The notes beneath the pieces were generated by a model. It saw only the letters and a program-made list of their open reading frames with translations, ran no database searches and was not told where the DNA came from. From Spirochaetaceae bacterium (lineage in GTDB: Bacteria > Spirochaetota > Spirochaetia > B11-G9), in NCBI GenBank assembly GCA_015493635.1, contig WGCU01000087.1, positions 1-42,265 of the forward strand: a stretch of DNA of 42,265 bases, in the 5' to 3' direction. A program made the position numbers and the translations under genes. Positions 1-42,265 of this stretch are shown here, piece by piece. Each line of letters starts with the position of its first letter. Position 1 is the first letter of the stretch.

Positions 1-302
1 AGGAGCCTAAAATCACAAAAAAAGTACTGATTTTACCTTTGAGAAGAGGAAATTCAATAAAATAGAGGTCATCTTGATACAACGGACATTCTATTATAAA
101 TATTGTCATGTATTATTTCGCTAAAATGGGGTACTTCGCAAAAAGCTCGTTATTTTTAGGCACTGTACATTAATTATAAGGTGTGGTAGTCTGTGGGCTC
201 AAACAATGGTAAATTCCGGTCTTTAACCATAAAAATAAACTAAAAACAATAAATTCGCCTGAACTGGAGCAAATTATATTTGAAGGCTTGTTTAGGAGAA
301 CT
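1..302. other. non-coding region upstream of rhlE
   Basis: No convincing gene is seen here. The stretch is AT-rich and presumably holds the promoter and 5' leader of the helicase gene. The best promoter-like match on the plus strand is TTGATA at 74-79 with TATAAA at 95-100, but the 15-bp spacing is short, so it is weak. If real it would leave a leader of about 200 nt, which would fit a cold-inducible helicase. A clear ribosome binding site (AGGAGA, 294-299) closes the region. Confidence 0.4.
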
Positions 303-1571
303 ATGACATTTAAACGTATGGGCTTACTGCCCGAAATCCTTAAAGCAGTTGATGCTCAGGGATACATCAAAGCAACACCTATTCAGATGCATGCAATACC
401 TGCCATTCTTGACGGCAGAGACATTCTTGGAGGAGCTCAAACAGGCACAGGGAAAACTGCTGCCTTCGCGCTTCCTATTCTAACCATCCTTAACGAAAAC
501 AGACACACGAGTAAGGCACGCAAACCAAAGGCCCTTATCCTTGCACCCACCAGAGAACTTGCCGATCAGGTAGGAGAAAGCTTTAGAAACTATGGCGTAT
601 TTCTTCCTCTTGAAACAGTAACAATCTACGGTGGTGTCAAGATAAATCCCCAGATTTCCAACCTAAAAAACGGAACTGATATTGTAGTGGCAACACCCGG
701 CCGGCTTTTGGACCATCTTGGACAGAAAACTATCGATCTTTCAGAAATTGAAATTTTTGTTCTTGATGAAGCCGACCGTATGCTTGATACAGGGTTTATC
801 AGGGATATTAAGAAAATTGTGCAAGCCCTTCCTGAAAGGCGGCAGAATCTTTTGTTTTCGGCCACATACGGAAACGACATTAAAGCTCTCGCAAAAGATA
901 TTCTTAAAAATCCTGTTTCCGTTGAAGTAACTAAACGTAACGCTGCTGCAGATAAAGTTGATCAGTTTGTCTATTTCACGACGAAAAACCAAAAGCGCCA
1001 TCTTCTTGCACACTTAATACAGGAAGAATCCTGGTACCAGGTCCTGGTATTTGTCAAGACTAAACACGGAGCAAACAGGCTTGCTGCTCAGCTTGATAAA
1101 GGGGGTATCCCCTCTTCCGCCATTCATGGCAATAAAAGCCAGGCGGCACGGACCAGAGCACTCAATGCATTTAAAAAGGGAGATATCCAGGCCCTCGTTG
1201 CCACCGATATTGCCGCCAGGGGTATTGACCTGCAGGACCTAAGCCATGTAGTCAACTACGATCTGCCGAATGTTCCTGAAGATTATGTACACCGCATTGG
1301 GCGGACAGGCCGGGCGGGAAAATCAGGGATTGCAATTTCATTGGTTACGCCGGAAGACAAGCAGCATCTCCAGCGTATTCAAAGAGTTCTCAAACATACA
1401 ATACCCGTGAAAACAAACGGTACGTTTAAACCGGTTGTTCAGAATCCGCACCCCATTTCATCATATCCTGAACAAAATAATGCTGCAAAAACAGCCGGAA
1501 AACCGCAACAGAAGGCACAACCCACGTACCGTACAGGAGCACCCCAAAGGCGGCGGAGAAGAAGCGCCTAA
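303..1571 (+). CDS. rhlE: DEAD-box ATP-dependent RNA helicase, RhlE type
   Basis: This cytoplasmic RNA helicase probably remodels rRNA or mRNA structure in ribosome assembly and cold adaptation. The helicase motifs are all visible in order: a Q motif (ATPIQ), Walker A AQTGTGKT near residues 44-51, PTRELA, TPGRLLDHL, DEAD near 155, SAT, and HRIGRTGR near 329. A low-complexity tail ends in PQRRRRRSA, the basic tail typical of RhlE-group helicases for RNA contact. At 422 aa it has the usual length of a core helicase plus short tail. The ATG at 303 is chosen over a TTG at 288 because AGGAGA lies at the right distance. It appears to be monocistronic. The family call is strong; RhlE versus another DEAD-box subgroup rests on the short basic tail. 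Confidence 0.93.
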   Translation: MTFKRMGLLPEILKAVDAQGYIKATPIQMHAIPAILDGRDILGGAQTGTGKTAAFALPILTILNENRHTSKARKPKALILAPTRELADQVGESFRNYGVFLPLETVTIYGGVKINPQISNLKNGTDIVVATPGRLLDHLGQKTIDLSEIEIFVLDEADRMLDTGFIRDIKKIVQALPERRQNLLFSATYGNDIKALAKDILKNPVSVEVTKRNAAADKVDQFVYFTTKNQKRHLLAHLIQEESWYQVLVFVKTKHGANRLAAQLDKGGIPSSAIHGNKSQAARTRALNAFKKGDIQALVATDIAARGIDLQDLSHVVNYDLPNVPEDYVHRIGRTGRAGKSGIAISLVTPEDKQHLQRIQRVLKHTIPVKTNGTFKPVVQNPHPISSYPEQNNAAKTAGKPQQKAQPTYRTGAPQRRRRRSA

Positions 1572-1664
1572 CGTGGATTGCTGCGTTTACCTGAGTCATA
1601 ATTAAAATATCTATCGAAGGTACACCATTGGTACTGTAGCCTCCCTACCACGTCAGAAAGACAA

Positions 1665-1696
1665 GGGGGCGCGCCTCTTTTACAAAGCACGCCCCC
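1665..1696 (-). terminator. possible terminator hairpin between convergent genes
   Basis: A GC-rich inverted repeat (GGGGGCG / CGCCCCC) with an inner CTTT/AAAG stem lies between the helicase and the DUF2202 gene. Read on the minus strand it is followed by a modest T-rich stretch (TTGTCTTT), so it more likely ends the minus-strand gene. On the plus strand there is no U-tract. Confidence 0.45.
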
Positions 1697-1714
1697 GAAT
1701 ACTGTAAAATCAAT

Positions 1715-2395
1715 CTAATACTTAAAATGGGGATCAGTTATAACGGTCCCCCGTTCCTGTGATGACTGCGCAATCCGGTCATAGGCCTGCTGCGTCAGAT
1801 ACTGTGCCGTGTATGATGTCCCGTTCCGCTGAAGCTGCCTGTCAAAAGACCGAAGGTGGTTACGCGAACCTTTAAGCAGATTCTGATACACAATAAGGAC
1901 ATCATCGTTATCTGCAGTTTTCATAAGCCGTTCCAGATCATAAATATCAAGGTCCTCAATGGTGGAGCCGACTTTTACCGCATTCTCCAACGAAGTACTC
2001 CCCTGGGCTGCAAGATCGTTGTATAACTTCTGAAGTTCCGGATTCGTAAAAACCCCCACTTCATTTGTTGTCATGGGATCGTCCAGCCCGTACCGGTCCA
2101 CAAGAAGCTTCATGGCATCCATGTGTGTCTGTTCCGCTTTTGAAATGTTGGTAAAGGTACGCAGGTTCCATTTTTCGTAGAGGGTGATGTACACATCCCG
2201 TGCCAGTTTTTCCTCTTCCCTCATAAGCAGTATCCCCTGCTTCTCCGTATCCGACAGCGGTGCCTTGGCGACAGACTGCAGAGCGGTCTCAATACCCCCG
2301 GTAAATCCTGTCGTATCACTGTTCCCCTGAGCCGCCAGACCGAAGGTCAGTGCTGTTAAAAGTATCAATGCTGCTATCATGTTTTTCTTGTTCAT
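1715..2395 (-). CDS. exported DUF2202 ferritin-like protein
   Basis: This is a secreted or periplasmic four-helix-bundle protein of the DUF2202 (ferritin-like superfamily) type. A signal peptide occupies about residues 1-22 (hydrophobic core, then LAAQG). The mature part carries MREEEKLARDVY near residues 58-70 and SKAEQTHMDAM near 85-95, the carboxylate/His pattern expected of a di-iron or metal-binding bundle. The domain ends close to the C-terminus (226 aa), as usual. The ribosome binding site is AAGGAG. Its biochemical role is not established; metal binding or oxidative-stress protection is inferred from the fold. It appears to be transcribed alone. Confidence 0.85.
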   Translation of the reverse strand: MNKKNMIAALILLTALTFGLAAQGNSDTTGFTGGIETALQSVAKAPLSDTEKQGILLMREEEKLARDVYITLYEKWNLRTFTNISKAEQTHMDAMKLLVDRYGLDDPMTTNEVGVFTNPELQKLYNDLAAQGSTSLENAVKVGSTIEDLDIYDLERLMKTADNDDVLIVYQNLLKGSRNHLRSFDRQLQRNGTSYTAQYLTQQAYDRIAQSSQERGTVITDPHFKY

Positions 2396-2481
2396 CTAAA
2401 ACTCCTTTCGTAATGTATAAAAACAAGGTACAGCGAAAAGATGAATAAAATATGAAGGGAATATAGAGTGTGTGTGAAACG

Positions 2482-2508
2482 AAAAAAGCCGGAAGCGAAC
2501 CTTCCGGC
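2482..2508 (-). terminator. rho-independent terminator of the 2537-3268 gene
   Basis: On the minus strand an 8-bp stem (GCCGGAAG / CTTCCGGC) with a 5-nt loop is followed directly by TTTTTT. It lies 29 bp after the stop codon of the exported-protein gene at 2537, which indicates that this gene is not co-transcribed with DUF2202. Confidence 0.88.
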
Positions 2509-2536
2509 GTAACTACTTCAGCTGATACAGCGGCGG

Positions 2537-3268
2537 TTAGTAGCTCATGATAAACCCGAGCCGGGCGGAAACCAGGAAGGGCTGTGATTCAACATCAAAA
2601 TTTGCAAGAGGGGCAGGTTCTGATGTGGTATCATCAGTCATGAGGTAGGGGGGTGTCAACATTCCCCCGAGTTTGCCGACAAGCCGGAAGTTGGGACCTA
2701 TACGGATGGCAGCTTCAACAGCGGCGTCCAGCATCATGCTCATGTAGCTGGTTTCATACCCGATACTCAAGGTATCTGAATTGGTACCATCAGCACCGCT
2801 GAGATCAAAGAATCCCGAGGCGATCCGCGCACCGATACCAGCTTCCGCTCCCAGACTGATACCGAAGAACTTGAAGCCCAGGTCAAGACGGTACCCGTAC
2901 TTTGCCAGCACAAAAACCGAGGCAATAAACTGATCCGTGGAGAGGGTAACATCCGTATCAGATGAGGATTTCATTGGAGTAAGCTGATCATTCAAAGGCA
3001 GGGGGAAAACCAGGGCGCCTGTTTCAACCCCGGTGTAGAACCCGCCCCGCTTGGTAATGTTCTTCCCGGTAAACAGCCGTACATCCGCTCCGGGAAGGTA
3101 AACCGTCTGACTATTGTTCTTCCCGTCGGTTATCGTTACCGGCAGCAGCACAATACCGTAGGTTGTACTTGCAACACCCTGTTTCCAGTCGGAGGTTTCG
3201 GCATCACCGGCAAAAAGATACGCGCCGGCAATACTAAAAAGGACCGCAAATGCTAGTATTTTCTTCAT
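2537..3268 (-). CDS. exported, probably outer-membrane beta-barrel-like protein of unknown function
   Basis: I do not recognise a named family. A signal peptide covers about residues 1-21 (MKKILAFAVLF..., cut near LFAGDA). The 243-aa protein has no further long hydrophobic helix. It consists of alternating amphipathic segments with many Gly, Thr and aromatic residues and ends in SARLGFIMSY. A C-terminal strand closing on an aromatic residue is what barrel insertion machinery recognises. AAGGAG precedes the ATG. It is monocistronic, with its own promoter-like sequence and terminator. Opacity- or OmpW-like surface proteins are possible relatives. Confidence 0.6.
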   Translation of the reverse strand: MKKILAFAVLFSIAGAYLFAGDAETSDWKQGVASTTYGIVLLPVTITDGKNNSQTVYLPGADVRLFTGKNITKRGGFYTGVETGALVFPLPLNDQLTPMKSSSDTDVTLSTDQFIASVFVLAKYGYRLDLGFKFFGISLGAEAGIGARIASGFFDLSGADGTNSDTLSIGYETSYMSMMLDAAVEAAIRIGPNFRLVGKLGGMLTPPYLMTDDTTSEPAPLANFDVESQPFLVSARLGFIMSY

Positions 3269-3302
3269 TTTTTAAACTCCTTTTATCACATAATATGGTT
3301 AC

Positions 3303-3331
3303 AGTATAACACATCCTTATTGATTTATAAA
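3303..3331 (-). promoter_or_regulatory. sigma70-like promoter for the exported protein gene
   Basis: On the minus strand TTTATA (3326-3331) is separated by 17 bp from TATACT (3303-3308). The -10 box is good and the -35 box is poor. It would start transcription about 28 nt upstream of the ATG at 3268. Confidence 0.45.
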
Positions 3332-3335
3332 TTGT

Positions 3336-3364
3336 TTGCATTTTTTGTCCGGGAAGAGTAAACT
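3336..3364 (+). promoter_or_regulatory. sigma70-like promoter placing the start on the ATG of the DUF438 gene
   Basis: TTGCAT (3336-3341), a 17-bp spacer, then TAAACT (3359-3364). Seven bases past the -10 box is 3371, the A of the ATG, so the mRNA would be leaderless. This agrees with the absence of a ribosome binding site in front of 3371. Confidence 0.5.
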
Positions 3365-3370
3365 ATCCCT

Positions 3371-4561
3371 ATGGAAAGGGGAAGAGATACTGCAGCTGAA
3401 CAACGCGTTAAAGATATCCTTGCGTTTTCCAGGGGCATCATGAACGGTGAAAACGGCAGAGAGCTTATTGAAAGGTATAAAACATCCATAGAGACACTGA
3501 CTCCCCATGATATGCTTGAGATGGAAAACCGGCAGCTTCAGGCCGGAGTCTCCCCCAATATGATAAAGGCAACCATCGGCAAGGTTATAAATACCTTCTA
3601 CAAGGCTCTTTCTTCCTATGAATGGGAAAAACCGCGGGAGGGGGAGTTTCTCTTCTATCTGATGGCAGAAAACAGGGAACTTGAAAAACGTCTTGGCGCC
3701 ATAAAGGAGATCCTTAAAAGCGGCAATCCGGAAAAAGAAAAACCAAACCTCCTTACCCGGTTTATAGAACTTGTTGATTTCAACCATCATTACGTAAAGA
3801 AAGAAAACATCCTCTTTCCCTACCTGGAGAAAGTCTGGGAGAACTATCTCCCCCTGCAGGTTATGTGGTCTCTTCATGATGACATCAGGAAAAGCCTTAA
3901 GAAAATTCTCAACCTCCTGCAGGACCGGTGGAGTTCATGGGAAGAGCTTAACAGGGAAATCGGCAACTACTTTTTTCTTGCTTACGGAATGATTTTCAAG
4001 GAAGACCTTATTGTTTATCCTGTTGCCTGCGAAACCATTCCCCGGAAAGACGGGGAAGAGATGTATATACGGAACTTTGAATTCCCCTTTGTTTATATCG
4101 AGCCGCCCCCGCGGCCGGAAATACGTATTATAGATAAAAAGACAACGGGAGAGGATCTGTATCAGTCTGACACAGGGAACCTTACCGTCGATCAGCTCGA
4201 AATGCTCTTCCGGTATCTGCCTTCCGACATTACCTACGTTGATGAGAATGACAGGGTCGTCTATTTTTCACGGTCGGAAGAAAGGATCTTTCCCCGCAGT
4301 CCTGCGGTTATCGGCAGAAAAGTCCAGAACTGCCATCCGCCGGAAAGTGTTCACATGGTAAATAAAATTATTACATCTTTCAGGGAAGGAACCGAAAACA
4401 AAGCCCGGTTCTGGATCAATATAAAAGGTAAAAAACTGCTTATTGAATACTTTGCCATGCGGGACCAAAACGGTGCGTACCGGGGAGTTCTGGAGGTAAC
4501 AACAGATATCACGGAAATACAAACACTGGCAGGAGAAAAGAGACTTCTTGAAGGGAATTAA
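3371..4561 (+). CDS. DUF438 - hemerythrin-like - PAS sensor protein
   Basis: This is a soluble three-part protein of a family common in anaerobes. An N-terminal DUF438 helical segment lies at about residues 10-90. A hemerythrin-like HHE helical domain follows (about 100-235), with His/Glu residues in NHHYVKKEN and SLHDD that can bind a di-iron site. A C-terminal PAS domain (about 275-390) contains DITYVDENDRVVYFS. No kinase, GGDEF or methyl-acceptor output domain follows. A role in sensing oxygen, NO or redox state is inferred from the domain set. The start has no ribosome binding site but fits a leaderless transcript. The cupin gene follows after 20 bp, so the two and the DHH gene probably form one operon. 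Confidence 0.88.
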   Translation: MERGRDTAAEQRVKDILAFSRGIMNGENGRELIERYKTSIETLTPHDMLEMENRQLQAGVSPNMIKATIGKVINTFYKALSSYEWEKPREGEFLFYLMAENRELEKRLGAIKEILKSGNPEKEKPNLLTRFIELVDFNHHYVKKENILFPYLEKVWENYLPLQVMWSLHDDIRKSLKKILNLLQDRWSSWEELNREIGNYFFLAYGMIFKEDLIVYPVACETIPRKDGEEMYIRNFEFPFVYIEPPPRPEIRIIDKKTTGEDLYQSDTGNLTVDQLEMLFRYLPSDITYVDENDRVVYFSRSEERIFPRSPAVIGRKVQNCHPPESVHMVNKIITSFREGTENKARFWINIKGKKLLIEYFAMRDQNGAYRGVLEVTTDITEIQTLAGEKRLLEGN

Positions 4562-4581
4562 CACATAAGTAAGGAGAGACT

Positions 4582-4893
4582 ATGGATATTTTTACATTCG
4601 AAGATGGAAACGTGCTTTCCAGCGGGACCGGTATCACGATAAAGGAAATTTTTACTTCCGGAAAGGTCAACATTCAGCAGGTATTGCTGCATACCGGCGG
4701 CAAACTCGAGAAATACACAGACCAGAACGAGCTCTTTTACTATGTAATAGAGGGAGAAGGCACCATGGTTATTAAAGCAGAGCGGAAGCGTATAACGAAG
4801 GGGATGCTTGTCCGCTGCCCTGCCAAAACACAGCGGGCGGTAACAAACAGCAGTTCAAAAGATCTTGCGTTTCTCATTTTGAAAGTACAGTAA
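4582..4893 (+). CDS. small single-domain cupin protein
   Basis: A 103-aa cupin: a compact beta-barrel with the G(X)5-type first motif degraded and a recognisable core (FYYVIEGEGTMVI then RKRITKGMLVRCPA). Typical metal-binding His residues of motif 1 are mostly missing; only one His (LLHTGG) is nearby. Metal-dependent catalysis is therefore doubtful and ligand binding is possible. AAGGAG gives a clear start. Its stop codon overlaps the next start (TAATG), which implies translational coupling with the DHH protein. Confidence 0.8.
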   Translation: MDIFTFEDGNVLSSGTGITIKEIFTSGKVNIQQVLLHTGGKLEKYTDQNELFYYVIEGEGTMVIKAERKRITKGMLVRCPAKTQRAVTNSSSKDLAFLILKVQ

Positions 4894-6119
4894 TGGGGAA
4901 AGAAACACTTATTGCAGCCATGGACAAAGCAATTTCCATGGTGAAAAACCGGTCCGGCTCCAAGGAACTCCTGTTGTTTCATCATAATGATACTGACGGA
5001 CTGACATCCGGCACCATTTTATACACAGCCTTTACACGGGCGGGTTTCCAGGTACAGCGCTTTTCTCTGGAAAAACCCTACCCCCAAGTTCTCGAAAAGG
5101 TTTTTAAAAATACAGGGAAAATTATTGTTTTTACCGATTTTGCCGGCAGAATTGCACCGATGATCGCCAACCTCAACCGGAAGAAGAATCTTGTTCTTAT
5201 TATAGACCATCATCCGGCGGAAAGAACGGAAGATGAAACGGTATACAACCTGGACGGAGGCCTCTTCGGATTGAAAGGGGACAGAGATATATCAGCCTCA
5301 GCTACCTGCTACCTTTTCGCCACACGTCTCGACACACAGAACGCTGATCTGGCCCACCTCGGCACCCTGGGAGCAGTGGGAGATGGCTTCTTTGTTGACG
5401 GAAAACTCAGCAGTGTTAACAGGGATTGTCTGATGGAGGCTGTCAGACAGGGCACCATGAGGATTGAGAAAACAGAGAAAAGAGAAACCTACTTTATAAC
5501 ACTGAATAACACGGAGTATCCGGCACGGTACGTATGCAACTCCCTCGATACCCTTGGGGGCGTCGGATACTACCAGGGAGGAACTGACAGAGGTGTTGAG
5601 GTCTGCCAAAAGGGATTTGATACGGAAAAAGAGCAGCTTGTTACCCGTCTGAACGGAATCCAGAAGCGCATCTTTGACAAAGAACTTGAGGACATCACAT
5701 CAGGTGGGCTGCATACAACAGAACATCTCCAGTGGTTTAATGTCGGTGAACGGTTTCACCCCATGGGTGTCAAGATGATCGGTGTTTTCTGTACCGTTAT
5801 AAAGAATATGGATTTTCTGGACCATTCAAAATATCTGGCGGGATTCCAGACAGTACAGAACGAGATCCCCGGATTCGGTCACATTCCCTTTCATTCCACA
5901 AAGATTTCCATGAGAGTGTCGGATGAGTTAACAGAAAAGATCCGGAAAGGAACAATCCCGGGGTTAAGCAGCTTCCTTCCCGAAGCAACCCTGAAGATAG
6001 GAGGATTCGCGGATGCCTGCCACGGACTGTCCGCAGCGACAACCGTTAAAATCGGTCAGGAAGAAGAGCTTATCTCACAGATTGAAACGGTTCTTGAAAC
6101 CCTCCATCATACGGCATAG
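4893..6119 (+). CDS. DHH-family phosphoesterase
   Basis: A 408-aa member of the DHH superfamily (RecJ, NrnA and relatives), which hydrolyse phosphodiester or pyrophosphate bonds with divalent metals. Visible are HHNDTDGLTSG near residues 30-40 (motif I), FTDFAG near 80 (motif II) and IIDHHP near 107 (the DHH triad). GAVGDG near 165 is a further conserved acidic motif. The C-terminal GGFADACHGLSAA resembles a modified DHHA1 GGGH substrate motif. The substrate cannot be told from sequence; short RNA/DNA oligonucleotides or a cyclic dinucleotide intermediate are candidates. The 3' end overlaps the convergent glycosyltransferase gene by 13 bp. Confidence 0.88.
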   Translation: MGKETLIAAMDKAISMVKNRSGSKELLLFHHNDTDGLTSGTILYTAFTRAGFQVQRFSLEKPYPQVLEKVFKNTGKIIVFTDFAGRIAPMIANLNRKKNLVLIIDHHPAERTEDETVYNLDGGLFGLKGDRDISASATCYLFATRLDTQNADLAHLGTLGAVGDGFFVDGKLSSVNRDCLMEAVRQGTMRIEKTEKRETYFITLNNTEYPARYVCNSLDTLGGVGYYQGGTDRGVEVCQKGFDTEKEQLVTRLNGIQKRIFDKELEDITSGGLHTTEHLQWFNVGERFHPMGVKMIGVFCTVIKNMDFLDHSKYLAGFQTVQNEIPGFGHIPFHSTKISMRVSDELTEKIRKGTIPGLSSFLPEATLKIGGFADACHGLSAATTVKIGQEEELISQIETVLETLHHTA

Positions 6120-7504
6120 TTTGTTTTACTTTTTTTAAGCCTCTTGCGGGAGGCTTTTATCTCGTCGCCGTAGGATTCAAGGACCTCGTTCAGTTTGTTC
6201 CGGAGCGTTGTATATCCGAACTCCTTCTTGCCTGTTTCAAAGTTTGTCTCAATCATCTCACTCCGGGTATCAGTATTAAAGAGAGCCTCATGAACCGCAT
6301 CGTACACTGACAAGGGGATAACAAGGTCCCCGTTACTGTCGTAGTCATCCCTGATCTCGATACTTTTAAATCCCGCGTTCTTAATGTCCGTTTTATACAC
6401 CAGGTAAGTGGACACAACAATGGGAACCCTGCAGGCTACCGCTTCAAGAAAGGCATTCCCGAACCCCTCCCACACGGGAAGATAGGTTACAATATCCGCG
6501 TTAACAAGAACATCCCTGTTGGTAAAGAGTTTTTTCCCTTCACTGTCCGTTCCCCGTACCGACGCAACCCTGTCGGAAATAAGAAAAAGGGATACCCCCT
6601 TTTTACGGGCAAGCTCCTTGATCCGGTCAATATAATGTACATCCGGTTCATCACCCTGGTAGAGGGAGACCACAAGTTTGATTCTATCTTTCAATTCGGG
6701 ATGTACTTCGGAGTATCCTTCAATAAGGGAAATTGAATCTTCTATCCGCTTCCTTGGAACGATCCGTGTAGGCTGCACAAAGAGAATGTCATCCTCTGAA
6801 AATCCAAGATCCCCGCGGAAGGTACTATTGTATTCGTCCCTGACAGTAACATCGTTAAAATCCTCACAGTTGGGAATAACAAAAGGCGCTACGCGCTTGA
6901 GGGAACGGAGGATATGGGCGGAATAGGATGAGATAACAACGTGCTCAGTACCCAGATCCCCGGGAGGCATTATTCTGTTCAAAAGACTTTCGATCCTGTT
7001 CTGACTGAATCTGCTCCGCTCCCACCAGAAATCATGATGATGAAAGATCGTTGCAACCTTGTACGCAGTTGCGAGTTTATACACCGCAATACCCCCGAGA
7101 AGCGTCATCGGCATGGCGTTGGTATTCTGGGCGATAATGAGATCAATGGTATTATCCTGAATAATCCGGTATATCTCAGACCCGAGATCTTCCCCCTGAA
7201 GCCAGAGATTCTCAACAACAGCTTCCTTCTGTCCGGCTGTTAGATGTGTGGGACTCTGTGACAGATAGGGAAAGACAAGTTTTTCAAAATACCGCTGTTC
7301 CTTGGAATCGAAACGCAACTTTTCATTTAGAAACTGCTGTTCCGGGAGAACATTCTTAACAGGTGTTGCATAGGTGCCGCTGAGCGTAAAAACTGAATGG
7401 CCGGATTCTGCAAGAATCTCAATCCATTTATCCACTTCCAGAGAGACACCGTCTACATCTCCGAGTTTCCCGCTTATAAAAAGAATATTAAATTTTTCAG
7501 TCAT
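6107..7504 (-). CDS. glycosyltransferase, GT4-like (GT-B fold)
   Basis: A 465-aa cytoplasmic or membrane-associated glycosyltransferase. The N-terminal Rossmann half starts FNILFISGKLGDVDGVS, the usual position of the acceptor-side glycine loop. The C-terminal half holds FVQPTRIVPRKRIEDSI (about 240-255) and WEGFGNAFLEAVACRVPIVVS (about 350-370), an E-x7-E type nucleotide-sugar motif. The ATG at 7504 is preferred over an upstream start at 7618 because GAGG precedes it and homology-like sequence begins there; the upstream extension runs toward palindromic DNA. Donor and acceptor are unknown. It has no glycan-gene neighbours on its strand, so it is probably a stand-alone gene. Confidence 0.85.
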   Translation of the reverse strand: MTEKFNILFISGKLGDVDGVSLEVDKWIEILAESGHSVFTLSGTYATPVKNVLPEQQFLNEKLRFDSKEQRYFEKLVFPYLSQSPTHLTAGQKEAVVENLWLQGEDLGSEIYRIIQDNTIDLIIAQNTNAMPMTLLGGIAVYKLATAYKVATIFHHHDFWWERSRFSQNRIESLLNRIMPPGDLGTEHVVISSYSAHILRSLKRVAPFVIPNCEDFNDVTVRDEYNSTFRGDLGFSEDDILFVQPTRIVPRKRIEDSISLIEGYSEVHPELKDRIKLVVSLYQGDEPDVHYIDRIKELARKKGVSLFLISDRVASVRGTDSEGKKLFTNRDVLVNADIVTYLPVWEGFGNAFLEAVACRVPIVVSTYLVYKTDIKNAGFKSIEIRDDYDSNGDLVIPLSVYDAVHEALFNTDTRSEMIETNFETGKKEFGYTTLRNKLNEVLESYGDEIKASRKRLKKSKTNYAV

Positions 7505-7610
7505 ATATTCCTCGATTGACGGACACGCTACTATTATTTTCGTCAGTTGTAAAGGCACTGACAACCGAAAAGTATAAATTGGATAATTATTCTTAAACGA
7601 GTGAGTGGAG

Positions 7611-7631
7611 CGGGACAACTTGTTGGTCCCG
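7611..7631. repeat. short hairpin next to the compound palindrome
   Basis: CGGGA-CAAC and GTTG-g-TCCCG pair with a single bulged G. It lies about 20 bp before the larger cloverleaf element (7654-7742) and may belong to the same intergenic element. Confidence 0.5.
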
Positions 7632-7653
7632 TTCCCAAGCGAGTGCAGAGAAC

Positions 7654-7742
7654 GAAAGGTTAAAATACCCCGCGGCTTGCCGCGGAATAGGCCGCGACAG
7701 CGGACTGGGTCCAGGGTTTACCCTGGGGTATTGAAACCTTTC
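7654..7742. repeat. 89-bp compound palindrome with a cloverleaf-like fold
   Basis: The outer arms GAAAGGTT-aa-AATACCCC (7654-7671) and GGGGTATT-ga-AACCTTTC (7725-7742) pair over 16 bp with one 2x2 mismatch. Inside lie three hairpins: CCGCGGC/GCCGCGG (7670-7685), CCGC/GCGG (7692-7703) and CCAGGGT/ACCCTGG (7711-7726). The first and third overlap the inner end of the outer stem by 2 bp each. The element is GC-rich, sits between the divergent glycosyltransferase and adk genes, and ends 10 bp before the adk -35 box. It could be a REP/MITE-like dispersed repeat, a cruciform-forming regulatory site, or a structured RNA. Confidence 0.7.
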
Positions 7743-7751
7743 ATTTTCAAC

Positions 7752-7780
7752 TTGCAAAGAAATCATTCTTTTTGTAGAAT
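7752..7780 (+). promoter_or_regulatory. sigma70-like promoter of the first adenylate kinase gene
   Basis: TTGCAA (7752-7757), a 17-bp spacer and TAGAAT (7775-7780). The predicted start is 7787-7788, coincident with the ATG at 7788. There is no ribosome binding site, so a leaderless message is likely. Confidence 0.65.
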
Positions 7781-7787
7781 GGCAGTC

Positions 7788-8363
7788 ATGATAAATATTG
7801 CGCTTTTCGGCCCCCCGGGAGCGGGTAAAGGGACCCAGGCAAAGCTTCTTGTCGAGGCATACAATATCTGCCATATCTCGACAGGAGATATCCTCCGCAG
7901 GGAGATGAGAGAACAATCGCCTCTTGGCCTTGAAGCAAAGGAGTTTATTGATTCAGGAAGACTTGTATCCGATGAAATAATTGTTAAAATTATCGAAAAA
8001 ACCATCAAAAGCAACCCCGGCAGCCGCGGTTTTCTCTTTGACGGATTTCCCCGGACGTACCTTCAATCCTACATTCTTGAAGGAGTAATGTCCAAACTGC
8101 ATAAAAAACTCTGCTGCCTTATCAGTATTGAGATTCCGGAGGACGTTACTGTTGCGAGGCTTATAGAACGAGGAAAAACCTCCGGACGGTCGGATGATAA
8201 TGAAGCGGTTATCCGGGAACGGCTAAAAGAATACTACAAAAAAACCCTCCCTGTTCTCACATACTTCGAAGAGGTTGGAATCTGTTTCCGGGTAAACGGA
8301 AACGACACCGTAGAAAACGTACACAGGCATATCAGGAAAATTATAGATAAACAGCTCAAATAG
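7788..8363 (+). CDS. adk: adenylate kinase, short-LID type
   Basis: This enzyme interconverts ATP + AMP and 2 ADP. The 191-aa protein has the P-loop GPPGAGKGTQ (residues 8-17), the AMP-site STGDILR, the FDGFPRT motif, and the LID start ERGKTSGRSDDN with the Arg and Asp residues expected. The LID is short and has no zinc-binding Cys cluster, as in AK1-type enzymes. The ATG at 7788 is chosen because the kinase fold starts there; an open frame continues upstream through the palindromic DNA but is not credible as protein. The next gene encodes a close paralogue, so this is a tandem duplication. ADK is normally single-copy and essential; which paralogue is the housekeeping enzyme is unclear. Confidence 0.92.
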   Translation: MINIALFGPPGAGKGTQAKLLVEAYNICHISTGDILRREMREQSPLGLEAKEFIDSGRLVSDEIIVKIIEKTIKSNPGSRGFLFDGFPRTYLQSYILEGVMSKLHKKLCCLISIEIPEDVTVARLIERGKTSGRSDDNEAVIRERLKEYYKKTLPVLTYFEEVGICFRVNGNDTVENVHRHIRKIIDKQLK

Positions 8364-8393
8364 ATTGTATAAATTCTTTCAATAGAACAATAC

Positions 8394-8422
8394 TTGTCCT
8401 TTTACCATACCTCAGGTATACT
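8394..8422 (+). promoter_or_regulatory. sigma70-like promoter of the fused adenylate kinase gene
   Basis: TTGTCC (8394-8399), a 17-bp spacer and TATACT (8417-8422). The seventh base past the -10 box is 8429, the A of the ATG, again predicting a leaderless mRNA. It means the second kinase gene can be transcribed independently of the first. Confidence 0.65.
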
Positions 8423-8428
8423 TTATTC

Positions 8429-9598
8429 ATGTTAAATATAGCACTTTTCGGACCTCCCGGAGCAGGGAAAGGGACTCAGTCAAAGTTTCTTATCGATGAA
8501 TATAATCTGCACTACATTTCTACCGGAGATATCCTCAGAAAGGAAATCGCGGAGCAGTCGGCTCTCGGACTTGAGGCTCAGAGCATTATTGCGGTAGGGG
8601 GACTCGTATCTGATGAGATCATCGTTCAGATAATAGAAAAAACAATTACAGGAAACCGTCATGCGGAGGGTTTCCTCTTTGACGGTTTTCCAAGGACCTA
8701 CATTCAGGCGTACATCCTCGAAGGGTTAATGATAAAGCTCCACACAAAACTGGACTGCCTTATCAGCCTTGACGTTACGGAAGATGTCTCAGTCCAGCGG
8801 CTTCTCGAACGGGGAAAAACCTCCGGACGGTCGGATGACAACGAAACAATAATACGGAACAGATTGAAAGAATACAGGGAGAAAACCCTCCCCGTCCTTA
8901 ATTTCTTTAAAGACAAGGGGATTTATCACAAGATCAACGGTGTTGATACCATTGAAAAAGTAAACACCCAGATCAGGAAAATTGTCAATAAAGAGCTGAG
9001 TAAAAAATTACTTAATATCGTTCTTTTCGGCTACCCCGGCTCAGGGAGAGGTTCTCAGGGGAAAGCCCTCGCAAAGAAATTCAACCTTGAATATATTGCA
9101 ACAGGAGACATGCTCAACGAGGAAATAAAAAAGGGAACGGCAATTGGAAATGAAATCAAGGAACTCTATGAAAACGGGAACCTTGTTTCCGATGAGCTGG
9201 TTGTCCGTCTTATAGAGAAAAAACTACAGGAATCAAAAGATGTCCGGGGATATATTTTCAAAGGATTCCCACGGACTCTTGTACAGTCTTACATCCTTGA
9301 CGGTTTGATGCAGAAACACGGTTCTTCCATTTCAAAAATAATTGAGATTGAGGTTCCAACGCTGGAACTTATAAACCGCCTTGACGCCCGCAGTAAAACT
9401 GAAAACTGCATGCCCTATGATACAAGCACATCACGGATAATAAAACGGTTAAAGGAACATGAAGAGAAAACTATTCCGGTTATAGAAAAATACAACAAAC
9501 TGCACGGTGTCATTAAAATTAATGGGATGGGTTCTTTCGAGGAAGTACTGGACAGGATCTCCAAAGCGGTGGAACATTCATTCAAGGATATTACGTAG
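8429..9598 (+). CDS. double-domain adenylate kinase with a degenerate second domain
   Basis: A 389-aa fusion. Residues 1-190 form an apparently intact adenylate kinase closely similar to the upstream gene (GPPGAGKGTQ 8-17, FDGFPRT, ERGKTSGRSDDN). Residues about 193-389 form a second kinase-like domain with altered key positions. Its P-loop reads GYPGSGRGS (201-209), with Arg in place of the catalytic Lys. FDGFPRT has become FKGFPRT, and the LID motif has become ARSKTENCMPYD, losing the Arg/Asp signature. The second half is probably a pseudokinase or allosteric/scaffold module. A frameshift is unlikely because the reading frame runs through the linker (KELSKKLLNIVLFG) without disruption. Confidence 0.85.
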   Translation: MLNIALFGPPGAGKGTQSKFLIDEYNLHYISTGDILRKEIAEQSALGLEAQSIIAVGGLVSDEIIVQIIEKTITGNRHAEGFLFDGFPRTYIQAYILEGLMIKLHTKLDCLISLDVTEDVSVQRLLERGKTSGRSDDNETIIRNRLKEYREKTLPVLNFFKDKGIYHKINGVDTIEKVNTQIRKIVNKELSKKLLNIVLFGYPGSGRGSQGKALAKKFNLEYIATGDMLNEEIKKGTAIGNEIKELYENGNLVSDELVVRLIEKKLQESKDVRGYIFKGFPRTLVQSYILDGLMQKHGSSISKIIEIEVPTLELINRLDARSKTENCMPYDTSTSRIIKRLKEHEEKTIPVIEKYNKLHGVIKINGMGSFEEVLDRISKAVEHSFKDIT

Positions 9599-9618
9599 GG
9601 ATTCGTCTTCCCAATACC

Positions 9619-11490
9619 ATGAATATACTCTCCATAGAGAATTTAACCAAAAAAACGGATGATAAACTGCTCTTTAAGGATGTTACCGTCGGTGTGGATG
9701 AGGGCGATAAAATAGGTTTTATCAGCCCTAATGGGGCGGGGAAATCAACCTTTCTCCATATTCTTACCGGGAAAACAGAGTTTGACAGCGGAACACTTTC
9801 AAAAAACAGGGAAGTTTCGGTAGGGATTCTTGAACAGGCGCCTTCTATTCCGGAGGGTATAACTCTGGAGGATTTTCTTTTCCTTGGGAACAGCCCGGTT
9901 ATCAATCTTATCAACAGATACTACTCGTACCTTGAAACTTATGATCATACGCCGGCAGGGGAGGAAAAACTGGCCTCTCTAACCGAGCAGATGGACAAAG
10001 CACATGCGTGGGATGTTGAAAACACCTATCGTTCACTGCTGAATGAACTGCAGCTCCCGGAACCGGAACACTCCATGGATACCCTCTCAGGGGGAATGAA
10101 AAAGAAAGCAGCCCTTGCCAGAGTTCTTGCTTCCCAATCCACCCTGCTCCTTCTTGACGAACCGACAAATCATCTTGATATCGAAACGATCGAGTGGCTT
10201 GAAGAGTATCTAAAGGATATCCCCTCCGGGTTTATCATGGTAACTCATGACCGTTATTTCCTTGACAGAGTATGCTCTCATATCATGGAACTTGACCGGG
10301 GCAGAATATACAAGTACAGGGGTACCTATACAACATTTCTGCAGCGGAAGAATGAACGCCTTGCGGTGGAACAGAATGAACAGACAAGGATACGGGCTAT
10401 TCTGAGAAGAGAGCTGGAATGGCTCAAGCGGGGTCCCCGGGCACGGACAGGGAAGGATAAAAAGCGCAAAGCGGCAATCCGGAATCTTCAAAACTCACAG
10501 ATTGAGAGGGAACAGGAAAGTACCGGATTCTCCTTTTCTAACCGCAGGATGGGAAAGAAAATTATTGATCTGAAGGCTATTACAAAATGTTTCGATGAGA
10601 AAACGATCATTGCTTCCTTTTCATACAGCTTTAACAGAGGAGAAAGAATCGGTATTATCGGACCCAACGGCTCCGGCAAATCCACCTTTCTCAGTCTTAT
10701 TGCCGGTCATCTCTCTCCAGATACAGGTTTGATTGACACAGGCATCCATACTGCAGTCGGATACTATGACCAGCTGTCCGAACCGCTTAAACAGGAAGTC
10801 ACGGTACTTGAATTTATCAATAAAACAGCAGAGAGGATACTCCTTGCGGACGGCTCTGATGTTTCATCCTCTCAATTTCTTGAAATGTTTAATTTCCCTC
10901 CTGGCATACACCGCCTTCCTGTTTCAATGCTCTCAGGAGGAGAAAAAAGGAGACTGTTCCTCATCTCCATACTGGCAGGAAATCCTAATTTTCTTATCCT
11001 TGACGAGCCGACAAATGACCTTGATATCGAAACGATGAGGAAACTGGAAGAGTATCTCATAGACTTTTCAGGTACTCTGCTTGTTGTTTCCCATGACCGT
11101 GCCTTTCTTGACCGGACAACAGATTCCCTTTTTATTTTCAGCGGGGACGGAACGATAAAAGGATTCTCCGGAAATTACAGTACATACCGGGAGAATAAAA
11201 CCGGCCGGGATACCGCTGTCAAAAAAAAGAAATCCGCTCCATACAGGGAGAAAAAATCTGAAACAAAAAGAAAGGAACAGCTCACGTTCAAGGAAAAAGA
11301 AGAGCTTAACCGGCTTTTTCAGGACATTGATACCCTGGAAACAGAGAAAAACCAGCTGGAAAAGAGCTTTACCGTCACCTCCCTTTCCCGGGAGGATATG
11401 GCACGGAATGCTTCACGCTACAAGGAGATAACCCGCGTTATTGAAGAAAAAACGGTACGCTGGGAAGAACTTGCTGCCTTTGAGCAGTAA
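9619..11490 (+). CDS. ABC-F family ATPase (Uup-like)
   Basis: A soluble duplicated ATPase without membrane segments, of the ABC-F class that acts on ribosomes. Domain 1 has the P-loop SPNGAGKST (about 36-44), LSGGMKKKA (about 155) and LLLDEPTNHLD (about 178). The inter-domain linker is rich in Arg/Lys. Domain 2 has GPNGSGKST (about 348-356), LSGGEKRR (about 437) and LDEPTNDLD (about 462). Residues about 535-623 are a charged coiled coil, as in the Uup C-terminal domain. At 623 aa it has Uup-like length. It lies 20 bp after the fused kinase gene with no obvious ribosome binding site, so it may be read from the same transcript. Whether it resolves stalled ribosomes or gives antibiotic protection cannot be told. 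Confidence 0.9.
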   Translation: MNILSIENLTKKTDDKLLFKDVTVGVDEGDKIGFISPNGAGKSTFLHILTGKTEFDSGTLSKNREVSVGILEQAPSIPEGITLEDFLFLGNSPVINLINRYYSYLETYDHTPAGEEKLASLTEQMDKAHAWDVENTYRSLLNELQLPEPEHSMDTLSGGMKKKAALARVLASQSTLLLLDEPTNHLDIETIEWLEEYLKDIPSGFIMVTHDRYFLDRVCSHIMELDRGRIYKYRGTYTTFLQRKNERLAVEQNEQTRIRAILRRELEWLKRGPRARTGKDKKRKAAIRNLQNSQIEREQESTGFSFSNRRMGKKIIDLKAITKCFDEKTIIASFSYSFNRGERIGIIGPNGSGKSTFLSLIAGHLSPDTGLIDTGIHTAVGYYDQLSEPLKQEVTVLEFINKTAERILLADGSDVSSSQFLEMFNFPPGIHRLPVSMLSGGEKRRLFLISILAGNPNFLILDEPTNDLDIETMRKLEEYLIDFSGTLLVVSHDRAFLDRTTDSLFIFSGDGTIKGFSGNYSTYRENKTGRDTAVKKKKSAPYREKKSETKRKEQLTFKEKEELNRLFQDIDTLETEKNQLEKSFTVTSLSREDMARNASRYKEITRVIEEKTVRWEELAAFEQ

Positions 11491-11607
11491 TCAAGGTAAA
11501 AAAGAGGTAAAATAGGAACTAATGCTATTTAATATCTATACTTTTCCCATTAAAATAAGTACATTACCGTTTAACTAATGAGTAAGAAGTTTAAGAAAGA
11601 GGTCACT

Positions 11608-14600
11608 ATGAAAACATTAGGTATAAATATCGGATCTTCGAGTCTGAAGGTAGTTCTTCTGGAGGACACAACGGTTCTCTGGAGTGATGTCCGTTTTCAC
11701 GACGGAGATTTTCAGACAACAATCAAAAAAATATTCGAACAGAATGATATACCGGAAAAAATTCCTGTTATTATAACCGGAACAGAGGGCCGGTTTCTCT
11801 TTAATATAAACAATGTTATTGAACCGCTCTGTATCGAACAGGCAATCGAGTTTATCGGAGAAAAGATTGACGCTGTTGTTACCATGGGAGGAGAGGACCT
11901 CATCGTTTACACCATCAACAGCGAAAACAAAATTATAAATAACTTTTCAGGCAGCAAATGCGCCTCCGGAACCGGAGAATTTTTCAAACAGCAGCTGGGT
12001 AGAATGGATATGTCCCTGGAGGATGTTGAATTTGTTCCTGAAACAAGCCAGGTGCTTGCCCTCTCCAGCCGGTGTTCTGTTTTTATGAAAAGCGACTGTA
12101 CCCACCGTCTTAATAAAAACGAAGCAACAAAAGAAGATATTGTTGTATCGCTTAGTGATGTCATGGCAACGAAGGTTATTGACTTTTTAAAACGTGCCCG
12201 GATATCAAAAGGAAGAGTACTTTTAACAGGCGGAACAACAAAAAACAGACATATTATCCGTTTTATCAAAGAAAAAGCTCCGGAAATAGAGTTCATCATC
12301 CCCGAGTCAGCTCCCTATTTTGAGGCCCTTGGAGCGGCTCTTATCGCCCGTGAATCTGGTGCGCCGCTCCCTGCTGAAAAAGATCTTATGAAAGAGAACA
12401 GGATCAGCTACGATACCTACGATGATCTGAAAAAGGCCATGGATCTTGTTACCTACTTTGAATCCGAAACAGGCAAAGTAACCGCGGGAAAGGAATATAT
12501 TCTGGGAATCGACGGAGGGTCTACAACAACAAAGGTAACTCTCATTGACTTTGAAACGAATGAAATTGTCGCCTCCCATTACGGAAGAACCCACGGTGAC
12601 CCGGTTAAATCCTTAAAAAACTGCCTTATTGAAGTCAGGAAAAAGATTAAGGAGGATATTGGAGATGAAAAGATCCATATAACCCTTGCCGCGACGACCG
12701 GTTCTTCGAGGGAAATTCTTGGTGTTTTTATGGAAACTCCGGGAGTATATAACGAAATTATTGCCCACGCGGAAGGGACAACCCATTTTAGTGATGATGT
12801 GGATACCATCTTTGAAATAGGCGGGCAGGATGCCAAGTACGTGCTCTTAAAAAATAAAGTCCCTATAGACTATGCCATGAATGAAGCATGTTCCGCGGGA
12901 ACCGGTTCGTTTCTTGAAGAATCTGCCCATGGAGATCTGAATATACAGCACGCCTGGGAAATCGCGGATATTGCTCTTGCCTCTGATCATTCACTTAAAT
13001 TCGGAGAAAACTGCTCTGCTTTTATTAACTCTGATATACGGAAAGCAATTCAGCAGGGAGCAACCAAAGAGAGTATAACCGGCGGAATTGTTACTTCCAT
13101 CGTTTCAAATTACCTGAACCGGGTTGTCGGCAACAGAACAATCGGAAATAAAATATTTCTCCAGGGAGGGGTTGCAAAAAACAAGGCTGTACCGTTAGCC
13201 TTTGCCATGCTCCTTGATAAAGAGATTCTGGTTCCCCCTTCTCCGGAGCTTATGGGATGTTTCGGGGTTGGACTTCTCGCAAAGGAAAAGTTTGAAAACG
13301 GTCTCCTGGAAAAGGCCGATTTTGATCTCGATGCTCTTATTGATCAGGAAATTATCTATGAACGGGTTTTTACCTGCCGTTCCTGTGAAAATCTCTGTCC
13401 CATTCAGGTACTGAATGTAAATAATCACAAATACATGTTCGGAGGCCGGTGCAGCAAGTATACCAATTCAACAAAGAAAGTGGACAAGAGCGTTCCTGTT
13501 TTTGATTACGTGGAGCAGCGGACCAATCTGCTTTTTACCGGATGCACTCCTGACCCCTCTGAATTTGTTCAAAAGAGGGATTTCACCGTAGGAATTCCAA
13601 AGGCCTTTTCAGTCCATACACTGTATCCTCTCTATTCATGGTTTTTTCATTCGCTCGGAATACCCATTGTTGTATCCGACACCATTTCCCAGTCCGGAAT
13701 TGCCCGGGCGGAAAGTGCCTACTGTTATCCTGCTGAAATTGCCCATGGGGCGGTACAGGATATTGTTGACAAAGGTACGGATTATATATTTGTTCCACAT
13801 TTCAGGGATATGCCCAGTTATGAAGACAAGGTTCATGCAAATTTCTGCCCCATAACCCAGTCACTTCCGTACTACATCAGGAAAGCATTTCCAGACGTTC
13901 CGGAAAAAAAGATACTCTCTCCCGTTATTACCTTCAAGTTCGGGAAACAGAAAGCCCTTGAATATTTTACAGCTATGGGAGACCAGCTGGGAATTCCGGC
14001 TGAAGAAATTGAAACAGCCTTTACCATTGCGTATGACAAGCAGGAAGAGTATTTCAAACAGTCGCGGGAACTGGGAAAGAGAGCGCTTGAAGACTCCCGT
14101 AAAGCAGGCAGACCTGTTATTGCTATTCTGGGAAGACCCTACAATGCCTTTACCAAAGACGCAAATATGGGTATCCCCCGGAAGTTTACCAGCCGCGGAT
14201 ACTCGGTGATCCCCTTTGACATACTTCCGTTTGAAGACTCTGATATTTTTGAAAATATGTACTGGTACTATGGACAGCAGGATATGAAGGTCTCTTCCAT
14301 GCTGAAAGACGAACCGAATATATTTGTTACCTGGATAACGAACTTCTCCTGCGCCCCCGATTCGTTCATGCTCCATTACGTCAAATGGATGATGGGAACA
14401 AAACCGTTCCTTATTCTTGAGTTTGATTCTCATACAGCTGACGCGGGGATTGATACCCGGGTTGAAGCTTTCCTCGATATTATAGACGGATACAAGTCAA
14501 AAATCGGCCAGATCAAACAGGAACGCTACTCCAACGGACTGAAGTTTATCAATAACGGTGATGATGAAATACATATCTATGATTCCATCAACGACCGCAA

Positions 14601-15936
14601 AATCAATGTCAAGGATAACCCGCGGGTCAAGATTCTCCTGTCCAACATGGGCGATCTGTCAGCCCAGATGATGGCAGCTGCTATCCGGGCCATGGGTTTT
14701 AATGCGGAAGCCATGCCTATTTCAGACAGGGAAACACTGCAGATCGCCCGGCGTCACACATCAGGTAAAGAATGCGTCCCCTCACACCTTGTCCTGGGAA
14801 GCGCCTTAAAATACTTTGCATCGGATAAATACCGCAAAGATGAACTGTATCTGCTCTTTGTCCCTATAACAACAGGACCGTGCAGGACAGGGCAGTATTA
14901 CGTTTTTATGGAAAACCTTTTCAGGGACCTCGGGCTGGAAAACGTTGTAATATTTACTCTCAGCGCGGATAACTCCTATACAGAACTCGGACCGGGGTTC
15001 TCAAAGACCCTCTGGAGAAGTACTGTTATTTCCGACTATATGAAAGATATCCAGAATGCTCTCCGGGCATGCGCGGTTGATCCGAAAAGTGCCCTTGATA
15101 CGTACCATGAACTCTGGCAGGAACTTCTTGGGGAGGCAGAAACAGGATTTAAACATGCCACACCCGTCCTTAAGAAAATTGCAAAAGAGATAGCGCGGAT
15201 TCCGCTGCGGCAGAAACTGGAAGACTCTCCGAAGGTACTTATCGTCGGGGAAATTTATGTACGGAGAGATGACTTTGCCGTTGACGATCTTGTAGAACTT
15301 TTCAGTCAGAAGGGAATTATCGCAAAAGTTGCCGGTATAGGGGAATGGATACACTACCTTGATTTTGTACGGCACTATGACTGGACAAAACGGCTGAAGC
15401 TTCTCCCCTGGTGGAAAAGGCCCTTTTCAAAACCTGCCCGCGATCTTTTTGTTCTTGGAATTGAAAAGTGGTGGAAACACTCGGTAGAAAAGAAAGTAGA
15501 GAAAGCCCTTGCCCCTGCGCATCTTATTCCCGAAACGCCTCATGACATGGATATCATTATGAAAAACTCTGAAGATAATTTTGTCAGTCATGAGCTGAAC
15601 TCGGAGATTACGGTATCAAGCGGTGTAGCCGCGACAGCAATGGAACACGGCTATTCAGGGGTTGTAAACATCTCTCCCTTTGCCTGTCTTATCGGCCGTG
15701 TCATTGAGGGGCTGTATGCTCCATGGGCACGGGACCGGAAGTATCCGATTATTTCAGTGGAGATAGACGGAAATGTTCTTCCTCCGAATCTTATCAGCAA
15801 GCTTAATATTTTTATTGTCAATGTACTCCGGTTCAAGGATAATCCGGGTAAGGTTGACATGATAGACTACAATGAAAAAGGAACGGAAGATACTGAAGTA
15901 TCGGAAGAAAAAGAGACAGTATCCTCCGGAACCTGA
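11608..15936 (+). CDS. 2-hydroxyacyl-CoA dehydratase activase-related giant protein (BadF/BcrAD ATPase + DUF2229)
   Basis: A 1442-aa cytoplasmic protein with two tandem ASKHA ATPase domains of the HgdC/BcrAD type. The first starts TLGINIGSSSLKVV and holds CASGTGEFF near residue 115. The second starts ILGIDGGSTTTKVTL near 295 and holds EIGGQDAKY and CSAGTGSFLEE near 427. A Cys cluster (CRSCENLC near 589, GGRCSKY near 614) can bind an iron-sulfur cluster. DUF2229 and HgdB-like regions follow, with GKECVPSHL near 1056. Activases of this kind use ATP to drive low-potential electron transfer to dehydratases or related enzymes. No dehydratase subunit gene is adjacent. The ATG at 11608 is used (AGAGGT upstream) rather than 11578. 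The cyclase gene follows 2 bp after the stop. Confidence 0.88.
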   Translation: MKTLGINIGSSSLKVVLLEDTTVLWSDVRFHDGDFQTTIKKIFEQNDIPEKIPVIITGTEGRFLFNINNVIEPLCIEQAIEFIGEKIDAVVTMGGEDLIVYTINSENKIINNFSGSKCASGTGEFFKQQLGRMDMSLEDVEFVPETSQVLALSSRCSVFMKSDCTHRLNKNEATKEDIVVSLSDVMATKVIDFLKRARISKGRVLLTGGTTKNRHIIRFIKEKAPEIEFIIPESAPYFEALGAALIARESGAPLPAEKDLMKENRISYDTYDDLKKAMDLVTYFESETGKVTAGKEYILGIDGGSTTTKVTLIDFETNEIVASHYGRTHGDPVKSLKNCLIEVRKKIKEDIGDEKIHITLAATTGSSREILGVFMETPGVYNEIIAHAEGTTHFSDDVDTIFEIGGQDAKYVLLKNKVPIDYAMNEACSAGTGSFLEESAHGDLNIQHAWEIADIALASDHSLKFGENCSAFINSDIRKAIQQGATKESITGGIVTSIVSNYLNRVVGNRTIGNKIFLQGGVAKNKAVPLAFAMLLDKEILVPPSPELMGCFGVGLLAKEKFENGLLEKADFDLDALIDQEIIYERVFTCRSCENLCPIQVLNVNNHKYMFGGRCSKYTNSTKKVDKSVPVFDYVEQRTNLLFTGCTPDPSEFVQKRDFTVGIPKAFSVHTLYPLYSWFFHSLGIPIVVSDTISQSGIARAESAYCYPAEIAHGAVQDIVDKGTDYIFVPHFRDMPSYEDKVHANFCPITQSLPYYIRKAFPDVPEKKILSPVITFKFGKQKALEYFTAMGDQLGIPAEEIETAFTIAYDKQEEYFKQSRELGKRALEDSRKAGRPVIAILGRPYNAFTKDANMGIPRKFTSRGYSVIPFDILPFEDSDIFENMYWYYGQQDMKVSSMLKDEPNIFVTWITNFSCAPDSFMLHYVKWMMGTKPFLILEFDSHTADAGIDTRVEAFLDIIDGYKSKIGQIKQERYSNGLKFINNGDDEIHIYDSINDRKINVKDNPRVKILLSNMGDLSAQMMAAAIRAMGFNAEAMPISDRETLQIARRHTSGKECVPSHLVLGSALKYFASDKYRKDELYLLFVPITTGPCRTGQYYVFMENLFRDLGLENVVIFTLSADNSYTELGPGFSKTLWRSTVISDYMKDIQNALRACAVDPKSALDTYHELWQELLGEAETGFKHATPVLKKIAKEIARIPLRQKLEDSPKVLIVGEIYVRRDDFAVDDLVELFSQKGIIAKVAGIGEWIHYLDFVRHYDWTKRLKLLPWWKRPFSKPARDLFVLGIEKWWKHSVEKKVEKALAPAHLIPETPHDMDIIMKNSEDNFVSHELNSEITVSSGVAATAMEHGYSGVVNISPFACLIGRVIEGLYAPWARDRKYPIISVEIDGNVLPPNLISKLNIFIVNVLRFKDNPGKVDMIDYNEKGTEDTEVSEEKETVSSGT

Positions 15937-15938
15937 AA

Positions 15939-16604
15939 GTGGTGAATGTTCTCGACTTTACCCACATAATAAATGAACAAGCTGTATTTCCGGGGGATGA
16001 TCCCCCGGAATTTTTTTCCCACTGCACTCTTGAAAAAGACGGATTTCTCGAAACACGCCTTAATATCAGCTCTCATACGGGAACCCACATGGATGCTCCC
16101 GCTCATATGATTAAAGGAGGCGCCTTTCTCAATCAGTTTTCTCTGGAAAAATATATGGGAACCGGAATCGTGGTACATGTGCCGAACAACTATCCCGGGC
16201 AGCCCATTGGCACAGAAAATCTGAGCTTTCTCGAATCATACAGGGGAAAAATCGACTTTGTACTGCTGTATACCGGGTGGAGCAGGTTCTGGGGACAGAA
16301 AAGGTACCTCCGTGATTTCCCGGTACTTACCGCAGCAGCTGCGCTACAGCTTTCAACATTCAATCTCAAGGGAATCGGAACCGACACAATCTCTATTGAC
16401 CCTATGACATCGGAAGATTTTGAGAATCACAGAATATTTATGACCCGGAATATTGTAATTATAGAAAATCTTGCCAACCTGTCAGCTGCCCCCCGGGGGA
16501 CGTTTCCCTTTTTCTGCATACCGCTCTTTTTTGAAAAGGCTGACGGGTCTCCAGTAAGAGCCTTCACCTACCTTCCTGCTTCAGGGTCTTTGGAAAGTAT
16601 ATAA
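15939..16604 (+). CDS. cyclase-family metal-dependent hydrolase (kynurenine formamidase-like)
   Basis: A 221-aa member of the cyclase/KynB family. The signature HTGTHMDAPAH near residues 47-57 supplies the metal-binding His/Asp residues. A second conserved stretch, GIGTDTISID near 146-155, is also visible. Family members hydrolyse formylkynurenine or related amides and esters; the true substrate here is unknown and no tryptophan-degradation gene is near. The start is GTG at 15939 (GTG at 15942 is equally possible), 2 bp after the activase stop, so the two are co-transcribed. Its 3' end overlaps the convergent channel gene by 37 bp. Confidence 0.85.
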   Translation: MVNVLDFTHIINEQAVFPGDDPPEFFSHCTLEKDGFLETRLNISSHTGTHMDAPAHMIKGGAFLNQFSLEKYMGTGIVVHVPNNYPGQPIGTENLSFLESYRGKIDFVLLYTGWSRFWGQKRYLRDFPVLTAAAALQLSTFNLKGIGTDTISIDPMTSEDFENHRIFMTRNIVIIENLANLSAAPRGTFPFFCIPLFFEKADGSPVRAFTYLPASGSLESI

Positions 16605-17965
16605 TCCGCGTACTTTCGGTCCTCCCCCATTATATGGTCGGTGAGCCAGGATATAAGAAAATCTGCAATATTCTCTGAAAATATATAATCCTTGTTTTTA
16701 TTCAGAGCTTTCACCTCACGAACCAGCCGCTGATGTTCTTTCTTGTGTTCTGCAAGGGCTGGAAACCCGTATTTTTCCATAAACATTTCTTCATTTTTAA
16801 AATGTTCATCAGTATATGCAATAAGACTGTCAAAGGTTGCAGCAATGATCTTTTTCTCATCTTTCGTATGTAAAGCGGCAATAAAAGTATTAACAAGAGA
16901 GAGAAGCTGCTTATGCTCTGCGTCCATAAGAGGTATGCCGAGGGAGTATGTTTCATCCCATGCCAGTTGGTGATACGTGGGAACCCCCGTTTCAGCTTGA
17001 AGATCTTCCTCCCCTTCATCATGAATAAGAAGCAGTATCTGATCATTTCTCGAAACAACAGTTTCCCCCGGAGGATCTTTTATCTTCATCCCTACTCGCT
17101 TTTCAACCATCAGTGCTTTTACCGCATCAGTTGACGAAATAATATCATCTATCGTTGTTTCCGTGTCTTTGAAATGTTTGTACAGGCGCAGCGAATATCC
17201 CATTATCCCGCTCGTTGTTACTTCAAGATGATCGGTTTGATGATCTTTACTGTACTCGGATATGATAAGCCGGGCCATCTGCTGCCCGCCGAGTTTTAAT
17301 GGATAGATAACAGAGTTAGCACCCGCACGGATCATCCGTTTTTCACCGTCCGCCTTGTAGCCTCTCACAAATATGAGCAGGTCAGGATTCATCTCCCGCG
17401 CTGCAAGGGAAACATACATATTAAGGGAATCGTCTCCAAGGCAGATAACAATACCCCGGGCTTCCTTTATTCCCGCTTCCAGAAGCGTCGCATCATAGGT
17501 TGCTTTACCCAGAACGACAAGATAATTCTGGAGCTGGGCGTATTCGGCAATCTTCGTGTTGTTCTCTATAACAACAAAGGGGATAGCGGCTTCCTTAAGG
17601 GAAATACTGATAGAGGATCCGATATCTCCGAAACCGCAGATTATGTAGTGATTAGATAGTTTCTTTATCTTTTTTCTCATTTTGTTTGCTCCGAAAATAG
17701 CCTTAAAGTTTTTTTCAATAAACTCTCCTGCCAGCTGTGTAGCTAAAACAGCCGCCGTACTTAACCCTAAAATAATAAAGAAAATGGTAAAAACCTCACC
17801 GGCAGGAGAAAGCGGTTTTACTTCTCTGTATCCGACCGTTGTAATGGTAATAATTGTCATGTAGAATGCCTGCAGCAATGTCCAGGTACCTTCGATAAAA
17901 TAGTAACCGAAGGTTCCAACAGCAAATACAAGCAGTATAATAAATATTCTCAGTCTCTTGCTCAT
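16568..17965 (-). CDS. two-TM potassium channel fused to an RCK (TrkA) module and a bacteriohemerythrin domain
   Basis: An inner-membrane channel of 465 aa. TM1 (about 5-24), a pore loop with TTVGYRE (42-48) and TM2 (about 56-80) form a minimal K+ channel. The filter reads TVGYR, with Arg in place of the last Gly of GYG. A TrkA-N/RCK domain follows with the NAD-type loop GFGDIG (111-116) and an acidic E134, then a TrkA-C domain (about 245-315). Residues about 334-457 are a full bacteriohemerythrin domain with all seven iron ligands: H351, H388, E392, H407, H411, H444, D449. It starts 7 bp after the deacetylase stop, with AGAGGT, as the last gene of the pel operon. Gating by O2, NO or iron state is inferred; the fusion is unusual. 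Confidence 0.9.
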   Translation of the reverse strand: MSKRLRIFIILLVFAVGTFGYYFIEGTWTLLQAFYMTIITITTVGYREVKPLSPAGEVFTIFFIILGLSTAAVLATQLAGEFIEKNFKAIFGANKMRKKIKKLSNHYIICGFGDIGSSISISLKEAAIPFVVIENNTKIAEYAQLQNYLVVLGKATYDATLLEAGIKEARGIVICLGDDSLNMYVSLAAREMNPDLLIFVRGYKADGEKRMIRAGANSVIYPLKLGGQQMARLIISEYSKDHQTDHLEVTTSGIMGYSLRLYKHFKDTETTIDDIISSTDAVKALMVEKRVGMKIKDPPGETVVSRNDQILLLIHDEGEEDLQAETGVPTYHQLAWDETYSLGIPLMDAEHKQLLSLVNTFIAALHTKDEKKIIAATFDSLIAYTDEHFKNEEMFMEKYGFPALAEHKKEHQRLVREVKALNKNKDYIFSENIADFLISWLTDHIMGEDRKYADYILSKDPEAGR

Positions 17966-17972
17966 AGTACCT

Positions 17973-20357
17973 CTATTTATTAAAGGTGAGAACAGCTTCT
18001 GAACTTCTTATCTCTACCACTGCCGCGTCAACATTTTTATAGGTGTATAACACCTTCCCTCCGGTTACCGAAAGCAGGATTTTGCCCTGGTAGCGTATCC
18101 GGATTACAACCCCCGGTTCCCGTGCCTTAACGTTCAGTACCTTTCCGTCCTGCTGAATATCTATGCTTTTTTCATCAAAGGTTCTCATGGCACGATATCC
18201 GTTGGTCGCGTTGAGTGCTGTCAGCCACGGATAGTTGGTTTTAATAAAAGCTATCATCTGTTCAAAACTCTTTTTGAGCCCTGCCCAGTCCTTTCCCTGA
18301 CTCCTGTTTTTATCAAAAATATCATCCGCGTGGATAAAATGGCTCCAGAGTCCCGGACCGAGAATTCCGGAAATGATATCCGCTTTAATTCCCGGATCAA
18401 AGATGTAACCAGAGGTAATCCGCGGCATCATGTAGATATCGGGGAACTCTTTATTCCGGCCAAAATCATACACTTCTCCTTTACCTTCTCCTGAACGGAC
18501 CGTACTGACCGCCTTTATGGTAGGGAACACATGGTGTAGGGCTCTAATGCCGTCCTGGGATATTATATTGTGGGGGGCTACGTACGTACAGGGAAGACTG
18601 TATCTGCCGAACAAACGAATCCACTCCCTTTTTGCGTGATCGAACGCAACCTCCATCTCTTTCTCGGAAGACCAGAGAAATTCATTAATAGCAGTCTTTT
18701 TCAGGGTCGGTGAAACATGGTTATATCCATGCAGACCGAGATCTATACCGTCAGCCAGTTCCCCATATCCGATTTTACTTGGTTCATTGCCGCTGGCAAC
18801 ATAAAATTCTCCTGTTTCAAAGGGAGGCTTTGTCTCTGCATTGTAATTAAAGATAGCAAAGCTGGAAAAAGGAAGCCCTTCCCGCTTCAGGAGTGCTTTT
18901 ATATCCGGCCACCAGACCCGGGAATAGAAAGCTGTATCGGTAATCTTTAACGGGGGTTTTACTTCGTTATACATGGGAAGGGGCCAGTCATCTATGTACA
19001 TAATACTCAATGCCGGTGTTGCAGCAACACCAACCGGCTGAGCATACAGAAATGATTCAAGAATATATCCCAGATATTCACCAAAGATAAAGTTGTCCCA
19101 GTTCCACACAAGAACCTTTCCATTTTTAACCTTTGCAGTCCATAGAAGAGGAACCCTTCCGCTGTAATCGGTAGCCAGAATGTCAGCACTTTTAACCGGA
19201 ATACCGTATCCGGGGCTCCACTCAGTTTTCCTGTCATTTATCGATGTTTCCTCTCCGGTAAAAAACCCGTTTTTAATTCTGTAGCCGGTTGAATCCCTGA
19301 TAAACGATCTGTTTTTTGCAATACCAAGATACGGTGCAAGTTTGTCAAACCGGGCGCTCTCAAGTGATACGATGCTGCCTCCTCCCGTTAAAAACCGGTC
19401 TAGAATGGCTGGATTAAGACCCGCGTCAGAGGTAAGAATCAGCCCGGCGGCGGTAAAGGGGCGGAGATCAAGGGGAACCATCCCCCGGAACTCCCGGGAG
19501 CTAATAATGGTGTAGGGTATTTTTGCCCGTTTTAAATTACTTTCAGTGTACTCCAGAATTTTACCGGTGTGACTGTCTGCAGGATCGGTAAGGAGTGCGA
19601 TATTCTCTCCGGCAGCTTTAGGAAAGAGTGCTTCTGTTAAAAACATCTCCGGATTGATAAGCAGCTTTACCTTACCGTTCTCCACCCGGTAGAGATATCT
19701 GCTTAACGCGAAACCGCCGTTTCTGTTGGTCACAATAACAGGGCTGGGATCATACTTCTTATCCGTACGTTTTACCGCAAGCCAAATCTTCTTCTTTCTG
19801 TCGGAAGATATAAACCGGTAGAAAAATGCTGATTTTTTTACATCCTGTTTCGTCTGATATTCAACCATGGAGGGAACCATCGTAGTAATCTTCAGCTTAC
19901 TTCCGTCCTGGGTCCAATCACCGAAATACATAATACCCAGACGGTCCAGGGTAGTATTCAGACGGAGAGGTTTAACATACTCTTTCGTATCACGGTCCTG
20001 ATAGGCACCAAAATTATCAAGAACAAGAACCTTCTTCCCCTCCTCCATCATGGAATCCAGAAAGTTGAGATATGCGTAGGGCTTTTTCATGGAGGGCCCC
20101 CGGAACCAGGAGATAACAGCGCGGGAATACTGTGTCAGACTTTTCCCCGGAAGCCCCTTGTCTATGTCCCAGTATGTTATCTTGAGCCCCATTTTTTTCA
20201 AGGGGACTGACAGATAAAAATAGATTTCATTCTCTTTTGCAGTCTGCCCCTCCGACGATTTATACAGGGCAAGAACAGTCCTCTCATAACTTTCCGCGGA
20301 AACTGCAGTAAGAATAGTAAAAAAAAGTATAATTATTACCCCTATTCGCTGTTTCAT
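17973..20357 (-). CDS. PelA-like DUF2194 polysaccharide deacetylase
   Basis: A 794-aa exported protein (signal peptide about 1-22) of the DUF2194 type. It probably N-deacetylates the Pel polymer during export. The NodB-type deacetylase region shows MYIDDWPLPM (Asp pair near 456), GLHGYNHVSP (metal His residues near 543 and 547) and YVAPHN (third motif). The N-terminal half is a flavodoxin/amidotransferase-like region without the glycoside hydrolase domain of Pseudomonas PelA. The start is placed at 20357, six bases after AGGAGG, which overlaps the stop of the preceding gene. An upstream start at 20435 would overlap that gene by 68 bp and is rejected. Position in the operon supports the Pel assignment. 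Confidence 0.82.
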   Translation of the reverse strand: MKQRIGVIIILFFTILTAVSAESYERTVLALYKSSEGQTAKENEIYFYLSVPLKKMGLKITYWDIDKGLPGKSLTQYSRAVISWFRGPSMKKPYAYLNFLDSMMEEGKKVLVLDNFGAYQDRDTKEYVKPLRLNTTLDRLGIMYFGDWTQDGSKLKITTMVPSMVEYQTKQDVKKSAFFYRFISSDRKKKIWLAVKRTDKKYDPSPVIVTNRNGGFALSRYLYRVENGKVKLLINPEMFLTEALFPKAAGENIALLTDPADSHTGKILEYTESNLKRAKIPYTIISSREFRGMVPLDLRPFTAAGLILTSDAGLNPAILDRFLTGGGSIVSLESARFDKLAPYLGIAKNRSFIRDSTGYRIKNGFFTGEETSINDRKTEWSPGYGIPVKSADILATDYSGRVPLLWTAKVKNGKVLVWNWDNFIFGEYLGYILESFLYAQPVGVAATPALSIMYIDDWPLPMYNEVKPPLKITDTAFYSRVWWPDIKALLKREGLPFSSFAIFNYNAETKPPFETGEFYVASGNEPSKIGYGELADGIDLGLHGYNHVSPTLKKTAINEFLWSSEKEMEVAFDHAKREWIRLFGRYSLPCTYVAPHNIISQDGIRALHHVFPTIKAVSTVRSGEGKGEVYDFGRNKEFPDIYMMPRITSGYIFDPGIKADIISGILGPGLWSHFIHADDIFDKNRSQGKDWAGLKKSFEQMIAFIKTNYPWLTALNATNGYRAMRTFDEKSIDIQQDGKVLNVKAREPGVVIRIRYQGKILLSVTGGKVLYTYKNVDAAVVEIRSSEAVLTFNK

Positions 20358-20367
20358 TATCATCCTC

Positions 20368-23300
20368 CTACAGAGATAAAAGTTCAGGCAGTCCCGCATC
20401 AGCACCAAGCTCAACGGTAAATGACCAGTAATCAAAATTGCCCTTTACCGACCCGGAAAATTTCAGGTAACCATTAAAATCTTTATTGGTAAACGTAACC
20501 TTGTTACTCACATCAAGAGAGAGCCCTTTCCCCTGACTATCCGAATAGTAGCCGGCATAGATTCGGAGGGCATCTGCCAGAGATTGATCATCCTCAGTGT
20601 TAAAAACTGCTGACAGATCAACGGCACCTCCGGTATTTATTGCATTATCCGGAGCCCAGTATGTGTGAGAGAATCCGGCAGACGCGCTGTCCCAGGAGAA
20701 GCTGCCCGTTATACCCATCAGTAATTCAGGTTTTTCCAGCAGTGAAAAATTGTTGGAGATCTGGGAAGACAACCCGTACAGCGTATTACCATCCGCAACA
20801 AGACGGGAATACCCGGACAAAGAAAACGTTGTATCCTGTATAACCGGTTTCTTTATAAACCCGAAATCCACCTGAACACTTCCACTGCCCTCCTGATACG
20901 AGACAGGAGTATCCCCGGGCTGAAAGGTTTCATCAAGCCAGTTGTATACATAACCGGCATCAAAGATAAAGGGGCCGGTAACAGCTTCAATATCCGCTCC
21001 GGCAAAAGGGTAGGGACTAAATACTGATAAAAGAGAGCGGGGAGTCGTATCAGCAGAGTATGCCGCTCTCCCGGTACTTGTTACCAGATTTGAAAGGAGC
21101 GATATACCCGCAGAGGGAGTAACTGATACCTTTCCAAGGTTTACCTGTACCCCCAGAGAAAGTGACTGCAGAAAAGATGTCGGTGTATAGGTATGAGAAG
21201 AGTAGGTATAAAGAGTGTTTTGAACTGTGTAGTCAAGCGTATACCCAAAAATACCGTTAATGCCCTTTTTATACTGGGTATCCCCGGTAAAAGACTGCTG
21301 AGAGGAATCGAAAAATGTCGTTCCGATAAAGGTCAGTTGATCAGCGTGATCCCTGGCAAGACGGTTGTAAAACGCGGTAACATTGCCGAATAACGGATCT
21401 TCGTTGTAAACTTCCCTATAGAGTTTTTGCGCTTTAGCCCAATTTCCGTTACGGTCATATACCTGTGCCAGCTTATATTTTGCGCTGATATTCCACGGCT
21501 CTATGGCAAGTACCTGCCTGTATTGAGCAATAGCTTCAGGGTACTCCTTCCGGGTTTGATAAAAATCACCAAGTTCATTTCTCAGTCCGTAGGTATTCTC
21601 CGCAAGATTATAGAAATTCTGCAGCATCCGTGCCTTTAAAAAGGCATGGATCTTCTTAATCGTTTCTTCTACATCCCTTCCTGATTTTCTAAGTCCATCG
21701 TTGAAAGCAGTGTATTCCTTCAGTATGCTCTTTATGTTTCCGGCAGGATCATCGGTTAAAAACCCAAGGATATCTTCATCATCCGTTGACAGGAGGTGTA
21801 CGTAGTCCACAAGATCAGGTACGTAATCCGCAGCGGATTCTATTGCATCCTTGTTTTGATCATACATAAGAAGACTTTCCTTATCTTTTCCCATCCAGAG
21901 ATCAGTTTGAAAAAGGGCAAATGCCGCTCCTTTGACTTTACGGTTATTTTCAAAAACGGCAAGATTTTCCCGGGCAGATTTTAAATCCCCTTCAAACTGG
22001 TAGATAACCCCAAGATCATAATCAGCTAAAATAAGACCATCCTTCTTTACTGTTTCAAGCTCATCGAAAGTACTGCTTCGATCCCACTGCCAGTTTGATC
22101 CCTCTGTCAGTTTCTTGAAGGCTTCCGTTTTACTCTTTTCCTCATCCATCAGCCGGTTTAAATATTCTTTGTCATCAGCATACCGGCTCATGATGCTTTT
22201 ATATTTTTCTACAAATGATTCTTTTGCAGTGATAAGAGATGCCAATGCATCTCCTGTTGTTTCTACCTGCCGGGTAAGGGCATTCTTTTCATCGGCAGTA
22301 ATTTTATCTCCCTTTTCCTTCAGCAGTTTATTTTTCTTCGTAACCGCGTCATTATACGCTGAATAAGCTGATGAGAGCGCTTTACGTGAGCCCGAAATAT
22401 ATTCAGGTACCTTTTTCAAAAAATTATACAACGCATAGGATTTATCAAGGATTTCAAAAAAACGCGACATATCTTTCCGCGTTGCCCGCAGATTCCTGTA
22501 TCTATAGTTTGTAAGGATATTGAGGTATTCACGGATTGCCTCTTTTTTATAGCCGTTCCAGAAATACATTTCTGCCAGGGTTTTCCGCAGGCGGAGGTTA
22601 TCCGGATCGTTAGCAAGATCTGTTTCATACTCTTTAAGTACCCCTTCCCTCATTTTCTGTTTGTTGTTAAAATTCTGAAGCGCCTGTTCAACCTCAGGGG
22701 TCTTGATAAAGGTATCTGCAATCTTTTTCTGTAATGCAGGAATTTTATCTCTCTGCCCTGAGTGGGAATAAGCTTTTTCAAGGGAAAAATACAACTCAAG
22801 ATATTCAGGATGCTTATCAATTGCTTCCAGGTAGGTTTCCACTGCTTTATCCGGATATCCGTTTATAAGGAAAATTGCAGCAAGTTTTTTGTACTGCTCT
22901 ACATCGTCACCGACAAGAAGTTTCACCTGCTCGAATACCTTCTGGGCATTTACATCATCGGAATTCCAGAGGTAGGTAATACCAAGATTTGCGAGGAGAT
23001 TCAAATTCCCGGGAAACTGTTTCAATCCGTCTTTGTAGAAAGAAATTGACTCACCGTACTGCCCTATCCATGCGGCAACCTTACCTGCCTCGGCCCAGTA
23101 ATCCAGCTTTTCAGGTACAATTTCAAGAAGATCCCTGTATTCAGCTAATCCGTCACTGAACGAGCCTTTCCATATAAGATTCTTTGCTATAAGCAGTTCT
23201 ATATCAGGATCATCCGGCTGGAGCAGCAGTGCCTTCCGTAAATTCTTGAGAGCATTCAGATAATCTCCAACAAGAGAGTAAACCATTGATATTTCTACAT

Positions 23301-24024
23301 AATTTTCTGAATTCTCCGGATTATCCCGAATAAGAATTTGATAATCCTCAATTGATTTAAAAGGGTTATCTATCGACCTGTCATTCAGGTCTTTCGGGAA
23401 AACGCGGGGAAGCTTCCCGGACAGAACCGGTTCCCCCTTCTCTTTCCGTACGAGAAAGAAGTTATCTATATAAAAGAAGTATTTATTGTCGTATCCCCGT
23501 TTAAAGGGAACTTCAATTCTCAGGCGGTGTTCTCCTGCTGACAAATCCACATCTTTTACATAGTTCCAGTAATAGGCCGGAGCATAGTTACTGACAACGT
23601 GCATATTTTCCCGGTATATATCACTTTCATAAAGTTTATCGATGGTAAGTTTAAAGGGTGATGCATAGGACGGAAGCAGTTCATTTTTGTTTCCGGGAGG
23701 TGTACCACCGTACCAAAGTTCGTAGGTTCCGTCTTTTTCAGCATAAAATACGTAATCGGCAAAATAGGAAGAGCCTTCAGGAGGATCTGCTTTCTCATTA
23801 AGCTGTAACGTTCTATATCCGGAACAGCTGTAATTCAGTATCGGCTGACGGTTAAAATTTGTTGACAGAGCGTCTTCTCCCTCAACAAATATTATATCCG
23901 GATTCGTTTTTGGCAGAACCGCGGTAATTTTTTTACTTGATGAAGCAGATTTCCCTGTTTGATCCTGCGCAGAGAGTACCGATACCACCATACATGCTAA
24001 AAGTATAAAAATATATTTCTTCAT
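20368..24024 (-). CDS. PelB-like export protein: carbohydrate-binding-like domain, TPR arrays, coiled coil and C-terminal beta-barrel
   Basis: A 1218-aa envelope protein, probably the periplasmic scaffold and outer-membrane pore of the Pel machine. Order: signal peptide (1-19); a beta-sandwich resembling CBM6-type modules (about 40-205, with VEGEDALS near the start); TPR repeats (about 225-480); an Ala/Lys/Glu-rich coiled coil (about 545-670); more TPRs (about 675-905); and about 300 residues of alternating strands suggesting a porin-type barrel. P. aeruginosa PelB has TPRs plus a barrel and works with the lipoprotein PelC. No pelC is present here, and the N-terminal sugar-binding-like domain is extra. 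GGAGG precedes the ATG. The next gene starts within its stop region. The barrel and the CBM-like call rest on pattern only. Confidence 0.75.
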   Translation of the reverse strand: MKKYIFILLACMVVSVLSAQDQTGKSASSSKKITAVLPKTNPDIIFVEGEDALSTNFNRQPILNYSCSGYRTLQLNEKADPPEGSSYFADYVFYAEKDGTYELWYGGTPPGNKNELLPSYASPFKLTIDKLYESDIYRENMHVVSNYAPAYYWNYVKDVDLSAGEHRLRIEVPFKRGYDNKYFFYIDNFFLVRKEKGEPVLSGKLPRVFPKDLNDRSIDNPFKSIEDYQILIRDNPENSENYVEISMVYSLVGDYLNALKNLRKALLLQPDDPDIELLIAKNLIWKGSFSDGLAEYRDLLEIVPEKLDYWAEAGKVAAWIGQYGESISFYKDGLKQFPGNLNLLANLGITYLWNSDDVNAQKVFEQVKLLVGDDVEQYKKLAAIFLINGYPDKAVETYLEAIDKHPEYLELYFSLEKAYSHSGQRDKIPALQKKIADTFIKTPEVEQALQNFNNKQKMREGVLKEYETDLANDPDNLRLRKTLAEMYFWNGYKKEAIREYLNILTNYRYRNLRATRKDMSRFFEILDKSYALYNFLKKVPEYISGSRKALSSAYSAYNDAVTKKNKLLKEKGDKITADEKNALTRQVETTGDALASLITAKESFVEKYKSIMSRYADDKEYLNRLMDEEKSKTEAFKKLTEGSNWQWDRSSTFDELETVKKDGLILADYDLGVIYQFEGDLKSARENLAVFENNRKVKGAAFALFQTDLWMGKDKESLLMYDQNKDAIESAADYVPDLVDYVHLLSTDDEDILGFLTDDPAGNIKSILKEYTAFNDGLRKSGRDVEETIKKIHAFLKARMLQNFYNLAENTYGLRNELGDFYQTRKEYPEAIAQYRQVLAIEPWNISAKYKLAQVYDRNGNWAKAQKLYREVYNEDPLFGNVTAFYNRLARDHADQLTFIGTTFFDSSQQSFTGDTQYKKGINGIFGYTLDYTVQNTLYTYSSHTYTPTSFLQSLSLGVQVNLGKVSVTPSAGISLLSNLVTSTGRAAYSADTTPRSLLSVFSPYPFAGADIEAVTGPFIFDAGYVYNWLDETFQPGDTPVSYQEGSGSVQVDFGFIKKPVIQDTTFSLSGYSRLVADGNTLYGLSSQISNNFSLLEKPELLMGITGSFSWDSASAGFSHTYWAPDNAINTGGAVDLSAVFNTEDDQSLADALRIYAGYYSDSQGKGLSLDVSNKVTFTNKDFNGYLKFSGSVKGNFDYWSFTVELGADAGLPELLSL

Positions 24025-24039
24025 TCCATTCCTCCGTCA

Positions 24040-25416
24040 TTAAAATTGACTGAAAAGCTTTTGATCAAAGGTTAAGATTCCCCTGTATAGAAAGACAAGA
24101 GCACAGACTGTTCCTCCCGCTCCTGCAGCAAGGTATCCTGCACCATAGTACGGAATATTAACCGATACCCCATACAATGTAACACCAAAATTAACAGAAA
24201 AAAACAATAATGCAGCAATAAATGTCTCTTTATACTTTTCAATATAAAAGAGAAATGTCAGGGTTGTAAGAAAGAGCAGATTAAAAAAAAGCGCTCCTAA
24301 GGTGATACGAAGAGTAAGCACGGTGGAAACACCGTTCATCAGGGTGTTTTTTAAAACCGGAGCCAGAATAATAAGCACAAAGGTAATCGTTCCCTGGAAA
24401 AGCGCCTCTTCTGTTATACTTGTTTTGACTGTTTTTAAGAGACTGTGTTTACTCCCGGCTATGTTCGAAAGATTACTTGTACTCATCTGGAGAAGAAGGC
24501 GTTTTAAGGAAACAAAATAGTTTGATTCTGAAAATATCATAAAATAAACGAGTCCCGGTATAATGGTTAAATTAGCTAAATACACAGACATGTCGTAATC
24601 GGCAAAAAGCCTGATAAACGTTCCGTATACAGAGCCCCCCTTAAGGTTCCACAGTACTATTTTGTCTATCCAGATACCGGTTGAATAGAAAATACCTGTC
24701 AGGAGAAGGAACTTGTACTTGCCGAAGTACCCAAGAAGCGGCTGCAATTCTCTGAGAAAGGGTGCAGGGCTGGAACTCAGAAAAATAAGCAGCAGTAACG
24801 ACAAAAGAATAAATACCTGTCCGGTACAGAAACCAGCAAGAGCTCCGCTTAAAAAGAAATGCTTCCCCAGGAACATGGCTGCAAAAATGGAAACCGCCAT
24901 TCCGGCGAGATAGATAAAAGAGATAACCATGTACCGTTTGAGCAATGTTATATATATCATAACAAGCCAAATAAGGTTGATGGAAATAAAAAGAATAACC
25001 GCAGAGACTTTGAACATAAAAGGATAGGCAACAGTAGGAATGTGCATGTTTAACACAGCAATAACAGCCGGTATACCAGAGAGAACCATTATACCGAGAA
25101 TGGCCAGAAGGAGGGCTCCAAACGCACGGCGCTGCTTTTTTATGTAGATAAGGTCTGAAATATACCGGGTAAATATGTAGTGGATTCCTCCAAAGAGTGA
25201 CAAGGAAAAGGCGTAAGAATAAACAATCACCGCTGTAAACAGGCTCCCTCCTTCAAGGAGTGCCGAAGCCGCGGCACGGTACAGGAAGAAGATACCGATT
25301 ATTGACAATAACCAGGGACCGGCAACGATAATAATACCGGCCAGAGCAGCCTTAAAAACACTGCTTACTCCCCCCTTCCGCAGTACCTTTTGAAGTTCAA
25401 ATCCTATTCCTGCCAT
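24040..25416 (-). CDS. pelG: Pel exopolysaccharide inner-membrane transporter PelG
   Basis: A 458-aa polytopic membrane protein with about 12 hydrophobic helices, similar in arrangement to MOP/Wzx flippases. The N-terminus MAGIGFELQKVLRKGGVSS is the characteristic PelG opening. It is thought to move the growing Pel polymer across the inner membrane together with PelF, PelD and PelE. Its ATG overlaps the PelF stop by one base (TAATG), so translation is coupled. It lies between the cytosolic glycosyltransferase and the periplasmic/outer-membrane component, as in other pel operons. Confidence 0.92.
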   Translation of the reverse strand: MAGIGFELQKVLRKGGVSSVFKAALAGIIIVAGPWLLSIIGIFFLYRAAASALLEGGSLFTAVIVYSYAFSLSLFGGIHYIFTRYISDLIYIKKQRRAFGALLLAILGIMVLSGIPAVIAVLNMHIPTVAYPFMFKVSAVILFISINLIWLVMIYITLLKRYMVISFIYLAGMAVSIFAAMFLGKHFFLSGALAGFCTGQVFILLSLLLLIFLSSSPAPFLRELQPLLGYFGKYKFLLLTGIFYSTGIWIDKIVLWNLKGGSVYGTFIRLFADYDMSVYLANLTIIPGLVYFMIFSESNYFVSLKRLLLQMSTSNLSNIAGSKHSLLKTVKTSITEEALFQGTITFVLIILAPVLKNTLMNGVSTVLTLRITLGALFFNLLFLTTLTFLFYIEKYKETFIAALLFFSVNFGVTLYGVSVNIPYYGAGYLAAGAGGTVCALVFLYRGILTFDQKLFSQF

Positions 25417-26807
25417 TATTCTACCCCAAGTCTCCTGTATAGTTCACGGTATTTGTCATACAGATCGTTCTTGTTGTACAAACGTTCAACCTTCTCCCTG
25501 TTCTTTTTTACTTCCTCCTGCATTATATCCGGATGAGCATGAATGTAGAAAACATTTCGTGAGAGCCGTTCAGCATCCTTGGAGGATGCCAGAAACCGTT
25601 CATCATACTCAAGCATTTCAGGGACGTTCCCTACCCGTGTTGAGACAACAGGAATCCCCGCCGCGTATGCTTCCAGAATAACAAGAGGCTGTGCTTCCCG
25701 GACACTTGTTAACAGCAGTACATCAAGGAAAGAATAATACTCAAGAACATTTTGCCGGCCGGTAAACTGGAATACATCTGTCAGGTTGAAACTTTCCACC
25801 ATCCGGACACAATCTTCATAGTAGGCGGGATCCTCATCTGTCGGGCCAATACAGTAAAACCGGGCCTCCTTAATATGGTCATACACTATTTTAGACATGG
25901 TAATAAACGTTTTAATGTCCTTTATGGGGACAACTCTTCCTACAAGCCCCACATGGAAGCCGTCTCTGTCTTCACGTTTAACAGATGAAAAACGCTCTAT
26001 ATCAATCCCGTTTGGGATAACAACCGCGTTTTCCGGTTTTGCTCCCAGAGAAAGCTGTATTCTCCGGTTATACTCAAAAAGGGACGTTGATATATCTGAA
26101 TAATGGTACGACACCCTGCTCAGGGTATTGTAGATCTTGATCCACATATCCCGTTGATATCCCCGGAGGAATGCTGCCTTTCGCAGTTCCATTTCCCTTT
26201 CTTTATGATACAATCCATGCTCCGTCAGGAGAAACGGTTTATGAAGACGGATCTTTGCGGCAACCGCTGCAAGTCCTGCATATCCGGTTGAAACTGAATG
26301 GTAGATGTCCGCTTCCGGAAGGGTGGCCCCAAGAATGGTAAAAATCATGTTATGGGAAGACCGCCATGCCCAGAAATAGTCAGAAAATGCGTACACAGGA
26401 TTGTTCATCCTGTTCAGAGTTTCAATCATCTTCCAACCGACAGAACTTTTTACAGCTGTTTCATACGCATAGAACCCTTCCGGCATATTTGCTATTATTT
26501 CCTCCAGCCCGGGAACAGCTTTATTTCTGAATACTTCATGCATTTCTTTTATAAGTTTTAATGTTCTCCCGGGATGCTTCATTTTTTTTTCTGATTTTTG
26601 CAGATGCGAAAGTATTATATCTTTGTGTTCGACGACATTTTCAGGCAGTTTGTATTTTAGGGTCTGCTTATCATCGGGAGAAATACTGAAAAGCGAAAAC
26701 TCTATCTCCGGCATTCCCTGGATAAGGTCATGAACCCACGAAGAGACCCCTCCCGTAATATAGGGATACGATCCCTCAAGGATAAAACAAACCCGCAGCG
26801 GTTTCAT
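25416..26807 (-). CDS. pelF: Pel polysaccharide glycosyltransferase PelF
   Basis: A 463-aa cytosolic GT4-family glycosyltransferase, the polymerase-type enzyme of the Pel pathway (UDP-GlcNAc/GalNAc-type donors in the known systems). The N-terminus FILEGSYPYITGGVSSWVHD matches the PelF signature. The donor half contains GLVGRVVPIKDIKTF near 285-300 and REAQPLVILEAYAAG near 385-400, an E-x7-E motif. Length is close to that of known PelF proteins. The start codon overlaps the upstream gene's stop (ATGA). The assignment is strong because both the sequence signature and the neighbours agree. Confidence 0.93.
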   Translation of the reverse strand: MKPLRVCFILEGSYPYITGGVSSWVHDLIQGMPEIEFSLFSISPDDKQTLKYKLPENVVEHKDIILSHLQKSEKKMKHPGRTLKLIKEMHEVFRNKAVPGLEEIIANMPEGFYAYETAVKSSVGWKMIETLNRMNNPVYAFSDYFWAWRSSHNMIFTILGATLPEADIYHSVSTGYAGLAAVAAKIRLHKPFLLTEHGLYHKEREMELRKAAFLRGYQRDMWIKIYNTLSRVSYHYSDISTSLFEYNRRIQLSLGAKPENAVVIPNGIDIERFSSVKREDRDGFHVGLVGRVVPIKDIKTFITMSKIVYDHIKEARFYCIGPTDEDPAYYEDCVRMVESFNLTDVFQFTGRQNVLEYYSFLDVLLLTSVREAQPLVILEAYAAGIPVVSTRVGNVPEMLEYDERFLASSKDAERLSRNVFYIHAHPDIMQEEVKKNREKVERLYNKNDLYDKYRELYRRLGVE

Positions 26808-27565
26808 TGTTCATCCCCAAGCCAGTAGTACAGAAGCATTTTCCTTTCAGCTGGCAGATCCTCAGCTTTTTCCCTCAGCTCTCTGCATAAGGGGAAAACA
26901 AGATCATACTTTTTCATGGCAAAGGCTATTTCTGCCTTTAAAAAGAGATAATCAGTATCCTTTTCGTTACTTTCCCTCTCCAAAATATCCATCGCGTTTC
27001 TGTACAGCTGCAGTTCAAGAAGAATACGAACCATCAGGCCAAGCTCTTCAATGGTAAGCTTCCGATGGGCTCTGACAAAGTTCATCCGGCTGTATGCTTC
27101 CTTGAAATAGAATTTTTTTATACTAACCCGGCTTCCGTTAATCATGGCCAATTCAAAAAATATTTTCCCGAGCTCCGAATGGACTTCGCTGCTTTCATCA
27201 TTGTCTTTTTCAGGGTCTTTTGCAAGCAGCTCCTTTAACTGTTCTATCCTGCTGTTATATCTATTCTCGATAATATTTATACTTTCCGCGGCAAATAACG
27301 CTGTTTCCTGATCATGAGAGTATATCAGCTTCTCAAAAATCCCTATAAGAACAACATTTGCCTCAAGATCAAGATCTTTCCTTGATAAAAGGCGTTCAAT
27401 GGCCTCCATATCAAAGGGCTCCTCATTAAGAGGTTTTGTGGATCCTGATTTAAATATGAACATTTCTATAGGATTAAAACCTGTTTCATAGGCTTTTAAC
27501 GCCGCCGCGGGAGTCTTTGGCCGATACAGTTCCCGGCTGCTCTTGAAAAATTCAAACCCTTCCAC
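26804..27565 (-). CDS. PelE-like helical repeat protein
   Basis: A 253-aa all-helical protein with TPR-like repeats (for example FELAMINGSRVSIKKFYFKEAY and DYLFLKAEIAFAMKKYDLVF) and no membrane segment. It occupies the pelE slot between pelD and pelF. Pseudomonas PelE has TM helices followed by TPRs that contact PelD; here only the repeat part is visible, so it would be cytosolic and possibly bridge PelD and PelF. A GTG start at 27565 lies 3 bp after the PelD stop, preceded by AAGG. The PelE role is inferred from position and fold, not from clear sequence similarity. Confidence 0.65.
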   Translation of the reverse strand: MEGFEFFKSSRELYRPKTPAAALKAYETGFNPIEMFIFKSGSTKPLNEEPFDMEAIERLLSRKDLDLEANVVLIGIFEKLIYSHDQETALFAAESINIIENRYNSRIEQLKELLAKDPEKDNDESSEVHSELGKIFFELAMINGSRVSIKKFYFKEAYSRMNFVRAHRKLTIEELGLMVRILLELQLYRNAMDILERESNEKDTDYLFLKAEIAFAMKKYDLVFPLCRELREKAEDLPAERKMLLYYWLGDEQ

Positions 27566-27568
27566 GTA

Positions 27569-28981
27569 CTACACCTTCTGCATTTCAAGAAGCTGCTCGG
27601 CACCTTCAAGCAGTTCATCAATACTCTGTTTTTCTTTACTCGTTGCAGCGTATCCGAAAACCACCTCGAAATGGACATCCTTGTCATCAATACTCCATGG
27701 CGTGGATGAAATCATGCTCAGACTCTGAAAACAGAAGAATGCCGCGCCATCATAATCTATATTGGGATAAAAAACAGCAAACTGGTTCTGTTCTTTGTAA
27801 TGGAAAATATCAATCTGGTTATCAGACAGTTTCATTATTTCTTCAAAGAATTTCATTAAAAGCGCATAGGTTTTAGACTCACCATATTCCGAAAGGATCC
27901 TGTCAAACCCTGTAATTTCCATAATGACAACACTGAAAACTCCCTCTTTTTTAACCGCCTTGTCCATTTCCTTTTCAACGACAGCCATAAACTGTGAAGG
28001 AGAAGGAAGTCCCGTAAATGAATTAACCTCAGCATGTTTAATCATCAATTCATATTCAACCGCCCGTTCAATGGCCGGCCCCGCAAGATCAACAAGAATG
28101 GACAGAATTTTCTCAGTATACAGGTTAAACTTTGTAAACGGCATACTTTCGATATTGAGGACTCCCCAAGTAGTATTGGAGATGTTAATCGGATACGTAA
28201 GAATATTACGCTCCGTATTCATCTTTGAAAAAACTTCATAGCCAAGAAGCATCCGGACTGAAAACATCTTGTTATTTCGAAAAACCCATCCGCTTACTGA
28301 TGAATCAGCACTTTCCACCGTGTACAAAATATCATCGGTACCCCAGCCTATGTTTGCTATCATGACAAGGCTGTTGCTCTCTTTCTGATATTCCCATATT
28401 GAAGCTTTCTCAGCCTGAATAAACTTCTGTACGGTACTTAAAAAGATATTGAGGCTCTTTGTCAAGTTCTGAGAATGAAGTGCTCCTATCTGGCTGTACA
28501 ATGAGGTTATGGAATCATTCTGAAGAAGAACCCGCTCTTCAAACTCACGGTTTACCGCCTCTACCCCTTTCAGCTCTTTTTGAAGTTTTATTTTTTCCCG
28601 TGCTGTTCTCCGTATAAACTTTCTCTGACTGTTTATAACAGCGGTAAACGACTTCTGAATCATTCCAAAGATATAGACTGCAGCTATTACGAAAGACAGA
28701 TATATATAGTGTTCTCTAAAAATATGTTTCCAGAATAAGAACATTGTCCCGGATATTTTCAGGGGGAGAAGCATAAAGACAAGTGAAATACCCAAACTTG
28801 CATACCCGTATCCCCTTCCATAATAAGCTGAAATTAAAACCGCTGAGAAAAAATAGGGGTTAACCGCAAGATGCCAGAATCCATAATCGTTCGGATAATG
28901 GAGATTAACAAGCCATATTACGAGGGTAATAAAAAACAGCTCTGCGGGAATAATTATCTTTCTCTCTCTCTCACTAATCAT
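27569..28981 (-). CDS. pelD: PelD-like membrane receptor with GAF and degenerate GGDEF domains
   Basis: A 470-aa inner-membrane regulator of Pel synthesis. It has about four N-terminal TM helices (about 10-112), a short coiled coil (about 130-165), a GAF domain (about 170-310) and a degenerate GGDEF domain (about 315-465). In the catalytic position EQNQF (397-401) replaces GGDEF, so it is not a cyclase. In known PelD the RxxD inhibitory site binds c-di-GMP; here the aligned residues read NQID (388-391), with Asp kept and Arg lost. Start 28981 overlaps the HDOD stop (ATGA); an ATG at 29002 is possible. The domain order and neighbours make the PelD call firm, while c-di-GMP binding is uncertain. 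Confidence 0.85.
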   Translation of the reverse strand: MISERERKIIIPAELFFITLVIWLVNLHYPNDYGFWHLAVNPYFFSAVLISAYYGRGYGYASLGISLVFMLLPLKISGTMFLFWKHIFREHYIYLSFVIAAVYIFGMIQKSFTAVINSQRKFIRRTAREKIKLQKELKGVEAVNREFEERVLLQNDSITSLYSQIGALHSQNLTKSLNIFLSTVQKFIQAEKASIWEYQKESNSLVMIANIGWGTDDILYTVESADSSVSGWVFRNNKMFSVRMLLGYEVFSKMNTERNILTYPINISNTTWGVLNIESMPFTKFNLYTEKILSILVDLAGPAIERAVEYELMIKHAEVNSFTGLPSPSQFMAVVEKEMDKAVKKEGVFSVVIMEITGFDRILSEYGESKTYALLMKFFEEIMKLSDNQIDIFHYKEQNQFAVFYPNIDYDGAAFFCFQSLSMISSTPWSIDDKDVHFEVVFGYAATSKEKQSIDELLEGAEQLLEMQKV

Positions 28982-29826
28982 ACAAGAAATATTTCCTGAC
29001 ATTCCGCAAAAAGAGGATCTTTCTCTATAAAGGGTAAAAATTCATGTTGGAAATAGAGAATATCCTCAGCATCCATATGAAGAAAACTGACAAGTTCCAG
29101 AAATAAATCATCATCTACATACCGGCCCTGCCCGAATCCTATTTTCTCTGTCAATAAATCAGCAAGCGTAACCGTATAAATAATGTTTTTATAGATGGAC
29201 TGAACATTCCGGTTACCATGTTCTTCAGCTACAGCAACGTACATGTCAGGGAAATTCCACTTGCGGAGTATAAATCCTCCCAATTTACGATGATCGGTAT
29301 TAAAGAGTGACTGTTCAACCTTTTCAACAGAAGAAACAGCCTGCTCATTGGTCAGTAAATCACGGTATCTGTCCGGATATCTCTGAAAAAGCGCTACCTG
29401 CCCAATATCATGGAGAAGGCCTGCTATAAATACAGACTCTTCATCCTTACGGTCTTTATTTCTTATAAGGATCTGCTTGGCAATAAATGCTGTAGCAAGT
29501 GAGTGCCTCCAGAAGCTGTTTAATACCTCCCTGTTTTTCAGTTCCCGGGAAAATCTAGAAGCAGTAAGAAGGATAACGAGACTTTTGATTGTCTTAAACC
29601 CCAGTAGTCCAATAGCCATCTGCAGATTAACAATTTCACTCTGACGGGCATAGAGAGCGGAATTGGCAATTTTAAGAATTTTCGCCGTGAGCATAGGATC
29701 AACACTGACAATTCCCTCAAGTTGCTTGAAAGAGATGTCTATATTGTCTTCAGCAATAGACATTATTTTCGAAGCAACAGCCGGTATAATAGGAAAATCA
29801 TTGAGGTATTTTTCAAATTCATGCAT
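28978..29826 (-). CDS. HDOD-domain regulator, first gene of the pel operon
   Basis: A 282-aa cytosolic protein made mainly of an HDOD domain, the catalytically dead HD-GYP relative used in signalling. Features include FPIIPAVASKIM near residues 10-25, VSVDPMLTAKILKIANSA near 40-57, and GLLHDIGQVALF near 140-152. HDOD proteins act in chemosensory and c-di-GMP-linked control without hydrolysing nucleotides. The start at 29826 is chosen because AGGTGG lies 5 bases upstream. Its stop overlaps pelD, so it is made with the Pel machinery and is a candidate input or partner for the altered PelD. The target is unknown. Confidence 0.87.
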   Translation of the reverse strand: MHEFEKYLNDFPIIPAVASKIMSIAEDNIDISFKQLEGIVSVDPMLTAKILKIANSALYARQSEIVNLQMAIGLLGFKTIKSLVILLTASRFSRELKNREVLNSFWRHSLATAFIAKQILIRNKDRKDEESVFIAGLLHDIGQVALFQRYPDRYRDLLTNEQAVSSVEKVEQSLFNTDHRKLGGFILRKWNFPDMYVAVAEEHGNRNVQSIYKNIIYTVTLADLLTEKIGFGQGRYVDDDLFLELVSFLHMDAEDILYFQHEFLPFIEKDPLFAECQEIFLV

Positions 29827-29909
29827 AATAACCACCTGGGAAGAGTTCTCCTTTTTAGAATCGGCATATTACACAATAACCTTACTATCTCCATAAGTAA
29901 AAAAAGCAC

Positions 29910-29945
29910 AAAAAAAGCTGCCCTTTTCAAGGACAGCCTTTTTTT
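29910..29945. terminator. bidirectional rho-independent terminator
   Basis: GCTGCCCTT and AAGGACAGC (29917-29937) form a stem with one G.U-type mismatch, flanked by seven A residues on the left and seven T residues on the right. On the minus strand it ends the RRM gene and separates it from the pel operon start. Confidence 0.88.
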
Positions 29946-29961
29946 GCTACGTACTCGTAAA

Positions 29962-30234
29962 CTAGAAGTTTCTATTGTTTCTTCTTGGTTTTTCGATTGC
30001 TTCATTAACACGAAGCCGTCTTCCGCCGAGTTCAGTCTGATCCAGTGCTGAAATTGCTGCAGTTGCTGCATCTTCATCCACCATTTCTACAAACCCAAAA
30101 CCCTTGGACTGTCCTGTATACCGGTCTTCAATTACCGCTACGGACTCTACTTCGCCATACTGTGCGAACAGATCTCTAATTTCGTCTTCTGTTGTTGCGT
30201 AGTTCATGTTACCTACGTAAATCTTTTTTGCCAT
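29962..30234 (-). CDS. single-RRM RNA-binding protein
   Basis: A 90-aa protein consisting of one RNA recognition motif. RNP2 is KIYVGNMNY (residues 3-11) and RNP1 is KGFGFVEM (about 43-50). The C-terminus is basic (IEKPRRNNRNF). Small RRM proteins of this size occur in cyanobacteria, spirochaetes and some proteobacteria, often cold-regulated, and bind mRNA. AGAGGAAGAGAC precedes the ATG. The gene is monocistronic with its own strong promoter, long leader and terminator, which fits regulation at the RNA level. Confidence 0.93.
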   Translation of the reverse strand: MAKKIYVGNMNYATTEDEIRDLFAQYGEVESVAVIEDRYTGQSKGFGFVEMVDEDAATAAISALDQTELGGRRLRVNEAIEKPRRNNRNF

Positions 30235-30449
30235 TGTCTCTTCCTCTCTTTTTAAGAAGTAAACTGATATTCTGAGTGCTGCTTATCAACGATAAGCCCC
30301 ATAGAGCTCATCACGTACAGAATTCAAAATTTCTACAGAATAAATCTTAGAGAGGCAGATAATCAGAAAAATTCGAGAAGCTGTGATAATGAACACTCCA
30401 TTCGAGATATATAAGAAACCTTACATACCTTTTAATTACACTCACAGAA
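30235..30449 (-). promoter_or_regulatory. 5' leader of the RRM gene with a stable hairpin
   Basis: The 318-bp gap between the RRM and DoxX genes holds no credible ORF. From the promoter at 30450-30479 a leader of about 210 nt runs to the RRM start. It contains a perfect 7-bp hairpin (GCTTATC / GATAAGC, 30281-30297) about 50 nt before the ATG. This could be an RNA thermosensor-like or autoregulatory leader as in cold-shock genes, but that is only inferred from its length and structure. Confidence 0.5.
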
Positions 30450-30479
30450 TGTATAACACATTTTTAGTAATTAAGTCAA
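30450..30479 (-). promoter_or_regulatory. strong sigma70-type promoter of the RRM gene
   Basis: On the minus strand TTGACT (30474-30479) is followed after 17 bp by TTATAC (30451-30456), or after 18 bp by TATACA (30450-30455). Confidence 0.75.
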
Positions 30480-30552
30480 TCTTATTATCTGCTCCTGGGC
30501 GAATCTTGGATAAAAAATAATGAAAAGATCAAAATTCACTGTTTCAGCATCA

Positions 30553-30963
30553 TTAACTGTACTTTCTTTGAATAATCCAAACAGACATAAGAACAACACA
30601 GTCTAGAGACAGACTCTGCAGCCAGGTAAGAAGATCGGGTTCAGTAAAATTATTAACAAAAAAGGAATATGCAATCCTGACCGCCCAGAATATAAATACA
30701 GCAAGGCTGGCAATCATGAGCGTACTGTTTTTCATCGGCACAAAGAGTCCCCCGAGAATGATTACGCCTGATATAAGTTCAAGAACTGCAATGGTTATGC
30801 TGATATAGTTAACTTTCCCTCCAAAAGTCTTGGCCAAAGCCCGTCCCAGTCCGCTTATATCCGAGTTATAATGCATAATTCCCTGCAGACCGAGAAGAAG
30901 AAAAAATATTCCTACCGCAATCTGCAGTAAAAAGTATGATCCCTGATATTTTTTTGCACTCAT
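30553..30963 (-). CDS. DoxX-like four-TM membrane protein
   Basis: A 136-aa integral membrane protein with four predicted helices (about 12-30, 52-75, 80-100, 112-130). The pattern GxxFLLLGLQGIMHY... and ELISGVIILGGLFVP is typical of the DoxX/DoxD-like superfamily. Members have been linked to redox or thiosulfate metabolism, but the role here is unknown. AAAGGGGAG lies just upstream of the ATG. It has a promoter of its own at 30998-31026 and is divergent from the lipoprotein gene. Confidence 0.78.
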   Translation of the reverse strand: MSAKKYQGSYFLLQIAVGIFFLLLGLQGIMHYNSDISGLGRALAKTFGGKVNYISITIAVLELISGVIILGGLFVPMKNSTLMIASLAVFIFWAVRIAYSFFVNNFTEPDLLTWLQSLSLDCVVLMSVWIIQRKYS

Positions 30964-30997
30964 ACACTCCCCTTTTTATACATGTTTTATTCTTTTT

Positions 30998-31026
30998 ATC
31001 ATACCAAGCTCCTCAATAAAATACAA
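30998..31026 (-). promoter_or_regulatory. sigma70-like promoter of the DoxX-like gene
   Basis: On the minus strand TTGTAT (31021-31026), a 17-bp spacer and TATGAT (30998-31003), ending about 35 bp before the ATG. Confidence 0.6.
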
Positions 31027-31108
31027 TGACACGTTTTTTACAATTTTACCGGCATATTGTTGTATTTCTTCATATTCTGGGTAATAGTATGGTAAAAGAG
31101 AGGTTAAA

Positions 31109-31897
31109 ATGAAAAAATTATTGTTTGCACTCATTATTCCGGTACTTCTTATAAGCTGTATTTCAAGCGGTGAAGATATAACGGTAAAAAAAGACGGAAG
31201 CGGACAGCTTATAGAAACGTTCAAAATTAAAAAAGATTTTGTCGGGTTTTTAAACCTTTCAGATCAGCCATCAGATCCGAATCTTATTGATATGGATTCT
31301 CTTACAAAAGCTGCCTCTGCACTAGGTGAAGGAGTAACCCTGAAAAAGGTAGAACCAATGCCCGCAGATTCTCCGTACGCGGGGTACAAGGCATACTACA
31401 CCTTTACAGATATTTCAAAGGTTCGGGCAAACGCATCTCCGGCAACTTCCCCTGCAGCAGACAGTGGAGAAGACAGCAACAGAATACATTTTGCCTTTAC
31501 TCCGGGTAATACGCCGACCCTTACCATCTTTATGCCTGATGATAAAAAGAACAAGCCGGAAGAACCCGCAAAAGCTTCTAAAGATACCGTTTCTAAAGAT
31601 ACAGGGGATACAGAAGATCCGAAGATGAAAGAACAGTTAAAGCAGATCTACAAAGACATGCATTACTGGATAAAAATTACCGTTGATGGACAGATATTAA
31701 ACACAAACGCACGTCATGCAGAACAATCAACGATAACACTCCTTGATATGAGTTTTGATAAAATTGTTGACAACGATGAGCTTTTTACGAAAGTTACTGC
31801 TGATAATACAAAAGACATGAAAGATTTCATGAATGAACTTACCGATGCAGGAGTATTAATTGAAGATCAGAATAAGGTTAATGTAACTTTCAAGTAA
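31109..31897 (+). CDS. lipoprotein of unknown function
   Basis: A 262-aa exported lipoprotein. The signal peptide MKKLLFALIIPVLL is followed by a lipobox LISC, so Cys17 or a neighbouring position would be lipidated and the protein anchored in a membrane. The mature part begins SSGEDITVKKDGSGQLIETFKI and has a mixed alpha/beta look, with a charged, Lys/Asp/Pro-rich linker in the middle (about 150-172). I do not recognise a family. AGAGAGGTT lies upstream of the ATG. It is divergent from the DoxX-like gene and convergent with the next gene, stopping 2 bp before it. Confidence 0.75.
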   Translation: MKKLLFALIIPVLLISCISSGEDITVKKDGSGQLIETFKIKKDFVGFLNLSDQPSDPNLIDMDSLTKAASALGEGVTLKKVEPMPADSPYAGYKAYYTFTDISKVRANASPATSPAADSGEDSNRIHFAFTPGNTPTLTIFMPDDKKNKPEEPAKASKDTVSKDTGDTEDPKMKEQLKQIYKDMHYWIKITVDGQILNTNARHAEQSTITLLDMSFDKIVDNDELFTKVTADNTKDMKDFMNELTDAGVLIEDQNKVNVTFK

Positions 31898-31899
31898 AC

Positions 31900-32568
31900 C
31901 TACTCAACCGTTTTCACTATCCAGTTATAAATATCCCCGAAAATAAGGGAAACAACACCGTACAGGGGGACCATAAAAAAGTATGCTTTCCCCTCGCCGG
32001 GGATAACAGCAATATGCTTTACGGTCCGGGGATCTTGTACTCCTGCAATGAGTTCTTTAAAGGCTTTTTCCAGTGCTTCGTCCTTCGTATAGAGGATAAA
32101 ATCTTTATCCCCCCATTTAAGAGGCTCGCTGTTAAAATGCTCCCGTTCAATAATTGTTCCCTGCCCGGTTTTTCCAAACTTTTCCTCAATAAGATGTCCC
32201 TCTGCAAAGGAAGGTTTTGTCTTTTTCCCAAAGAGGAGCGTCGTATACAGCTTGTCTGTATGTTTTGTTACGAGACTGAAAGGAAGGTAGAGCCATGACT
32301 GCCGCGCCAGAAGAGTCAGAGTTAGATCAACCCTGCGGATAACTTTGTTTTTATGGGGAATAATATTCGCATGATAACCGGTAAGACCTCCAATATTGGT
32401 AAAGGTCTGATCCTTCGGCCGTAAAAACTCAACAATTGCATTAAAGGTGGAAAGATATATCCTGGTATTCCTCCTCTTTCCCCACACGTATCCGAGGGAT
32501 AAAAGTATGGTAACCGCCAGGAAAAGATAAAAAACCGGCTGTGCTGTAACCTGCATATTCTGGAACAT
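31900..32568 (-). CDS. membrane protein linked to the ArsA-like ATPase gene
   Basis: A 222-aa protein with a TM helix near residues 10-30 and another near 195-215. The basic segment after the first (KRRNTR) suggests that the middle domain is cytosolic. The middle part contains IGGLTGYHANIIPHKNKVIRRVDLTLTLL and KFGKTGQGTIIEREHF. I do not recognise the family. It starts 14 bp after the ATPase stop with GGAG upstream, so it belongs to that operon and may be the membrane partner or client of the ATPase. Confidence 0.7.
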   Translation of the reverse strand: MFQNMQVTAQPVFYLFLAVTILLSLGYVWGKRRNTRIYLSTFNAIVEFLRPKDQTFTNIGGLTGYHANIIPHKNKVIRRVDLTLTLLARQSWLYLPFSLVTKHTDKLYTTLLFGKKTKPSFAEGHLIEEKFGKTGQGTIIEREHFNSEPLKWGDKDFILYTKDEALEKAFKELIAGVQDPRTVKHIAVIPGEGKAYFFMVPLYGVVSLIFGDIYNWIVKTVE

Positions 32569-32582
32569 CGTTGAGTCTCCTC

Positions 32583-33503
32583 TTAAAGAAATGGAAGCGT
32601 TATATCACAGGGAAGCTTGTACCCTTCCTGCATGGAATCGGCCCGGTAGGGAACACGCTGTATTGTAAGGGATGAATGATCCTTTTTCAACGTTTCCTCA
32701 ACCATTTCCGCAATTTCTCCGCTCTTTTCTGTCATTTTATTGTTAAACGCTCCCTGAACAGGCAATCCAAGGTCACTGAGGCCGGTAAGAAGCCGTTGAG
32801 ATTCTTTCAATGAAAGATAGTCCGGATTAAAGACAACAGATACCGCATTATTTTTACCCTGAAGAAGTGACAGTACCAGGGAATAACGTTCTTGAAGTTC
32901 ATACAGTTTCTTAATCACATTATCATCTTTCTCATCATAAACAAGAGGGACTCCCTTTGCTTCATACTTTCCCCGGATATTATGGATAGTATAACGCTTT
33001 TTGAGAATTTCCTGTCTTATTTTTATAAGCCGTTCCAGCCACGAAAGTGTTATTCCCGGCAGAGCAAAGATATGAAGCGTCAACCCTGTCGGCGGAGTAT
33101 CAAATACAATATAATCAAAGTTTTCCCGTTCTGATGTTAAAATCTTTTCAAGAGCAGTAAGCGCGGCATATTCCTCTATACCCGGTGAGTATTTAAGAAT
33201 ACTGAAATACTTATCCATATTAAAGGATTGAAGATATCCATAGATTTCTCTCATCAAATTCATGTTTGCTTTTACGTATTCATCAGCAGCTTTTTCCAGG
33301 TTAATCTCCTGGAGATAGAGATGCTCTGAAAATTTTTTCTTTTTAAAACTCAGCTTTTTGCCGTATATATCTCCAAGATTATGCGCCGGATCGATCGAGA
33401 CGGCAAGAACCCGGAACCCTTTTTCAGCAAGCTGCCAGGCCAAGGTTGCGGACAGGGTCGACTTCCCCACCCCGCCTTTGCCGGTAAAAAAAACCGTTTT
33501 CAT
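32583..33503 (-). CDS. ArsA/Get3-family ATPase
   Basis: A single-domain, 306-aa SIMIBI-class ATPase. The deviant Walker A GKGGVGKST (residues 8-16) contains the signature Lys. Further conserved motifs are SIDPAHNLGD (about 42-51, switch I) and DTPPTGLTLHIFALPG (about 136-151), the ArsA/Get3 switch II. No Cys triad for arsenite binding is visible and no arsenic genes are near, so an arsenic role is unlikely. Guiding of tail-anchored or other membrane proteins is the known alternative. The ATG at 33503 has AGGGGAAAT upstream; an in-frame start at 33518 is rejected. It sits between a 93-aa protein gene and a membrane protein gene. Confidence 0.87.
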   Translation of the reverse strand: MKTVFFTGKGGVGKSTLSATLAWQLAEKGFRVLAVSIDPAHNLGDIYGKKLSFKKKKFSEHLYLQEINLEKAADEYVKANMNLMREIYGYLQSFNMDKYFSILKYSPGIEEYAALTALEKILTSERENFDYIVFDTPPTGLTLHIFALPGITLSWLERLIKIRQEILKKRYTIHNIRGKYEAKGVPLVYDEKDDNVIKKLYELQERYSLVLSLLQGKNNAVSVVFNPDYLSLKESQRLLTGLSDLGLPVQGAFNNKMTEKSGEIAEMVEETLKKDHSSLTIQRVPYRADSMQEGYKLPCDITLPFL

Positions 33504-33510
33504 ATTTCCC

Positions 33511-33792
33511 CTAATCAATACTCAGTATTCCTGTCATTTCCGCGAGGGTATCAAAAGAGTTCTCCGCCCGCTCGTTAAAAATTTTTAATTCAGATGTTAA
33601 CAGAGGAAACAGTTCCGCCGCTATAAAAGCCGGCGGAGCTGGTATACCCGAAAAGGAACCCATCAGGAGAATGGTAAATATATTTTCCAGTTCTTTCTCT
33701 TCCCAGAGAGTAATACTGGCAGCTTTCTCCCGATGGACATAATCCATACCGGAAATGAAGTCTTTTATTGTTTTAAATATCTGCAAGCTCAC
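33511..33792 (-). CDS. small helical protein upstream of the ArsA-like ATPase
   Basis: A 93-aa soluble, mostly helical protein (MSLQIFKTIKDFISGMD...) with a Gly/Pro-rich turn GSFSGIPAPPA near residue 50. No family is recognised. The GTG start has GGAG at a spacing of 7, and the stop codon lies in the ribosome-binding region of the ATPase gene, implying coupled translation. The gene is 29 bp downstream of cstA, so all four may be one transcript. A role as a small partner of the ATPase is inferred from position only. Confidence 0.65.
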   Translation of the reverse strand: MSLQIFKTIKDFISGMDYVHREKAASITLWEEKELENIFTILLMGSFSGIPAPPAFIAAELFPLLTSELKIFNERAENSFDTLAEMTGILSID

Positions 33793-33821
33793 ACCTCATC
33801 TCCGGTTTATACAAATTCTAT

Positions 33822-35531
33822 CTATGCCAGGGCATCATCTTTATGCTTAATAAAGTCAATAATAAATACAAAGCTCATGATAAGCATAACAATCTCAATA
33901 ATGAGTACGGTAATCCCCGTAACAGGATTTGCTTTAATTGTTCCCGGAAGAACAACCGCGGTAAACCATATAATTGCAGCAGTAACCGTTATCCACAGAA
34001 GATACGCGGGAATTAACGCAAACCGGCTCTTTGAGCCCTGTCTCTTTGCAATCCAGGAAGCACCGGTAAGGAGCGCGATTGATGCAATAAGCTGATTTGC
34101 TGTTCCGAAAGAAGGCCATAGAATGGTAAAATTACCGCTCCATGCAAGGTAGATACCTATAAAGGCAGGTACTATGGAGGCGATCCATCTATTGGTAAAA
34201 AAGTTATAAGCACTTTCATGTTTCTCTTTCATGGGAAGCATAATCTCAGCAAAGGTATAACGTCCGAGACGGTTCGTTGTATCGAGCGTTGTCATGGCAA
34301 AAGAGGCAACCCACATTCCAGCAATTATCTGTACAATTTTGGTTGGAATAAAATTCAGCCAGGTAGCGGCTACCATCTGAGCGTACGAAGCGGTAAACAT
34401 TGCTGCTTTCGGCAGGCTCTTCATCATGGAACCGGTATAGTTTGTAGCCCAGTTTGCTGTGGTGATATTCATACCCTTGCTAACCATCAGCTGAAGACCG
34501 AATCCTGCAACAGAAACAATAACGAGGGTAGAAAGAAATCCTTCAGTCAGCATGGCGCCGTATCCTATGGTTAAACCATCACTCTCTTTTTCAAGCTGTT
34601 TTGATGTTGTTCCGGAAGCAACGAGGGAATGGAATCCCGAAAGTGAACCACAGGCGATAATAAGAACAATCGCAGGGAAGTACGGAGTTGGCTTTCCTCC
34701 TGACAAAATTGGTGAGAAAGATGTAAAAGCAGGTGCTGAAAACCCGTGAAAGCTGAAAATAGCCGCAAGAGCACCGATAAAGAGACCAAAATAGAGCAGC
34801 CATGAGTTAAGATAATCCCGGGGCTGAAGCAGTACGTTAACCGGTATTGCTGAAGCAATAATAATGTAGAAGAACATTATTATGTACCAGGCATTCTTTG
34901 AAAGTTTGATAGGAAGGACAGAACCGCCCCAAATTGCAAGGGCAAGCATGAGAATTCCTATTATCGTTGCCAGGGTAAAGTTCATCTTTACTCTGTAAAT
35001 GAGGACACCGAGTATGAGAGCCGCTATAATTTTCATTAAGTAAGCGGATGGGATTTCAGGTGTTCTTACAAACATTCCGCCAAGAACAGCACCAAAAGCC
35101 GCAATAACAAGAATCAGGAGAAAGAAAACCAGCCAGTAGAAAAGAGTTCCCGTTCTTTTTGTTATAAGATCGGATGCTACAAACTGAACCGACTTTCCAT
35201 CGTACCTGACAGAAGCCATAAGAGCCAGATAATCATGTACCGCACCGATAAATATATTCCCGAACCATACCCACAAAAGCGCAGGAACCCAGCCCCATGC
35301 CATGGCAAGAACAGGACCTATGATAGGTGCAGCTCCAGCAATAGATGCAAAATGATGCCCAAAGAGAACCGGAGCTTTTGCCGGAACATAATCAACACCG
35401 TCATACATCCGTGCAGAAGGTGTCTGGTTATTGTTATCTGCTTTGACAACATTCTGTTCAAGTCTTTTACCATATGTTTTGAACAGAACGATGTAGACAA
35501 CAATTCCCAAAACTACAATAATAGTCGTCAT
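33822..35531 (-). CDS. cstA: CstA-family peptide/pyruvate transporter
   Basis: A 569-aa inner-membrane transporter of the carbon starvation protein family (CstA, BtsT). The family has been shown to import pyruvate and possibly peptides. It has about 15 hydrophobic segments. The N-terminal region holds the conserved GHHFASIAGAAPIIGPVLA near residues 58-76 and GNIFIGAVHDY near 91-101. The sequence HSLVASGTTSKQL near 300 is also characteristic. It is shorter than E. coli CstA. GGAGGT precedes the ATG. A two-component system lies directly upstream, and a phased repeat in front of the gene suggests activation by that regulator. Confidence 0.92.
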   Translation of the reverse strand: MTTIIVVLGIVVYIVLFKTYGKRLEQNVVKADNNNQTPSARMYDGVDYVPAKAPVLFGHHFASIAGAAPIIGPVLAMAWGWVPALLWVWFGNIFIGAVHDYLALMASVRYDGKSVQFVASDLITKRTGTLFYWLVFFLLILVIAAFGAVLGGMFVRTPEIPSAYLMKIIAALILGVLIYRVKMNFTLATIIGILMLALAIWGGSVLPIKLSKNAWYIIMFFYIIIASAIPVNVLLQPRDYLNSWLLYFGLFIGALAAIFSFHGFSAPAFTSFSPILSGGKPTPYFPAIVLIIACGSLSGFHSLVASGTTSKQLEKESDGLTIGYGAMLTEGFLSTLVIVSVAGFGLQLMVSKGMNITTANWATNYTGSMMKSLPKAAMFTASYAQMVAATWLNFIPTKIVQIIAGMWVASFAMTTLDTTNRLGRYTFAEIMLPMKEKHESAYNFFTNRWIASIVPAFIGIYLAWSGNFTILWPSFGTANQLIASIALLTGASWIAKRQGSKSRFALIPAYLLWITVTAAIIWFTAVVLPGTIKANPVTGITVLIIEIVMLIMSFVFIIDFIKHKDDALA

Positions 35532-35560
35532 ACAACTACCTCCAAAGTGAAATTTGGGTT

Positions 35561-35566
35561 AGTATA
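35561..35566 (-). promoter_or_regulatory. -10 box of the cstA promoter
   Basis: TATACT on the minus strand, with no good -35 box at 16-18 bp, as expected for an activator-dependent promoter. The regulator repeat at 35600-35630 lies 33 bp upstream. Confidence 0.5.
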
Positions 35567-35599
35567 GCGGCATTTTTTGCGTAAAGAGAAATAAAAAGT

Positions 35600-35630
35600 A
35601 TGAATTGACCAAATTCGGGGATGAACAGCA
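35600..35630 (-). promoter_or_regulatory. likely LytTR regulator binding site upstream of cstA
   Basis: On the minus strand two 10-mers, TGCTGTTCAT (35621-35630) and GTCAATTCAT (35600-35609), lie 21 bp apart start to start, two helical turns. Both share C..TTCAT. LytTR regulators bind such phased direct repeats; the E. coli YpdB site is recalled as GGCATTTCAT repeated after an 11-bp spacer, the same phasing and similar sequence. The repeat sits between the regulator stop codon and the cstA -10 box. Confidence 0.65.
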
Positions 35631-35637
35631 TATTCTC

Positions 35638-36411
35638 CTATTCAATGGACATAAGCTTCCGGAAATCATGTACTTTGCTCCGTGATACAGGTACACGCTC
35701 CGTTAAATTTTCCATGGTAAGCTGGTAGGTATTATTGAACCACAGTCCAATTTTCTGAATATGATTAACATTGATAAGATAGCTGCGGTGGCATCTGAAA
35801 AAAATATCCTCTCCCAGAAGTTCCTCAAAATAGCTTATGGTTCTATGATCCTCATACTCAGTACTACCGGTAATAATACGTGTTTTTTTACCCGACGCAA
35901 TAACCGCAACAATATCTTCCGGTTTAAGGGGAAGATATGTATCCCCTTTGATAACTGCTATACGGAGCCGGGTTGATGCTGAATCGGCCTCTCTATTGAA
36001 AGAATCCAGTAATCTGCCTATTTTTTCCGATACATCATTTTCAGGTTTACCACTGTTCTTTTTGTAACGCTCTATACTGCGGACGAGACGGTCCTTTTCA
36101 TAGGGTTTTAAAAGATAATCAAGAGCTCCCACTTCAAAGGCTTTTATGGCAAAACTTTCATACGCGGTGGTAAAAATAATATAGGGCTTGTGTTCCATGT
36201 GCTGTATACTTTCAGCAAGCTCAACCCCGGACATCTCCGGCATTTGAATATCCAGAAACAGCAGATCAGGCTCCAGCCGGGTAATAAGAGACAGGGCCTC
36301 TATTCCATCCTCCGCTTCGCCGGCTATTTCCACATCATCTACATCAGACAAAAGAAACATGAGCTCATCCCGTGAAGGCTTTTCATCATCAATAACAAGA
36401 ACCCGTATCAT
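35638..36411 (-). CDS. LytTR-type response regulator (BtsR/YpdB-like)
   Basis: A 257-aa response regulator. The receiver domain (1-120) has the acidic pair in IDDEKPS (D8, D9), the phospho-acceptor in LFLDIQMPEMSG (near D54), TTAYE, and the conserved Lys in LLKPYEK near 103. The C-terminal LytTR domain (about 150-257) carries DIVAVIASGKKTRI and FRCHRSYLINVNHI, typical of the beta-strand DNA-binding fold. It overlaps the kinase gene by an ATGA. It probably activates cstA just downstream. Confidence 0.92.
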   Translation of the reverse strand: MIRVLVIDDEKPSRDELMFLLSDVDDVEIAGEAEDGIEALSLITRLEPDLLFLDIQMPEMSGVELAESIQHMEHKPYIIFTTAYESFAIKAFEVGALDYLLKPYEKDRLVRSIERYKKNSGKPENDVSEKIGRLLDSFNREADSASTRLRIAVIKGDTYLPLKPEDIVAVIASGKKTRIITGSTEYEDHRTISYFEELLGEDIFFRCHRSYLINVNHIQKIGLWFNNTYQLTMENLTERVPVSRSKVHDFRKLMSIE

Positions 36412-38081
36412 GGAATCCGCACCGTCACCGCTGTTCCCCAGCCGGGTTTGCTTGTTATATAAAGTCCAGAATTGTCCCCGTACTTAACAGCCAGTCGTCT
36501 GTTTATGTTCTTTAAAGCACTGTTTACCGACTCATCATCTTCCAAAAGCCACGCAACCTGATCTTTAGCAATACCAATACCGTTGTCTTTGATTGTTATG
36601 GTTGTCCCTTTGCGGTCCGCCTTCGCGGTTATTTTTATCTTCCCGCCATTCCTGCGGACCATAATCCCGTGCTTTACCGCATTTTCCACAATAGGCTGAA
36701 GAAGAAAAGGAGGAATGGAGCATTTCAGCGTTTCGGGGATGGAAAAATCGACATGCAGCTTTTCACCAAACCGGGCTTTCTCTATTTCAAGATAGGAACG
36801 GATGTGCTCTATTTCCTTATGAATGCTTACTTCTTCTTTATCCACCTGAAAACTGTTTCTGAAAAAGAGACTTAAATGCTGAATGAGGATCCGGGCTTTA
36901 TCCGGCTCTGTTCTGATAAGCGATCCAATAGTATTAAGGGCATTAAATAAAAAATGAGGATTTATCTGGGCCTGGAGAGCTTTCAATTCTGCCTGATCAA
37001 CAAGTTTCATCTGCTCTTCAATTTTACTCAGTTCGATCTGTGTTGAAAATAAAGCACCCAGCCCCTTGGCAAGTTCGATATCCACCGTTTTTATGGCATA
37101 TTTTTCTTCCCTGTAAAGCTTAAAGGTACCGATAACCTCATCTTTCTGAAAAAGGGGAACAATAACAGCGGAATTTAGATGGCAATCTTTCTGAAGACAG
37201 TTAGACTGATCCTTTGAATCTGATATAAGTATCTTTTTCTGCCGGAGGACCTTCCCACAGACATCAGGAAGCAGAGGATCTCCGCTTTTGTGATATTCTT
37301 CTCCAAGACCGGCATGGGCCAGAATACTGATTCTGTCAGTAAAAGTTACCGCGGCAAGATCCGTATTTTCAAGAACAATTTGTGCTGTTTCCCGGGCGGT
37401 TTCTTCATTATATCCCCTGCGGAAATACTGCAGGGTTTTACTTGCTATGGCAAGGACCAGTTCCGCCTGATTAGCAGCAACCCGGTCAATTTCCTTTTTC
37501 ACCCCATCTATAATAGCTATAAAAATTCCGATACCGATAGAGTTAGCTACAATCATGGGCATTGCAATTATTGAAACAAGCTCCAGCGCATCATTAAACG
37601 GCCTCACAAGCAGAAGAATGATGAACATCTGCATCATCTCCGCGGCGGCTCCGCTAATCATGGCAAACAGCCATTTTTCCTCAGATTTCTGCATCTTTCG
37701 TCTGAGCAGCCCGCCGAGCAGCCCTTCAAAAATCGTTGATGTCATACAGGCAAAAGCGGTGAATCCTCCAATATCAATTGCCCAGCGGTGAAATCCCGCT
37801 ATAACACCCGACAAAAGCCCCACAAGAGGACCGCCGACCAATCCGGCAACAAAAACTCCCACAACCCTGGAGTTTGCAATGGCACCGTGCACAGGGACTC
37901 CCATATAGGTGCTTGCTATACCGAAGGCGCTGAAAAATGAGATAAGAAGTATCTGTTCCCGCATTCTCCGTTTTTTTTTCGCAAGAATAATACGAACATT
38001 TTTAGATTGTGATATCACGATAGCGAGAATCGCTATAATCCCCGCCTGATTTACGAGATTTTTAAACAGCCCCACTATCAT
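36408..38081 (-). CDS. LytS-type sensor histidine kinase with a 5TM-LYT input domain (BtsS/YpdA-like)
   Basis: A 557-aa membrane kinase. The N-terminal region (about 1-200) has five or six TM helices and the 5TMR-LYT motif GVPVHGAIANSRVVGVFVAGLVGGP. A GAF domain follows (about 210-340). The kinase core has the phospho-acceptor in QAQINPHFLFNALN (His near 375), and the ATP-binding domain has ENAVKHG and DNGIGI. E. coli BtsS and YpdA of this family sense extracellular pyruvate. The linked LytTR regulator and CstA transporter make pyruvate or a related carboxylate the likely signal. The start at 38081 has no clear ribosome binding site and could be slightly different. Confidence 0.9.
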   Translation of the reverse strand: MIVGLFKNLVNQAGIIAILAIVISQSKNVRIILAKKKRRMREQILLISFFSAFGIASTYMGVPVHGAIANSRVVGVFVAGLVGGPLVGLLSGVIAGFHRWAIDIGGFTAFACMTSTIFEGLLGGLLRRKMQKSEEKWLFAMISGAAAEMMQMFIILLLVRPFNDALELVSIIAMPMIVANSIGIGIFIAIIDGVKKEIDRVAANQAELVLAIASKTLQYFRRGYNEETARETAQIVLENTDLAAVTFTDRISILAHAGLGEEYHKSGDPLLPDVCGKVLRQKKILISDSKDQSNCLQKDCHLNSAVIVPLFQKDEVIGTFKLYREEKYAIKTVDIELAKGLGALFSTQIELSKIEEQMKLVDQAELKALQAQINPHFLFNALNTIGSLIRTEPDKARILIQHLSLFFRNSFQVDKEEVSIHKEIEHIRSYLEIEKARFGEKLHVDFSIPETLKCSIPPFLLQPIVENAVKHGIMVRRNGGKIKITAKADRKGTTITIKDNGIGIAKDQVAWLLEDDESVNSALKNINRRLAVKYGDNSGLYITSKPGWGTAVTVRIP

Positions 38082-38138
38082 TCTGTTATTATGGCACCCC
38101 TCAATAGCTCAATGCAAGTAGAAATATTCTCTTTTTAA

Positions 38139-38166
38139 GGAACTTTATTACACTTCCAGCGACTAA
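38139..38166 (+). promoter_or_regulatory. ECF-type promoter candidate for the Spy-like/sigma operon
   Basis: GGAACTT (38139-38145) followed after 16 bp by ACTAA (38162-38166) resembles the -35 GGAACTT and -10 TCTAA of stress-type ECF sigma factors. The operon encodes such a sigma factor, so autoregulation is plausible. A sigma70-like -10 TAGAAT at 38172 is an alternative. Confidence 0.4.
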
Positions 38167-38199
38167 TAGGGTAGAATTAACTTTTTACGGAGGCACTGC

Positions 38200-38631
38200 A
38201 TGAAACGAAAAATTATCGTTTTATTCCTTTTTATCGCGTCTGTCGCATGGATTTCGGCCCAGGATCTGTTTACTGAAACCTTTTTAGGGAAACTGGGACT
38301 GCCCCAGAACAAAATTGAGCAGATACTTGATATTCAAAGTACATCCCGGGATCAGATAAAAGAAGCTGCCCTTGAAATGAATATTTTCAAAGCACAACTG
38401 GAGAAAATACTGTACAATGTTAACCCTGATATGGGAAAAGTAAAAAAACTTCTTGAAAGCTCCCTTAAGTACCGTCTTCAATCTGAATTAGCAGCGATAG
38501 AGGCCAGAGTTAAAATTCGGCAGATTATGGGAGAAAAAGACTGGGACAGGATGCTGCAGATGAAAAAAAGGCTAAATCGTATTAATAAAGCCCAGCCCCA
38601 GCAGGAGAGAAAGAATACCCATGGTAAATGA
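38200..38631 (+). CDS. Spy/CpxP-like periplasmic helical protein
   Basis: A 143-aa exported protein with a signal peptide of about 20 residues (...VAWISAQD). The mature part is helical and charged: LEMNIFKAQLEKILYN, LLESSLKYRLQSELAAIEARVKI and IMGEKDWDRMLQMKK. This resembles the LTXXQ/Spy or ZraP-type periplasmic chaperones and metal sensors, though the LTxxQ motif itself is replaced by LPQNKIEQIL. GGAGG precedes the ATG. Its stop overlaps the start of the sigma factor gene (ATGA), so the pair is tightly coupled, and it may sense envelope stress for it. Confidence 0.7.
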   Translation: MKRKIIVLFLFIASVAWISAQDLFTETFLGKLGLPQNKIEQILDIQSTSRDQIKEAALEMNIFKAQLEKILYNVNPDMGKVKKLLESSLKYRLQSELAAIEARVKIRQIMGEKDWDRMLQMKKRLNRINKAQPQQERKNTHGK

Positions 38632-39200
38632 GGCAAATGATCAACAACCTGAGTGATGACGCATGCATTAAGCAATTTCAGAATACCGGAGAGGAGGAGG
38701 TTTTCAACTACCTCCTCAACCGGCACAGGGTTACAATGAGACGAATTATCTATTCAGTATTAAAAGGGTCAAAAGAGGACATGGAGGATGTGGAACAGGA
38801 AATTGCTCTCGCATTATTTAAAAACCTTCCAAGCTTTTCTGTCAAGTCATCCTTTACAACGTATCTGTACCGGATAAGTAGAAACAAAGCTGTTGATTTT
38901 TTACGGAAAACAGACAGGCGCAGGAAAATTATTAATAAAGCAGCACTTTTATCATCCCGGAAACCACAGGAGCTGCCTGATGAAACCCTTGTAAAAAAAA
39001 GCATTCACGAGGAGATTAAGAAAGTGTTATTCCAGCTGCCGGAAATGGAACGAACAATACTCGTTCTTAAGGATGTGGAGCAGCTGAGCCTTTCGGATAT
39101 TGGCACTATACTGCATAAGCCGGTAGGAACCGTAAAATCACGGCTCCACAGAGCACGGCTCCATGCAGCGGAACGTATGAAAGCCAGGGAGATAATATAA
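38628..39200 (+). CDS. ECF-family RNA polymerase sigma factor
   Basis: A 190-aa extracytoplasmic-function sigma factor. Region 2 (about 25-92) contains DVEQEIALALFKNL and FTTYLYRISRNKAVDFLRKTDR, for core binding and -10 recognition. Region 4 (about 130-185) contains LPEMERTILVLKDVEQLSLSDIGTILHKPVGTVKSRLHRAR, the helix-turn-helix for the -35 element. There is no region 1 or 3. Overlap with the Spy-like gene and a membrane protein gene right after it suggest a stress-response unit, with anti-sigma control of an envelope regulon. Confidence 0.92.
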   Translation: MRQMINNLSDDACIKQFQNTGEEEVFNYLLNRHRVTMRRIIYSVLKGSKEDMEDVEQEIALALFKNLPSFSVKSSFTTYLYRISRNKAVDFLRKTDRRRKIINKAALLSSRKPQELPDETLVKKSIHEEIKKVLFQLPEMERTILVLKDVEQLSLSDIGTILHKPVGTVKSRLHRARLHAAERMKAREII

Positions 39201-39201
39201 A

Positions 39202-39648
39202 ATGGGAAAAAATCTGAATACAGCTCAATCTTTTTTAGATAAAAACATGGACGTTCCGGACAATATTCTTCAGAGCATGACACGTGAAGAGCTGGATACG
39301 TACCATCGGATGGAATACTTCAGAAAAAACCTGACAGAGGTACTGGACAGCGAAATGGATACTGCCCCTTTACGGTTTTCCTCTAACATCCCTGATAAAA
39401 AACATACCGTTTTAAAACGGTTCCTTGTTCTTCCCGCAGCGACACTGTTCAGCATTGCTGTCGGATTCTCTCTGTATCATACGGTGCAGTTACAAAAAAA
39501 TTACCGCGAACTTGTCAGAGAAGAAACAAGAAACTTTATTACAACGCTAACAAGCAGCAATGCATGGTGGGAGAGTACTGTAGACGAAAATGCTCTGTCA
39601 TCCGACTGGTTTAATGCTGATCCCATCGTTATTAAGAGCTCTTTCTAG
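39202..39648 (+). CDS. putative membrane anti-sigma factor
   Basis: A 148-aa protein with one TM helix near residues 73-92 (RFLVLPAATLFSIAVGFSLYH), an N-terminal cytosolic helical part of about 70 residues and a periplasmic tail of about 55 residues. This is the layout of many ECF anti-sigma factors, although no zinc-binding HxxxCxxC motif is present. It begins 1 bp after the sigma factor stop. Function is inferred from topology and position. Confidence 0.6.
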   Translation: MGKNLNTAQSFLDKNMDVPDNILQSMTREELDTYHRMEYFRKNLTEVLDSEMDTAPLRFSSNIPDKKHTVLKRFLVLPAATLFSIAVGFSLYHTVQLQKNYRELVREETRNFITTLTSSNAWWESTVDENALSSDWFNADPIVIKSSF

Positions 39649-39713
39649 AAGTCTGCAGGATTTTCCCAGAACAGATTGCCGTTTAATTCCAGTCACGTTC
39701 ATAGAGAAATATG

Positions 39714-40958
39714 CTATAAATAATCCAAAGGACTTTTTACCGTATTCTTTTTTTCAAGTAAAACGTGAGTGTATATCATGGTTGTTTCCAATTTTTTATG
39801 TCCCAGTAATTCCTGGACAACTCTGATATTGACTCCTGACTCCAAAAGGTGTGTTGCAAAACTATGCCTGAATGTATGAGCACTAATCTTTTTGGGTATA
39901 TCAGTCTTTATTGATGCGTTTCTTATTGCTTTTTGAATTACACTTTCATGTATATGGTGCCTGTAAGTTTTCCCGTCATGTTTATCTACATAAAGATTTT
40001 TTGCCGGAAAAACCCAATACCACGCCCATTCTGATTCCGCATTTGGATATTTTTTTGAGAGTGCATCAGGTAATTTAACACGATTATTATTCATTGCTTT
40101 ATCTTTTTCATAAACAGTTTTAACGTTTTCTATATGATTTTGTAAATCCAGTTTGATTTTTTCAGGGATCATTACTCTTCTGTCTTTATCTCCTTTACCG
40201 GAATGAACAGTGATACTATTTCTTGATAAATCCATATCTTTAATTCGAAGGGTCATACACTCCATCAATCTTAATCCTGAACCATAAAGAATTTTAACTA
40301 TTAAAAGTTTTTCTCCGTTTAAATATTTAAAGACTTCAGAAACTTCTTCTCTTGTAAGAACTGATGGAATTTTTCGATTTCTTTTTGCACGAAGAGTGTC
40401 TTCCATATTTTCCAGGTCTTTATGTAAAACATGCCTGAATAGAAAAAGTATGGCATTAAAAGCCTGATTCTGTGTTGAAGCTGAAATATTTCTCTCTTTT
40501 ACCAGGTACGTTAAAAAATTTTTGACATCCAATGAATCATAATCAGAAATACTCTTTTTGGTATAGTGATAAAATTGTTTAACCCAATAAACATAATTTT
40601 TTTCAGTCTTATCCGAATAGTGCTTCAATTTTATACTATTTTTAGTTTGTTCAATAATGAAATCCAATGAAACTGGAGCATTGCTGCTTTTATCTTTAAT
40701 GAGAGCATAGAGCACATTAATTGCATCAATTGCCTGATTTATTTGCCAGTTCTGGTATGTATTATTTTCATGCAGGGAATTTATGAAATGAGTAATTTTT
40801 TCACTTTCAGAAACTTTTTTTCCGGCCAAATTGTTTTTTTCGAGATAATCTAAAAAAAGCTCGGTCCAAAAAATATAGAATCTCTTATGTGACTCTTTTA
40901 TTTGCTGATGCTTGGATACAATTTCTCTATAATCTTCAAGATACTCAGACAAAACCAT
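39714..40958 (-). CDS. intI: integron integrase with an extended N-terminus
   Basis: A 414-aa tyrosine recombinase. The catalytic residues R230, K255, H361, R364, H387 and Y396 are all present. The IntI-specific insertion between patches II and III is visible (about 297-345: LPDALSKKYPNAESEWAW, VFPAKNLY, YRHHIHES), and the end TTMIYTHVL...SPLDYL is typical of IntI. About 95 residues precede the usual N-terminal SAM-like domain and look like a second core-binding-type helical domain, so it is longer than IntI1 (337 aa). AGGAGA precedes the ATG. It is divergent from the cassette side, the classical integron orientation. It appears functional. Confidence 0.93.
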   Translation of the reverse strand: MVLSEYLEDYREIVSKHQQIKESHKRFYIFWTELFLDYLEKNNLAGKKVSESEKITHFINSLHENNTYQNWQINQAIDAINVLYALIKDKSSNAPVSLDFIIEQTKNSIKLKHYSDKTEKNYVYWVKQFYHYTKKSISDYDSLDVKNFLTYLVKERNISASTQNQAFNAILFLFRHVLHKDLENMEDTLRAKRNRKIPSVLTREEVSEVFKYLNGEKLLIVKILYGSGLRLMECMTLRIKDMDLSRNSITVHSGKGDKDRRVMIPEKIKLDLQNHIENVKTVYEKDKAMNNNRVKLPDALSKKYPNAESEWAWYWVFPAKNLYVDKHDGKTYRHHIHESVIQKAIRNASIKTDIPKKISAHTFRHSFATHLLESGVNIRVVQELLGHKKLETTMIYTHVLLEKKNTVKSPLDYL

Positions 40959-41005
40959 GCAAATCTCCTATTAAACCGCTTGCTATTTAAGCGAATATAT
41001 AACCC

Positions 41006-41034
41006 ATATTATGGATATTTTTTCATATTTTCAA
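41006..41034 (-). promoter_or_regulatory. sigma70-like promoter of the integrase gene
   Basis: On the minus strand TTGAAA (41029-41034), a 17-bp spacer and TAATAT (41006-41011), about 48 bp before the intI ATG. Confidence 0.6.
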
Positions 41035-41040
41035 GCCTTG

Positions 41041-41122
41041 TTTACTAAATTTTACTAAATTAGATACATATTTTTCTTGACTTGGTATTCAAAGGCATAT
41101 ATTATGGATAGCAGTTTAGTAA
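41041..41122. repeat. possible attI region with TTTACTAAA repeats
   Basis: The decamer TTTACTAAAT occurs twice in tandem (41041-41060), and an inverted copy TTTAGTAA lies at 41114-41121. In known attI sites IntI binds direct repeats and an inverted core pair next to the recombination point. These repeats in the intI-cassette gap may be such sites. No exact GTTRRRY core is seen here; GTTTAGT (41113-41119) is the nearest. Confidence 0.4.
41077..41105 (+). promoter_or_regulatory. Pc-like cassette promoter
   Basis: TTGACT (41077-41082), an exact 17-bp spacer and TATTAT (41100-41105), reading toward the cassette. Transcription would run through the attC-like fold into the SIR2 gene. Confidence 0.72.
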
Positions 41123-41125
41123 GAT

Positions 41126-41278
41126 GTTCAGACCGACCTTCGGTCGGCCTGAACGGGGCTCGCGTCTAAACGCCACGTGCCCGGCCTCCTTGCGGCGGCC
41201 GAACACGCGGCTTGAGTTGACAGTCCTGCGGCAAGGATTTGCCTTGCCTTTGCAGCTCAGCCGCGAGCCCCGTTAGCT
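41126..41278 (+). other. attC-like recombination site without an ORF
   Basis: The 352-bp gap between intI and the SIR2 gene holds this strongly palindromic stretch. First comes a 29-bp hairpin: GTTCAG-a-CCGACC, TTC loop, GGTCGG-c-CTGAAC (41126-41154). Sharing its AAC, a 13-bp perfect stem AACGGGGCTCGCG (41152-41164) pairs with CGCGAGCCCCGTT (41262-41274). The right end reads GTTAGCT (41272-41278), close to the attC core GTTRRRY. Inside are GGCAAGG/CCTTGCC (41230-41248) and CGGCC/GGCCG hairpins. Size (about 130 bp), core and position fit an attC. The left core (CCTGAAC) matches RYYYAAC only in AAC, so the call is not certain. If right, it is an ORF-less cassette. Confidence 0.62.
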
Positions 41279-41310
41279 TATAATAGAGCTTAAAAGTTGA
41301 AGGGGAAAAA

Positions 41311-42213
41311 ATGGAAATATGTATAAATGAAGGTTTAGAAAAATTAAAAAATTTAATGAAAAACAAAAAATTAATAATTTTTGTTGGCTCAGGTATTTCT
41401 GTCCCTTCTGGACTTCCAACTTGGGATGAACTTTTAGATAATTTTATTGAACTATGTGAAAAATTACAAGGGACTTTATCTAAAGAAGATCAATTCGTTA
41501 AGCTTTTAGATGATGCAAAAAGTCGAAAAGAAAATTATCCAACTCAGGTTGCTTCTGTTCTTAAAAATAAACTAGCTGAAATTCAAAAAAAAGAAATTGC
41601 GAATGTTTACAAAATAATACAATCATGGTTTATAGATAAATTCAGTTCATCGCAACCAAACGACTATCACAAATTGATTTTAAAAACAAATTTCCCATAT
41701 ATTTTAACATCAAATTATGACAATCTTCTTGAAAAAGCGGCAATGGATCTAGGTTTTTTTGATTTATATGCTAATTCATTTTCTTTTAAAGAAGCTGATA
41801 AAGTAGCAGCTGCTCTATATGAAAAGAAATCTTGTATTATTCATGTGCATGGTGATATTAATAGCATAGCTTTGGATGATTTTGTATTTACATCGGAAGA
41901 TTATGTTAAAATAAAAAATAAATATCCTGGATTTACATTGTCTATTCAAAGTCTTTTTGTTAATTATTCGGTATTATTTGTAGGTTACGGAGTTAGCGAT
42001 CCACATTTAGAAGATTTATTGGAAGAATTATCATATTATTTTGATTGGTCAATGTTTGAAAAGCTTCCAAAATATTACATTGCGTTAAAAAAAGATAAAA
42101 TTGATACTATACTTGATGTTGATTCCCGCATTATTTTTGGAGTAATTCCCGGAGAGTTTTTGTTAGGAAAAAGAGTAAAACAGGAAAGAATCCCGCACTA
42201 TTTCTGTGCCTGA
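41311..42213 (+). CDS. SIR2-domain protein, probable anti-phage defence gene in cassette position
   Basis: A 300-aa protein of the SIR2_2 type, whose members in defence systems cleave NAD+ on phage infection. Visible motifs are FVGSGISVPSGLPTW (residues 24-38, NAD loop), LTSNYDNLLE (132-141, with N135 and D137), HVHGD (178-182, catalytic-type His) and FVGYGVSDPHLEDLL (223-237). AAGGGG precedes the ATG, which lies 39 bp after the attC-like core. The gene is much more AT-rich than its neighbours, a sign of transfer. The C-terminus (VIPGEFLLGKRVKQERIPHYFCA) does not look like a natural domain end, so it may be truncated or recombined. No partner gene is seen before the window ends. Confidence 0.85.
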   Translation: MEICINEGLEKLKNLMKNKKLIIFVGSGISVPSGLPTWDELLDNFIELCEKLQGTLSKEDQFVKLLDDAKSRKENYPTQVASVLKNKLAEIQKKEIANVYKIIQSWFIDKFSSSQPNDYHKLILKTNFPYILTSNYDNLLEKAAMDLGFFDLYANSFSFKEADKVAAALYEKKSCIIHVHGDINSIALDDFVFTSEDYVKIKNKYPGFTLSIQSLFVNYSVLFVGYGVSDPHLEDLLEELSYYFDWSMFEKLPKYYIALKKDKIDTILDVDSRIIFGVIPGEFLLGKRVKQERIPHYFCA

Positions 42214-42237
42214 TAAAAAGCGGGAAAATTGATGCAT

Positions 42238-42264
42238 AAAAAAGCCCGGGATATTCACCCGGGT
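42238..42264 (-). terminator. terminator of a minus-strand gene beyond the window edge
   Basis: CCCGGG (42245-42250) and CCCGGG (42258-42263) form a stem; on the minus strand it is followed by TTTTTT. It points to a gene on the minus strand to the right of the window and marks the end of the cassette-like region. Confidence 0.7.
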
Positions 42265-42265
42265 G

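Follow-up and report, generated by a model that had tools for sequence, protein, structure and literature searches.

A hemerythrin-fused 2TM-RCK channel at the tail of a spirochaete pel gene run is a rare, patchy module that usually lies apart from pel

The window, by which we mean the whole analysed stretch of 42,265 nucleotides, is contig 87 of a 101-contig, 3.27-Mb genome. Its host is a marine-type spirochaete; among named genomes of the public collection, MAGs labelled 'Spirochaetia/Spirochaetes bacterium' come closest to it. Eight minus-strand genes run from position 29835 down to 16568, and a terminator-like hairpin lies ahead of them:

29910..29944, minus strand: strong terminator-like hairpin between an RRM gene and the HDOD gene, separating the upstream RRM gene from the run
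28978..29835, minus strand: HDOD protein, heading the run (PF08668, E 2e-50)
27569..29002, minus strand: PelD-like protein with N-terminal hydrophobic region, GAF and degenerate GGDEF (domain search, alignment A3)
26804..27565, minus strand: PelE-like TPR protein, flanked by pelD and pelF (TPR match weak; kept in the family)
25416..26807, minus strand: PelF glycosyltransferase (NCBIfam NF038011, E 5e-104)
24040..25416, minus strand: PelG (PF16933, E 1.5e-80)
20368..24024, minus strand: TPR protein with predicted outer-membrane barrel, in a PelB-like position (TPR families, weak PgaA/BcsC matches; barrel inferred)
17973..20357, minus strand: DUF2194 protein, likely a periplasmic deacetylase (PF09960, E 2e-86)
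16568..17965, minus strand: 2TM-RCK-hemerythrin channel of 465 aa (PF07885, PF02254, PF01814)

Neighbouring genes of the run overlap by 25, 4 or 1 bp or are separated by 3, 15, 10 or 7 bp. The first-pass annotation, which had described eight overlapping or closely spaced minus-strand genes, is thus borne out by open reading frames, domains and junctions. It had placed the HDOD start at an ATG at 29826, for which we give the GTG at 29835. For DUF2194, the ATG at 20357, which follows an AGGAGG, was preferred over the TTG at 20435 of the longest open reading frame. The channel ATG is preceded by AGAGG and does lie 7 bp past the DUF2194 stop, as had been claimed, with no terminator-like site found in this junction. 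Across the region 31 promoter-like sites were counted, which is the level expected by chance (31.9 in shuffled sequences). Since the junctions are tight, the last one shows no terminator, promoter-like sites do not exceed chance and the hairpin sits upstream of HDOD, co-transcription of the channel with the pel run is likely in this genome, as far as sequence can indicate. At its 3' end the channel gene overlaps a convergent cyclase-family gene (15939-16604) by 37 bp.

PelF and PelG occur together in the run, both far above the cut-offs of NF038011 and PF16933. The PelD-like protein has GAF and GGDEF-like domains without a canonical GGDEF motif, its RxxD (the c-di-GMP binding I-site) is not conserved in alignment A3 as judged by eye, and a solved-structure search with it did not match the P. 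aeruginosa PelD structure. DUF2194 aligns with the solved protein 9zau (E 5e-48; record name 'Predicted membrane protein, putative') including the YIDD and HGYNH stretches, and only weakly with the PelA structure 9cgy (E 0.58). It is a likely candidate for the PelA-type deacetylase of spirochaete pel operons. DUF2194 is also present in pel loci of distant spirochaetes (L089, L091, L098). As in the known Pel operons (P. aeruginosa pelABCDEFG; Gram-positive pelDEADAFG), pelD, a pelE-like gene, pelF, pelG and a deacetylase candidate stand in one run. Unlike those operons, the run is headed by HDOD, has DUF2194 as its deacetylase candidate, contains no recognised hydrolase domain or PelC and, in the two linked genera (g1 and g2) only, has the channel as tail gene. 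The Pel operon papers in the literature searched, which mostly excluded subscription papers, mention neither spirochaetes nor DUF2194.

The three domains of the channel are encoded in one open reading frame and all score above the Pfam cut-offs: Ion_trans_2 (residues 9-79), TrkA_N (107-222) and hemerythrin (343-454). With a two-TM pore that has a filter and an RCK N-lobe with GxGxxG, the protein has the features of the 2TM-RCK (MthK-like) class. Pore and RCK find their best solved match in MthK (E 1e-24 over residues 7-241), and the closest solved structure to the hemerythrin domain is DcrH (E 1.5e-14). The AlphaFold model was poor (mean pLDDT 59) and too weak for a fold search. The diiron ligands are H351, H388, E392, H407, H411, H444 and D449, i.e. 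five His, one Glu and one Asp, and all seven are kept in the alignment of the six fused channels of the family. Their arrangement matches H-HxxxE-HxxxH-HxxxxD, the canonical ligand spacing of characterised hemerythrin sensors (PMC9388753). The three Pfam domains and the intact ligand set agree with the earlier description of the last gene as a 2TM-RCK-hemerythrin channel.

That description had also called the protein a potassium channel; its K+ selectivity is uncertain because of the filter. Residues 43-47 read TVGYR, codon 47 being AGA (17825-17827), whereas the five fused family relatives have TVGYG or TIGYG and a homologue from another spirochaete family (G035) also has G in fifth position. 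On this account the pore might not be a K+ channel at all, the filter rendering it non-selective or silent; we consider this very unlikely, since R, Q, K or S is common here in the wider class and represents a natural state, not decay, and a single-base assembly error could also lie behind the codon. Of 118 distinct homologues, 45 have G as the last of the five filter residues, 19 have R, 17 Q and 14 K. With R in 19 homologues, the residue is natural in 2TM-RCK channels, and we dropped the notion of a broken pore. K+ selectivity nevertheless cannot be assumed for the window channel. In a large 2TM-RCK class the last filter glycine is replaced by R, Q, K, S or A (e.g. TVGFQ, TVGYR; homologues in L010-L179); no description of the ion selectivity of such channels was found in the literature searched.

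The family sample consisted of the eight genomes of the order, including that of the window, all of them in a single GTDB family; the relatives are all fragmented assemblies. PelG was found in all eight. The fused channel was found in six, the five relatives being 66-70% identical to the window channel, and not in G005 and G007, perhaps because these assemblies are incomplete. As far as the contigs reach, the order HDOD-pelD-E-F-G-TPR/barrel-DUF2194 is identical across the family. In the genus g3 genomes G002, G003, G004 and G006, channel and pel are on separate contigs, the surroundings of the channel contain no pel gene, and its usual next gene encodes an MFS protein. DUF2194 is followed in G006 by an unrelated AAA_14/DUF4143 gene, and in G004 by an unrelated hydrolase-like lipoprotein gene and others.

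A different picture was obtained for G001, a member of a sister genus. The contig that carries its DUF2194 gene (C133) breaks off within an amino-acid permease gene, and the channel contig (C132) starts with the remainder. The contig ends share 10 bp, which among several hundred contigs is weak evidence by itself; joined, however, the two halves form one uninterrupted reading frame for a permease-Usp protein of 758 aa, and this completion makes the join convincing. The resulting order is DUF2194, a 54-aa ORF, permease/Usp, channel and a convergent gene for a 1450-aa activator-like protein, the last being common to G001 and the window. The linkage is therefore shared by two genera, while its content changed between them. 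Trees gave no clear answer as to a clade uniting the channels of the window and G001. The insert between DUF2194 and channel (L041/L085) consists of the amino-acid permease fused to a universal stress domain and of the 54-aa ORF; the permease has no counterpart in the other seven genomes of the family at E 1e-15. We also considered that it might be a KimA-like K+ importer forming a K+ cassette with the channel, but this was ruled out by its matches to amino-acid transporters such as 5oqt.

A search of 296 sampled Spirochaetota gave RCK-channel matches at E 1e-25 in 68 genomes and PelG in 16. None of the RCK-channel matches outside the family covered the hemerythrin domain. Eight non-family genomes have both an RCK channel and PelG (G014, G027, G039, G054, G064, G094, G142 and G165), in none of them on one contig. 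The pel contig of G054 (L087, G054:C257) matches that of G004 at 99% identity along 5 kb and, as the two genomes belong to different families, it is probably a contaminant or a binning error.

These counts bear on the central claim of the first-pass annotation, that the channel belongs functionally to Pel and may link oxygen, NO or redox state via membrane potential to the matrix. The channel directly adjoins the pel run on the same strand, the linkage in G001 with other intervening genes indicates that it outlived rearrangement, and one known path to biofilm runs through hemerythrin enzymes that turn over c-di-GMP under redox control (PMC9388753). Yet channel and pel are apart in four of the five family relatives that have both and in all eight such non-family spirochaetes, so that linkage holds for two of the six family genomes with a channel and for none outside; moreover, the usual neighbour in g3 is the MFS gene, and in G001 the channel directly follows an amino-acid permease. 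The linkage that the search of relatives was meant to reveal was thus recovered in G001, by contig joining, and failed in the other four. Conserved linkage, the mark of a dedicated Pel component, is absent, and we regard a role as Pel part as unlikely.

A close homologue without the sensor is that of G035, which is 66% identical over residues 1-317 and keeps pore and RCK, the hemerythrin being absent. A larger draw of 393 Spirochaetota yielded no further close relative. We had assumed that the fusion was confined to the family of the window, until it was found in G475, a member of the Desulfobacterota, whose fused channel is 50% identical over residues 8-459. G475 is the only genome with a fused channel among 395 in the phylum of a Geobacter relative and among the 22 genomes of its class in the collection; the neighbours of its channel are leuCD and DUF1329-like genes (named by eye from the translations), and here, too, the channel is unlinked to pel. 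A search at strict thresholds, and without a positive control, of the phylum to which a Nitrospirota relative belongs (246 genomes) found no fused match. A public contig scan gave no match with the single window channel protein and 80 loci with the channel alignment; apart from three family genomes, these loci showed neither a neighbouring pel gene nor a hemerythrin fusion. Given its occurrence in the family and G475, the separate contigs and the hemerythrin-free G035 homologue, the fused channel is a rare, patchy module that is usually independent of pel.

The G035 homologue also shows that the channel can work without hemerythrin. The domain could accordingly act as a store or scavenger of O2 or iron at the membrane, merely tethered by the channel and not gating the pore, and for the hemerythrins of P1B-5 ATPases both sensing and iron roles are still entertained. 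Against this stand the retention of the domain with all its ligands in six of six family members and the recurrence of the fusion in a different phylum, and we hold such a tethering role to be improbable.

A steadier companion of pel is HDOD. It was found on the pel stretch in 10 of the 11 non-family pel loci that were fetched, the contig of the eleventh ending near pelG; the same search, for which HDOD served as positive control, detected no channel in any of the 11. In L088-L097 (the pel loci of G040, G027, G165, G129, G014, G176, G070, G094 and G142), HDOD is often convergent with pelG, whereas it heads the operon in the family of the window. In Spirochaetota, HDOD thus has the look of a conserved partner of Pel that has gone undescribed. 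The pel linkage illustrates that genes packed as tightly as in an operon in a single genome do not necessarily form a functional unit, because sister genomes show that the channel is optional there and HDOD the steady companion.

Among known systems, MthK, a Ca2+-gated K+ channel, has the same order of pore and RCK, but it lacks hemerythrin and its filter is TVGYG instead of TVGYR. RCK rings open 2TM pores upon ligand binding, as in MthK. DcrH-Hr, Bhr-DGC and Bhr-HD-GYP share with the window protein a bacteriohemerythrin with the canonical ligand motif; their output is a chemoreceptor or c-di-GMP enzyme and not a channel. In the P1B-5 ATPases of Acidothermus and Sinorhizobium a hemerythrin-like domain is likewise fused C-terminally to an ion-transport protein, which however is a pump, and the motif is the variant HxE in place of HxxxH. 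YugO of Bacillus subtilis is an RCK-type channel discussed in biofilm electrical signalling; the likeness is one of description only, both being RCK-type, and to our knowledge YugO is not part of a matrix operon.

The literature searched, with most subscription papers outside its coverage, contained no paper that joins pelF/pelG with hemerythrin, which agrees with the earlier statement that no described system combining Pel and a hemerythrin channel was known. 'Potassium channel', hemerythrin and RCK met in one paper only, a plant nutrient-sensor review, and the hemerythrin sensor review (PMC9388753) mentions no channel. The hemerythrin-fused channel is thus apparently a rare, undescribed protein.

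The reading that we consider fairly probable from the sequence comparisons is that of a self-contained, redox-gated channel, usually located away from pel, that in the window genome and G001 came to stand at the end of the pel run. The protein would be an MthK-type cation channel with 2TM pore, RCK gating ring and C-terminal bacteriohemerythrin, a stand-alone module and not part of the Pel machine. Bacterial hemerythrins such as those of Bhr-DGC and Bhr-HD-GYP switch the activity of their partner between diferrous and diferric states (PMC9388753). Correspondingly, the diiron site of the channel would be diferrous when reduced and diferric after exposure to O2, its oxidation state most likely altering the gating ring and, through it, cation flux. 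A presumably anaerobic cell might in this way adjust its membrane potential or cation balance when it meets oxygen. If this holds, the channel would represent a novel means by which a cell converts oxygen, through a built-in diiron sensor, straight into an electrical or ionic signal.

In the window genome and G001 the channel is probably made from the same transcript as the matrix genes. The linkage could be under selection in this lineage, to judge by the 7-bp spacing in the window and the overlapping run of G001. In the linked genera the diiron-gated channel might then be produced together with the Pel machine, oxygen shifting membrane potential and matrix at once, which appears to us distinctly unlikely. 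Matrix control would be at best an added use in g1 and g2, since channel and pel lie apart in most relatives; for the same reason, a dedicated oxygen-to-biofilm circuit is not supported.

Elsewhere in the window, a 389-aa ORF (8429-9598) looks, by eye, like two tandem adenylate-kinase-like units, and a further adenylate-kinase-like gene, also recognised by eye, adjoins it at 7605-8363.
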